Source: an uncultured Bacteroidales bacterium (GTDB lineage: Bacteria; Bacteroidota; Bacteroidia; Bacteroidales; FEN-979). From it: a stretch of 46,036 nt of DNA. Position 1 is the first letter of the stretch; the number at the start of each line of letters is the position of its first letter. Location of the stretch: contig CAJAUM010000081.1 of assembly GCA_903945175.1 (NCBI GenBank), positions 1 to 46,036 on the forward strand. The letters are read 5' to 3'. Under the pieces are notes generated by a model that saw only the letters and a program-made list of their open reading frames with translations, had not been told where the DNA came from and searched no databases. Below are positions 1 to 46,036 of this stretch, piece by piece. A program made the position numbers and the translations under genes.

Positions 1-401
1 ATGAATGAGATTGTAACACTACACAAAGATAGGTGGTTTTTCCTGTTTTGATTCAGCATGATGCATTTATGTGGGCAAAATTGGCAGTCTGCAAACACCT
101 ACCTTCATGAACAGCGGCTTTTCCTGCTACGACACCAATAAGCAATATTGGCCTTTAGTGGCCCAATCCAATTAATTTTAACCGGGAACCAGAAAAGGCA
201 CCTCTGATCGGAAATCTGCATAAAGTGGCCCACCATACTGGTAACTTATCACGACAATCAGGCGGCAAGCGTTAGCTGACTTGTGGGCGCGGTTTGATTA
301 ACGCAGGGCAAGCTTCAGCTTTTCGGATATGCATCAACATAGGTCACTAAATCCCTCACTGCAGGCATCCTGTTCTGTATTAGCACCTGCCATCACGAAT
401 G

Positions 402-432
402 AAAAAGCCGGGAGCGATGGCTCACCGGCTTC
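402..432 (-). terminator. Rho-independent terminator of the element operon
   Basis: An 11-bp stem is formed by AAGCCGG (405-411) with CCGGCTT (425-431), and inside it GAGC (412-415) with GCTC (420-423). The loop is GATG and one A (424) is bulged. On the minus strand the stem runs into a T tract (positions 406-402), as expected for an intrinsic terminator of minus-strand transcription coming from the primase-like gene that ends at 592. On the plus strand no T tract follows, so the direction is clear. Confidence 0.75.
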
Positions 433-519
433 TGACTGGTTTCCTTTTCCTACTAATTAAAAGAGAGTATATCAAAATACTTTTTTCTATCGCATGACCA
501 TCTTGGTTAAAAAGTTCCT

Positions 520-589
520 ATGCAAACCATGCAAAGTATGCGAAATGTCCAGCATTAGATCCATTTTGCACACTTTGTACATTTTGCAT
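520..589. repeat. Two facing sets of three 9-bp repeats (iteron-like)
   Basis: Left arm: three adjacent 9-mers, ATGCAAACC (520-528), ATGCAAAGT (529-537) and ATGCGAAAT (538-546). Right arm: three adjacent 9-mers, CATTTTGCA (562-570), CACTTTGTA (571-579) and CATTTTGCA (580-588), which are the same repeat on the other strand. Each arm is 28 bp and the two match at 22 of 28 positions as an inverted repeat, with a 14-bp spacer. Exact 9-bp spacing on both sides looks like ordered protein binding rather than a simple terminator stem. It lies 3 bp beyond the stop codon of the primase/DUF3987 gene, so an iteron-type origin or transfer origin is plausible. Confidence 0.7.
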
Positions 590-591
590 TA

Positions 592-2835
592 CTATATTTT
601 TACATAAGCACCATGTGTGTCGTCGGGATGAACCAACTTCCCAGCCATAATCATCTTGCTGAGATATTTATCAACGGTCCTTGGTTTAATACTTAGTATT
701 TCACCAATCTTGATGGCATCAATCCTTTGAAAATGAATGGGTAAATCTTGAAAAAGCCTCATCGGTTTACCATCAGATAACCCAGATTTTTTTGGTAACC
801 TCATGTAAACACTTATCGCATGTTCCAAATAGACTTCTGCTATAATGGTTGCTTTTTGAAAATCCTGGTCACTGCATATCAGAACAGCATTAGTCTCACG
901 GTTCTCAAATTTTCGTAAAGAAGAAAGTATCATCGCGATACGGTATAAAATCAAACCCAGACGTTTAACTGTGGCGGCTACCTCCTTACTTACAAATAAA
1001 CAGATTTCGTTGAGTTTTTTACTAAAATTCACATCCAGTTTTGTCCATTGTTCCATCGTCAATTCAAATTTACAAGGATGTTCTTCAGTAAACTGGATCA
1101 TTTCGACAACTTCATCCCCCATCGCACTAAAAAATTCAGTAAAATTTGGTTTATCAGGGTCAGGAGCTACACTACGCCACTTGATTTCTTCATCGTATGA
1201 ATAATAGATAAACCTACTATGAGAACCATCTGCGGCAGAGTTTATCAATGCAGGCACTTGATCAGGGGTTCCCGATAAAGCAATAGTTAATCGGGATAAT
1301 TCTATTTCGTTGAATTCGTTGTTTAACTTTCGACCTGAACTTATAGGTTCATGGTGAAAAGCTTTTCTCAAAATTTCAGTGAAGTTACCCCAATCCTGCT
1401 TCAAACAACCGGTTAAGGTATCTATTTCAGTTTCACATATTGTACCCCGTGATTTAGATACTTTTAAAAACTGAATAATAGCAGCAGAACTTGAATTACC
1501 GGGGATATAATGCACTCTGGGGAGAGATTTGTTTACGACTTCACAAACCACTCTTGAATTTGGATCAATTCCATTTGCATCGGTAGTTGCAGGTCTTAAT
1601 GCATCACGAAAAGAAATACCCGAAGTATTGCTTTCTGCCAATAGTTTCTGATGATACTTAGCTGCAAGCATTTTTGCGTACTTTAAAATACTCTTATCGG
1701 AAGCAGGGGGGCCAACTATCATGCAAAACAGGTTGGCAAAACTGAGCTGATTATCGTAAGTTCCAGAAACTCCTGGTAAACATCCGCTAAGTATCGTAAG
1801 AGCGCTCGTTATATAAATATCACGCTGACGATTTGTTTTAAAAGCGCCGCACCCAATATCAAGGAGTCTGGGGAGATCACTATAAAACTCAGCGGGAATG
1901 GTAGGTGTAGGTTTCTTCATCGTATTGCCTTGAGATTCCTCATCTTCATTGGTGCCGATTTCATCTTCCGGCTGATGATCTCCAAATTTTACATGTTCAT
2001 CTGAATGATGGTTATAAGCACTTCTGACGGTTGTAAGAAGTTCTCCTTCATGCAGATCGAATTGCGCTTTTATCATGGAAAGGGTCTCATGTTCTGGGAT
2101 GCCTTCGCGATTACAATTCGATGCTAACAAATAGATGTAGTTATTGCGGTTACCCTCAGAATAAGTACCCTTCTGATTTGTGAACCAAATACAACCCTGG
2201 AACTTATATTTGAAATCAAATTTCTCCCAACGGTCAGTATTTGATTGTGGTATAGGGGGAGCGGTTGCTTTTTGTTGGACAGACTGCTCTTGAACAGAAA
2301 TCTGAAAAATCTTTGAGTCCTTATTTACATATAGGTCAGGATCATCTGAGAAGAAGCATAGTCTGGTAATATCCTTGCATTTTGGATCACAAGGCAGACT
2401 CAACTCTTTCTCATAGAATTCCTGCACCTGACGATAGGCGAATTCATGGAGGTCATGACCACTATTAACCTCCACAAATACCTTTAGACCTTTTCCTGGG
2501 CTTAGAAAATAAGCTCGAGTAAAATCCAGAGTTTTGAGTTTTTCACGAGCAGGATCAACCATCGTTGTATCAACTTTGTCGAAATCCAAACAAAGGATTC
2601 TGCTATATTCTTGAAAACAATCACTCTTTCTACCGCCCTCAAATCTCCCTGAGGGTGTGAAAGCGGGCAAGTTTTTTTTCTTCGTCGCATAGGAATCTTT
2701 TAATCCTGCGTTCTGAAGAGCTCTAAGTGTGTTAATTTCACCTTTAAATCTGCCGGCTTGGATTTGACCCAAAACATCGTATAACGGCAGATTTTCACTA
2801 ACTTCATTGAAGTTCTTAAAAACAGTTACTATCAT
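592..2835 (-). CDS. BT4734-like primase domain plus DUF3987 protein
   Basis: This 747-aa protein is of a kind common on Bacteroidetes mobile elements. The N-terminal part (about 1-185) fits the BT4734/VirE_N family, a branch of the archaeo-eukaryotic primase superfamily: an acidic pair in LCLDFD (D84, D86), the strand-turn SPGKGLK (112-118) and an arginine in DITRLCF (R158). A middle segment around 217-260 with EGNRNNYIYLLA resembles primase C-terminal helper domains. The rest (about 315-700) fits DUF3987, an ATPase-like domain with a P-loop-like GPPASDKS. The usual P-loop glycine is Asp380 here, so ATP binding may be altered. The start overlaps the stop of the HTH gene by four bases (ATGA), implying translational coupling. 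The likely role is priming or replication of the excised element; this is inferred from domains. Confidence 0.75.
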   Translation of the reverse strand: MIVTVFKNFNEVSENLPLYDVLGQIQAGRFKGEINTLRALQNAGLKDSYATKKKNLPAFTPSGRFEGGRKSDCFQEYSRILCLDFDKVDTTMVDPAREKLKTLDFTRAYFLSPGKGLKVFVEVNSGHDLHEFAYRQVQEFYEKELSLPCDPKCKDITRLCFFSDDPDLYVNKDSKIFQISVQEQSVQQKATAPPIPQSNTDRWEKFDFKYKFQGCIWFTNQKGTYSEGNRNNYIYLLASNCNREGIPEHETLSMIKAQFDLHEGELLTTVRSAYNHHSDEHVKFGDHQPEDEIGTNEDEESQGNTMKKPTPTIPAEFYSDLPRLLDIGCGAFKTNRQRDIYITSALTILSGCLPGVSGTYDNQLSFANLFCMIVGPPASDKSILKYAKMLAAKYHQKLLAESNTSGISFRDALRPATTDANGIDPNSRVVCEVVNKSLPRVHYIPGNSSSAAIIQFLKVSKSRGTICETEIDTLTGCLKQDWGNFTEILRKAFHHEPISSGRKLNNEFNEIELSRLTIALSGTPDQVPALINSAADGSHSRFIYYSYDEEIKWRSVAPDPDKPNFTEFFSAMGDEVVEMIQFTEEHPCKFELTMEQWTKLDVNFSKKLNEICLFVSKEVAATVKRLGLILYRIAMILSSLRKFENRETNAVLICSDQDFQKATIIAEVYLEHAISVYMRLPKKSGLSDGKPMRLFQDLPIHFQRIDAIKIGEILSIKPRTVDKYLSKMIMAGKLVHPDDTHGAYVKI

Positions 2836-3125
2836 GACCGTTCAGATTTAAGATGGAAAGGCTCCATATAGTGGCTATTCAGAAGTTTTTCGATATCGGA
2901 GGCACGGTAATATATCTTGCCACCGATCTGCGAGAAACCGATTAAGCCTTTGTCGCGATAATCCTGAGCAAGCCTTCTGGAGATTTTTAAGACTGACTGA
3001 AACTCCTCATTGTCCAACCAATTTTCATTGAGTGGGTAAACTTGTTTCAACCTTGATGATGACTGCCGGACTTTTTCGACCTCGGCAGGTGATGTCTGCA
3101 TTTGCTGTTGGTAATTTTGTTCCAT
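2832..3125 (-). CDS. Helix-turn-helix protein, excisionase-like
   Basis: A 97-aa protein with a MerR/excisionase-type winged helix-turn-helix (HTH_17 family) in its second half. The recognisable core runs from WLDNEEFQSVLKISRRLAQ through DKGLIGFSQIGGKIYYRASD to IEKLL, about residues 36-83. The first 30 residues are Gln- and Ser-rich and probably disordered. Proteins of this type sit beside integrases on Bacteroidetes elements and act as recombination directionality factors or local regulators; which applies here is unknown. It overlaps the following primase-like gene by 4 bp. A -7-like box (minus-strand TATTTTTG, 3181-3188) and a large palindrome (3211-3239) lie upstream and could provide a promoter and an operator. 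Confidence 0.7.
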   Translation of the reverse strand: MEQNYQQQMQTSPAEVEKVRQSSSRLKQVYPLNENWLDNEEFQSVLKISRRLAQDYRDKGLIGFSQIGGKIYYRASDIEKLLNSHYMEPFHLKSERS

Positions 3126-3180
3126 TTCATTGGATTTTGTGAAACGCCTAACTTACCATTCATGGCAAGTAATTCGCAGA

Positions 3181-3188
3181 CAAAAATA
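3181..3188 (-). promoter_or_regulatory. Putative -7 box for the HTH/primase operon
   Basis: The minus strand reads TATTTTTG, which matches the Bacteroidetes -7 consensus TAnnTTTG. A TTTT stretch at 3206-3209 could serve as a weak -33 element. The box lies 56 bp ahead of the HTH start codon and is the only such match in the 142-bp gap. Established consensus, inferred function. Confidence 0.4.
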
Positions 3189-3210
3189 TTCCAACAGACT
3201 GGGATAAAAT

Positions 3211-3239
3211 ATGTGGAATATGTTAACATAATTCCACAT
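3211..3239. promoter_or_regulatory. 29-bp near-perfect palindrome, operator or terminator
   Basis: The outer arms ATGTGGAAT (3211-3219) and ATTCCACAT (3231-3239) are perfectly complementary, and the centre ATGTTAACAT (3220-3229) is itself a palindrome. Only A3230 breaks the symmetry. A third half-site, ATATTCCA (3187-3194), repeats the arm core in the gap. The palindrome sits just upstream of the putative promoter of the HTH gene, as an operator would. It could alternatively end transcription of the 288-aa gene, but on the minus strand only a short ATTTTAT follows. Confidence 0.6.
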
Positions 3240-3267
3240 CATGCTGAATTCAAGGTGCTTAAAATGA

Positions 3268-4134
3268 TTATCTATCGATATTATTCTTTAAATCAACTGC
3301 ATATTTTACTAACTTACTAAAATTAACATGCCAAAAAGCTGCATCAGCAGCAGTAAATAGAGCCAGCGCATTTCTGTATGATAGTGGCTGGAAATTAGCC
3401 ATTTTATTTCTTTTCCGTACGGTAAGGAATGAATTTGCCATGGTTTTATAATACTTTCCTATCGATTTTTCAGGAATTGAAATTATCTCAGCATCTTGCA
3501 AAATGCGGAAGAAGCAAGCAAGTTGTTCGAGGGTCAAGCTTGTAGGAATTTTAAATGCATTTTTATCTTTCTTTTCCACCTGAAGTTGGCTGATTACAGA
3601 CTGCCTGATTAAATAGTCAACATTTTTAATTATTTCCCCGATACTATAGGTCCAACAAGCAACATACAACAGCATGGCTTCCTGAATTCTTTCTTGGATA
3701 TATTCAACATCACCAACCAAATTTGTCTCACTCATACATATCGCTTCAATGTTCGTAAAGTATTCATACGGATACTGTTGCAATTGACCATCAGAGTTGA
3801 AACGTTTTATTGTTCCTTCTGAAACATAAGATAACATTTCTTCCAAGCCAAGGTAAATATCGGTTAAATACTCCTCTTTCAAATCGTCAGATATATTGCT
3901 TAAACTGTCCGTTAAGCCACTAAAACCTTCATCACATATTGAATCAATATCTTTTGAAAATGCCTTTAAATTGAGTTTATTTAGAGAATGAATAAAATAT
4001 CTTTGCTCTTGCTCTCCTTCTTTGAAATCAACAGTAAAGCGAGCTTTAAAAGTTTTCGAATGCGAAATAAGTCCACTGAAAAATTCTTCAAATTGTGCTG
4101 AGTACTGTGTTTCAGAAAATGTAGTTGATTCCAT
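3268..4134 (-). CDS. Hypothetical protein of the mobile element
   Basis: I do not recognise this 288-aa protein. It has no signal peptide or convincing membrane helix and is rich in alternating acidic and hydrophobic residues, suggesting an all-helical cytosolic protein. The C-terminal third (from about residue 195, SLTLEQLACFFRIL, to RNALALFTAADAAFW) looks like a compact helical domain of the sort seen in accessory proteins next to Bacteroidetes integrases; a distant link to RteC-like excision regulators is possible but unproven. The start lies one base after the integrase stop codon, so the two are almost certainly co-transcribed and a role in integration, excision or its control is the natural guess. 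Confidence 0.55.
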   Translation of the reverse strand: MESTTFSETQYSAQFEEFFSGLISHSKTFKARFTVDFKEGEQEQRYFIHSLNKLNLKAFSKDIDSICDEGFSGLTDSLSNISDDLKEEYLTDIYLGLEEMLSYVSEGTIKRFNSDGQLQQYPYEYFTNIEAICMSETNLVGDVEYIQERIQEAMLLYVACWTYSIGEIIKNVDYLIRQSVISQLQVEKKDKNAFKIPTSLTLEQLACFFRILQDAEIISIPEKSIGKYYKTMANSFLTVRKRNKMANFQPLSYRNALALFTAADAAFWHVNFSKLVKYAVDLKNNIDR

Positions 4135-4135
4135 A

Positions 4136-5353
4136 TTATGATATAATTAATTGATTTGCAGCATCTATAATATCATCATCAAAGCTATCCAAATAAATTT
4201 GGGTTGTTTTACTGTCTTCATGGCCAAGCCCCTCCGAGATAACGCTAAGCGGCACATTGTTTTCTTTTGCCACAGTAGCCCAAGTATGACGAGCCACGCC
4301 TCCTGTCAAATGTGCTTTGATCTCACATTTTGCTGCCAGGTCCTTGAGCGCGTTGTTGTATAGTTTACGTTCATTTTCTTCATCTTTTCGCTGGTCTTCC
4401 AACGATACACGTTTGATGATCGGAAAAATGAAATCATCCGGGGTCATGCTTTCTTTTAAATAAAATGCAAGAATGGAACTTGCCTCCGAGGTCAGCTTGA
4501 TAGTATAGTTCTTGCCGGTTTTGGCACGTTTATAGTTTATTCTACCATTAACGATGTTTGAAACTTTAAGCTGAGCGATATCGGCGAAATTCATTCCCCT
4601 GTTATAAAAACTGAATAAAAAAAAGTTTCGGGCCTGCCACATTTTAGAATCCTTCTCCAACGCTGCATTTTTAATCGTGCTGATATCTTTCTTTTTAATA
4701 GCACGTTTTACAGTTTTGGTTTCCTTAATGGAGTAGTTCTCGAAAGGGTAAAGTTCCTTTTTAACGATCCCCGCTTTAATGGCTCGGTTATATATAGCGC
4801 GTATGGTGCGCAGATAAAAGCTCAGGCCATTTTTGGAATTATCTTTTGCCATGTGCTTTGACTCAAGACTCTTTAAAAGTGAATACGTTATGTCTTCAAA
4901 TGTCAAATCATCTTTTTCCGTGTACCGCTTCAAAAACCCCCATGCTTGTTCATAAACGGATGCATTCCCCAGCTTGTGAGCTTCTTTAAATTCACTGATT
5001 AATTGTTCAGTGAACGATTTAAAAGAAATGTGCTGTTCTTTTTTTTCCAGTTTACGTTTTAACTGCGTGGGAGATAGTTTTCTCAGTTCTCCTATCCGAT
5101 CAAAATACTCCAAGAGTTCATCAATCTCCAATCGCTTCTTCAACAATGTATTATTGATCCTGGCAAGATTTTTATACTTCTTACAGTTAGCATTAATGCT
5201 TTGAGAATCAGCATCCCAATGTTCGGTTAGGATAGCATACTCCAGATTTAGATATACCGGAATTCGCTTGTGATTGATACGCAACATGAGCGGTCTTGAG
5301 CCATCCTTGAGGAGACGCCTGGTGTCAATAACAATTTTCGAGTGGGGTATCAT
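4136..5353 (-). CDS. Tyrosine recombinase (integrase) of integrative element
   Basis: A 405-aa phage-type integrase of the Bacteroidetes conjugative or mobilizable element kind. It has an N-terminal arm-binding-like segment, a SAM-like core-binding domain (about 90-200) and a C-terminal catalytic domain. Visible catalytic residues are Arg252 (FYNRGMNFADIA), Lys in the KRAKTGK hairpin, Arg355 (VARHTWAT), His378 (EGLGHED) and the nucleophile Tyr387 (QIYLDSF). The first histidine of the HxxR box is Gly352, a position that also varies in relatives. The frame is open to an ATG at 5422, but a -7-type promoter box at 5381-5388 lies inside that extension, so I choose the ATG at 5353, giving MIPHSKIVIDTRR. 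It lies beyond the 3' end of tRNA-Gly, its probable insertion site. Confidence 0.9.
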   Translation of the reverse strand: MIPHSKIVIDTRRLLKDGSRPLMLRINHKRIPVYLNLEYAILTEHWDADSQSINANCKKYKNLARINNTLLKKRLEIDELLEYFDRIGELRKLSPTQLKRKLEKKEQHISFKSFTEQLISEFKEAHKLGNASVYEQAWGFLKRYTEKDDLTFEDITYSLLKSLESKHMAKDNSKNGLSFYLRTIRAIYNRAIKAGIVKKELYPFENYSIKETKTVKRAIKKKDISTIKNAALEKDSKMWQARNFFLFSFYNRGMNFADIAQLKVSNIVNGRINYKRAKTGKNYTIKLTSEASSILAFYLKESMTPDDFIFPIIKRVSLEDQRKDEENERKLYNNALKDLAAKCEIKAHLTGGVARHTWATVAKENNVPLSVISEGLGHEDSKTTQIYLDSFDDDIIDAANQLIIS

Positions 5354-5361
5354 AAGAAAAG

Positions 5362-5381
5362 TGCCTAACTTTATGCCTAAC
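5362..5381. repeat. Direct repeat TGCCTAAC x2, possible integrase arm sites
   Basis: TGCCTAAC occurs at 5362-5369 and again at 5374-5381, 12 bp apart, just upstream of the integrase start and about 120 bp from the tRNA end. The related 9-mer GCCTAACTT (5363-5371) appears again at 3146-3154 ahead of the HTH gene. Tyrosine integrases often bind short direct repeats near the attachment site, so these are candidate arm-type sites. The repeats also flank the putative int promoter and could be regulatory. Confidence 0.35.
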
Positions 5382-5388
5382 AAAGATA
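5381..5388 (-). promoter_or_regulatory. Putative -7 box of the integrase gene
   Basis: The minus strand reads TATCTTTG, an exact match to TAnnTTTG, 27 bp ahead of the ATG at 5353. No clear TTG is seen at the -33 position. The box falls within the longest open frame of the integrase and therefore argues for the shorter start. Confidence 0.45.
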
Positions 5389-5430
5389 GCACTTTTAAGC
5401 ATTCATTCACTTTTCTTTGCACAATCTCCT

Positions 5431-5476
5431 AAAAACAAAAACTCCGGAGTGCCTTTATTTATTAAGCAATCCGGAG
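5431..5476 (-). terminator. Terminator downstream of tRNA-Gly
   Basis: CTCCGGA (5442-5448) and TCCGGAG (5470-5476) form a 7-bp stem, extended by GCC/TGC-type pairing towards an AT-rich loop. On the minus strand the stem is followed by TTTTTGTTTTTA. This looks like the terminator of the tRNA transcript and separates it from the integrase promoter. It could be part of the element end or of the original chromosome. Confidence 0.6.
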
Positions 5477-5497
5477 CAATTAAGTGCATTCTGTTTG

Positions 5498-5570
5498 AGC
5501 GGTAAATGGGGATCGAACCCACGACCCTCAGCTTGGGAAGCTGATGCTCTACCATCTGAGCTACTACCGC
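5498..5570 (-). tRNA. tRNA-Gly (anticodon CCC)
   Basis: A complete cloverleaf is seen on the minus strand. The acceptor stem is GCGGTAG with TTACCGC (one G-T pair), the D arm is GCTC/GAGC, the anticodon arm is TCAGC/GCTGA with loop TTCCCAA, so the anticodon is CCC for glycine codon GGG. The T arm is GTGGG/CCCAT with loop TTCGATC. The discriminator base is T at 5498 and no CCA is encoded. A -7 box (TAAATTTG, 5582-5589) lies 12 bp upstream and a terminator lies downstream. It marks the border between chromosome and mobile element. Confidence 0.95.
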
Positions 5571-5581
5571 GTTTGGTTGTG

Positions 5582-5589
5582 CAAATTTA
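5582..5589 (-). promoter_or_regulatory. Putative -7 box of tRNA-Gly
   Basis: The minus strand reads TAAATTTG, matching TAnnTTTG, 12 bp before the mature tRNA 5' end. It overlaps the stop codon of the aldehyde dehydrogenase gene (5587-5589). The -33 position (5609-5611) reads TGG rather than TTG. Confidence 0.45.
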
Positions 5590-7041
5590 ACAATTATTTT
5601 TTCCCTTCCCACACATTTCATCAATCTCATTGATGGTAAGATGTTCATCACAACAAAATGCATCACCCCGCTGATGCTCACTGCAAAAATTGATTTTCCG
5701 GTAAGCAATACGCTGAATGTTAAGAAGATGACGTACAGAAATGTTGTCGGTTGTAAAGTTCTTCCCACCCGATCCGCAGGCCAGGGTCATCGAAGGGGTC
5801 AGCCCATTGTACAACCCGCCCAACGCACCTTGCGATGATGGGGTATTCACCACAATGCGTCCGGCGTTCAGCTCATGCGCAAAGTAACGGATCTTGGCAT
5901 CATCGTTCGAGAAGATGCTGACGGTATGTCCCAGACCACCATGCTCATTGATGCGCCTGCACATTGCAATGCCCTCATCAAAACTGGCCACTTCATAGAA
6001 AGCAAGAATGGGAGCAAGAACTTCGAGTGACAAAGGCCATTGGATGCCTACCTGGTGTTTCTCCAACTCTGCAATGAGCAGGGTTGTTTCGGGCGGGACT
6101 GAAATCCCCGCCATCCTGGCAATTTCGGTGGCAGCTTTTCCGATCACCTCCGGATTCATGCTGTGCTGCGTGGTGTTGATCGCAAATTTTCCGACCTTTT
6201 CAATCTCATCAGGCTTCAGGAAACAGGCGCCCTGCTTCACAAATTCATCCCGAACCTGCTGCGCATTGTATTGTGAGACGACCACGGCCTGCTCGCTGGC
6301 ACAAATAGTTCCATTATCAAAAAGCTTTGAAAGCAAGATCTGATTGACCGCAAAAGCCACATCCGCAGTTTTGCCGATATACACCGGCACATTCCCGGGT
6401 CCCACCCCGATAGCGGGGTTACCTGAATGATAGGCTGCCCTTACCAGGCTCACAGAACCAGTAGCCAGAACCAAAGCAATGCGCTTGTGGCTCATAAAGG
6501 CGAGAACCTGTTCACGCGTGGCACGGGGGATCCATTGGATGCAGTGTTCCGGGGCCCCTGCCATCCGGGCTGCCTCATAACAGAGCCTTGCAGCCTCAAT
6601 CGTCGATTTTCGCGCAGCGCCATGGGGAAAAATGATGATAGGGTTACGCGATTTCATGGCGATAAGAATCTTAAAAAGCGCTGTCGAGGTGGGATTGGTG
6701 ATGGGAGTCACCGCAAAGATGGGTCCCATCGGGCGCGCAATTTCGACAATCTGATTTTCCAGATCCTCAGATATGACACCTACCGAGAGAACTTTTTTAA
6801 TATCCCTGTACACAAACCTGGTGGCAATGATATTCTTTATAACCTTATCGCGAAGTATCCCGATCCCTGTTTCATTAAACGCCATCTCCGCAAGTTTCCA
6901 CCGATTGTTGAATCCCTCACGGTAAACTGCATGAACAACAATATCGGTCTCCTCCTGATTTAATTTTCCAAAGGAATCTGCGGCACCAAGCGACCGCTGA
7001 ACCGTTTCCTCCACAAAGAATTCACTCTTGTATTTCTCCAC
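5587..7041 (-). CDS. CoA-acylating acetaldehyde dehydrogenase
   Basis: A 484-aa aldehyde dehydrogenase of the acylating type, closest in pattern to the N-terminal half of AdhE; it interconverts acetyl-CoA and acetaldehyde with NADH (EC 1.2.1.10). Signs are TPITNPTSTALFKILIAMKS for the coenzyme site and NGTICASEQ with nucleophile Cys247, followed by an AdhE-like C-terminal region. No iron alcohol dehydrogenase domain follows, so this is a stand-alone enzyme. The last 35 residues, after HLLNIQRIAYRK, carry five cysteines (including an adjacent pair), an unusual tail. It has a -7-like box upstream (7064-7071). Its place next to tRNA-Gly puts it on the chromosomal side of the element. Substrate range beyond acetaldehyde cannot be told. 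Confidence 0.85.
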   Translation of the reverse strand: MEKYKSEFFVEETVQRSLGAADSFGKLNQEETDIVVHAVYREGFNNRWKLAEMAFNETGIGILRDKVIKNIIATRFVYRDIKKVLSVGVISEDLENQIVEIARPMGPIFAVTPITNPTSTALFKILIAMKSRNPIIIFPHGAARKSTIEAARLCYEAARMAGAPEHCIQWIPRATREQVLAFMSHKRIALVLATGSVSLVRAAYHSGNPAIGVGPGNVPVYIGKTADVAFAVNQILLSKLFDNGTICASEQAVVVSQYNAQQVRDEFVKQGACFLKPDEIEKVGKFAINTTQHSMNPEVIGKAATEIARMAGISVPPETTLLIAELEKHQVGIQWPLSLEVLAPILAFYEVASFDEGIAMCRRINEHGGLGHTVSIFSNDDAKIRYFAHELNAGRIVVNTPSSQGALGGLYNGLTPSMTLACGSGGKNFTTDNISVRHLLNIQRIAYRKINFCSEHQRGDAFCCDEHLTINEIDEMCGKGKNNC

Positions 7042-7063
7042 GACAAACCAGGTATTAACAGGT

Positions 7064-7071
7064 CAAATGTA
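7064..7071 (-). promoter_or_regulatory. Putative -7 box of the aldehyde dehydrogenase
   Basis: The minus strand reads TACATTTG, matching TAnnTTTG, 22 bp ahead of the ATG at 7041. No good TTG is seen 19-21 bp further upstream. Confidence 0.4.
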
Positions 7072-7126
7072 CATGATAATCGGGTTCATGCTAGAATTTC
7101 ATTCCATGAAATATTCAAATATATAA

Positions 7127-9004
7127 TTACGGGGATGATTCCCGATCGCTGAGCTCCATCCAGCGGTCGGTCATTAATTCGATTTCCGGGAGAATTCCTG
7201 CCCATCGCTCTGAACGCTGCGTAAGGTCCGTCGGATTTAAACTCCCTGACTGAAGTTCAGCTTCGATGGCCGATTTTTCAGCCTCCAGCATGGCAATCTC
7301 CTTTTCAAGCCTTTCGAGCTCGCGTTTTTCCTTGTATGATAACTTATTTGTAACAGGAGCGACCTGCTTTTCAGACTCAGTTTTTCTTCCTGTTACGCGT
7401 TTTTGAAGTTGTTCCCTCTTTTTCAGGTCATCACTCCAGTTCTTATATTGGGTGTAATTTCCCGGGAAATCCTTGATCATGGCATCTCCATCAAATACAA
7501 AAAGATGATCAACGATTTTATCAAGAAAATATCGGTCGTGGGTCACGACAACCACACATCCGCTGAAGGCGGCAAGGTACTCCTCGAGCACGTTAAGTGT
7601 TAAAATGTCAAGGTCATTGGTAGGCTCATCCAGGATGAGGAAATTCGGGCTCCGCATAAGTACCGTAACAAGGTACAATCTGCGCCTCTCCCCTCCGCTC
7701 AATTTATAAACCTGTTGAAAATGCGAAGGATATGGGAACATGAAATAATTCAGAAAAGCCGCCGCCGAGATGGTGTCGCCATTGCTGAGTTTGACCACCT
7801 CTGCAATTTCCTTCACCACATCGATCACCTTGGTTTGTTCATCAAACACCAGTCCCTGCTGCTTGTAGTAACCATATTGTATGGTCTCCCCTTTTTGGAT
7901 GTGTCCCTTCTGCGGCCTGATTTTACCAGTGATAATATCAAGAAAGGTAGATTTTCCCGATCCGTTTTTCCCGACGATCCCGACCTTTTCGTTGCGCTTG
8001 AAGGTATAGGTAAATCCCTTCAGAATCTGCAGCTCCCCCCATTTAAAAGAGATGTCGTTGATCTCAAGGATCTTGTTCCCCATGCGTGATCCCTCGATGT
8101 TCAGTGTAAGCCGCTCCTCATAAACCTTGCTGGTGGCCTTTTCCTGTAAATCAAAAAAACTGTCAATCCTGGCTTTGGCCTTTGTTGTGCGGGCCTTGGG
8201 CATGCGACGCATCCATTCCTGCTCTGTACGCATCAGGTTTTGTGCCCGCTCCACCTCTTTATTCTGATTGTCGAGCCTTTCAGCCTGCTTTTCGAGAAAG
8301 TAGGAATAATTTCCCCGGTATTTGTATATGGCGGCATGTTCCATTTCAAGCACCTCATCACAAACACGGTCGAGAAAGTAACGGTCGTGGGTGACCATCA
8401 GTAAGGTTATGGTCGATTTTGAGAGGTATTCTTCCAGCCATTCAATCATCTCCACATCCAGGTGGTTGGTTGGTTCATCAAGGATTAGAAATGTCGGTTC
8501 AGTGATGAGTACTTTGGCAAGGGCGACACGTTTTCGCTGTCCCCCGCTCAACGTCTCGATCCGCTGATCAAGATCGGGTAATTTTAGTTGTGTAAGAATT
8601 TGTTTCACCCGTGTTTCATACTCCCACCCCTGTATGGCATCCATTTGTCCGATCGCATGCTGAATCTCCTCCTTGTTGGTCCCCTTGATGACGTGCTCAT
8701 AATTAAGGATGGCCTTCTGGATTTCATTGGAATGTGAATACACCTCCTCAAATACGGTTCGGGAGGGGTCAAGTTCAGGTTCCTGCTTCAGATATTCGAA
8801 TGAATCGCGGTTAAACAGGGTCACAGTCCCTGCATCACATGGTTCAATCCCGGCAATGATATTCAACAGGCTGGTTTTGCCTGCGCCATTGCGTGCAATA
8901 AGGGCAACTTTATGCGATTGGCTCAGAACAAATGAGATATTTTCGAACAGGTTCTTTTCGCCATAGGAACGGGCAAGGTTTTCAACTTGAAGTACGGTCG
9001 ACAT
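7127..9004 (-). CDS. ABC-F family ATPase (Uup-like)
   Basis: A 625-aa soluble protein with two ABC ATPase domains and no membrane segment, the ABC-F layout. Domain 1 has ARNGAGKTSLL, the signature LSGGQRKRVALA and ILDEPTNHLD. Domain 2 has GKNGSGKSTFLD, LSGGERRRLYL and ILDEPTNDLD. Between them is the basic linker with MRRMPKARTTKAKARID. The C-terminal 80 residues form a charged coiled coil (YKEKRELERLEKEIAMLEAE), as in Uup. ABC-F proteins act on the ribosome; the Uup branch is a housekeeping type, so antibiotic resistance is not implied. The ATG at 9004 (MSTVLQVENLARSYG) is preferred to the one at 9025, because the -7 box at 9023-9030 overlaps the upstream codon. Confidence 0.9.
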   Translation of the reverse strand: MSTVLQVENLARSYGEKNLFENISFVLSQSHKVALIARNGAGKTSLLNIIAGIEPCDAGTVTLFNRDSFEYLKQEPELDPSRTVFEEVYSHSNEIQKAILNYEHVIKGTNKEEIQHAIGQMDAIQGWEYETRVKQILTQLKLPDLDQRIETLSGGQRKRVALAKVLITEPTFLILDEPTNHLDVEMIEWLEEYLSKSTITLLMVTHDRYFLDRVCDEVLEMEHAAIYKYRGNYSYFLEKQAERLDNQNKEVERAQNLMRTEQEWMRRMPKARTTKAKARIDSFFDLQEKATSKVYEERLTLNIEGSRMGNKILEINDISFKWGELQILKGFTYTFKRNEKVGIVGKNGSGKSTFLDIITGKIRPQKGHIQKGETIQYGYYKQQGLVFDEQTKVIDVVKEIAEVVKLSNGDTISAAAFLNYFMFPYPSHFQQVYKLSGGERRRLYLVTVLMRSPNFLILDEPTNDLDILTLNVLEEYLAAFSGCVVVVTHDRYFLDKIVDHLFVFDGDAMIKDFPGNYTQYKNWSDDLKKREQLQKRVTGRKTESEKQVAPVTNKLSYKEKRELERLEKEIAMLEAEKSAIEAELQSGSLNPTDLTQRSERWAGILPEIELMTDRWMELSDRESSP

Positions 9005-9022
9005 GCAATTTTTGGGAAATGA

Positions 9023-9030
9023 CAAAGGTA
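9023..9030 (-). promoter_or_regulatory. Putative -7 box of the ABC-F gene
   Basis: The minus strand reads TACCTTTG, a full match to TAnnTTTG. A start site about 7 bp downstream would leave a leader of roughly 12 nt before the ATG at 9004. No clear -33 TTG. Confidence 0.5.
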
Positions 9031-9144
9031 GGCAATTAAATCAATCCGGATGTTGCATCGCGGATTACCAATACTGCGTAAGCATAAAATTGTAAATCGC
9101 AAATCGTACATCGTATTGTGGATTTGATTAAATTTACCAAAAAA

Positions 9145-9708
9145 ATGCCCATCCACAGTTATCTTGTTATACTGGCTTTCATCATCATTGGATTGATTTT
9201 AACAATCCAGATGTTTGCTATGCAGCAGCATGGATCTGAAAAGCTGGGAAAACCCTCCATCGCTAAATTTTATTTTTACTCCGGAAAAATCACACTCTTT
9301 ACCACATGGGCTTTTTTCATTACCAAAGCCATCTTCCCGGAAATCGGATATATTCGCGTACCTCCTTCCCTTTCATGGATTGCTGTTGGTCTGCTCTGGT
9401 TAGGAGCGGTCATTGTGTCACTGGCATTCAGAGATCTCGGGCCATCGCTTAAAGTTGGATTGCCGAAGCAGGAGACGCAGTTGAAAACCAAAGGCATTTA
9501 TCGGTTTAGCCGAAATCCGATTTATGTTGGCGTCATTTTAATCGCCATAGCATCCTGTCTCTACTTTCCTGATTTAATAAACATCTCATTTACAATTTAT
9601 GGGATTTTAATCCATCATAAAATTATCAGAGGAGAAGAACGATTTTTGTCCAGGCGCTTTGGTGATGAATGGAGCGCCTACTGTGCGCATGTCAGACGAT
9701 ATTTATAA
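9145..9708 (+). CDS. Isoprenylcysteine methyltransferase-like membrane protein
   Basis: A 187-aa membrane protein of the ICMT/phospholipid methyltransferase superfamily. Four or five hydrophobic segments are visible, starting with HSYLVILAFIIIGLILTIQM. The C-terminal part carries the family's SAM-binding pattern: YRFSRNPIYVGVIL, then HHKIIRGEERFLSRRFG, with the conserved R-NP-Y and paired Glu. Bacterial members methylate unknown small or lipid substrates; the true substrate here is not known. A GTG at 9118 is in frame, but the ATG at 9145 gives a normal N-terminus. It is followed after 23 bp by the histidine kinase gene on the same strand. Confidence 0.75.
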   Translation: MPIHSYLVILAFIIIGLILTIQMFAMQQHGSEKLGKPSIAKFYFYSGKITLFTTWAFFITKAIFPEIGYIRVPPSLSWIAVGLLWLGAVIVSLAFRDLGPSLKVGLPKQETQLKTKGIYRFSRNPIYVGVILIAIASCLYFPDLINISFTIYGILIHHKIIRGEERFLSRRFGDEWSAYCAHVRRYL

Positions 9709-9731
9709 AGAGCATCATTAACCTTTCATTG

Positions 9732-12515
9732 ATGACCAATCTATCAGCAGAATTCCTAAAATTAAAACCCATTTTTGACGTAGTCCCTTTCGGCATAATA
9801 ATCACCGGACAGGATAAAAGGATACACCTTATCAATTCTGCTGGACTCACGTTGTTTGGTTTCACCAATGACGATGACCTGCTGTTTACCCCCTCATCCA
9901 ACTGGATTCGTGAAATGGAGGAAGATGATGGCCCTGTTTCTGAGCAGGAGATCAAACCAGGTCGTTCAGAATGCATACTGGTTAATAAATCGGGTAGAAA
10001 GATTTCAATTTTAAAATATGCCGGCCCGGTTCAAATTGGAGAGGAGACCTTTATTTTTGAATCCTTTATGGATCTTTCGGAAAGAAAAATAAGAATGGGG
10101 GCTCTTTCAGAAACCAAAAGGCAATTTGAATCGCTGGTCAACAACCTGCCGGGCATCGCTTTTCGTTGCCGCAATGATCGTAACTGGACGATCGAATTTG
10201 TCAGTGACGGCTGTTTTGACCTCACAGGTTATTTACCTGATGATCTGATTGGAAACAAGAATATATCGTACAATGACATTATTGATAAAGCGGATCAGGA
10301 GAGAGTATGGGCAGAGATTCAACAATGGCTTACGCAGCGCAAACCGTACACTGTTGAATATCGAATCAAATGTTCCGACGAAAAGATGAAATGGGTATGG
10401 GAAAAGGGGAAAGGGATATATGATGAAGCCGGTGAACTGATACATATCGAGGGATTTATTTCCGACATTACAGATCAAAAAAACACCGAATTGATTCAGA
10501 GTTTTTTATTTGAGGTATCAAAAACTTCGCTGACATCGAACAACATTGATGAAGTTTTTAAATCTATCCATACGAACCTGAGGCAGATCATCAACGTCGA
10601 AAATTTCTACATTGCCATGTACGATAAGCAATCTGATACGATTTCACTGCCCTATCAGATAGACTCGAATGACCGATTCGCGGCATTTCCGGCTGGTAAA
10701 ACAATCACCGGTTATGTAATCAAGACCAAGGCCCCGCTTCTTGCAACCAAACCTGTCATCGATGAATTGAACCGGACCGGCCAGATCCAGATTGTCGGAA
10801 CGCCTGCAAAGGTGTGGATGGGCGTGCCAATGATTGTTGACAATGATGTAATTGGCGTCATTGCTGTTCAAAGTTACACAGATCCTGAGCAATTTACATT
10901 CAGGGAATTTGAATTGCTCAAGTTTCTTGCCGAACAAATTGCAGTTGTTGTTTCCAAAAAAAATTCGGAAGATTTATTACAGAAAGAAAAGGCGCTTCTT
11001 GATCAGCTCTTCGAGGGGAGTACCGAGGCAATTATCATGATCGACAACAATGGACTTGTCATTAAATTAAATACAGAATTCACGAAGCTTTACGGATATT
11101 CTCCAGCTGAAATTCTTGACAGGAACATCGATGACCTGATCTCTGACCCATCAAACAAAGCTGAATCTGTTAAAATCACGCAAGATATACTGCAAGGAAT
11201 CGTAAGCGAAATTGAGACCATGCGAAAGCATAAGGACGGCCACCTCATTGATGTTTCGATTCTTGTCACACCCATCACCCTTGGAACCCGGATCGTAGGG
11301 GCCTATGGAATTTATCGCGACATTACTGACCGGAAGAATATTGAAAAAAAACTTATTGCAGCCAAAGAGAGGGCCGAAGAATCCGACAAGCTGAAATCAG
11401 CCTTTCTTTCAAATATGTCGCATGAAATCCGGACCCCGATGAATGCAATCCTTGGATTTTCAACGCTGCTATCAGATCCCGCTGCCTCAGATTTGGAAGT
11501 GGAGGAATTCATCAGCATTATAAAAGACCGGGGAAATGACCTTCTCAGAATTATTGACGATATTATTGATGTCGCAAAAATTGAATCGGGACAAATCAAA
11601 GTTGAAGTGAATGATTGCAAGATCAATGTCATGCTTTCAAATTTGTTAGTCACATTAAATGGTCTGAAAAGAAAAACAAATAAAACCCACGTTTTACTTA
11701 ATTGTCTGCCCGGGAATACGGATAAAGATTTTTCGATCCGTACTGACGGGAACCGTTTGCGCCAGATCTTGACCAACCTGATCGAAAATGCCCTTAAGTT
11801 TACCCACGAAGGATTTGTTGAATTTGGGTATACGTTTAAAAATAAAGAATCTGAGCCGTTCATCGAATTTTTTGTGCGCGATACAGGCATTGGTATACCC
11901 CAGGAGATGCATGACATTATTTTTGAAAGGTTTCGCCAGGTTGATGACACAAATACAAGAAAATACGGAGGGACAGGGTTGGGCCTTACTATTTCAAAAA
12001 ATCTGGTCAAATTATTGGGCGGTGAAATTCAACTTTTGTCGGAACATGGAAAGGGAACTACTTTTTATGTTTTGTTTCCACTTCAGTTATCCAAACCAAT
12101 GCTTCCTGAGTCGACCAAATCTGTTTATCCCTTGCCCTCGACGCATCTCTGGTCAGAAAAAAACATTCTTGTCGTTGAAGACGAAGATTCAAATTTCATG
12201 CTTCTTGACCGCATTCTGAAAAGAACCGGGGCAAAACTCATTTGGGCAAAAAACGGCCTTGATGCCATTGAATATTGTAACAACCAGCATTTTGACCTTG
12301 TTCTCATGGATATCAGAATGCCGGGAATGGATGGATACGAAGCCACCCAGGCCATTAAAAAGAATCACAAACACCTTCCCATCATTGCTCAAACAGCTTA
12401 TGCCCTGAAGGGCGAACGTGAAAACAGCCTTGCCGCAGGCTGTGATAATTATATTTCGAAGCCCATTGACGCGAAAGAATTGCTGGCGATGCTTGAAAAA
12501 TATATAAACACTTGA
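9732..12515 (+). CDS. Soluble hybrid histidine kinase (PAS-PAS-GAF-PAS-HK-REC)
   Basis: A 927-aa sensor kinase without membrane segments, so probably cytosolic. Domains in order: PAS (about 10-115), PAS with PAC (130-250), GAF (260-420), PAS (430-545), HisKA with His564 in SNMSHEIRTP, HATPase with the N box NLIENALKF, G1 DTGIGIP and G2 GGTGLGLTISK (about 670-790), and a C-terminal receiver with Asp860 in LVLMDIRMPGMDGYE and Lys in YISKPID. The start at 9732 (MTNLSAEFLKLK) is chosen because the upstream frame overlaps the preceding gene. No output regulator lies nearby, so the phosphorelay probably passes to a distant phosphotransfer protein. The signal is unknown; three PAS domains and a GAF suggest a small-molecule or redox cue. 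Confidence 0.9.
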   Translation: MTNLSAEFLKLKPIFDVVPFGIIITGQDKRIHLINSAGLTLFGFTNDDDLLFTPSSNWIREMEEDDGPVSEQEIKPGRSECILVNKSGRKISILKYAGPVQIGEETFIFESFMDLSERKIRMGALSETKRQFESLVNNLPGIAFRCRNDRNWTIEFVSDGCFDLTGYLPDDLIGNKNISYNDIIDKADQERVWAEIQQWLTQRKPYTVEYRIKCSDEKMKWVWEKGKGIYDEAGELIHIEGFISDITDQKNTELIQSFLFEVSKTSLTSNNIDEVFKSIHTNLRQIINVENFYIAMYDKQSDTISLPYQIDSNDRFAAFPAGKTITGYVIKTKAPLLATKPVIDELNRTGQIQIVGTPAKVWMGVPMIVDNDVIGVIAVQSYTDPEQFTFREFELLKFLAEQIAVVVSKKNSEDLLQKEKALLDQLFEGSTEAIIMIDNNGLVIKLNTEFTKLYGYSPAEILDRNIDDLISDPSNKAESVKITQDILQGIVSEIETMRKHKDGHLIDVSILVTPITLGTRIVGAYGIYRDITDRKNIEKKLIAAKERAEESDKLKSAFLSNMSHEIRTPMNAILGFSTLLSDPAASDLEVEEFISIIKDRGNDLLRIIDDIIDVAKIESGQIKVEVNDCKINVMLSNLLVTLNGLKRKTNKTHVLLNCLPGNTDKDFSIRTDGNRLRQILTNLIENALKFTHEGFVEFGYTFKNKESEPFIEFFVRDTGIGIPQEMHDIIFERFRQVDDTNTRKYGGTGLGLTISKNLVKLLGGEIQLLSEHGKGTTFYVLFPLQLSKPMLPESTKSVYPLPSTHLWSEKNILVVEDEDSNFMLLDRILKRTGAKLIWAKNGLDAIEYCNNQHFDLVLMDIRMPGMDGYEATQAIKKNHKHLPIIAQTAYALKGERENSLAAGCDNYISKPIDAKELLAMLEKYINT

Positions 12516-12544
12516 TTACAAAATCAAAACTAAATAAAAATCCC

Positions 12545-14635
12545 ATGAGAAAAGCAATTTTGTTTCTTTTGACCCTTCTGATGACCGGGTTTTATTCCTG
12601 CAAACCGACAGAGAAAAAAACAGAAGATACTCCGCTGATCGAGAAACCAACCATTGAGATCAAAAGCGACCTTATGACTCCTGAAGTGCTATGGAGCTTC
12701 GGCAGGTTAAGTGAGCCTGAATTATCACCCGACCAAAAAACCATATTGTACGGGGTGACCTATTACGACATTGCCCAAAATAAAGGAAACCGCGAGTTGT
12801 ATTCCATTGGAGCAGACGGACAAAACTACCAGCGCATTACGACCACAAAATTAAGCGAGTACCAGGCCATGTGGACTCCGGATGGCAAGAAAATCGTCTT
12901 TATGTCGGCTGAAACGGGTGCCATGCAGGTATGGGAAATGGATCCCGACGGGAACAACCGAAAACAGATCACCCAAATTGAAAATGGGATCAATGGGTTT
13001 AAATACTCCCCGGATATGAAGAAAATTTTGTTTACGGCCGATGTATACCCCGAAAAACAGTTTAAAGACCTTTATCAAGGCCTTCCGAAAGCAAGCGGAA
13101 GGATATACAATGACCTGATGTACAGGCACTGGGACACCTGGGTACAGGCCTACAGTCATGTTTTTGTTGCTGACCTCACCGGCGAAAAAGTCACCACAGG
13201 CACTGACATCATGCTCAACGAAGCCTGGGAATCCCCTTTGGCTCCCTTCGGTGGCATGGAGCAGATCAACTGGAGCCCCGACAGCAAGGTCATTGCCTAT
13301 ACCAGCAGAAAAAAGAGCGGTGCTGAATATGCAAAATCAACCAATTCAGATATTTATCTCTATGACCTCGCCGGAACGAAAACAATTAACCTGAGTGAGG
13401 GAATGCTGGGCTATGATGTTGCCCCCATTTTTTCGCCTGATGGCAAAAAGATAGCCTGGCAAAGTATGGAACGCGACGGATATGAGTCGGATAAGAACAG
13501 GCTGTTTGTGTACGATTTCGACACCAAATCAAAAATTGATTTTACGAAGGACTTTGATCAGAATGCTGAAAATTTAGCTTGGTCCGGAGACAATAAATCA
13601 ATTTATTTCATCAGTGATTATCATGCCACGGATGAAATTTACCGTCTTGACCTGGCTGATGGGAAGATCATGAAAATTACGGCTGGAATACATAACTATA
13701 CCGGAGTCATCCCTACTGGTGATAAGCTGATCGCCTCCCGCGTTTCGATGTCGAAGCCTGCGGAATTGTATTCAGTCGATCCTGTAACCGGGAAGGACAC
13801 ACCCCTTACCACCACCAACAAGGATGTGCTTGACAAACTCACCATGGCGCCCATTAAACAGCGCTGGATCAAGACAACGGACAACAAAGATATGCACACC
13901 TGGATCATCTATCCGCCTCATTTTGATTCGACCAAAAAATATCCCACCCTGCTGTACTGCGAAGGGGGGCCTCAAAGTACAGTCAGCCAGTTCTGGTCCT
14001 ATCGCTGGAACTTCCAGATGATGGCAGCCAACGGATATATCGTGGTGGCGCCTAACCGGCGCGGACTGCCGGGTTTCGGACAGGCCTGGAATGAACAGAT
14101 CAGTGGGGATTATGGCGGACAGAACATGAAAGATTATTTAAGTGCGATCGATGCCATGTCAAAAGAGCCCTATGTTGACAATGACAAGCTGGGTTGTATT
14201 GGAGCCAGTTATGGCGGTTTTTCTGTGTATTGGCTCGCCGGAAATCACAACAAGCGGTTCAAGGCATTTATAGCCCATGACGGGATGTTCAACCTGGAGG
14301 CCCAATATCTGGAGACAGAAGAGATGTGGTTTGTAAACTGGGATCTGGGCGGACCATTTTGGGATAAAAACAATAAAATCGCACAGCGCTCCTATGCCAA
14401 CAGTCCGCACCGTTTCGTCCAGAATTGGGATGCCCCTATCCTTTGCATCCATGGCGAGCTCGACTACCGCATTGTTGCAACGCAAGGCATGCAGGCCTTC
14501 AATGCCGCTGTTTTAAGGGGTATTCCTGCAGAGTTCCTCTATTTTCCTGATGAAAACCATTGGGTACTTAAACCACAGAATGGCGTTTTATGGCAGCGCA
14601 CATTCTACAGCTGGCTTGATAAATGGCTTAAATAG
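12545..14635 (+). CDS. S9 family peptidase, lipoprotein (prolyl oligopeptidase fold)
   Basis: A 696-aa secreted peptidase of the dipeptidyl-peptidase IV/acylaminoacyl-peptidase type. The N-terminus (MRKAILFLLTLLMTGFYSC) is a signal peptide ending in a probable lipobox cysteine, so it is likely anchored in the envelope. Residues about 40-430 form a WD40-like beta-propeller with repeated SPD.K.I..(T/S) motifs. The C-terminal alpha/beta-hydrolase domain has the triad Ser555 (GASYGGF), Asp640 (GELDYRI) and His672 (DENHWVL). It probably trims peptides from the N-terminus in the periplasm or at the surface. The start follows the kinase stop by 29 bp; an in-frame upstream codon at 12512 would spoil the signal peptide. 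Confidence 0.9.
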   Translation: MRKAILFLLTLLMTGFYSCKPTEKKTEDTPLIEKPTIEIKSDLMTPEVLWSFGRLSEPELSPDQKTILYGVTYYDIAQNKGNRELYSIGADGQNYQRITTTKLSEYQAMWTPDGKKIVFMSAETGAMQVWEMDPDGNNRKQITQIENGINGFKYSPDMKKILFTADVYPEKQFKDLYQGLPKASGRIYNDLMYRHWDTWVQAYSHVFVADLTGEKVTTGTDIMLNEAWESPLAPFGGMEQINWSPDSKVIAYTSRKKSGAEYAKSTNSDIYLYDLAGTKTINLSEGMLGYDVAPIFSPDGKKIAWQSMERDGYESDKNRLFVYDFDTKSKIDFTKDFDQNAENLAWSGDNKSIYFISDYHATDEIYRLDLADGKIMKITAGIHNYTGVIPTGDKLIASRVSMSKPAELYSVDPVTGKDTPLTTTNKDVLDKLTMAPIKQRWIKTTDNKDMHTWIIYPPHFDSTKKYPTLLYCEGGPQSTVSQFWSYRWNFQMMAANGYIVVAPNRRGLPGFGQAWNEQISGDYGGQNMKDYLSAIDAMSKEPYVDNDKLGCIGASYGGFSVYWLAGNHNKRFKAFIAHDGMFNLEAQYLETEEMWFVNWDLGGPFWDKNNKIAQRSYANSPHRFVQNWDAPILCIHGELDYRIVATQGMQAFNAAVLRGIPAEFLYFPDENHWVLKPQNGVLWQRTFYSWLDKWLK

Positions 14636-14650
14636 TTCTTTCCGGGGATT

Positions 14651-15430
14651 ATGGGTATGATGGATCCATTCAGGGAGGCTGCATTGCTGTTAAAGCGCTC
14701 CAGATACACCACGGCGTTTACAGGGGCAGGTATTTCAGTTGAGAGCGGGATCCCTCCGTTCAGAGGGGAGGGTGGATTATGGAGCAAATATGATCCAAAA
14801 ACGCTCGATCTTCAATATTTTCTTGAAGATCCTACCGGATCCTGGCGGGTGATCAAAGAAATTTTTTATGATTTTTTTGATACTGCCAAACCCAATAAGG
14901 CACACCAGGTTCTTGCCCGCATGGAGCAGGAAGGCATGTTGGGGTGCACCATCACCCAGAACATTGATTACCTTCACCAGGAAGCCGGTTCCCGTGTGGT
15001 TTATGAATTTCACGGCAATACCAAAAGCCTGCGCTGCCTTCATTGTAACCGCGCTTACAAGCCCGGACAAATGAGCCTGGATCATTTTCCGCCAACCTGC
15101 CGGGAATGCGGTGGGGTGCTAAAGCCGGACTTTGTTTTTTTTGGCGAATCAATACCTCAAATACCGCTGGGTGCTGCCTACGAAGCAGCCAGCCTCTCCG
15201 ATGTGTTCCTGATCATAGGAACAACCGGTGAAGTGATGCCTGCCAATCAGATTCCGGTCATGGCCAAGCAATATGGGGCGAAGATCATTGAGGTCAATCC
15301 CGAACCATCAAATTACACATTACACATTACGGATATTTTTTTGCAGGGCAAGGCGACAGAGGTGATGGAAAAACTGGAAGGACAACTATTTTCCGCGGCC
15401 CTGGATAATGATGAGAATGGTGTAGATTAA
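14651..15430 (+). CDS. Sir2 family NAD-dependent protein deacylase
   Basis: A 259-aa sirtuin. Diagnostic motifs are GAGISVESGIPPFRG (NAD pocket), TQNIDYLHQ, the catalytic His in EFHGN, two zinc pairs CLHC and CREC, and a C-terminal IIGTTGEVMPAN and EVNPEPS Rossmann segment. The enzyme removes acetyl or longer acyl groups from lysine using NAD. It lacks the typical class III Tyr/Arg acyl pocket pattern as far as I can tell, so I do not call it a desuccinylase. It begins 15 bp after the peptidase gene, on the same strand. Its 3' end overlaps the convergent sugar-transferase gene by 45 bp (15386-15430). Confidence 0.9.
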   Translation: MGMMDPFREAALLLKRSRYTTAFTGAGISVESGIPPFRGEGGLWSKYDPKTLDLQYFLEDPTGSWRVIKEIFYDFFDTAKPNKAHQVLARMEQEGMLGCTITQNIDYLHQEAGSRVVYEFHGNTKSLRCLHCNRAYKPGQMSLDHFPPTCRECGGVLKPDFVFFGESIPQIPLGAAYEAASLSDVFLIIGTTGEVMPANQIPVMAKQYGAKIIEVNPEPSNYTLHITDIFLQGKATEVMEKLEGQLFSAALDNDENGVD

Positions 15431-16801
15431 AATTTTAAAATCCATTGCGAGCGACATATTCTCGATGTATAATATGTCGAATTTCAGGCGCTCAACCATT
15501 TGATCAAGATTTTCGGCATAGCCATATTTGACCTGGCCCCAGGAGGTAATCCCCGGTTTCACCTTATGCAGTAAACGGTAGTGCGGCGCACGCTGGGTTA
15601 TCAGATTAATGTAGTACAAACGTTCGGGTCGCGGACCGACCAGGCTCATGTCACCTTTCAGTACGGTATAAAACTGAGGAATTTCATCTACCCTGAATTG
15701 ACGAAGGAACTTTCCAAAACGTGTAATACGCGGATCGTCCTTAGAGGACAATTGCGGACCATTTTCTTCGGCATCTTTAAACATGGTCCTGAATTTATGC
15801 ATTTTAAAAGGTTTTCCCTTGATCCCAATCCGTTCCTGGGAGTAAAATACAGGACCCGTTGAAGTTACCTTGACGATAATGGCCGTAATGATCATAACGG
15901 GCGTAAGCAATATCAGGCAAAGAACCGAAATCACAAGATCAAGGATGCGTTTAAGTGACATCTGCCAATCGGGCATCAGATCAGGGTAAATCTGAATAAG
16001 CGGAGCATGAAAAATGGAGGTGGTTTTCACTGACCCCATAAGAATGTCCTGCATTGCTGGTATGATTTTAATCACTACATCCGTATCTTCAAGCTGGGTA
16101 ATTATTTTTTCGATGGTATGATTTTCGGAATGTTCTATGGCAATGATCACCTCTTCAATTGCATACTCCTTAACCAGCCTGTTCAGATCCTGTAATCCGC
16201 CCAGATGCGGAATGCTTTCAGCTAATTTATAGGTCTTATAACCTTCAACATTGATGAACCCGACAAATTTATTACCTGATGATTTTTCCTGATTTTCAAT
16301 CTCCTCATAAATGGATACCGCATTGCCGTTGCTCCCGATAATGATGGTGTTAAATCCAATGATTTTATGATGAATCTTATAAGCTGCCTGGGAGGTCAGA
16401 AAAAAGCGGGCCCCGCCCGTAAAAAAAAGATGAAGCAAAAACAGAATAAAAAAGAATTCGACATAGGTTCGCTGATTGATAATGATATCGTCGAGGATCA
16501 GCGTAAAAAACAGGATGGTGACTCCAATAAAGGTTATCAATATGGTCTGGGCGAATTCACGCAGCCTTGCCTTCCGATATATTTTACGGTAGGTTCCGAT
16601 CAGGATGTATAGAAGAAGCCAGAAAATAGGAATGATTGTGACGCCAAAATAGAGCTTATTATCCAGGAAAATATCACTGAAATGCGAAAAAAACTGGTGA
16701 TCAACCGCATATTTCCTGTAAATGAAAAATAAAGTCCAGGCAACAAATGCTGTAAAAAAATCGGAAACAACATATTTAATAACCTGTAAACGTTTATTCA
16801 T
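15386..16801 (-). CDS. Polyprenyl-phosphate sugar-1-phosphate transferase (WcaJ-like)
   Basis: A 471-aa initiating enzyme of exopolysaccharide or O-antigen synthesis. It transfers a sugar-1-phosphate from a nucleotide sugar to undecaprenyl phosphate at the inner membrane. Visible parts: four N-terminal membrane helices (within 1-125), a Rossmann-like CoA-binding-type domain (about 145-260), one further membrane segment (ILDLVISVLCLILLTPVMII) and the catalytic bacterial sugar transferase domain with KMHKFRTMFKDAEENG, RQFRVDEIPQFYTVLKGDMS and LVGPRPER. Full length for the family. No other polysaccharide genes lie next to it except the oxidoreductase two genes away, which is a family often found with nucleotide-sugar work. 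The sugar is unknown. Confidence 0.88.
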   Translation of the reverse strand: MNKRLQVIKYVVSDFFTAFVAWTLFFIYRKYAVDHQFFSHFSDIFLDNKLYFGVTIIPIFWLLLYILIGTYRKIYRKARLREFAQTILITFIGVTILFFTLILDDIIINQRTYVEFFFILFLLHLFFTGGARFFLTSQAAYKIHHKIIGFNTIIIGSNGNAVSIYEEIENQEKSSGNKFVGFINVEGYKTYKLAESIPHLGGLQDLNRLVKEYAIEEVIIAIEHSENHTIEKIITQLEDTDVVIKIIPAMQDILMGSVKTTSIFHAPLIQIYPDLMPDWQMSLKRILDLVISVLCLILLTPVMIITAIIVKVTSTGPVFYSQERIGIKGKPFKMHKFRTMFKDAEENGPQLSSKDDPRITRFGKFLRQFRVDEIPQFYTVLKGDMSLVGPRPERLYYINLITQRAPHYRLLHKVKPGITSWGQVKYGYAENLDQMVERLKFDILYIENMSLAMDFKILIYTILIIIQGRGK

Positions 16802-16842
16802 ATTTCAGGAATTCTGTTTTTCTATCATGTGATATTCAGGAC

Positions 16843-17721
16843 TTACGGCCTTGTTAATAATTTAAAATTATCGAACAGGATCGTCGATTGCTGTAATCCC
16901 TGATCCTTAAAGGTCCCCATGTATACCCGGAAGGTCGTCATGCCGGTGTATGCGTTGAGTGTATTTGAAAGGTCAATATAAATTTTCTTCCATTTTCCGT
17001 TGGTTGAATTCAGGGTAATGATCGGTGTCTGATAGAGCATGGTATATCCATACGTGATCACACCAACCGTAAGCGAGTTTGAGATATTGAAGTTCATTTC
17101 AAGAAATACAGGCGCAAATGGTATGGTAAATTCTTTTTGCGTCTGGCATTCAAAAAAATCATGGATTGAATCCAACACAACCATTCCGGAATGATTTCCT
17201 TCAAAGGTAAGTGGCGAACCTGCCTCAGTGTGCATAATCCAGGCCGTACTGCGGGATGTTGTATCAAGGGTCAGTGTTACATTTTCAAAATCCTCCATCC
17301 AGAGAAACATGGCAGTAGACTGATATGTTGTTTTAAGGAGGCCAATCTTGGTTGTACTGTCAGGAGTAAAATTCACCGTTTTCTGAACAGGCGCATAAAA
17401 TTCATAATTGCTGCGTGTGGCCGCAATTCCGTTTTTTTTGATTCCAGGTAAGATTTTAACAATATGTTTGCCTGTTTTCAATACAGGGAACCTGGCGGGA
17501 AGTTCATAGGCTCCCAAAAATTCATCATCCACGTACACCCATGCATCTGTAATTTGCTGTGATGCAGTTCCCTGGGAATAATAATTTGTGGTAAGGTAAA
17601 TCGAGTCGATGCTTAAATAGCCCGGAATGGTCTGATCACCGGTAAATTTTTCACAGGAAGATACAGTAAAACCAATCAAGACAGATAATAAGAGGTAGTG
17701 TCGACTTTTCCTAAGAATCAT
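16843..17721 (-). CDS. Hypothetical lipoprotein
   Basis: A 292-aa protein with an N-terminal lipoprotein signal peptide, SVLIGFTVSSC, where the cysteine is the lipid site. The mature part begins with a short PEGA-like segment (AWVYVDDEFLGAYELPARFP, then KTGKHIVKILPGIKKNGI). The second half is rich in beta strands and aromatic residues (WKKIYIDLSNTLNAYTGMTTFRVYMGTF) and resembles a jelly-roll carbohydrate-binding-like fold. No catalytic motif is seen. It lies 41 bp upstream of the sugar-transferase gene on the same strand, so the two may be co-transcribed and it may act at the cell surface. Function unknown. Confidence 0.7.
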   Translation of the reverse strand: MILRKSRHYLLLSVLIGFTVSSCEKFTGDQTIPGYLSIDSIYLTTNYYSQGTASQQITDAWVYVDDEFLGAYELPARFPVLKTGKHIVKILPGIKKNGIAATRSNYEFYAPVQKTVNFTPDSTTKIGLLKTTYQSTAMFLWMEDFENVTLTLDTTSRSTAWIMHTEAGSPLTFEGNHSGMVVLDSIHDFFECQTQKEFTIPFAPVFLEMNFNISNSLTVGVITYGYTMLYQTPIITLNSTNGKWKKIYIDLSNTLNAYTGMTTFRVYMGTFKDQGLQQSTILFDNFKLLTRP

Positions 17722-17828
17722 AAAGGGAGTAGGGTTGAAATCACTATATCCTGTAAAGGCTAACGATCTATTTTTACCGATATTGTTTGTTTTTTAAGAA
17801 AATTATTGAACAAAAGAAACACCGGGGA

Positions 17829-18815
17829 TCAAATGATGTTAGAGGCTGTCTGGTTAATTTTTTCAATGATTTTATGGGCTACCTCCAGGGCGCTATACCC
17901 GTCATTGATGGTGACTGGCGGAACAGTGTTGTTTATGATGGCTGAATGGAAACTTTCCAGTTCTGCTTTGATCGCATTCAAAGGTTTTATTTCCGGTTTA
18001 TCAAAATTTATCTGCTTTGAACCACGTCCGGGACCAAGTTCCAATACAAAGCCGATCGGAGCGGTATCCTTTTCCACATCGCTGATCTTCACAACCTCCA
18101 GCTCTTTCTTCAGAAAATCGACAGAAATGTAGGCATCCCTTTGAAAAAAACGTGATTTGCGCATATTTTTCAATGAAATCCGGCTGGCGGTCAGGTTGGC
18201 AACGCATCCATTGTCAAATTCGATGCGTGCATTGGCAATGTCAGGTGTATCGCTCACAACTGCCACCCCGCTTGCACTGATCTTTTTTATATTGCTTTTA
18301 ACAACACTTAATATAATATCTATGTCATGGATCATCAAATCGAGAATAACAGGCACATCGGTCCCGCGGGGATTGAATTGCGCAAGTCGGTGACTTTCAA
18401 TAAACATCGGCCTGTCAAAGGAGGGTTCTGCAGCTAAAAAAGCGGGATTAAACCGTTCCACATGTCCCACCTGTACCTTCACATTGGCTTCACCCGCAAT
18501 CTTTATCAGTTCACGGGCCTCTTCAAGGCTGGTAACGATGGGTTTTTCAATAAATACATGACGACACTTTTTCAGCGCTTTGGCGGCGCATTCGAAATGG
18601 GAGATGGTTGGGGTAACAATGTCAACCACATCAACAGCATCGATTAATTCATCCAGCGAACTCCATTTTTTTATTCCGAACTCTGTTTCAATTTTGTCTG
18701 CATTCGCGGTATCCGGGTCGTAAAAACCAACCAAATCAAATTCTGGTATTTCTTTAATGCATTTCAAGTGAATTTTTCCAAGATGACCTGCTCCGAGAAC
18801 TCCGATTTTAAGCAT
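17829..18815 (-). CDS. Gfo/Idh/MocA family oxidoreductase
   Basis: A 328-aa NAD(P)-dependent dehydrogenase. The Rossmann motif is IGVLGAGHLGKIHL at the N-terminus, the family motif is HVFIEKPIVTSLEEA, and the middle contains VGHVERFNPAF and the HDIDIIL metal or substrate region of the C-terminal domain. Members act on sugars, nucleotide sugars or inositols. HVERFNPA is seen in UDP-N-acetylglucosamine 3-dehydrogenase-like enzymes of Bacteroidetes lipid A or polysaccharide pathways, but that assignment is only suggestive. The start at 18815 is chosen over 18833 because a -7 box at 18831-18838 overlaps the upstream codon. It is divergent from the pcm gene. Confidence 0.8.
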   Translation of the reverse strand: MLKIGVLGAGHLGKIHLKCIKEIPEFDLVGFYDPDTANADKIETEFGIKKWSSLDELIDAVDVVDIVTPTISHFECAAKALKKCRHVFIEKPIVTSLEEARELIKIAGEANVKVQVGHVERFNPAFLAAEPSFDRPMFIESHRLAQFNPRGTDVPVILDLMIHDIDIILSVVKSNIKKISASGVAVVSDTPDIANARIEFDNGCVANLTASRISLKNMRKSRFFQRDAYISVDFLKKELEVVKISDVEKDTAPIGFVLELGPGRGSKQINFDKPEIKPLNAIKAELESFHSAIINNTVPPVTINDGYSALEVAHKIIEKINQTASNII

Positions 18816-18830
18816 ATTCAATTTTTTTTG

Positions 18831-18838
18831 CAAAGGTA
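18831..18838 (-). promoter_or_regulatory. Putative -7 box of the Gfo/Idh/MocA gene
   Basis: The minus strand reads TACCTTTG, identical to the box ahead of the ABC-F gene and matching TAnnTTTG. It implies a leader of fewer than 15 nt before the ATG at 18815. Confidence 0.5.
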
Positions 18839-18896
18839 GGTTTTTACCCTGACTGAATTTAGTATTTTCGTGAAAAAATTAACACCCAGCCATCAC

Positions 18897-19565
18897 ATGA
18901 GCAGCACGATTCCAATTGACTCCTATCGCCACCAGGGGCTCAGAAAATTACTGGTCCGGAATATTGGTCAAAAAGGAATTAATGACCCGCACGTTTTAGC
19001 AGCCTTAGAGAAAGTCCCCAGGCACATTTTCTTCGACTCCTCTTTTGTTGAATACGCCTACGAAGACAAACCCTTTCCTATCGGGGCCGGACAAACTATC
19101 TCCCAACCATTTACGGTGGCCTTCCAAACCGAATTACTGCAGATCAAAAAAAATGACAAGGTGCTGGAAATTGGAACGGGATCAGGTTACCAGGCCTGCA
19201 TTCTTTTTGAAATGGGCGCAAAGGTGTTTACCATTGAAAGGCAAAAAACGCTTTTTGATAAAACAAGCAAGTTTCTTCCTTCAGTTGGGTACCCCTCCAT
19301 AAAAACTTTTTTCGGAGATGGGTACAAAGGGCTTCCGGCCTATGCCCCCTTTGATAAAATGATCGTCACGGCCGCTGCACCTTTTATCCCTGAAGCATTG
19401 CTGGATCAGCTTAAGCCAGGCGGCATCCTCGTTATTCCGGTAGGAGCCAATGACATTCAAATTATGACGACCATGATCAAAGGCAATGACAACACCTTTG
19501 AAAAGAAGGAATATGGTGCCTTCCGGTTTGTACCGATGCTGGAACATAAGGCGAAAGAAAAATAG
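18897..19565 (+). CDS. pcm: Protein-L-isoaspartate O-methyltransferase
   Basis: A 222-aa SAM-dependent repair enzyme that methylates isoaspartyl residues in damaged proteins (EC 2.1.1.77). Motifs are VPRHIFFDSSFVEYAYEDKP, the family hallmark GAGQTISQPFTVAF, and the SAM loop VLEIGTGSGYQACIL, followed by FDKMIVTAAAPFIPEALL and LKPGGILVIPVG. A GTG at 18870 is in frame, but a -7-like TATTTTCG (18863-18870) overlaps it, so I prefer the ATG at 18897 (MSSTIPIDSYRHQG). It converges on the ccmF-like gene with only 10 bp between stop codons. Confidence 0.9.
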   Translation: MSSTIPIDSYRHQGLRKLLVRNIGQKGINDPHVLAALEKVPRHIFFDSSFVEYAYEDKPFPIGAGQTISQPFTVAFQTELLQIKKNDKVLEIGTGSGYQACILFEMGAKVFTIERQKTLFDKTSKFLPSVGYPSIKTFFGDGYKGLPAYAPFDKMIVTAAAPFIPEALLDQLKPGGILVIPVGANDIQIMTTMIKGNDNTFEKKEYGAFRFVPMLEHKAKEK

Positions 19566-19575
19566 ACCGTGAAGC

Positions 19576-21633
19576 TTATGAGTTTTCAAGCCAGCGACGC
19601 CGCGCTCTTCTGATGAAAGCCACAGAAAACCCTCCAATCATGATGAAGGATCCCAGCCATAAAATATTGATGTATGGGTTCATAATGGCCTTGATCACAA
19701 TGTAGTCAGGCTCCTCCGATACATTTGCGATATAAGTATAGTAATCGCGGGCCAGAAAATGTCTCGTGTCAGGATTGTAAACGGCTCCCATTTTCGGGTG
19801 AACATTTACCGATGGAAATAGCGTAAATGCTTTGACAAACTTCCCATTTTTCTTCGTCAGAAAATCGACCTGATAGGTTGTTGTATTCACTTCAGTCCTG
19901 CTGTTTACGTATGAAACATAAAAACCATTCATAAACAATGTGTCATTTCGCATGAGGACAAGGTTTTCTGCATTTGCCTTTTGATCACCGAGATCAAATT
20001 TCGAAGTGTTGCTTGAGATAACTGTTGAATTTGAGAAGGTGAGAACCGTTCCCAAAACAAAAATAACAAAACCGACGTGGGTGATAATAGCTCCGATGTT
20101 CCTGGGCTTTGCCGTTTGAAATATCATGTTATAAATGGAAGAGATCAGGGCAAAGAGAACGAAAAAGATCAAAAGAATGAAGTTCATCTGGGATACAATC
20201 CCATTTAGCAAAATTGGAATGCATAATACGAGGGCCAACAAGGCAGGAATCCACAACTTACCTAAAAATTGTTTTGGTTCATTTTCATTATAACTAAGGA
20301 ACTGACTGAATGCAATAAATCCTGCGATCAATAAGGCATATGGCATCTGCCAACGGTTATAAAAGCCAATCCTGTCAACAGGAGGGGCAATATCAGAATG
20401 AAACAGGCTGTTAATTACCGGGATTGAAGTAGTGAAAATAATTTGAAAGGCAGCTAAAACAAGGATAATGGAGCCGATAAACATCCAAAATTCACGGGAA
20501 AGAAGTTGATCACTCTTTAATACATGAAATTTACGCGCATGTATGGAAATCATGACAATCATCATTACAAAAAAGGTCAGAAGGAATAAAAGCAGCTGCA
20601 ATGTCATGCCATTGTCACCAAAAGAATGGGCGGAGGTATCAGCCAGTACGCCACTGCGTGTCAGAAAACTTGCATACAGCACCAATACATACGACAGCAT
20701 GATCATCAGATAGGCCGCAAACAAGGCATAATTCTGGCGGCGTGCAATCAGCAGAAAATGGAGACCAGCCACCAGGGTCATCCAGGGTACAAGGGAAGAA
20801 TTTTCAACCGGATCCCATGACCAGAAGCCTCCAAAAGTAAGGGACACGTAAGCCCACGCTCCACCCAGGAGAATGCCGGCACCCAGCATCAGGAGGGCCA
20901 TCAACGTCCATGGCAGGGCACGGGCAATCCATGTGTGGTAATCCTTTTTAAGCAGGGAGGCTACCGCATAAGCGAATGGGACCAATGCCAGTGCATATCC
21001 AAGAAATAAAATTGGAGGATGGATGGTCATCCAAACGTTTTCCAGCAATGGGTTCAGTCCGTTTCCATCTTTGATCATGGTCAAATAGTCTGGCATGGTA
21101 AAAATGGTCCCTTCAAGATTACCTGCTGTTTGACGTAACAAGTTAAATGGGCTTGACCCGATAGCTGTTCCCGATAGTTTTACACCCAGCAACATGGATG
21201 TCACAAAGGCCTGGGAAAGCGAAAAAATGATCATGACCGGCGACTCCCATTTCCGTGCGATCCAAAGCAAAATCAATCCAATTAAAGCCTGAAACAAAGC
21301 CCACACAAGGAAACTCCCCTCCTGCCCTGCCCAGAAACAGGAAACGATATACTTCATCGGCAATTCCATTGAAGAGTATTGCCATACATATGCGTATTCA
21401 AAATAATGCTTAAATATGAGGTAATAGAGCGCTGCTGTCACACTCACCAATGAAAACGCATGAATGATATAAAACAGACGGGCACTCCGCTTGAAGACAG
21501 GCCGATGTTCTTTTCGAAAAAAAGCATACATATAAAAGATTGTAGCCAGGATGGCCGTTAAAAATCCAAGCCAGACAAAAAATTTCCCGATATCACCGGG
21601 AAGAAGATGTTCTCCGATATACTGAATGTTCAT
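19576..21633 (-). CDS. ccmF: CcmF/NrfE-like cytochrome c haem lyase subunit
   Basis: A 685-aa integral membrane protein with about 15 hydrophobic segments that attaches haem to apocytochrome c in system I maturation. The haem-handling WWD-type motif is FGGFWSWDPVENSSLVPWM. Nearby are the CcmF histidine regions IHPPILFLGYALALVPFA, VAGLHFLLIARR and FLTRSGVLADTSAHSFG. A periplasmic domain lies near the C-terminus (about 545-650). Length is close to CcmF (about 650 aa). None of the other ccm genes is nearby, so they must lie elsewhere. Bacteroidetes annotation sometimes labels such genes ccsA; the TRSGV motif favours CcmF. A promoter-like element is at 21656-21686. Confidence 0.85.
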   Translation of the reverse strand: MNIQYIGEHLLPGDIGKFFVWLGFLTAILATIFYMYAFFRKEHRPVFKRSARLFYIIHAFSLVSVTAALYYLIFKHYFEYAYVWQYSSMELPMKYIVSCFWAGQEGSFLVWALFQALIGLILLWIARKWESPVMIIFSLSQAFVTSMLLGVKLSGTAIGSSPFNLLRQTAGNLEGTIFTMPDYLTMIKDGNGLNPLLENVWMTIHPPILFLGYALALVPFAYAVASLLKKDYHTWIARALPWTLMALLMLGAGILLGGAWAYVSLTFGGFWSWDPVENSSLVPWMTLVAGLHFLLIARRQNYALFAAYLMIMLSYVLVLYASFLTRSGVLADTSAHSFGDNGMTLQLLLFLLTFFVMMIVMISIHARKFHVLKSDQLLSREFWMFIGSIILVLAAFQIIFTTSIPVINSLFHSDIAPPVDRIGFYNRWQMPYALLIAGFIAFSQFLSYNENEPKQFLGKLWIPALLALVLCIPILLNGIVSQMNFILLIFFVLFALISSIYNMIFQTAKPRNIGAIITHVGFVIFVLGTVLTFSNSTVISSNTSKFDLGDQKANAENLVLMRNDTLFMNGFYVSYVNSRTEVNTTTYQVDFLTKKNGKFVKAFTLFPSVNVHPKMGAVYNPDTRHFLARDYYTYIANVSEEPDYIVIKAIMNPYINILWLGSFIMIGGFSVAFIRRARRRWLENS

Positions 21634-21655
21634 GAGGGTCGTTTTATTTAGTGGG

Positions 21656-21686
21656 CAAAATTAACCTTTTCATGAATATCTCGAAA
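21656..21686 (-). promoter_or_regulatory. Putative promoter of the ccmF-like gene
   Basis: The minus strand has TAATTTTG (21656-21663, matching TAnnTTTG) with TTTC at 21683-21686, 19 bp upstream, close to the -33 TTTG. The leader would be about 16 nt. The rest of the 189-bp divergent gap towards mtnP is AT-rich with a weak TAAATTTTG just ahead of the mtnP start. Confidence 0.5.
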
Positions 21687-21822
21687 GCTTCATCCATATA
21701 TTTCTCAGAAAAAGCAGGAGTCCCCTATCAATGTTGATAACTCAATATTTTTTGTTACAAATTATTCAATTACCATTAGAAACACAATTCTATTTCCATT
21801 ATATTCGCCTAAATTTTGTAAA

Positions 21823-22575
21823 ATGGTCAAAATAGGTTTTATTGGAGGATCTGGCCTTGACAAATTGAACATCTTTCAGGATGTGAAAGAAATTCATGCA
21901 ACAACCCCTTATGGTTTGCCGAGTTCGTCATTCTTCACCGGTACCGTCGGGAATTGTGAAGTTTTTATCCTCTCCCGGCATGCCCGTGATCATTCCATTC
22001 CACCGACCCAGGTTAATTACAGGGCGAACATCTTTGCCTTGAAAGAGCTGGGGTGTCAATTTATTTTTGCCACCACGGCCTGCGGCAGCCTCCGGGAGGA
22101 TATCCGCCGCGGCGATTTTGTCATCCTGGATCAATTTATTGATTTCACCCGACTTCGGATCAATACATTTTTTGATCATTTTGAAGGAGGCAAGGTTAGC
22201 CATACGCCCATGGCCGATCCATTTTCGGAACAATTGCGGTCGGTACTGATTGAGGGCTGCAAGGAACTTGGCCTGTCCTATCATCCCAAAGGAACCCTTG
22301 TGACCATTGAAGGGCCTCGCTTTTCAACACGGGCCGAATCAAATATGTTTCGTATTCTTGGCGCCGATGTGATCAACATGAGCATTGCAACGGAGACAAG
22401 TCTGGCTAAAGAGGCCGGGATACCCTATGCCGCAGTTGCCCTCTCAACCGATTATGACTCATGGAAGCATGATGAAGAACCGGTGACCTGGGATGATATT
22501 TTGGTAGTTTTTAACAAAAATGTCAGTCATGTAACGAATCTTTTCGTGCATATTTTAGAAACATTTAAAGGTTAA
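21823..22575 (+). CDS. mtnP: S-methyl-5'-thioadenosine phosphorylase
   Basis: A 250-aa purine phosphorylase of the MTAP type that splits methylthioadenosine, a polyamine and SAM by-product, into adenine and methylthioribose-1-phosphate (EC 2.4.2.28). Visible motifs are GFIGGSGLD at the N-terminus (phosphate site), LSRHARDHSIPPTQVNYRAN, ATTACGSLRED, TIEGPRFSTRAES, DVINMSIATETSLAKEAGI and STDYDSWKHDEEPV, all closely matching the MTAP pattern. The residue pattern NMS followed by the TDYD loop favours methylthioadenosine over inosine or guanosine. No other methionine-salvage genes are next to it; the downstream TPR gene begins 12 bp later and may share the transcript. Confidence 0.88.
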   Translation: MVKIGFIGGSGLDKLNIFQDVKEIHATTPYGLPSSSFFTGTVGNCEVFILSRHARDHSIPPTQVNYRANIFALKELGCQFIFATTACGSLREDIRRGDFVILDQFIDFTRLRINTFFDHFEGGKVSHTPMADPFSEQLRSVLIEGCKELGLSYHPKGTLVTIEGPRFSTRAESNMFRILGADVINMSIATETSLAKEAGIPYAAVALSTDYDSWKHDEEPVTWDDILVVFNKNVSHVTNLFVHILETFKG

Positions 22576-22587
22576 TCGGGAACACGA

Positions 22588-24264
22588 ATGAGGCCATTGG
22601 TTTTTATACTTCTGAATATTGTTTTTTCGGGGCTCCTGCAAGGTCAGAATCCTTCCTATCCTGTTCAGTCAGCCCAACCGTACAATGCACTTCAGGATCA
22701 TCCTGTTGAACGTTCCATGAACAATTTGCCCATTTTAAGCGAACCACGCAGCATCCTCGAAACGGCGATGGGGTGGACATTACAGGACGATGGGAAATGG
22801 ATTTCAAAAGAAAACCGGTTACTTTATAGCAAAGCGGAATATAACAGTTCAGGAAAAACCTATTACAAACTCGGAAAGGAGAACTTTGAAGTGATTGAAA
22901 TGCGGGACGTTTCATATAAAAACGAACAATATGCCGTCCTTGTCATTAAATTCAGAACAGGTTATTATGAGTTCCCGATTCTGATGGATAGCTGGCACAA
23001 CCAACAGGCATTGAGCTACTTTGTTTTCAAAGCGGACAAACTTAAGGAGGTCATTCCGGAAAAGATGGAATTCAACAAACCATATATCACCAACATGGAG
23101 GTTGTTTGCGACGGAACTTTGCTTGAATACGATAAAAACACCTGGACAACGACCATCTCCTATTTTCTGCAGAAAACCCTTTCCGACAAAACTTTTGCCT
23201 CACACAACCTGTTGATTGCATTCTGGCCCGTCCAAACCGGTGGGCAATCGCTGGCCAGGTTCCGTCTTATTCAGGTAATGAACAAAGCAAAGTTTTACAC
23301 ACCTTATCTGGAGCTTAAAAATCGTGATAAATTATTCAGAAGTTCCTATTACGAAACTGAATTTTCTCTTTTTCAGGATCTGATGAGATATAGCGGGAGT
23401 ATTCCCTTTCAACTATTTACCGGGAACCCGCAAACGCCTGATGAATTTTACAAAAGAGGGGTTTCGAATTATGGAACTGAAAATTACAGTCAATGTGTTT
23501 ATGATATGACTGAAGCTGCCAAAGCACAACCCTACGTTGATTTTTTTCTGACCTATGCGTATCGTGCCAATGCACGGCAGAAACTTGGCGATTTTGCACT
23601 GGCCATGCAGGACTTTGACAAGGCGGTAAACCTGAAGCCGGCTGATCTGACATACTATTCGGCATGGCTGACAACCATCTATAACCGGGGTGTTGCGAGA
23701 CAGAACATGAAGGATATTAATGGAGCATGTCAGGATTGGAATACGGCAGTACAGCTGGGATTTAAGGATCTGGCTACGGATAATGCCATCAAGGAATATT
23801 GTAAAAACTACAGGTATACCGTGCCTTCAGTGAATTTTAATGCAGTCAGCCAGGCAGCGCCAGGCTCATCACCTCCGGAAATGCAAACTGATTATTACAA
23901 GGTCTATTGGGATGGGGTATGGAAGTATGAAAACGGGAATTATGCTGAAGCCATCCGCTATTTCAACCGTGCCCTTCAGTTACAACCTCAAACCAATGTT
24001 GTGGGTATTTATTCATACCGGGGAAATTGCAAATTAAAACTTACCGATTACGCAGGTGCGATCATGGATTTTGATTATGCCATTGGATTTTCAGCATCGC
24101 AGCCAACGGAGAGCTCGACCATGAAATCAATCTATTACAACAGGGGATTGTCAAACTTCTTCCTTGGAAACGCGGCCATTGCCTGTAGCGATTTTCAAAA
24201 ATCCCTGAATGCCGGAATGAGTGATCCTCAATCACTGATCTTCATCAAACAGGTTTGTAAATAA
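22588..24264 (+). CDS. Secreted TPR-repeat protein
   Basis: A 558-aa protein with a signal peptide (MRPLVFILLNIVFSGLLQGQ) and no lipobox, so it is periplasmic or exported. The N-terminal half (about 40-270) is a beta-rich region without a family I recognise. The C-terminal half holds tetratricopeptide repeats in two groups: about 285-385 (QKLGDFALAMQDFDKAVNLKP, NRGVARQNMKDINGACQDWN) and about 430-550 (YENGNYAEAIRYFNRALQLQP, YRGNCKLKLTDYAGAIMDFD, NRGLSNFFLGNAAIACSDF). It probably serves as a protein-protein scaffold. It is separated by only 14 bp from the convergent SPOR gene. Confidence 0.75.
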   Translation: MRPLVFILLNIVFSGLLQGQNPSYPVQSAQPYNALQDHPVERSMNNLPILSEPRSILETAMGWTLQDDGKWISKENRLLYSKAEYNSSGKTYYKLGKENFEVIEMRDVSYKNEQYAVLVIKFRTGYYEFPILMDSWHNQQALSYFVFKADKLKEVIPEKMEFNKPYITNMEVVCDGTLLEYDKNTWTTTISYFLQKTLSDKTFASHNLLIAFWPVQTGGQSLARFRLIQVMNKAKFYTPYLELKNRDKLFRSSYYETEFSLFQDLMRYSGSIPFQLFTGNPQTPDEFYKRGVSNYGTENYSQCVYDMTEAAKAQPYVDFFLTYAYRANARQKLGDFALAMQDFDKAVNLKPADLTYYSAWLTTIYNRGVARQNMKDINGACQDWNTAVQLGFKDLATDNAIKEYCKNYRYTVPSVNFNAVSQAAPGSSPPEMQTDYYKVYWDGVWKYENGNYAEAIRYFNRALQLQPQTNVVGIYSYRGNCKLKLTDYAGAIMDFDYAIGFSASQPTESSTMKSIYYNRGLSNFFLGNAAIACSDFQKSLNAGMSDPQSLIFIKQVCK

Positions 24265-24278
24265 TCTGTATCCACTGC

Positions 24279-25331
24279 CTATTCAATGATGACGGTATGA
24301 TGTCTGACCCCATCCTTATAGGCTATGACAAATACATCGGTGATTCCCAGCTTGATCATTTCATCCCTAAGGGCCCGAGCCTGTTGCATATCCGTATAAC
24401 CTCCGACAGTATAGCGTGACATGGCACCCTCCTGCTCAAGGGTAACCGGTTGTTTGACACGATAATGCCTGCGGATCCATTCTGCGCTGTAATTATGCTG
24501 GTTGAATGCACAAATCTGCACCTTATAAAGATACTCATCTGGCTGCGATGGAACAGCTACAACTTGCGCAGGCCGGGGCTCAACCCTTATGGGAGGAGGA
24601 TTTGCATAAACCACCGGTCTAACAGTATAGGGATAATCGAGAACATTGGCCCTCTTTTTTTCTTTTTTGCCACCCAGGTTAAGGGAGACCCCGAATGCCA
24701 GGTAATCAACCACATCAAAACGGTACCCGCCAATGGTATTATCGAGTTTATCGGAAAAGAAGGTCCTGAAGGTCCACTCAACATGAACCTGAAGCTTCTT
24801 ATTTATGTTATATATTGCACCGATTCCAATAGGAAACACAACGGATGAATTGACAAATGTATTTACCTGAATTGAATCGACATTATAAACTACATTTAAA
24901 AGTTTAGAAAACCATACGGCATAACCAAGTCCGGCTGTGCCATACACAAACAACTTCCGGGTTGGTTTATTCGGCGAAAACAGGTTCGAAAAGTTGATGG
25001 TTCCATTTGCTGTTGCATCAATAAACAAACCCGTAAAGGCCTTGTCCGATGAAACATTATCCTGTACCAACGATCCGTTAAGTCCGCCTGCTAAAAGTTG
25101 AATCCGTAATCCGAATATCTCTGAAAAATGATGATGGGTAAACAAACTGCCTGCAAAACTGATGTTTTTCTTTGGAATAAAATTACTTGAACTCAAATCA
25201 CCATAATAAAAATCAGGACCGAATGAAACCCCAATATACCAGTTCCCTGTCATTGCAGATGAATATTTTTTGCTTGGACTCTGGGCAAACAAAAAAGTCG
25301 GAATAATCAGGAACAGTAATAGCAGACGCAT
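24279..25331 (-). CDS. Outer-membrane beta-barrel protein with C-terminal SPOR domain
   Basis: A 350-aa protein with a signal peptide (MRLLLLFLIIPTFLFAQ). Residues about 28-225 have alternating hydrophobic and glycine/aromatic patterns (WYIGVSFGPDFYYGDLSS, LFVYGTAGLGYAVWFS, VHVEWTFRTFFSDKLD) typical of an 8-strand outer-membrane barrel. A Pro-rich linker follows (about 240-265). The last 80 residues are a SPOR domain (YLYKVQICAFN to DVFVIAYKDG), which binds denuded peptidoglycan at division sites. The combination would tie the outer membrane to the wall. No promoter box of the usual type is seen in the 150-bp upstream gap, which holds mainly the eno terminator. Confidence 0.75.
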   Translation of the reverse strand: MRLLLLFLIIPTFLFAQSPSKKYSSAMTGNWYIGVSFGPDFYYGDLSSSNFIPKKNISFAGSLFTHHHFSEIFGLRIQLLAGGLNGSLVQDNVSSDKAFTGLFIDATANGTINFSNLFSPNKPTRKLFVYGTAGLGYAVWFSKLLNVVYNVDSIQVNTFVNSSVVFPIGIGAIYNINKKLQVHVEWTFRTFFSDKLDNTIGGYRFDVVDYLAFGVSLNLGGKKEKKRANVLDYPYTVRPVVYANPPPIRVEPRPAQVVAVPSQPDEYLYKVQICAFNQHNYSAEWIRRHYRVKQPVTLEQEGAMSRYTVGGYTDMQQARALRDEMIKLGITDVFVIAYKDGVRHHTVIIE

Positions 25332-25429
25332 TAAGGCATATTACATTAAACAAATAGATTATGCTAATGTATTAAAAAAAAGCTGTTGGCTGATTTTTCT
25401 AATAACATCTTTTTAAACAGAATTTAAAC

Positions 25430-25462
25430 AAAAGCCCTGCCTGGGTATCAGGCAGGGCTTTT
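25430..25462 (-). terminator. Terminator of eno
   Basis: A perfect 14-bp stem joins AAAAGCCCTGCCTG (25430-25443) and CAGGCAGGGCTTTT (25449-25462) around the loop GGTAT. It lies 19 bp after the eno stop codon and has T runs at both outer ends, so it could work in both directions. Confidence 0.9.
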
Positions 25463-25481
25463 GCACAACAGATAAAAAAGA

Positions 25482-26840
<1,359 letters not shown>

Positions 26841-26876
26841 AGGGGTAATAAACGTTAAATATGTGTTTTCAAGTGT

Positions 26877-27461
26877 TTAAACTTCAGGTTTTTCTTCTGT
26901 CGTTTCTGGCGCCACTTCAGGTTTAGGTTCTGCAACAGGTTCTTCCGCCGGTATTGCAACTTTTTTTGACTTGGCAGAAGCTTCAATCTTTGCAGCATCA
27001 GGAGCTTCAGCTTCAGCTTCATCGCCTTCCTTTTTCTTGGAGGTGGCTCTTCTTCTGCGCGTCGACTTGGTCTTTCCAGCATCCTTCACTGACAACATGG
27101 CTTCATTGTAATCAACCAGTTCGATCAGGCACATTTCGGCATTATCTCCAAAACGATTCCCCGTCTTAAGAATACGCGTATATCCACCTGGCCGATCCAT
27201 GATCTTTTTCGAGATCTCGCGGAAAAGTTCAGTGACTGCTTCTTTGCTTTGCAGGTAGCTGAAAACGGTCCGCCGAGAATGGGTAGTATCCTCTTTTGAC
27301 TTTGAAATCAGTGGTTCCACATAGACACGAAGCGCTTTTGCCTTAGCCACAGTGGTATGTATCCGTTTATGCATGATGAGCGAGGCAGCCATATTCGACA
27401 ACATCGCCTTTCGGTGCGCACTTTTTCTTCCTAAATGATTAAATTTCTTCTGGTGTCTCAT
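26877..27461 (-). CDS. rplQ: 50S ribosomal protein L17 with acidic C-terminal extension
   Basis: The first 125 residues match L17 ([55 protein letters not shown]). L17 sits near the polypeptide exit tunnel of the large subunit. The remaining 70 residues are an extension: first basic ([12 protein letters not shown]), then rich in Ala, Glu and Pro to the end, probably disordered. Many Bacteroidetes L17 proteins are longer than the 127 aa of E. coli. Last gene of the superoperon, five bases after rpoA. Confidence 0.95.
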
Positions 27462-27466
27462 TGCAA

Positions 27467-28459
27467 TTAATCCTTATCTAATTTATATTTCGTCGTATTC
27501 ATACCAAATTCAAGGCCTTTTGATTTAACAAGTTCCTCAAGTTCGGTGAGTGATTTTTTTCCAAAGTTGCGGAACTTCAACAAATCATTTTTGTTAAAGG
27601 CCACAAGGTCACCCAGGTATTCAACATCAGCCGCTTTGAGGCAGTTGAGTGCGCGTACCGAAAGATCCATATCAACCAGCTTGGTCTTCAGTAACTGGCG
27701 GATGTGAAGTGAAGTCTCATCAAACTCTTCAGTCACTGCTTTTTCAGCTGAATCAAGCGTGATTTTTTCATCTGAAAACAGCATGAAATGGTGGATCAGT
27801 ATTCTCGCAGCCTCCTTTAATGCATTCTTGGGCTGAATTGAGCCATCGGTCACCACTTCGATAACCAGTTTTTCATAGTCTGTCTTCTGTTCAACCCTGA
27901 AGTTTTCAATGTTGAAGGTCACATTCTTGATTGGGGTGTGAACCGAATCGATCGCGATTCTGCCGAGTGATGAGCTCAAGGTTTTATTCTCTTCTGCTGG
28001 AATATAACCCCGGCCTTTATCAACAGACAATTCAACCGTCAGTTTTACGCTGGGTTCCATATGGCAGATCACCACCTCAGGATTCAATACCTGAAATACG
28101 GAAAGGAATTTATTGATATCGCCGGCTTTGAACTCTTTCTGCTGTGCGATAACCACAGTCACCTTTTCAGAACTTTCGGTCTCAATCAAACGCTTGAAGC
28201 GGATTTGCTTCAGGTTTAAAATAATTTCCGTAACATCCTCAATCACACCTTTAATTGTGGAAAATTCCTGCTCAACCCCTTCAATCTTTACCGAAGTGAT
28301 GGCAAAGCCTTCCAATGAAGAAAGGAGTATCCTTCTGAGCGAGTTTCCGATAGTAACACCAAAACCAGGCTCAAGCGGGCGAAATTCAAACACTCCGCGG
28401 CAATCATTGGCTTCCACCATAATGACCTTGTCAGGTTTCTGGAACGGTAATATTGCCAT
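27467..28459 (-). CDS. rpoA: RNA polymerase alpha subunit
   Basis: A 330-aa subunit that starts RNA polymerase assembly. The N-terminal domain (about 1-230) shows the dimer and beta-contact motif [21 protein letters not shown] and [17 protein letters not shown]; the C-terminal domain (about 255-320) has [20 protein letters not shown] and [14 protein letters not shown] for DNA and activator contact. It is preceded by a 67-bp gap, the longest inside the alpha part of the operon, which holds a small hairpin (28496-28513). Confidence 0.97.
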
Positions 28460-28526
28460 ATACTATGTTTTTTTTGTTAAAGATTATTCTGTCAGGCTGC
28501 ACTGTAGGGCAGCGAATCCAGTAAAA

Positions 28527-29132
28527 TTACTTCGAATACAATTCGACGATTAGCTGTTCCTTGATATTTTCAGGAATCTGATCCCTTTCAGGATAACTCA
28601 TAAATTTACCCGCCATCATACCACCATCCCATTCCAGCCAGGGGTATTGATTACCACGGCCGACAACAGAATTGGTTATCACCTCCAATGATTTTGAACG
28701 TTCGCGAACAGCAACGATATCACCGGGACGAAGTTCAAACGAAGGGATATTCACCAGTTTTCCATTCACAAGGATATGACGGTGACCGATCAACTGGCGG
28801 GCTCCATCACGGGTGGGGGAAATACCTAAACGATACACTACATTATCAAGCCGCGACTCGATGAGCTGCAGTAAAACCTCACCAGTAACACCCCCTTTGC
28901 GGGCAGCTTTCAGGAAGGTGTTTTTAAATTGACGCTCAAGGATGCCGTAAGTATATTTGGCTTTTTGTTTCTCCATGAGCTGTGTGCCATACTCAGAAAC
29001 CTTTGCCCTGCGCTTGGTCTGGCCGTGCATTCCCGGAGGATAATTCTTTTTTTCGTAACTTTTATCAGGACCAAAAATAGGATCCCTGAACCTTCTTGCA
29101 ATTCTGGACTTTGGGCCAATGTATCTTGCCAT
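28527..29132 (-). CDS. rpsD: 30S ribosomal protein S4
   Basis: A 201-aa primary 16S rRNA-binding protein that starts small-subunit assembly and shapes decoding accuracy. The N-terminus ([15 protein letters not shown]) lacks the four zinc cysteines of the Cys-type S4, so this is the zinc-free form. The S4 RNA-binding domain is at about 90-150 ([36 protein letters not shown]). In E. coli S4 also represses the alpha operon; the target here is unknown. Confidence 0.97.
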
Positions 29133-29153
29133 GGTAATAAATATAATTAAATG

Positions 29154-29543
29154 TTAAACTCTTCTTCTTTTTGGAGGACGGCAACCGTTGTGTGGCAATG
29201 GCGTGATATCAACAATTTCCATTACTTCGATCCCTGCAGTGTGCAGGGTACGGATCGCCGATTCGCGGCCTGCTCCGGGTCCTTTAATGTATACCTTTAC
29301 CTTGCGAAGTCCCAGATCGTATGCGACCTTTGAGGCATCCTGTGCAGCCATCTGGGCAGCATAGGGGGTATTCTTTTTTGAGCCCTTGAACCCCATCTTG
29401 CCGGCCGACGACCAGCTGACTACCTGTCCATTGATATTGGTCAGTGTAATGATGAGATTGTTGAATGAAGCGTTGACATAGGCTTTCCCTATGGTATCAA
29501 CCTTCACAACCCTTTTCTTTGAACTTTTTTCAGTCTTTGCCAT
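29154..29543 (-). CDS. rpsK: 30S ribosomal protein S11
   Basis: A 129-aa platform protein of the small subunit that contacts mRNA near the E site. Typical segments are [39 protein letters not shown] and the C-terminal [18 protein letters not shown]. It has a short Lys/Ser-rich N-terminus and full length. It lies 27 bp after rpsM. Confidence 0.97.
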
Positions 29544-29570
29544 ATACTAATTTACTACGTGCATTAACGA

Positions 29571-29951
29571 TTAACCCTTGGTTGCCTTTTTCTTGTTGGC
29601 AACGGTTTTTTTCCTGCCTTTGCGTGTACGTGCATTGTTTTTTGTACTCTGTCCACGAACAGGTAATCCCAAACGATGACGGATTCCACGGTAACACCCG
29701 ATATCCATTAAACGTTTGATATTCATCTGAACTTCGGAACGCAGCGCTCCTTCGATCTTAAAATTATCATTGATAACTGTACGGATCTTGTTTTGCTCAT
29801 CGTCGTTCCAGTCCTGGACCTTTTTATTCCGGTCCACTCCTGCCACATCAAGGATCTTCTGAGCAGTGCTTCTTCCAATACCAAAGATATAGGTCAGCCC
29901 AATTTCACCCCGTTTATTTTTAGGTAAATCAATACCTGCAATTCTGGCCAT
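29571..29951 (-). CDS. rpsM: 30S ribosomal protein S13
   Basis: A 126-aa head protein of the small subunit that bridges to the large subunit and touches the P-site tRNA. Motifs are [19 protein letters not shown], the helix-hairpin-helix [13 protein letters not shown], and [20 protein letters not shown] with the basic tail that reaches the tRNA. Follows rpmJ by 28 bp. Confidence 0.97.
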
Positions 29952-29979
29952 ATTAATCCAATTTTATGTTTGTATAATC

Positions 29980-30096
29980 TTAACCTTGTCTTTGTTTGAA
30001 CTTCGGGTTCTTTTTATTAATGACATATAATTTGCCATTCCTCCGAACGATCTTGCAATCTGCAGATCTTTTCTTAATTGATGCTCTTACTTTCAT
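29980..30096 (-). CDS. rpmJ: 50S ribosomal protein L36 (zinc-free form)
   Basis: A 38-aa protein read directly from the DNA between infA and rpsM: it starts [20 protein letters not shown] and ends [13 protein letters not shown]36 is the smallest large-subunit protein. The C-x2-C...C-x4-H zinc ligands of the usual form are missing; only one Cys (position 14) remains, as is common in Bacteroidetes. Start ATG at 30096, stop TAA at 29980-29982. Confidence 0.95.
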
Positions 30097-30115
30097 TTTA
30101 CGTTTACTTTATGGT

Positions 30116-30334
30116 CTATTGATATCTGAACGTAATTCTACCTTTTGTCAAATCATAGGGTGACATTTCGATCCTGACTTTATCTCCGGGAAGAATTTTA
30201 ATATAATGCATCCTCATCTTACCTGAGATATGGGCTGTAATTACATGCCCGTTTTCCAATTCCACCCGGAACATTGCATTTCCGAGGGATTCGATGACGG
30301 TGCCATCTTGTTGGATTGACGATTGCTTTGCCAT
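30116..30334 (-). CDS. infA: Translation initiation factor IF-1
   Basis: A 72-aa S1-fold protein that blocks the A site during initiation and helps IF-2 and IF-3. The sequence is typical: [58 protein letters not shown]. It starts one base after the map stop codon, showing tight coupling. Confidence 0.97.
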
Positions 30335-30335
30335 T

Positions 30336-31130
30336 CTATATTCTGCTTAATCCTAGTACTTCTTCAATATATCCAAATGTAGAGAGAATATCTGCCTTTT
30401 CTTTTCTGACAGCCACCGTAAGCTCAAAATGAGCAGAAGGCATCCTATCAGCTGTGCGGATCGTCCATCCATCCTGATCCTGAACTACTGATTTCGTTCC
30501 CATGTTAATCATGGGTTCAATACAGATAATCAGTCCTACAGGCATTTTAGCTCCATACCCTCTTCTCCCGTAGTTGGGAATATCCGGTTTTTCGTGCAAC
30601 TGCTTACCTATTCCATGCCCCACCAACTCTCTGACAACCGAATAACCAAATCCCTCAACGTATTCCTGAACACTGGCACTTATATCGCCAATTCTTTTTC
30701 CTGCAACAGCCATTTTCAGGGCAAGAAACAGGGACTCCTTCGTACGCTTCAGCAGATTCAGCACTTTATGAGATACCTCCCCAACAGGAAAGGTATATGC
30801 AGAATCACCGTAATAGCCATATTTTTGGCATCCGCAGTCGATCGAAACTATATCACCATTTTTAAGAACTCTTTCGCCCGGTATACCATGTACCACCTCT
30901 TCATTGATGGAGATGCACAGGGTTGCCGGAAACCCTCTGTATCCTTTGAACCCGGGTATCGCCCCTTCCGCCCGGATAAATTCTTCAGCTATTTTGTCAA
31001 GTGTTATCGTTTTAACACCCGGTTTTATTTGTTTCGCGACCTCCGCGAGTGTTTTGCTTACAATGATGGCATTTTCTCTCAGTAATTCAATTTCTTCCGC
31101 CGATTTTACCGTCAATTGCGTGTTAAACAT
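30336..31130 (-). CDS. map: Methionine aminopeptidase, type I
   Basis: A 264-aa metal peptidase that removes the initiator methionine from new proteins. The five ligands are visible: Asp in [19 protein letters not shown] (two), His in [12 protein letters not shown], Glu in [11 protein letters not shown] and Glu in HFELTVAV. No extra N-terminal zinc or linker domain, so type Ia. It lies three bases after secY in the usual spc-operon position. Confidence 0.96.
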
Positions 31131-31133
31131 ACC

Positions 31134-32501
31134 TTATTGGCCAACTGAATAGGATGAACGTCCCTTGATTCGGCCCGATTTTGTAAGACCATCGTAATGG
31201 CGCATCAATAAATGACTTTCAATCTGCTGCAATGTATCCAGAACCACCCCGACCAAAATCAGTAAAGATGTACCTCCGTAAAACTGTGCGAATTGAGAAG
31301 TAATACCTACCAAGCGAACCAACGAAGGCATGATGGCAACAAATCCAAGGAAAATGGAGCCGGGAAGTGTAATCCGCGACATCACATCATCGATAAACTC
31401 TGCTGTCTTTTTTCCAGGTTTAACACCAGGAATAAAGCCGCCATTCTTTTTCATATCTTCGGCCATCTGATTTGGATTGACCGTGATGGCAGTATAGAAA
31501 TAGGTAAACAGAATGATCAGGATAAAAAATGTGAAATTATACCAGAATCCATTGATATCAGTAAACACCCTGGCAAAGCCCGTCAGTGTCTCATTGCTGG
31601 CAAAGCCTGCAATGGTCAACGGCAGGAACATAATAGCCTGGGCAAAGATGATCGGCATTACTCCAGCCGCATTCACCTTTAAAGGTATATACTGCCTGAC
31701 GCCGCCATATTGTTTGTTTCCAACGATCCGTTTGGCATATTGCACAGGTATTTTCCGGGTCCCCTGCACGAGAAGAATTGTGACAAGTACGACCAAGACA
31801 AGGAAGGCAATTTCAATAACAAAAAACACAAGTCCACCTCCCTTCTGCTCCATTCTTGAAACCAATTCCCCGACCAGTGAAAATGGCAAACGGGCAATGA
31901 TGCCGATCATGATAATCAGAGATATTCCATTTCCAATCCCCTTATCGGTGATGCGCTCACCCAACCACATAACCAATAAAGAACCAGCGGTTAGTATGAT
32001 GATGGAGGAAATACCGAAGAAAGAGAACACAGAATGGTGTGTAACATTCGGGTCAAATGGTGAAATTGCTTGTGCTGGGAGCTGTGAGGCCAGATTGGCG
32101 ATATAGGCAGGAGATTGGAAAATCAGGATGATGACGGTCAGATAGCGTGTCATCTGGTTGATTTTTTTACGTCCGCTTTCGCCCTCTTTCTGAAGTTTCT
32201 GGAAATATGGGATGGCCATACCCAACAGCTGCATCACGATAGAGGCAGAAATATAGGGCATGATCCCCAGTGCAAAAATCGAAGCATTCGAAAATGCACC
32301 CCCGGAAAACATATTCAGCAGACCCAGAAGACCCGACTTGGTCTGATTTTGCAGGCCGGCAAGCATACTGGGGTCAACGCCAGGAAGTACTACATAAGAT
32401 CCCAGACGATAGATCAGGATGATTCCAATGGTGTAGAGGATCCTCTTGCGAAGATCCTCAATCTTCCAGATATTTCGAATGGTTTGAAACAGTTTTTTCA
32501 T
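31134..32501 (-). CDS. secY: Preprotein translocase subunit SecY
   Basis: The 455-aa channel of the Sec translocon, with ten membrane helices. Typical segments are LRKRILYTIGIILIYRLGSY, the plug-side region GLLNMFSGGAFSNASIFALG, MPYISASIVMQLL and the cytosolic loops ending in NPNQMAEDMKKNGGFIPGVK, which contact SecA and ribosomes. Slightly longer than E. coli SecY (443 aa). Co-transcribed with rplO upstream and map downstream. Confidence 0.97.
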   Translation of the reverse strand: MKKLFQTIRNIWKIEDLRKRILYTIGIILIYRLGSYVVLPGVDPSMLAGLQNQTKSGLLGLLNMFSGGAFSNASIFALGIMPYISASIVMQLLGMAIPYFQKLQKEGESGRKKINQMTRYLTVIILIFQSPAYIANLASQLPAQAISPFDPNVTHHSVFSFFGISSIIILTAGSLLVMWLGERITDKGIGNGISLIIMIGIIARLPFSLVGELVSRMEQKGGGLVFFVIEIAFLVLVVLVTILLVQGTRKIPVQYAKRIVGNKQYGGVRQYIPLKVNAAGVMPIIFAQAIMFLPLTIAGFASNETLTGFARVFTDINGFWYNFTFFILIILFTYFYTAITVNPNQMAEDMKKNGGFIPGVKPGKKTAEFIDDVMSRITLPGSIFLGFVAIMPSLVRLVGITSQFAQFYGGTSLLILVGVVLDTLQQIESHLLMRHYDGLTKSGRIKGRSSYSVGQ

Positions 32502-32511
32502 TCAAACAAGT

Positions 32512-32958
32512 TTAAAGTGTATTAGCGACTCCACCTAATTCTTCAATTGCCTTCTTGGCAGTAGCTGAGAAACCATGCACGGTAATCTCAAGTTTGGCTT
32601 TTAATTCGCCGCGGCCTAAAATTTTAATCCGGTCATTCTTGGATGCATATCCGCATTCAACAATTACTTCCGGAGTAATGACCGTAATACTTTTCTTTTC
32701 GGCGATCAGCTGCAAAACATCAAGATTGATCCCTTTATATTCGACACGGTTAAAGTTCTTGAACCCGAATTTGGGTACCCTGCGCACGAGCGACATTTGT
32801 CCGCCTTCATACCCCAGTTTTTTGGAGTAGCCAGAACGGGATTTTGCTCCTTTATGACCACGGGTGGATGTTCCACCATGACCGGAACCTTGTCCCCTGC
32901 CAATGCGTTTTACCTTTTTTGTTGAACCTTTTGCCGGTTTAAGATTGCTTAAATCCAT
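32512..32958 (-). CDS. rplO: 50S ribosomal protein L15
   Basis: A 148-aa large-subunit assembly protein. The N-terminal Gly/Arg-rich extension (KRIGRGQGSGHGGTSTRGHK) reaches into 23S rRNA, and the globular C-terminus ends with ITVHGFSATAKKAIEELGG. Normal length and position between rpmD and secY. Confidence 0.97.
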   Translation of the reverse strand: MDLSNLKPAKGSTKKVKRIGRGQGSGHGGTSTRGHKGAKSRSGYSKKLGYEGGQMSLVRRVPKFGFKNFNRVEYKGINLDVLQLIAEKKSITVITPEVIVECGYASKNDRIKILGRGELKAKLEITVHGFSATAKKAIEELGGVANTL

Positions 32959-32976
32959 TTCAGTATCGTTTATCTA

Positions 32977-33159
32977 TTATTTTACTTCTTCAACTGTAAC
33001 CAAATGCTGAACTTTGTTTACCATGCCCAGAATCTGGGGAGTGGCCGTATGTTCAACGGTATGGCGGATCCTTTTCAGACCCAATGCTTCAAGGGTACGT
33101 TTCTGACGCAACGGTCTTCCGATGCCACTGCGAACCTGTGTTATTTTTATTTTTTCCAT
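32977..33159 (-). CDS. rpmD: 50S ribosomal protein L30
   Basis: A 60-aa protein, [20 protein letters not shown] with the L30 signature [15 protein letters not shown]. It binds the large-subunit rRNA near 5S. Short bacterial form. The 27-bp gap to rpsE holds no signal that I can see. Confidence 0.96.
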
Positions 33160-33186
33160 TGCTATGAACAGCCTTAATAAGATGAA

Positions 33187-33705
33187 TTAGCCATTAAATA
33201 CTTGATTCAATTCAATTCCCCTGAGCTGAGCGATCGTGTATGGATCCCTTAACTTGATCAGGGCATTGATGGTTGCTTTTACCACACTGTGCGGGTTCGA
33301 TGAACCTTTAGATTTTGCAAGCACATCCTTTACGCCTACACTTTCAAGCACAGCACGCATGGCACCGCCTGCAATAACGCCGGTTCCCGGAGCTGCGGGC
33401 TTGAGATAAACAAGTGCCCCGCTATATTTACCAAGTTGATCATGAGGTATCGTACCTTTAAGGATGGGAACCTTGATCAGGTTCTTTTTGGCATCATCCA
33501 CGCCCTTGGCAATGGCAGCCGTGACCTCCTTGGCTTTGCCAAGTCCATAACCAACAACCCCGTTTTCATTTCCAACCACCACGATGGCTGAAAAGCTGAA
33601 GGTACGGCCCCCTTTGGTCACTTTGGTCACACGCTGGATGCTGACCAGCCGATCCTTAAATTCGATTTCACTCGACTTTACTCTTTTTACATTAACGTTT
33701 GTCAT
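33187..33705 (-). CDS. rpsE: 30S ribosomal protein S5
   Basis: A 172-aa protein important for decoding accuracy and mRNA unwinding at the entry channel. The N-terminal double-stranded RNA-binding domain shows [20 protein letters not shown], whose loop is the known spectinomycin-resistance site; the C-terminal domain shows [20 protein letters not shown] and [15 protein letters not shown]. No change suggestive of resistance can be claimed from sequence alone. Confidence 0.97.
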
Positions 33706-33712
33706 ATCTTCC

Positions 33713-34075
33713 TTAGAATTTTAGGCCACCTTCTCTGGCTGCATCGGCCAAAGTTTTTACCCTGCCATGATATAAATAACCATTACGATCAAAAACAACC
33801 TTCTCGATCCCAGCCTGAACAGCTTTTTCAGCAATCTGCTTTCCAACCATCTTGGCGATCTCTGTTTTGGTTCCCTTCTTGTCATCCATCCCTTTTTCCA
33901 TGGATGAAGCAGAAACCAGGGTTTTGCCTGCCTGATCGTCAATCAGTTGCACATAAATTGCTTTACAGCTGCGGAATACAGTCATGCGAGGCCTGTCAGG
34001 TGTCCCTTGTACGATTTTACGTATCCTTTTTTTGATCCTGAACCTGCGAAATTCTTTTCTACTCTTAATAGCCAT
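33713..34075 (-). CDS. rplR: 50S ribosomal protein L18
   Basis: A 120-aa 5S rRNA-binding protein: basic N-terminus [37 protein letters not shown] and the C-terminal [20 protein letters not shown]. Together with L5 it anchors 5S rRNA in the central protuberance. Typical length. Confidence 0.97.
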
Positions 34076-34129
34076 TGTATTCTTTTTTTAATTGTTGGAA
34101 CGATCTGGCAGATCGCCCTTACGAATTTA

Positions 34130-34687
34130 TTATTGTCCGGCGGCAGATTTACCAGCCTTCTTCTTGATCTCTTCACCCTGGAAGCGAATGCCTTTACCCT
34201 TATAAGGTTCCGGGCGACGCAACGAACGGATTTTTGCAGCGACCTGACCAATAAGCTGTTTGTCGGCCGATTTTAAAATGATGGAATTGTTTTTTCCTTT
34301 AACAGCCGTTGTTTCAAGGTGAATCGTATCAGGAAGTTCAATCATGATGTTGTGAGAATATCCGAGGGAAAGTTCGAGAAGTTGCCCATTGCCGGTGGCT
34401 TTATAACCAACGCCAACAAGTTCCTGGACTGTAGTAAAACCTTCAGATACCCCTTTGATCATATTGAAAACCAGAGAACGGTACAGACCATGTTTTGCAC
34501 GATCATCCTGAGCCTCTGAATGGCGCTCCACTGTTATCAGATTGCTTTCAATTTTCAAGGTAATTTTTGGGTCGACCTGCTGTTTAAGCTGGCCCAACTT
34601 GCCTTTTACAGTAACCAGATTGGTATCGGAGACTGTAATCGTCACGCCATCTGGTAATGCAATCGGTAATTTTCCTATTCTTGACAT
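34130..34687 (-). CDS. rplF: 50S ribosomal protein L6
   Basis: A 185-aa protein with two similar L6 folds, near the factor-binding site of the large subunit. It starts MSRIGKLPIALPDGVTI, and the C-terminal signature is RRPEPYKGKGIRFQGEEI. The 54-bp gap before rplR is one of the larger ones in the operon but carries no clear promoter box. Confidence 0.97.
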   Translation of the reverse strand: MSRIGKLPIALPDGVTITVSDTNLVTVKGKLGQLKQQVDPKITLKIESNLITVERHSEAQDDRAKHGLYRSLVFNMIKGVSEGFTTVQELVGVGYKATGNGQLLELSLGYSHNIMIELPDTIHLETTAVKGKNNSIILKSADKQLIGQVAAKIRSLRRPEPYKGKGIRFQGEEIKKKAGKSAAGQ

Positions 34688-34703
34688 GTTTGTATTCTCC
34701 TAA

Positions 34704-35102
34704 TTAACTGATGTGACATAATACCTCGCCGCCAACCTTCTGTGTGCGGGCCTCCTTATCGGTCATAATACCGTGCGAAGTCGACAGGATGGCAATTCCC
34801 AATCCATTCAAAACACGTGGAAGATGATCATTGTCAACATACTTCCGCAAACCAGGCTTGGAAATTCTGACCAGGCTGTTGATAGCTGAAAGTTTACTGA
34901 CCGGGTGATACTTCAGCGCGATCTTGATAATGCCGGGACGTGGCTCACTTTCTACTTTATAATTAAGGATATATCCTTTTTCAAAGAGAATGCGGGTAAT
35001 TTCTTCCTTGATCTTCGACTTTGGAATTTCAACAACCCGGTGGTTGGCCAACACGGCATTCCTGATTCTCGTCAAATAATCTGCAATGGGATCCGTAACC
35101 AT
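34704..35102 (-). CDS. rpsH: 30S ribosomal protein S8
   Basis: A 132-aa primary 16S rRNA-binding protein. It shows [20 protein letters not shown] at the N-terminus and the signature [20 protein letters not shown] near the C-terminus. In E. coli S8 represses the spc operon by binding rplE mRNA; no such structure was identified here by eye. Confidence 0.97.
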
Positions 35103-35143
35103 TTATATCTGTTTTATTTGTTAATTTCTATCAATATTATAAA

Positions 35144-35413
35144 TTACCAGCTGGCTTTTCTAACGCCCGGGATTAAACCCTTGTTGGCCATCTCCCTGAA
35201 ATTGATACGGGAAACACCAAAAAGACGCATGTAGCCTTTTGGGCGTCCTGTCAGTTTACAGCGATTATGCAACCGAATTGGGGAAGCATTTTTGGGAAGT
35301 TTCTGAAGGGCGATGTAATCGCCTGCTTCCTTCAATGCTTTGCGCTTGTCGGCGAACTTTGCAACCATTGCCTCACGTTTGCGCTCTCTGGCTTTGATGG
35401 ATTCTTTTGCCAT
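35144..35413 (-). CDS. rpsN: 30S ribosomal protein S14 (zinc-free form)
   Basis: An 89-aa head protein of the small subunit. This is the long, zinc-independent form: the region [20 protein letters not shown] has only one of the four ligand cysteines found in the short 61-aa type. It ends [13 protein letters not shown]. It lies four bases after rplE. Confidence 0.97.
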
Positions 35414-35417
35414 ATAT

Positions 35418-35969
35418 TTACTTTGTTTTAAAAGGAATTCCTAATTCTTTTAACAGGGCCTGTGCCTCACGATCGTTCCTGGCTGAAGTTACGAAGGTAA
35501 TATCGAGCCCATTGATCCGCGTTAACTTATCGATGTCGATTTCAGGAAAAATGATCTGTTCGGTGATGCCAAGGGTGTAATTGCCACGCCCGTCAAATCC
35601 TTTGTCATTCACGCCGCGGAAATCACGTACACGGGGAAGTGCAACAGAGATCAAACGATCAAGGAAGTCAAACATACGCTCACCGCGAAGGGTAACACGG
35701 ACTCCGATGGCGTTTCCCTTCCTCAGCTTGAAGTTGGAAATATCCTTGCGTGATTTCGTTGATACCGCTTTTTGACCAGTAATCATCGTTAATTCATTGA
35801 TACCGTTGTCGATGAATTTCCGGTCGGTATTTGCAATACCTAAGCCCTGGTTAAGGCAAATTTTGCTGATCCGTGGAACCTGCATGGGGCTTTTGTAGTT
35901 AAACTGCTTCATCAAAGCAGGAACAACCTCAGTCAGGTACTTGTCTTTTAATCTTGGTGAATAAGCCAT
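35418..35969 (-). CDS. rplE: 50S ribosomal protein L5
   Basis: A 183-aa 5S rRNA-binding protein of the central protuberance that also contacts the P-site tRNA. Motifs are [33 protein letters not shown], and the C-terminal [17 protein letters not shown] and [13 protein letters not shown]. Its ATG shares one base with the rplX stop codon (TAATG), implying coupled translation. Confidence 0.97.
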
Positions 35970-36292
35970 TATTTTATAACCTCCCCTGATTTTTTAGAAT
36001 AACGTACCAATTTTTCCGTTTTGGGATCCAGTCTCCTGCCGATACGTGTCGGTTTTCCCGAATTGTCAACGATCTTCAGGTTGGAAAGATGAACAGGAGC
36101 CTCTTTTTTAACGATTCCTCCCTGTGGACTCTTGGCATTGGGTTTGGTATGCTTGGATACCAGGTTAACCCCCTCCACAATGGCCTTATATTTCTCGGTA
36201 TCAACGCGCAGCACTTTTCCTTGCTGACTTCTCGAATCACCGGCAATGACCATCACGGTGTCGCCTTTTCGGATATGTAATTTCTTCTGCAT
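35969..36292 (-). CDS. rplX: 50S ribosomal protein L24
   Basis: A 107-aa assembly initiator of the large subunit. The KOW motif [20 protein letters not shown] is at the N-terminus, followed by [18 protein letters not shown]. Full length, overlapping rplE by one base. Confidence 0.97.
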
Positions 36293-36310
36293 GGTATTAT
36301 TTGTATCTGC

Positions 36311-36679
36311 TTAAAGCACCTCGGGTGCTAAAGAAACGATTTTCATGAATTGTTTTTCGCGTAACTCCCTGGCTACTGGTCCAAAGATGCGGGTACCTAT
36401 CATTTCACCGGCACCGTTGAGCAACACCACCGCGTTGTCATCAAAGCGGATATATGAACCGTCGGCGCGGCGCATCTCTTTGCTGGTTCTTACCACAACG
36501 GCTGTTGAAACAGTGCCCTTTTTGATATTTCCCGAAGGAATGGCATTCTTAACCGTTACGATGATCCGGTCGCCTACGCGGGCATACCGCTTGCGTGTGC
36601 CGCCGAGGACTTTGATACAAAGTACTTCCTTGGCTCCGCTGTTATCTGCTACTGTTAATCTTGACTCTTGTTGTATCAT
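36311..36679 (-). CDS. rplN: 50S ribosomal protein L14
   Basis: A 122-aa five-strand barrel protein close to the factor-binding site and to S12 bridge contacts. It begins [20 protein letters not shown] and shows the signature [20 protein letters not shown], ending [11 protein letters not shown]. Two bases separate it from rpsQ. Confidence 0.97.
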
Positions 36680-36681
36680 GG

Positions 36682-36939
36682 CTATTTAACCTTTTCAATG
36701 ATTTCGACAAGTCTCCAACACTTATTCTTACTAATTGGCCTGGTTTCGGCAATCCGCACTTTATCGCCCTCACTGCACTCATTCTTGTCATCTTGAGCCA
36801 TGAAGCGGGAAGATTTCTTAACGAATTTTCCATACTTGGGATGCTTTACCTTCCGTTCTACCGAAACAACAATAGATTTCTCCATCTTATTGCTGACAAC
36901 GACACCGGTTTTTTCTTTTCTTAAATTTCTCGTTTCCAT
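36682..36939 (-). CDS. rpsQ: 30S ribosomal protein S17
   Basis: An 85-aa OB-fold primary rRNA-binding protein. It reads [20 protein letters not shown], with the signature region [20 protein letters not shown]. The frame is open to an ATG at 36963, but the ATG at 36939 gives the normal S17 N-terminus and I use it. Confidence 0.96.
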
Positions 36940-36977
36940 ATTGTTACTTTGGATGAGATACACACAGGTGTACCTGA

Positions 36978-37199
36978 CTACTTTTTAATTGCTTGGGTTG
37001 TTTTTTCACCGTTGAGAACCCGGTGGCGCAATTCGGTTTGAAGGCGTGCAATGGTTTTGCGATAGGCCTTGATTTTATTAGGGTTTTCCAGTGGAGAAAC
37101 AGCATGGTTAAGCTTAAGCTTGGTCAACTGACGCTTTTCCTCGTCCAACCTTTCCAGGATTTCACCCGTTGTAAATTCTCTGATTACTTTCTGTTCCAT
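36978..37199 (-). CDS. rpmC: 50S ribosomal protein L29
   Basis: A 73-aa two-helix protein at the exit tunnel. The N-terminal helix is [20 protein letters not shown] and the signature is [19 protein letters not shown]. It is a few residues longer than the E. coli protein at the C-terminus. Confidence 0.96.
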
Positions 37200-37205
37200 T
37201 TTTCT

Positions 37206-37634
37206 TTAGATTGCTTCTTCAACGTAATCTTTACGCATAACAGTTTTTGTTTGAACCGGAAGCTTCTGGGCTCCCAATCTCAGGGATTCTTTGGCAATAT
37301 CCATCGGCACCCCTTCGATTTCAAATAGAATACGGCCAGGATTGATACGTGCCACGAAATATTCGGGAGCGCCTTTTCCTTTACCCATACGAACTTCAGC
37401 AGGCTTTTTTGTTACCGGCTTATCAGGGAAAATGCGAATCCAAAGCTGACCTTCACGTTTCATGTGACGCGTGATTGCCTGACGGGCCGCTTCAATCTGG
37501 CGACCTGTGAGCCATGCTTCTTCCAAGGTTTTGATACCGAATGAACCAAAAGCGAGCTGATGACCACGCTGGGCGTTGCCCTTCATCTTTCCCTTTTGTT
37601 GTTTCCTGTATTTTGTTTTTTTAGGCTGTAACAT
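37206..37634 (-). CDS. rplP: 50S ribosomal protein L16
   Basis: A 142-aa protein near the A and P sites of the peptidyl-transferase centre. It shows [18 protein letters not shown], the signature RKxx-like region [20 protein letters not shown] and [20 protein letters not shown]. The 34-bp gap from rpsC is featureless. Confidence 0.97.
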
Positions 37635-37668
37635 TATTCAAAAATATTATGGGTTACGATGCGTTCAA

Positions 37669-38487
37669 TTATTTTCTGCCACGGGGTTTTCCACCATCTC
37701 TGGCCGGTCCGCGATCATTTCTGCGATCACCACCGCGATCACCACCACGGTCACCACCACGGTCACCACGGCCACGGTCACGGTCACCTGGTCTGTCACC
37801 GCCACGATGTTGTGAAGGCTTCAGTTTATTTACTGCGGATGCATCAGGAACAAGGTCGGGACGTCCATAAACATCACCTTTACAAATCCATACCTTGATT
37901 CCGATAATTCCATAGGTTGTGTTTGCCTCTGCCGTAGCATAATCAATATCAGCGCGGAATGTATGTAAAGGAATCCGACCCTCCTTGTATTGCTCGCGGC
38001 GGGCCATTTCAGCACCTCCCAAACGACCGGAAATCATGATCTTGATTCCTTCTGCACCGATGCGCATGGCTGAAGCAATGGATGTTTTGATCGCACGACG
38101 GTATGAAATTCGTCCTTCGATCTGACTTGCCACTGTATTGCCTACAATCACTGCGTCGAGCTCCGGACGCTTGATTTCGGAAATATTGATCTGGATCTCC
38201 TTTTTGGTGATCTTTTTCAACTCCTCTTTCAATTTGTCAACTTCCTGTCCGCCCTTCCCGATGATAATACCCGGACGTGCGGTGTGAATGGTAACAGTTA
38301 CCAGCTTCAAGGTACGTTCGATAACGATCTTTGCAATACCAGCCTTAGAAAGCCGGGCATTGAGATACTTACGAATTTTGTCATCCTCGACCAGCTTGGG
38401 CTCAAAATCTTTACCGCCGAACCAGTTTGAATCCCAGCCGCGGATGATGCCTAACCTGTTAGCAATCGGATTGGTCTTTTGTCCCAT
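37669..38487 (-). CDS. rpsC: 30S ribosomal protein S3 with Arg/Gly/Asp repeat tail
   Basis: A 272-aa protein at the mRNA entry channel. The first 225 or so residues are standard S3: KH domain with [20 protein letters not shown] and the C-terminal signature [20 protein letters not shown] and [20 protein letters not shown]. The last 40 or so residues form a disordered tail of Asp-Arg-Gly-Gly units, encoded by near-repeats of 12 bp (37721-37790). The tail is highly charged and makes this S3 about 40 residues longer than that of E. coli. Confidence 0.97.
37721..37790 (-). repeat. Coding tandem repeats in the rpsC tail
   Basis: Near-identical 12-bp units that read GGT GGT GAC CGT in the coding direction, or a close variant, encode repeated Gly-Gly-Asp-Arg. 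The copy number of such units can change by slippage. They lie wholly inside rpsC. Confidence 0.7.
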
Positions 38488-38523
38488 TAAAACTTACTTT
38501 TAATTATTGCTTAATACTTTTTG

Positions 38524-38964
38524 TTAATTCTTATTTTCTTCAACTTCTTCTGCTACTTCAACTTCCGGCTTATTCCGGCTGTCGAGCAAAATGGTCACGT
38601 GATTTGAACGTTTGCGTATCCGGTGCGCCCTGCCCTGTGGTGCTGTAAGCAGTCGCTTAAGCTGGCGTCCACTGTCGACAAAAACTTCCTTGACAAAGAG
38701 ATCACTCTCTTCAATCCGCATGCCTTCATTCTTTGCCTGCCAGTTTGCAATGGCGGAGAGTAAAAGTTTGCGTAGGCGCTCTGAAGGCTGCTTGGCATTG
38801 TGTTTCAGAATATGCAATGCCAGTTCAACGCGCTGTCCCCTGATAAGGTCAGCAATCAGACGCATCTTGCGCGGTGATGTCGGGCAATTATTCAGTTTTG
38901 CAAAAGCCACATTCTTCTTAGCCTCTTTGCGGTTTTCGGCTCTGGTGCGGGTTCTAACTCCCAT
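38524..38964 (-). CDS. rplV: 50S ribosomal protein L22
   Basis: A 146-aa protein lining the exit tunnel. Standard parts are KLNNCPTSPRKMRLIADLIR, HNAKQPSERLRKLLLSAIAN and the tunnel hairpin with RLLTAPQGRAHRIRKRSNHV. The C-terminus has an acidic tail (EVEVAEEVEENKN) and the N-terminus a basic extension. Confidence 0.97.
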   Translation of the reverse strand: MGVRTRTRAENRKEAKKNVAFAKLNNCPTSPRKMRLIADLIRGQRVELALHILKHNAKQPSERLRKLLLSAIANWQAKNEGMRIEESDLFVKEVFVDSGRQLKRLLTAPQGRAHRIRKRSNHVTILLDSRNKPEVEVAEEVEENKN

Positions 38965-38983
38965 AGTCTAGCTTATTACGACG

Positions 38984-39262
38984 TTATTTCTTACCTTTAT
39001 CTTTATTACCTGCATGACCACGAAATATCCGGGTCGGGGCAAATTCACCCAATTTATGTCCAACCATGTTCTCCGTAACATATACCGGGATGAACTTGTT
39101 GCCATTATGTACGGCGATGGTTTGACCAACAAAATCGGGAGAGATCATGGAACCACGGGACCAGGTCTTAACGACGGTCTTTTTCTTGGATTCCAGAAGT
39201 TCCATTACCTTCTTTTCAAGTTTGTAGTGGATATACGGACCTTTTTTAAGCGATCGGCTCAT
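38984..39262 (-). CDS. rpsS: 30S ribosomal protein S19
   Basis: A 92-aa head protein near the A site. It begins [19 protein letters not shown] and shows [20 protein letters not shown] and the signature [20 protein letters not shown]. Normal length; 18 bp after rplB. Confidence 0.97.
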
Positions 39263-39280
39263 AGTTTGATATATTATCGA

Positions 39281-40105
39281 TTACTTCTTCCTACGTTCAA
39301 TGATGTACTTATTCGACTGGTTTTTGCGGGCACGTGTTTTATAGCCCTTTGAAGGAACACCCTTGCGCGAACGTGGCTGTCCGCCGGATGCTTTTCCTTC
39401 TCCCCCACCCATCGGATGGTCGACCGGGTTCATGGTGACACCGCGGTTTCTCGGCCTGCGGCCCAACCAACGGGTACGTCCTGCTTTACCATACGACTCG
39501 AGGCTGTGGTCAATGTTTGACACCATGCCAATGGTAGCCTTGCATGTTTGAAGAATCATACGGGTTTCCCCAGAAGGCATCTTCAGGATGGCAAACTTCC
39601 CGTCGCGCGACATCAGCTGGGCGTGCGCTCCGGCACTGCGTACCATCTTCGCACCCTGACCAGGCCGCAATTCAACATTGTGTATGACCGTACCAAAAGG
39701 CACTTCACTGAGATACAGTGTATTCCCGATTTCAGGAGGAACCCCTTTACCGGCGAGAATCGTCTGACCTACCTTTAATCCGTGAGGAGCAACGATGTAC
39801 CTCTTCTCACCATCTTTGTATACAACCAAAGCAATACGTGATGTCCTGTTGGGATCGTATTCAATGGTCTTTACCACAGCCGGGATATCTTCTTTGTCCC
39901 GCTTGAAGTCGATGATTCTGTACATCTGTTTGTGACCACCGCCAAGATAACGCATGGTCATTCTTCCTTCATTGTTTCTTCCACCGGATCTCTTCGACGG
40001 AGCCAGCAGGCTCTTCTCAGGAACATCAGCAGTGATTTCATCATAGGTACTGATGACTTTGAACCGCTGACCGGGTGTTGTCGGTTTGTATTTCTTAAGC
40101 GCCAT
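39281..40105 (-). CDS. rplB: 50S ribosomal protein L2
   Basis: A 274-aa core protein of the large subunit needed for subunit joining and peptidyl-transfer. The RNA-binding domain shows [20 protein letters not shown], and the catalytic-centre loop shows [18 protein letters not shown] with the conserved His. Four bases after rplW. Confidence 0.97.
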
Positions 40106-40109
40106 TTAT

Positions 40110-40400
40110 TTAAATATTGCTGTAAAAATCAATAGTTTCACCTTTGGCCAATGTTACGATGGCCTTCTTATACGTACTTGTCCTTCCCGAAATGACGCCA
40201 CTTTTTGTAAAGCGGGTCTTATTTTTACCAGAAAACACCATGGTATTGACCGAAGTAACATCTACTCCATAAAGATCTTTGATGGCCTTCATGATCTGTA
40301 GTTTGTTCGCATTCCGGTCAACCATGAACCCGTACCTGTTGAGCTTCTCGCCCAACTGCGTCATCTTCTCGGTTATGATCGGTTTTAAAATAACTGTCAT
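40110..40400 (-). CDS. rplW: 50S ribosomal protein L23
   Basis: A 96-aa exit-tunnel protein that docks trigger factor and SRP. It shows LKPIITEKMTQLGEKLNRYG, KLQIMKAIKDLYGVDVTSVN and a basic loop GKNKTRFTKSGVISGRTSTY. Typical short bacterial form. Confidence 0.96.
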   Translation of the reverse strand: MTVILKPIITEKMTQLGEKLNRYGFMVDRNANKLQIMKAIKDLYGVDVTSVNTMVFSGKNKTRFTKSGVISGRTSTYKKAIVTLAKGETIDFYSNI

Positions 40401-40421
40401 TGTCGTATCGAATTAATCGGT

Positions 40422-41051
40422 TTAATTCTGATGGATTTTTTCAATTTCCTTAATTGAACCCGCTGTGATGAGTAGTTGTGTTGCATCAAGGATCTCATAG
40501 GTATTGAGATCAGCTGCATTGATCACTTTAACTCTTTTCAGATTGCGGGCCGACAAGAAAACATTCTCTTCTGCTTTTGCTACAACCAGCAGGGTCTTTT
40601 TTCCCGTCAGCTGGAAATTCTTCAGAAGCTCAGTAAAATTCTTGGTCTTTGGGTTTTCGAAGGTAAAATCTTCCAAAATGGTAAGATTATTATCCTTCAC
40701 TTTATAACTCAAAGCCGACATACGAGCCAATCTTTTCAACTTCTTGTTGAGTTTGAAGCTGTAATCGCGGGGATGAGGTCCGAATACCCGGGCACCACCA
40801 CGGAACAGCGGGCTCTTGATGCTTCCTTTACGGGAACCACCGGTACCTTTCTGCTTGTGAAGTTTCCTGGTACTTCCAGAAATCGTCGACTTCTCCAGTG
40901 TGTCATGTGTTCCCTGGCGATGATTGGCCATGAATTGCTTCACATCCAGGTAAATGGCATGATCATTGGGTTCAATCCCGAAGATCGAATCGTCCAGTAC
41001 CGCCATATTCGCGGTCACTGTGCCTTTTATATTATATATTGCTACTTCCAT
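40422..41051 (-). CDS. rplD: 50S ribosomal protein L4
   Basis: A 209-aa tunnel protein. The long basic loop is [20 protein letters not shown] followed by [20 protein letters not shown]. In E. coli L4 represses the S10 operon through the rpsJ leader; here rpsJ has only an 8-bp gap to fusA, so that leader is absent. Its start overlaps the rplC stop by 10 bp. Confidence 0.97.
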
Positions 41052-41671
41052 CGCTCAATCATTACATATGAACCATTGTGTCCCGGGACTGCACCTTTAA
41101 CTAAAATAAGGTTCCTCTCGAGGATAATCTTTAATACCTGAAGGTTAACCACCTTTATACGATCACCACCCATGCGGCCTGCCATGCGGATACCCTTCAT
41201 AACTCTTGAAGGCCATGAAGATGCGCCAACGGAACCGGGAGCCCTGAGGCGATTGTGCTGTCCATGGGTTGCTCCACCTACACCGGCAAAATGGTGACGT
41301 TTTACAACACCCTGGAAACCTTTACCTTTGGATATCCCAACCACATCAATAAACTCACCTTCGATGAAAATGTCAACCTGAAGGACATCTCCAAACTGTT
41401 TCTGATGGCCGGGTTCAAAACGGGTAAATTCAGCCAACACCTTTTTAGGGGTAATCCCAGCTTTGGCAAAATGACCCATCGCGGCTTTGGTCGTATGCTT
41501 CTCTTTCTTTTCATCGAAAGCAAGTTGGATGGCTTCGTATCCGTCCTTTTCTTTCACCCGGACTTGTGTAACTACACAAGGACCAGCCTCGATCACGGTG
41601 CAGGGGATGTTCTTCCCATTTGCATCGTAGATACTGGTCATCCCGATTTTTTTACCAATTAGTCCAGACAT
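41042..41671 (-). CDS. rplC: 50S ribosomal protein L3
   Basis: A 209-aa protein whose central loop reaches the peptidyl-transferase centre. It begins [20 protein letters not shown] and shows the signature [20 protein letters not shown] and the loop [20 protein letters not shown]. The 3' end overlaps the rplD start (41042-41051). Confidence 0.97.
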
Positions 41672-41717
41672 TTCTTACGTTTCTTGCGTTTTTAACTCTA
41701 CTTGTCTATCTTACAAA

Positions 41718-42023
41718 TCAAACCTTGATTTCAACTTCCACGCCACTGGGCAATTCGAGTTTCATCAGTGCATCAATGGTTTTCGACGTGGTACTGTAAA
41801 TGTCGAGTAACCTTTTGTAGGTGCAAAGCTGAAACTGCTCACGTGACTTTTTGTTCACGAAGGTTGCACGCAGCACAGTGAAGATCTTTTTATCCGTAGG
41901 CAAAGGAATAGGACCGCTGACAACAGCACCCGTAGCCTTTACGGTTTTTACGATCTTTTCGGCTGATTTATCAACCAGGTTATAATCGTAAGACTTCAGT
42001 TTAATTCTAATTCTCTGGCTCAT
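41718..42023 (-). CDS. rpsJ: 30S ribosomal protein S10
   Basis: A 101-aa head protein that also binds NusB in transcription antitermination. It shows [40 protein letters not shown] and the C-terminal [11 protein letters not shown]. Its start is eight bases from the fusA stop, so the S10 operon is fused to the str operon. Confidence 0.97.
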
Positions 42024-42031
42024 ATAAAAAA

Positions 42032-44137
42032 TTAATAAGCGGGAACATATCCCCTGATTTTATATAATACTTCGTCCTGTATCTCCTTTGGAGTATTATC
42101 ATATTTAAGAAATTCCAGCATTTCAGTTGCTCTGCCGGAAGAAAGACTGCGTAATTTCGTAACGTAACCAAACATTTCAGCCAAGGGTACACGGCCACGG
42201 ATAACCTGGTTGCCGATGCGTGCCTCCACTGCTTCCACATGACCGCGGCGTTTGGTAATATCACCGGTTACCTCCCCCATATATTCGCTCGGGGTGATAA
42301 TCTCAAATTTCATAATGGGTTCCATGATCACAGCTTTGGCTTTTCTGCTTGCCTCTTTGAAGGCAATTCCGGCTGCCACCTGGAATGAGAGTGCATCAGA
42401 ATCAACACTATGGTATGAACCATCGATCAGGCGTACCTTCACACTTTCCATGGGGAATCCGACGATCGGACCATTGGTCATGGCGGCTTTCAAACCCTTT
42501 TCAATGGCAGGAATAAATTCCCTTGGGATATTGCCGCCTTTGATCTCATTGATAAACTGAAGTCCTTTAAATCCTGCGTCGGCCGGACCAACCTCAATGA
42601 CCAGATCGGCAAACCTGCCTTTACCACCTGTTTGTTTTTTGTAAACTTCGTGGTGCATCACGGTGTTGATGATGGCTTCTTTATAAGCAACCTGTGGATT
42701 ACCGCGGTTAACGTCGATATTGAATTCGCGGCGCATCCGGTCGGCAATGATATCGAGGTGTAATTCACCCATCCCGCTGATCAGGGTCTGACCTGTTTCG
42801 TCATCAACCTTAACCTGGAAGGTAGGATCCTCTTCCGCAAGCTTTTGTAAGGCAATCGCAAGCTTTTCAAGATCATCCTGCGTTTTGGGCTCAATGGCCA
42901 TGTTGATTACTGGTTCAGGAAAAACCATGGTTTCGAGTACCAGCGGATGCTTGATGTCGCACAAGGTATCACCTGTGCGGATATCTTTAAACCCGACGGC
43001 TGCCGCAATTTCACCTGCTTCAACGTGCTTGAGCGGGTTTTGTTTGTTTGCATGCATCAGCATGATACGCAGCAAGCGCTCTTTTTTGTCGGTACGGGTA
43101 TTCAGCACCACATCACCGGCTTCGAGTTGCCCTGAATAGACGCGGAAGAAGGCAATCCGTCCAACGAATGGATCAGTTGCAATCTTGAATGCATAGGCCG
43201 TAAATGGCTCATTCGGGTCAGGGTGACGGGCCTCTTCCTTTTCAGTGAACGGATTCATGCCCATCACAGCGGGCATATCGTAAGGAGAGGGAAGAAATTT
43301 AATTACGGCGTCAATGAGTAATTGAACGCCTTTATTTTTAAATGAGGCTCCGCAAAGAACCGGGGTAATTTTTCCGGCGATCGTAGCCTTGCGAATCTCT
43401 GCAATAATATCGTCTTCAGTTATTGAATTGTGGTCATCCATGAATTTATGAAGCAGATCATCGCTCTCTTCAGCAGCCCCTTCAATCAGTTTCAAACGAT
43501 ATACATGGGCCATCTCTTTCATATCCAGGGGCATCGGGATCTCAAAATATTCTCTCCCCAGGGATGATTCATCCCATCCATAAGCCTTGTTTGAAATCAG
43601 GTCAATAATGCCTGAAAATTCCTCCTCAGCTCCGATAGGAAGTTGTACGACAATTGGATTTGCTCCGAGTTTCTCACGAATATCCTCAACCACATTTAAA
43701 AAATCTGCGCCGGTGCGATCCATTTTATTGACATAGCATAAACGCGGAACGTGGTATTTATTGGCTTGTCTCCATACTGTTTCTGACTGGGGCTCAACCC
43801 CTCCAACAGCACAGAAAATAGCCACCGCACCATCCAGAACACGGAGGGAACGTTCTACTTCAACTGTAAAATCAACATGACCCGGTGTATCAATGAGGTT
43901 GATACGGTAGCTGTCATTCTGGAAATTCCAGTAAACAGTTGTTGCAGCAGAGGTAATGGTAATTCCGCGTTCCTGCTCCTGCACCATCCAATCCATGGTG
44001 GCTGTACCATCATGAACCTCACCGAGTTTATAGTTAATGCCGGTATAATACAGGATACGCTCAGTCGTCGTGGTTTTACCCGCGTCGATGTGCGCCATAA
44101 TGCCAATGTTCCTTGTATTTTCCAGCTTTCCTGTCAT
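42032..44137 (-). CDS. fusA: Elongation factor G
   Basis: A 701-aa GTPase that moves tRNAs and mRNA through the ribosome. GTPase motifs: [19 protein letters not shown] (G1), [12 protein letters not shown] (G2), DTPGHVDF (G3) and NKMD (G4). Domain II is seen around [20 protein letters not shown], and domain IV around [12 protein letters not shown] to [20 protein letters not shown]. It starts five bases after rpsG. No tuf gene follows, unlike in E. coli. Its position in the str operon points to the main translocase rather than the EF-G2 paralogue. Confidence 0.97.
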
Positions 44138-44141
44138 GGTA

Positions 44142-44609
44142 CTAAAAACGGAAATGAGAAAAAGCCTTGTTGGCTTCAGCCATTCTGTGTGTATCTTCTT
44201 TGCGTTTAAAGGCAGCGCCTTCTTCTTTGTAAGCAGCTACGATTTCGGCAGCCAGTTTCTGGCCAAAACTTTTTTCGTGACGCTTGCGTGCGTAATTGAC
44301 CAGTGATTTCATACCAATGGAACTTTTACGACCCGGGCGGATTTCCGAAGGAATCTGAAATGTGGCTCCACCGATACGACGGCTTCTTACCTCAACCGAA
44401 GGAGTAACATTTGCAAGTGCCTTCTTAAATACCTCGAGGCCATCTTCCTTTGTCTTATCACTGACAATTTCGATGGCTTCATAAAAGACTTCGTATGCAA
44501 TATTTTTCTTTCCTGCCATCATGACATTGTTCACAAATTTTGTGACCAGGGTATCGCTGAATTTTGGATCAGGGAGAAGGGGTCTTTTCTTTGGTTTTGC
44601 TTTTCTCAT
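44142..44609 (-). CDS. rpsG: 30S ribosomal protein S7
   Basis: A 155-aa primary 16S rRNA-binding protein that builds the head and lines the E site. It begins [20 protein letters not shown] and shows [20 protein letters not shown] and [20 protein letters not shown]. In E. coli S7 represses the str operon at the rpsL-rpsG gap; here that gap is only 12 bp. Confidence 0.97.
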
Positions 44610-44621
44610 GGTATTCTGAAA

Positions 44622-45005
44622 TTATGCTTTCTTTTCTTTGGGACGTTTGGCGCCATATTTACTTCTGCGTTGCTTGCGACCTTCCACACCGGAAGTATCG
44701 AGGGCGCCGCGGATGATATGATAACGCACACCGGGGAGGTCTTTCACACGACCGCCGCGGATCATTACAATGGAGTGTTCCTGCAGATTGTGGCCCTCGC
44801 CCGGTATATAGGCATTCACCTCTTTACCGTTGGTGAGGCGAACCCTGGCAACCTTGCGCATGGCCGAATTTGGCTTTTTTGGTGTCGTGGTATAAACACG
44901 CACGCAAACGCCGCGGCGCTGCGGACAGGAATCCAAAGCAGGAGATTTACTCTTATCTACTAATTTTTTTCTTCCTTTACGAACCAGTTGCGAAATCGTA
45001 GGCAT
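44622..45005 (-). CDS. rpsL: 30S ribosomal protein S12
   Basis: A 127-aa decoding-centre protein and first gene of the superoperon. The decoding loops [18 protein letters not shown] (with Lys at the site called 42/43) and [13 protein letters not shown] (with the Lys at site 87/88) carry the streptomycin-sensitive residues. The Asp in RVKDLPG is the site of beta-methylthiolation in many bacteria. It is preceded by a long leader with two promoter-like elements and no Shine-Dalgarno sequence. Confidence 0.97.
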
Positions 45006-45056
45006 ATCAATGGTTTTATAAAACTTTATTACAAAATTTCCCTAAAAACGGGAGTG

Positions 45057-45086
45057 CAAAAGTACAAATTAATTTTACACTACCAA
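45057..45086 (-). promoter_or_regulatory. Proximal promoter of rpsL (P2)
   Basis: The minus strand has TACTTTTG at 45057-45064 (consensus TAnnTTTG) and TTG at 45084-45086, exactly 19 bp apart, as in the Bacteroidetes sigma-ABfr promoter. It gives a leader of about 45 nt to the rpsL start. Confidence 0.65.
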
Positions 45087-45299
45087 CATTTAAGATAAAA
45101 ACTTTAAAGTACGCTTGCCGGGAATGGTCCCTGAATTAGTGGACCGGAAATATTAAGGAAGGGATGAGTTTCGCGAGACTTTCTACCGCAATCATCGTTC
45201 TGGCTGCGATTGAAACCTATAGTTGTCTCACTTTATCAGGTTTCCTTGCCGTTTCCGGCTTGTAATTCAATCGAAAACATAATATGGTTTTCGAGGGTG

Positions 45300-45329
45300 C
45301 AAAGGTATTCATTATTTCGACCCTTGCAA
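45300..45329 (-). promoter_or_regulatory. Distal promoter of rpsL (P1)
   Basis: The minus strand has TACCTTTG at 45300-45307 and TTG at 45327-45329, again with 19 bp between. It would start transcription near 45293 and include the structured leader. It lies 27 bp after the end of the preceding gene. Confidence 0.65.
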
Positions 45330-45356
45330 GAAAAAAGTGAAAAAAAGGTGAAAAAA

Positions 45357-46036
45357 TTATTTATTCCTGATAATCATCACCGTTCCGTCCCTGTCGGGAA
45401 GTAAAACCAGGCTCTCCGGAATGGTTTTCATGAATTCATTTACCGCCTTCATGACTCCGGGCCATTTATAATTGTAGTCGTGAACGATGATTACGCCACC
45501 CGGAGATAACTTCGGATAGAAGTACTCCAGTCCTGCCTTGGTGGGGTTGTACAGGTCTGCATCCATATTGACCAGGGCCACCTGCCCACGGAAATCTTTT
45601 GCGCTCGCGGGAAAACATCCCTGGTGTATAATAATATGGTGGTTACCGTCAATTTTTTTCAGCACCCGGGAGACACTTGTGTCAGCAAAATGATTCGGAG
45701 TATAGGATGCAGCTTCACCGGTTTCACCCTGCAGGTCGCCAGCCGGAAAACCTGTGAAGGTATCGAACAGGTGAAACGGACGATCCGGCGCCATCCGGTG
45801 AAGGATGGCCGCGCTTTCTCCCCTATATACCCCGAGTTCGGCAAAAACACCGGGGACATCTTCCCTGGTCAGCCGGTCAACCTGGAACCACCAGGTAAAG
45901 AAACGCACCTTGTCGGGATATCCCCGTTCAAGCGTTCTAAGTCTGGAAGAGATTCTCTTGTTTTTGACAGCATCCTGCCACTGAGCGGGCAGATGGTCAC
46001 GAACTACAAACACAATCCACAGGTACCTTATAAACA
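45357..46036 (-). CDS. TylF/MycF-type SAM-dependent methyltransferase, partial
   Basis: The frame is open to the right window edge, so the 5' end is missing. A GTG at 46013 is in frame but the reading continues upstream as FIRYLWIVFVVRD, and a normal start is expected beyond the window. At least 218 residues are seen. The SAM-binding loop is FAELGVYRGESAAIL, followed by FHLFDTFTGFPAGD, and the metal or substrate site is VNMDADLYNPTKAGLEYF with GGVIIVHDYNYKWPGV. The TylF family O-methylates sugars, including deoxysugars of macrolides and polysaccharides. Its substrate here is unknown; no other biosynthetic genes are in view. It is transcribed towards rpsL but is probably a separate unit. Confidence 0.8.
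   Translation of the reverse strand, partial: FIRYLWIVFVVRDHLPAQWQDAVKNKRISSRLRTLERGYPDKVRFFTWWFQVDRLTREDVPGVFAELGVYRGESAAILHRMAPDRPFHLFDTFTGFPAGDLQGETGEAASYTPNHFADTSVSRVLKKIDGNHHIIIHQGCFPASAKDFRGQVALVNMDADLYNPTKAGLEYFYPKLSPGGVIIVHDYNYKWPGVMKAVNEFMKTIPESLVLLPDRDGTVMIIRNK

Follow-up and report, generated by a model that had tools for sequence, protein, structure and literature searches.

Phased 9-bp repeats facing each other behind a primase-helicase gene, probable origin iterons of integrated elements in Bacteroidota

Introduction

What are two facing triplets of 9-bp repeats for, when they stand at the very end of the primase-helicase gene of an integrated element? The question arises from a contig of an uncultured Bacteroidales bacterium, for which a first-pass annotation had proposed a replication or transfer origin. 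It bears on a process that, according to the excerpted text of a 2017 review (PMC5704250), no study had ever addressed: how mobilizable elements replicate once excised. Here we describe the locus, follow the repeats through related loci and weigh what they may do.

Results

The element and its integration site

The window, i.e. the whole stretch of 46,036 nucleotides analysed here, is an entire contig (C81) of a 4.4-Mb draft genome in 155 contigs (G000; 98% complete). Beside a tRNA-Gly gene, a minus-strand operon encodes, in this order, an integrase, a 288-aa protein, an HTH_17 protein and a primase-helicase. The features of the region are as follows.

399-433, minus strand: terminator-like hairpin and T-run, beyond the array (RNA folding)
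520-547, minus strand: distal arm of the array; units 520-528, 529-537 and 538-546, in exact 9-bp steps
548-561, no strand: spacer of 14 bp between the facing arms
562-589, plus strand: proximal arm of the array; units 562-570, 571-579 and 580-588; 2 bp from the primase stop codon
592-2835, minus strand: primase-helicase, 747 aa; BT4734-like_N AEP domain, DUF3987 ATPase and C-terminal region (profile matches)
1825-2094, minus strand: interdomain linker segment of the primase gene; no recognisable array copy (16 of 27, p 0.66)
2832-3125, minus strand: small HTH_17 or excisionase-like protein
3268-4134, minus strand: 288-aa protein with no Pfam family, between the integrase and HTH genes
4136-5422, minus strand: tyrosine integrase with Arm-DNA-bind_5 and SAM_5 domains
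5494-5545, minus strand: probable att core, made of the 3' half of tRNA-Gly plus 3 nt; 52/52 repeat on contig C77, 4861-4912
5497-5570, minus strand: tRNA-Gly (ccc), the integration target

The primase-helicase matches the BT4734-like_N profile with E 3.1e-29 and DUF3987 with E 4.5e-46. The N-terminal part hits a CRISPR-associated PrimPol model in 10 of 11 proteins, the window protein scoring 53 bits for a cut-off of 200. Its C-terminal region is read here as a helix-turn-helix, several HTH and winged-helix families matching it weakly. The Walker A motif of the window protein reads GPPASDKS, at a place where GK is found in all 10 aligned relatives. Given this motif, the helicase of the window may be altered or inactive.

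The 52-bp tRNA repeat on C77, a contig of the same genome, has flanks that differ on both sides from those of the C81 copy. It is probably the distal boundary of an island with an unassembled central part. Alternatively, it may belong to a second island at the same tRNA-Gly. An end overlap between C77 and C81 was sought and the contigs do not join. On the far side of the att repeat, C77 (L218) carries at 4913-13857 what we take to be a RadC-like protein and plasmid- or ICE-like small ORFs, possibly the distal part of the same island. The cargo end of the element lies outside the window's contig. Two same-family relatives whose integrases are similar (55% and 49%) are also located at tRNA-Gly(ccc). 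In ten relatives, exact matches of at least 13 gave no convincing att repeat.

Two facing arms at the end of the primase gene

The annotated layout, three 9-bp units per side in opposite orientation and 14 bp apart, was confirmed by recounting and by shuffles. Arms 520-547 and 562-589 are complementary at 22 of 28 positions and form the top-scoring 28-nt inverted repeat, with a loop of at most 30, across all 46,036 bases. By comparison, dinucleotide shuffling yielded 15-18 matches for window 1-592 (100 shuffles) and no more than 20 for the whole window (20 shuffles). Against the consensus ATGCAAAAT, the units of the left arm match at 7, 8 and 8 of 9 positions, and those of the right arm at 9, 6 and 8. 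The distance to the primase gene had been given as 3 bp. The stop codon occupies 592-594 on the minus strand, and the gap is therefore 2 bp.

Phased arrays recur after homologous primase genes

Arrays phased by 9 bp, or by 8 bp in some relatives, stand directly after the stop codon of many BT4734 primase genes across Bacteroidota. This was seen in two sets of loci. The first comprised 53 primase loci, to which 20 were added; 72 of the 73 were long enough (150 nt), and near relatives were kept. Controls were 135 intergenic regions from the same loci, and the score was the best 18-comparison match per lag. Of one group of 17 places, L033, L036 and L037 were excluded from the counts. In L033 and L036 the gene or the downstream DNA is cut off, L037 was left out without a test, and L107 is without downstream DNA.

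At lag 9, z exceeded 2.5 in 17 of 72 primase ends versus 3 of 135 controls. The corresponding figures were 15/72 versus 1/135 at lag 18 and 14/72 versus 6/135 at lag 8, and lag 10 gave no excess (3/72 versus 6/135). Mann-Whitney tests on this set gave p 1.5e-11 for lags 8-10 and p 1.3e-4 for inverted repeats. Under a looser criterion (z > 2 for either a period or an inverted repeat), 51 of 72 primase ends qualified, yet so did 41 of 135 controls.

The second set was selected by protein similarity alone and consisted of the best 80 of 557 loci, from named Bacteroidota genomes, plus 3 viral contigs. After two short loci were dropped, 81 of these 83 had 150 nt after the stop. Removal of 12 near-duplicates left 69 non-redundant relatives (66 Bacteroidota genome loci and the 3 viral contigs). 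The set shares a few places with the first (e.g. L227, L230 and L271) and is therefore not fully independent. Lag 9 exceeded z 2.5 in 26 of the 69 loci. Strict 9-bp matches were found directly after the stop in 11/69 loci, versus 41 of 5118 other 150-nt bins.

The motif TTTGCA, or its reverse complement TGCAAA, occurs exactly and at least twice after the stop in 30/69 loci, for a mean of 4.1 and a maximum of 8 in shuffles. The following 150 nt contain it this often in 4 loci, counted only where enough DNA is available, and the 150 nt upstream of the ORF in 1 locus, among loci with 400 nt upstream. Within 200 nt after the stop, same-strand TTTGCA pairs are spaced by 9 bp 49 times, by 8 bp 5 times and by 10 bp once. 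These 49 pairs fall within 13,800 nt, compared with 132 in 908,174 nt elsewhere. Phased TTTGCA chains follow the stop in 32 of the 69 loci and are absent from 37, other unit types being left out of this count. With both strands considered and one mismatch allowed, the chains (32 of 70 regions, including the window) start at a median of 13.5 nt past the stop. Their steps measure 9 bp 100 times, 8 bp 19 times and 10 bp 3 times.

The sequence of the array differs between lineages. TTTGCA is found beside the closest relatives, and the phased 8-9-bp units of others include ATCGGAGTT, TCGGATTTG, GTCGGGTTT and CATCTTACC. Facing pairs of units were also found, with TGATAGTAA facing CTATCA, CGTAGGGCA facing CCCTACG and ATCTGCAAC facing GTTGCAGAT. 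Inspection by eye of 12 full-length or nearest relatives revealed TTTGCA-type units in 10, a related palindrome in L177 and another type in L180.

Five BT4734-class primase loci lie on one 5.3-Mb contig of genome G297. By eye, L074, L077, L082 and L091 share CGTAGG-type facing arrays with an AT-rich centre, and L071 has the related GCGTACAG type. In VapE-type relatives (e.g. L072, L073, L075, L089 and L090), 8-bp and 9-bp periodicities are about equal (mean z 1.33 and 1.29).

The check proposed with the first-pass annotation thus gave a positive result, 9-bp phasing being more frequent behind homologous primase genes than elsewhere. Given this enrichment, an iteron-like, cooperatively bound site appears to be the best reading of the repeats, in line with the cooperative binding that the annotation had suggested from their phase and layout.

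A second array inside the primase gene of relatives

Of the 132 further 9-bp TTTGCA pairs beyond the stop-codon region, counted on both strands so that palindromic units appear twice, 117 (summed from a histogram) lie 1.2-1.5 kb before the stop. This place corresponds to the variable linker that joins the primase domain to DUF3987, and the DNA there reads TTT GCA NNN repeated. In-gene chains of at least two TTTGCA are present in 54/69 relatives; 28/69 have chains both in the gene and after the stop, and 11/69 have neither. All 50 forward in-gene pairs are in the TTT GCA frame. Of 119 FA dipeptides in the linker, 105 are written TTT GCA, where 35.4 would be expected from the codon usage of each gene; outside the linker, the same genes use it for 25 of 116. 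Fisher's test gives p 1.3e-26, a figure inflated by kinship of the genes and obtained with linker bounds set post hoc. Codon choice in the linker points to selection on DNA.

The in-gene array also follows the type of the external one. The external 6-mers of a locus recur as phased pairs in its own gene at 31 of 55 loci, whereas 30 synonymous-codon shuffles averaged 5.3 such loci and never exceeded 11. An exact version for the 20 loci with non-TTTGCA units is weak (3/20 own genes versus 31/1080 other genes). At five loci with units other than TTTGCA, the linker and the external array contain the same locus-specific unit in inverted orientation, and the encoded peptides are unrelated. L028, with ATCGGAGTT three times in its external array, has TCC GAT GAA TCC GAT GAA TCC GAT in its linker. 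The linker of L098 agrees with the external array of this locus at 24 of 27 positions and encodes KTAKTAKTA; that of L092 agrees with its own at 19 of 24, with a frame-shifting 8-bp step (GALSALVP). Own-array matches in the linker reach 19 of 27 in L030, 22 of 27 in L237 and 27 of 27 in L277 and L294. Compared with all 89 linkers, those of L028, L092, L098 and L237 are the best for their own external array, with p between 0.011 and 0.022 when L030 is included. For L030, one other linker equals or beats its own (p 0.022), which comes first among the 87 with unlike external arrays.

Over the 62 of 89 DUF3987-class loci that have an external array, this matching test gave a combined p of 0.0027, compared with 0.99 and 0.95 for control gene segments. 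Individually, 9 of the 62 loci reached p <= 0.05, 8 of them with the in-gene copy inverted with respect to the external array, and 53 were non-significant in a test that has little power for TTTGCA types. In L180, L186, L299, L301 and L302, which have unlike units, the test found no in-gene match. The VapE class gave a combined p of 0.56 (15/27 loci), and no in-gene partner array was found where it was looked for in VapE-class loci. In the DUF3987 branch, an array of matching unit is commonly present inside the gene, at the boundary between primase and helicase domains. Where units are non-palindromic, the in-gene and external arrays are mutually inverted.

The window's own linker shows no match above chance (16 of 27, p 0.66), and both arms stand after the stop instead. 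L182, whose ATPase part is 46% identical to the window in a tblastn match, shows on visual inspection the same arrangement of 3+3 facing units past the stop. Together with the inverted in-gene pairs, this suggests that the facing geometry may be the constant, the arms being 14 bp apart in the window and about 1.3 kb apart in many relatives.

Which part of the protein could read the repeats

In the diverse first set, repeat sequence correlates with similarity of the C-terminal region (Mantel r 0.50), and to an equal degree with that of an ATPase segment. No C-terminal correlation is left among close orthologues (raw r 0.11 versus 0.16 for control DNA), where only the N-terminal segment stands out. 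A C-terminal domain acting as sole reader was rejected on these two grounds, and this domain is therefore kept as a candidate reader. Searches of solved structures gave no relative.

Cargo, plasmids and phage contigs

Restriction-modification proteins are encoded downstream of the primase in 8 of 12 relatives. They comprise type III-like Mod and Res, type I HsdM, a C5 methylase and an Eco57I-type enzyme. The islands concerned are L024, L175, L176, L178, L179/L197, L084, L088 and L181, and several types occur on orthologous islands. Further downstream, proteins of about 690 aa were Piwi/Argonaute in four of four cases tested, on contigs of G726, G527, G007 and G459. They are candidate members of the islands.

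Extrachromosomal forms were also considered. The ends of the human-fecal 'Bacteriophage sp.' entries MT837259, MT838604, MT838077, MT839686 and MT838458 do not overlap, and these contigs, which were rejected as packaged circles, resemble chromosome fragments. Matches in a plasmid collection (OY72xxxx) were set aside as well: one that has a gene table carries chromosomal-looking genes, and the rest were assessed from name and size alone. Two Cardinium plasmids, pTM2, a Flavobacterium plasmid, pCACC737_3 and phage phi46:1 showed no lag 8-10 at z 2.5 in the 200 nt after their VapE/BT4734 gene. The circular Apilactobacillus kunkeei plasmid OX335235.1 (L308) has facing TGACATT repeats about 11 bp apart at 2217-2416, after a VapE-like gene (lag-11 z 2.7).

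Discussion

Function of the repeats

We regard the repeats as probable iterons, forming a replication origin for the primase-helicase that the element itself encodes. Against this reading stand the Walker A motif of the window protein and the missing in-gene array of its gene, the relatives in which TTTGCA chains are absent after the stop (37/69) or at both places (11/69), the 53 non-significant loci of the matching test, the loss of the C-terminal correlation among orthologues, and the two Cardinium plasmids, whose VapE-type genes are followed by no array. Enrichment of the phasing suggests, as their most likely purpose, a start point for copying the mobile element after it has left the chromosome, and the replication part of the origin first proposed is thereby retained. 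The transfer part is not. An oriT often contains inverted repeats, and there are elements that have an oriT alone and no relaxase, so to this extent an oriT of a mobilizable element would fit the locus. The relaxase family PF03432, however, has no match in the window's genome. Four of the 16 genomes searched, mostly drafts, have a match, each on a contig other than the primase contigs, and the repeats go with the primase. We rejected the oriT reading on these grounds and judge it highly improbable.

A regulatory role deserves more attention, although we regard it as unlikely. The primase or the HTH protein would then bind the arrays as an autoregulatory or copy-control operator, switching the primase operon or a downstream cargo gene, or handcuffing two copies of the element, and replication would not start there. 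The next downstream ORF begins 58-426 nt past the stop in the 12 relatives listed, and one further ORF, in L175, overlaps the stop; the array could therefore be near the promoter of that ORF. Facing, matched arrays would also suit looping, and intragenic binding sites could act as roadblocks. In the window, however, positions 1-591 contain no ORF of at least 50 aa and a terminator-like hairpin lies beyond the array. More generally, the arrays are at the end of the gene, not at its promoter (30/69 loci after the stop versus 1 locus upstream).

Sites for the recombination proteins, that is arm-type integrase or excisionase sites acting in excision, are a very doubtful explanation. The window integrase does carry Arm-DNA-bind_5, and in NBU1 of Bacteroides excision requires an extensive stretch of DNA beyond int, according to the excerpt of the review cited above (PMC5704250). 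Yet in the window 4.9 kb separate the array from the probable att core, the arrays stay with the primase even when integrases are unlike (22-27% identity for L024, L028 and L030), and the in-gene partner array sits in the primase itself. An RNA hairpin serving as a terminator or mRNA 3' stabiliser has as little probability as an oriT. As RNA, the array region folds well on both strands (z -4.6 and -5.8; -26 kcal/mol with z -4.6 on the minus strand), and this is due to the inverted layout. A separate terminator-like hairpin is predicted at 433-399, a place not listed by a terminator consensus scan, so that the array itself need not be a terminator. In addition, the chain lies on one strand only in 12 of the 32 regions with TTTGCA chains, and neither a strict 9-bp phase nor an in-gene partner about 1.3 kb away would be expected of a hairpin. 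The terminator reading was therefore rejected.

A proposed mechanism

If the repeats are origin iterons, the integrase and the HTH protein would first excise the element at tRNA-Gly. The C-terminal DNA-binding domain of the primase-helicase would bind the units, and two facing arrays would seat two oligomers in opposite orientation. These oligomers would open neighbouring AT-rich DNA and load the helicase, and the primase domain would start synthesis. The excised circle would be copied before transfer or re-integration, the primase-helicase being most likely a self-sufficient initiator.

The in-gene arrays lead us to favour, by a small degree of belief, a two-site origin built around the gene of its own initiator. 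One site would be the linker array, written in codons, and the other the inverted array of the same unit after the stop. Linker residues such as FAKFAK, SDESDESD, KTAKTAKTA and GALSALVP would then be dictated by DNA binding, the pair would co-evolve into a lineage-specific origin, and the window would represent a derived or alternative form. If this is true, each lineage of defence-carrying islands would have its own origin specificity.

Beyond this locus, a family of Bacteroidota islands can be recognised by a recurrent origin-like signature, which in several of them has restriction-modification genes next to it. The signature makes island replication directly testable and suggests protein-repeat pairings. 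The in-gene array appears to be a case of a codon sequence held by a DNA site, not by the protein. The signature could also yield replicons for Bacteroidota.

Comparison with known systems

DUF3987 is a predicted helicase, and origin recognition by C-terminal WH domains has been suggested in related families; the word 'iteron' is absent from that study (PMC5862659). In the open-licence papers searched we found none joining DUF3987, primase and iteron, or VapE, iteron and Bacteroid. PICMI satellites of Vibrionaceae have an integrase, an AlpA/HTH_17 protein (PF12728) and a DUF3987 primase involved in replication. Their integration site is adjacent to fis, they rely on a helper phage, and the word iteron does not appear in the main text of the paper (PMC10803314). 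The window likewise has PF00589, PF12728 and PF13148 in one operon. Unlike PICMI, its probable att core lies in tRNA-Gly, not next to fis, and the cargo of its relatives is restriction-modification. PLE of Vibrio cholerae is a satellite with its own initiator and an iteron origin required for replication, but this initiator is RepA_N and not a primase-helicase, as far as the excerpted source describes it (PMC7145576). The MobP-type relaxase (PF03432) of an NBU-type mobilizable element was not found in G000.

The origin of phage lambda sits in the interdomain linker of O, which is not a primase-helicase, and we know of no second matched inverted array after the O gene. That the origin lies inside this initiator gene is stated in the excerpt of PMC6022878. 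The relatives resemble lambda in their intragenic array (54/69), whereas the window gene has no iterons between its domains.

The closest precedents for an iteron site just after the gene of an initiator helicase are SaPI Rep and SCCmec Cch2. SaPI Rep is an initiator helicase, and short iterons immediately behind its gene are recognised by its C-terminal domain. In SCCmec, three short iterons stand just after the helicase gene and the isolated C-terminal domain of Cch2 binds the putative origin (both from the excerpted text of PMC7581432). A downstream iteron site had been thought not generally described for small integrative elements of this kind; this does not hold, since SaPIs have one and SCCmec is proposed to have one according to the same text. 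What the window shares with both is a replication gene of an integrative element that is followed at once, in non-coding DNA, by several short direct repeats. It differs from SaPI in its protein, a BT4734-type primase fused to DUF3987, and in its units of 9 bp in strict phase. SaPI has a helper-phage life cycle, which is hypothetical for the window element. In SCCmec, Cch2 and the primase are separate proteins, the iterons are 5 nt long and the excerpt of PMC7581432 mentions no in-gene partner. An iteron site beside the initiator gene is therefore already known from SaPI and SCCmec, and it is the matching array inside the gene that sets the relatives of the window gene apart from these precedents as described there.
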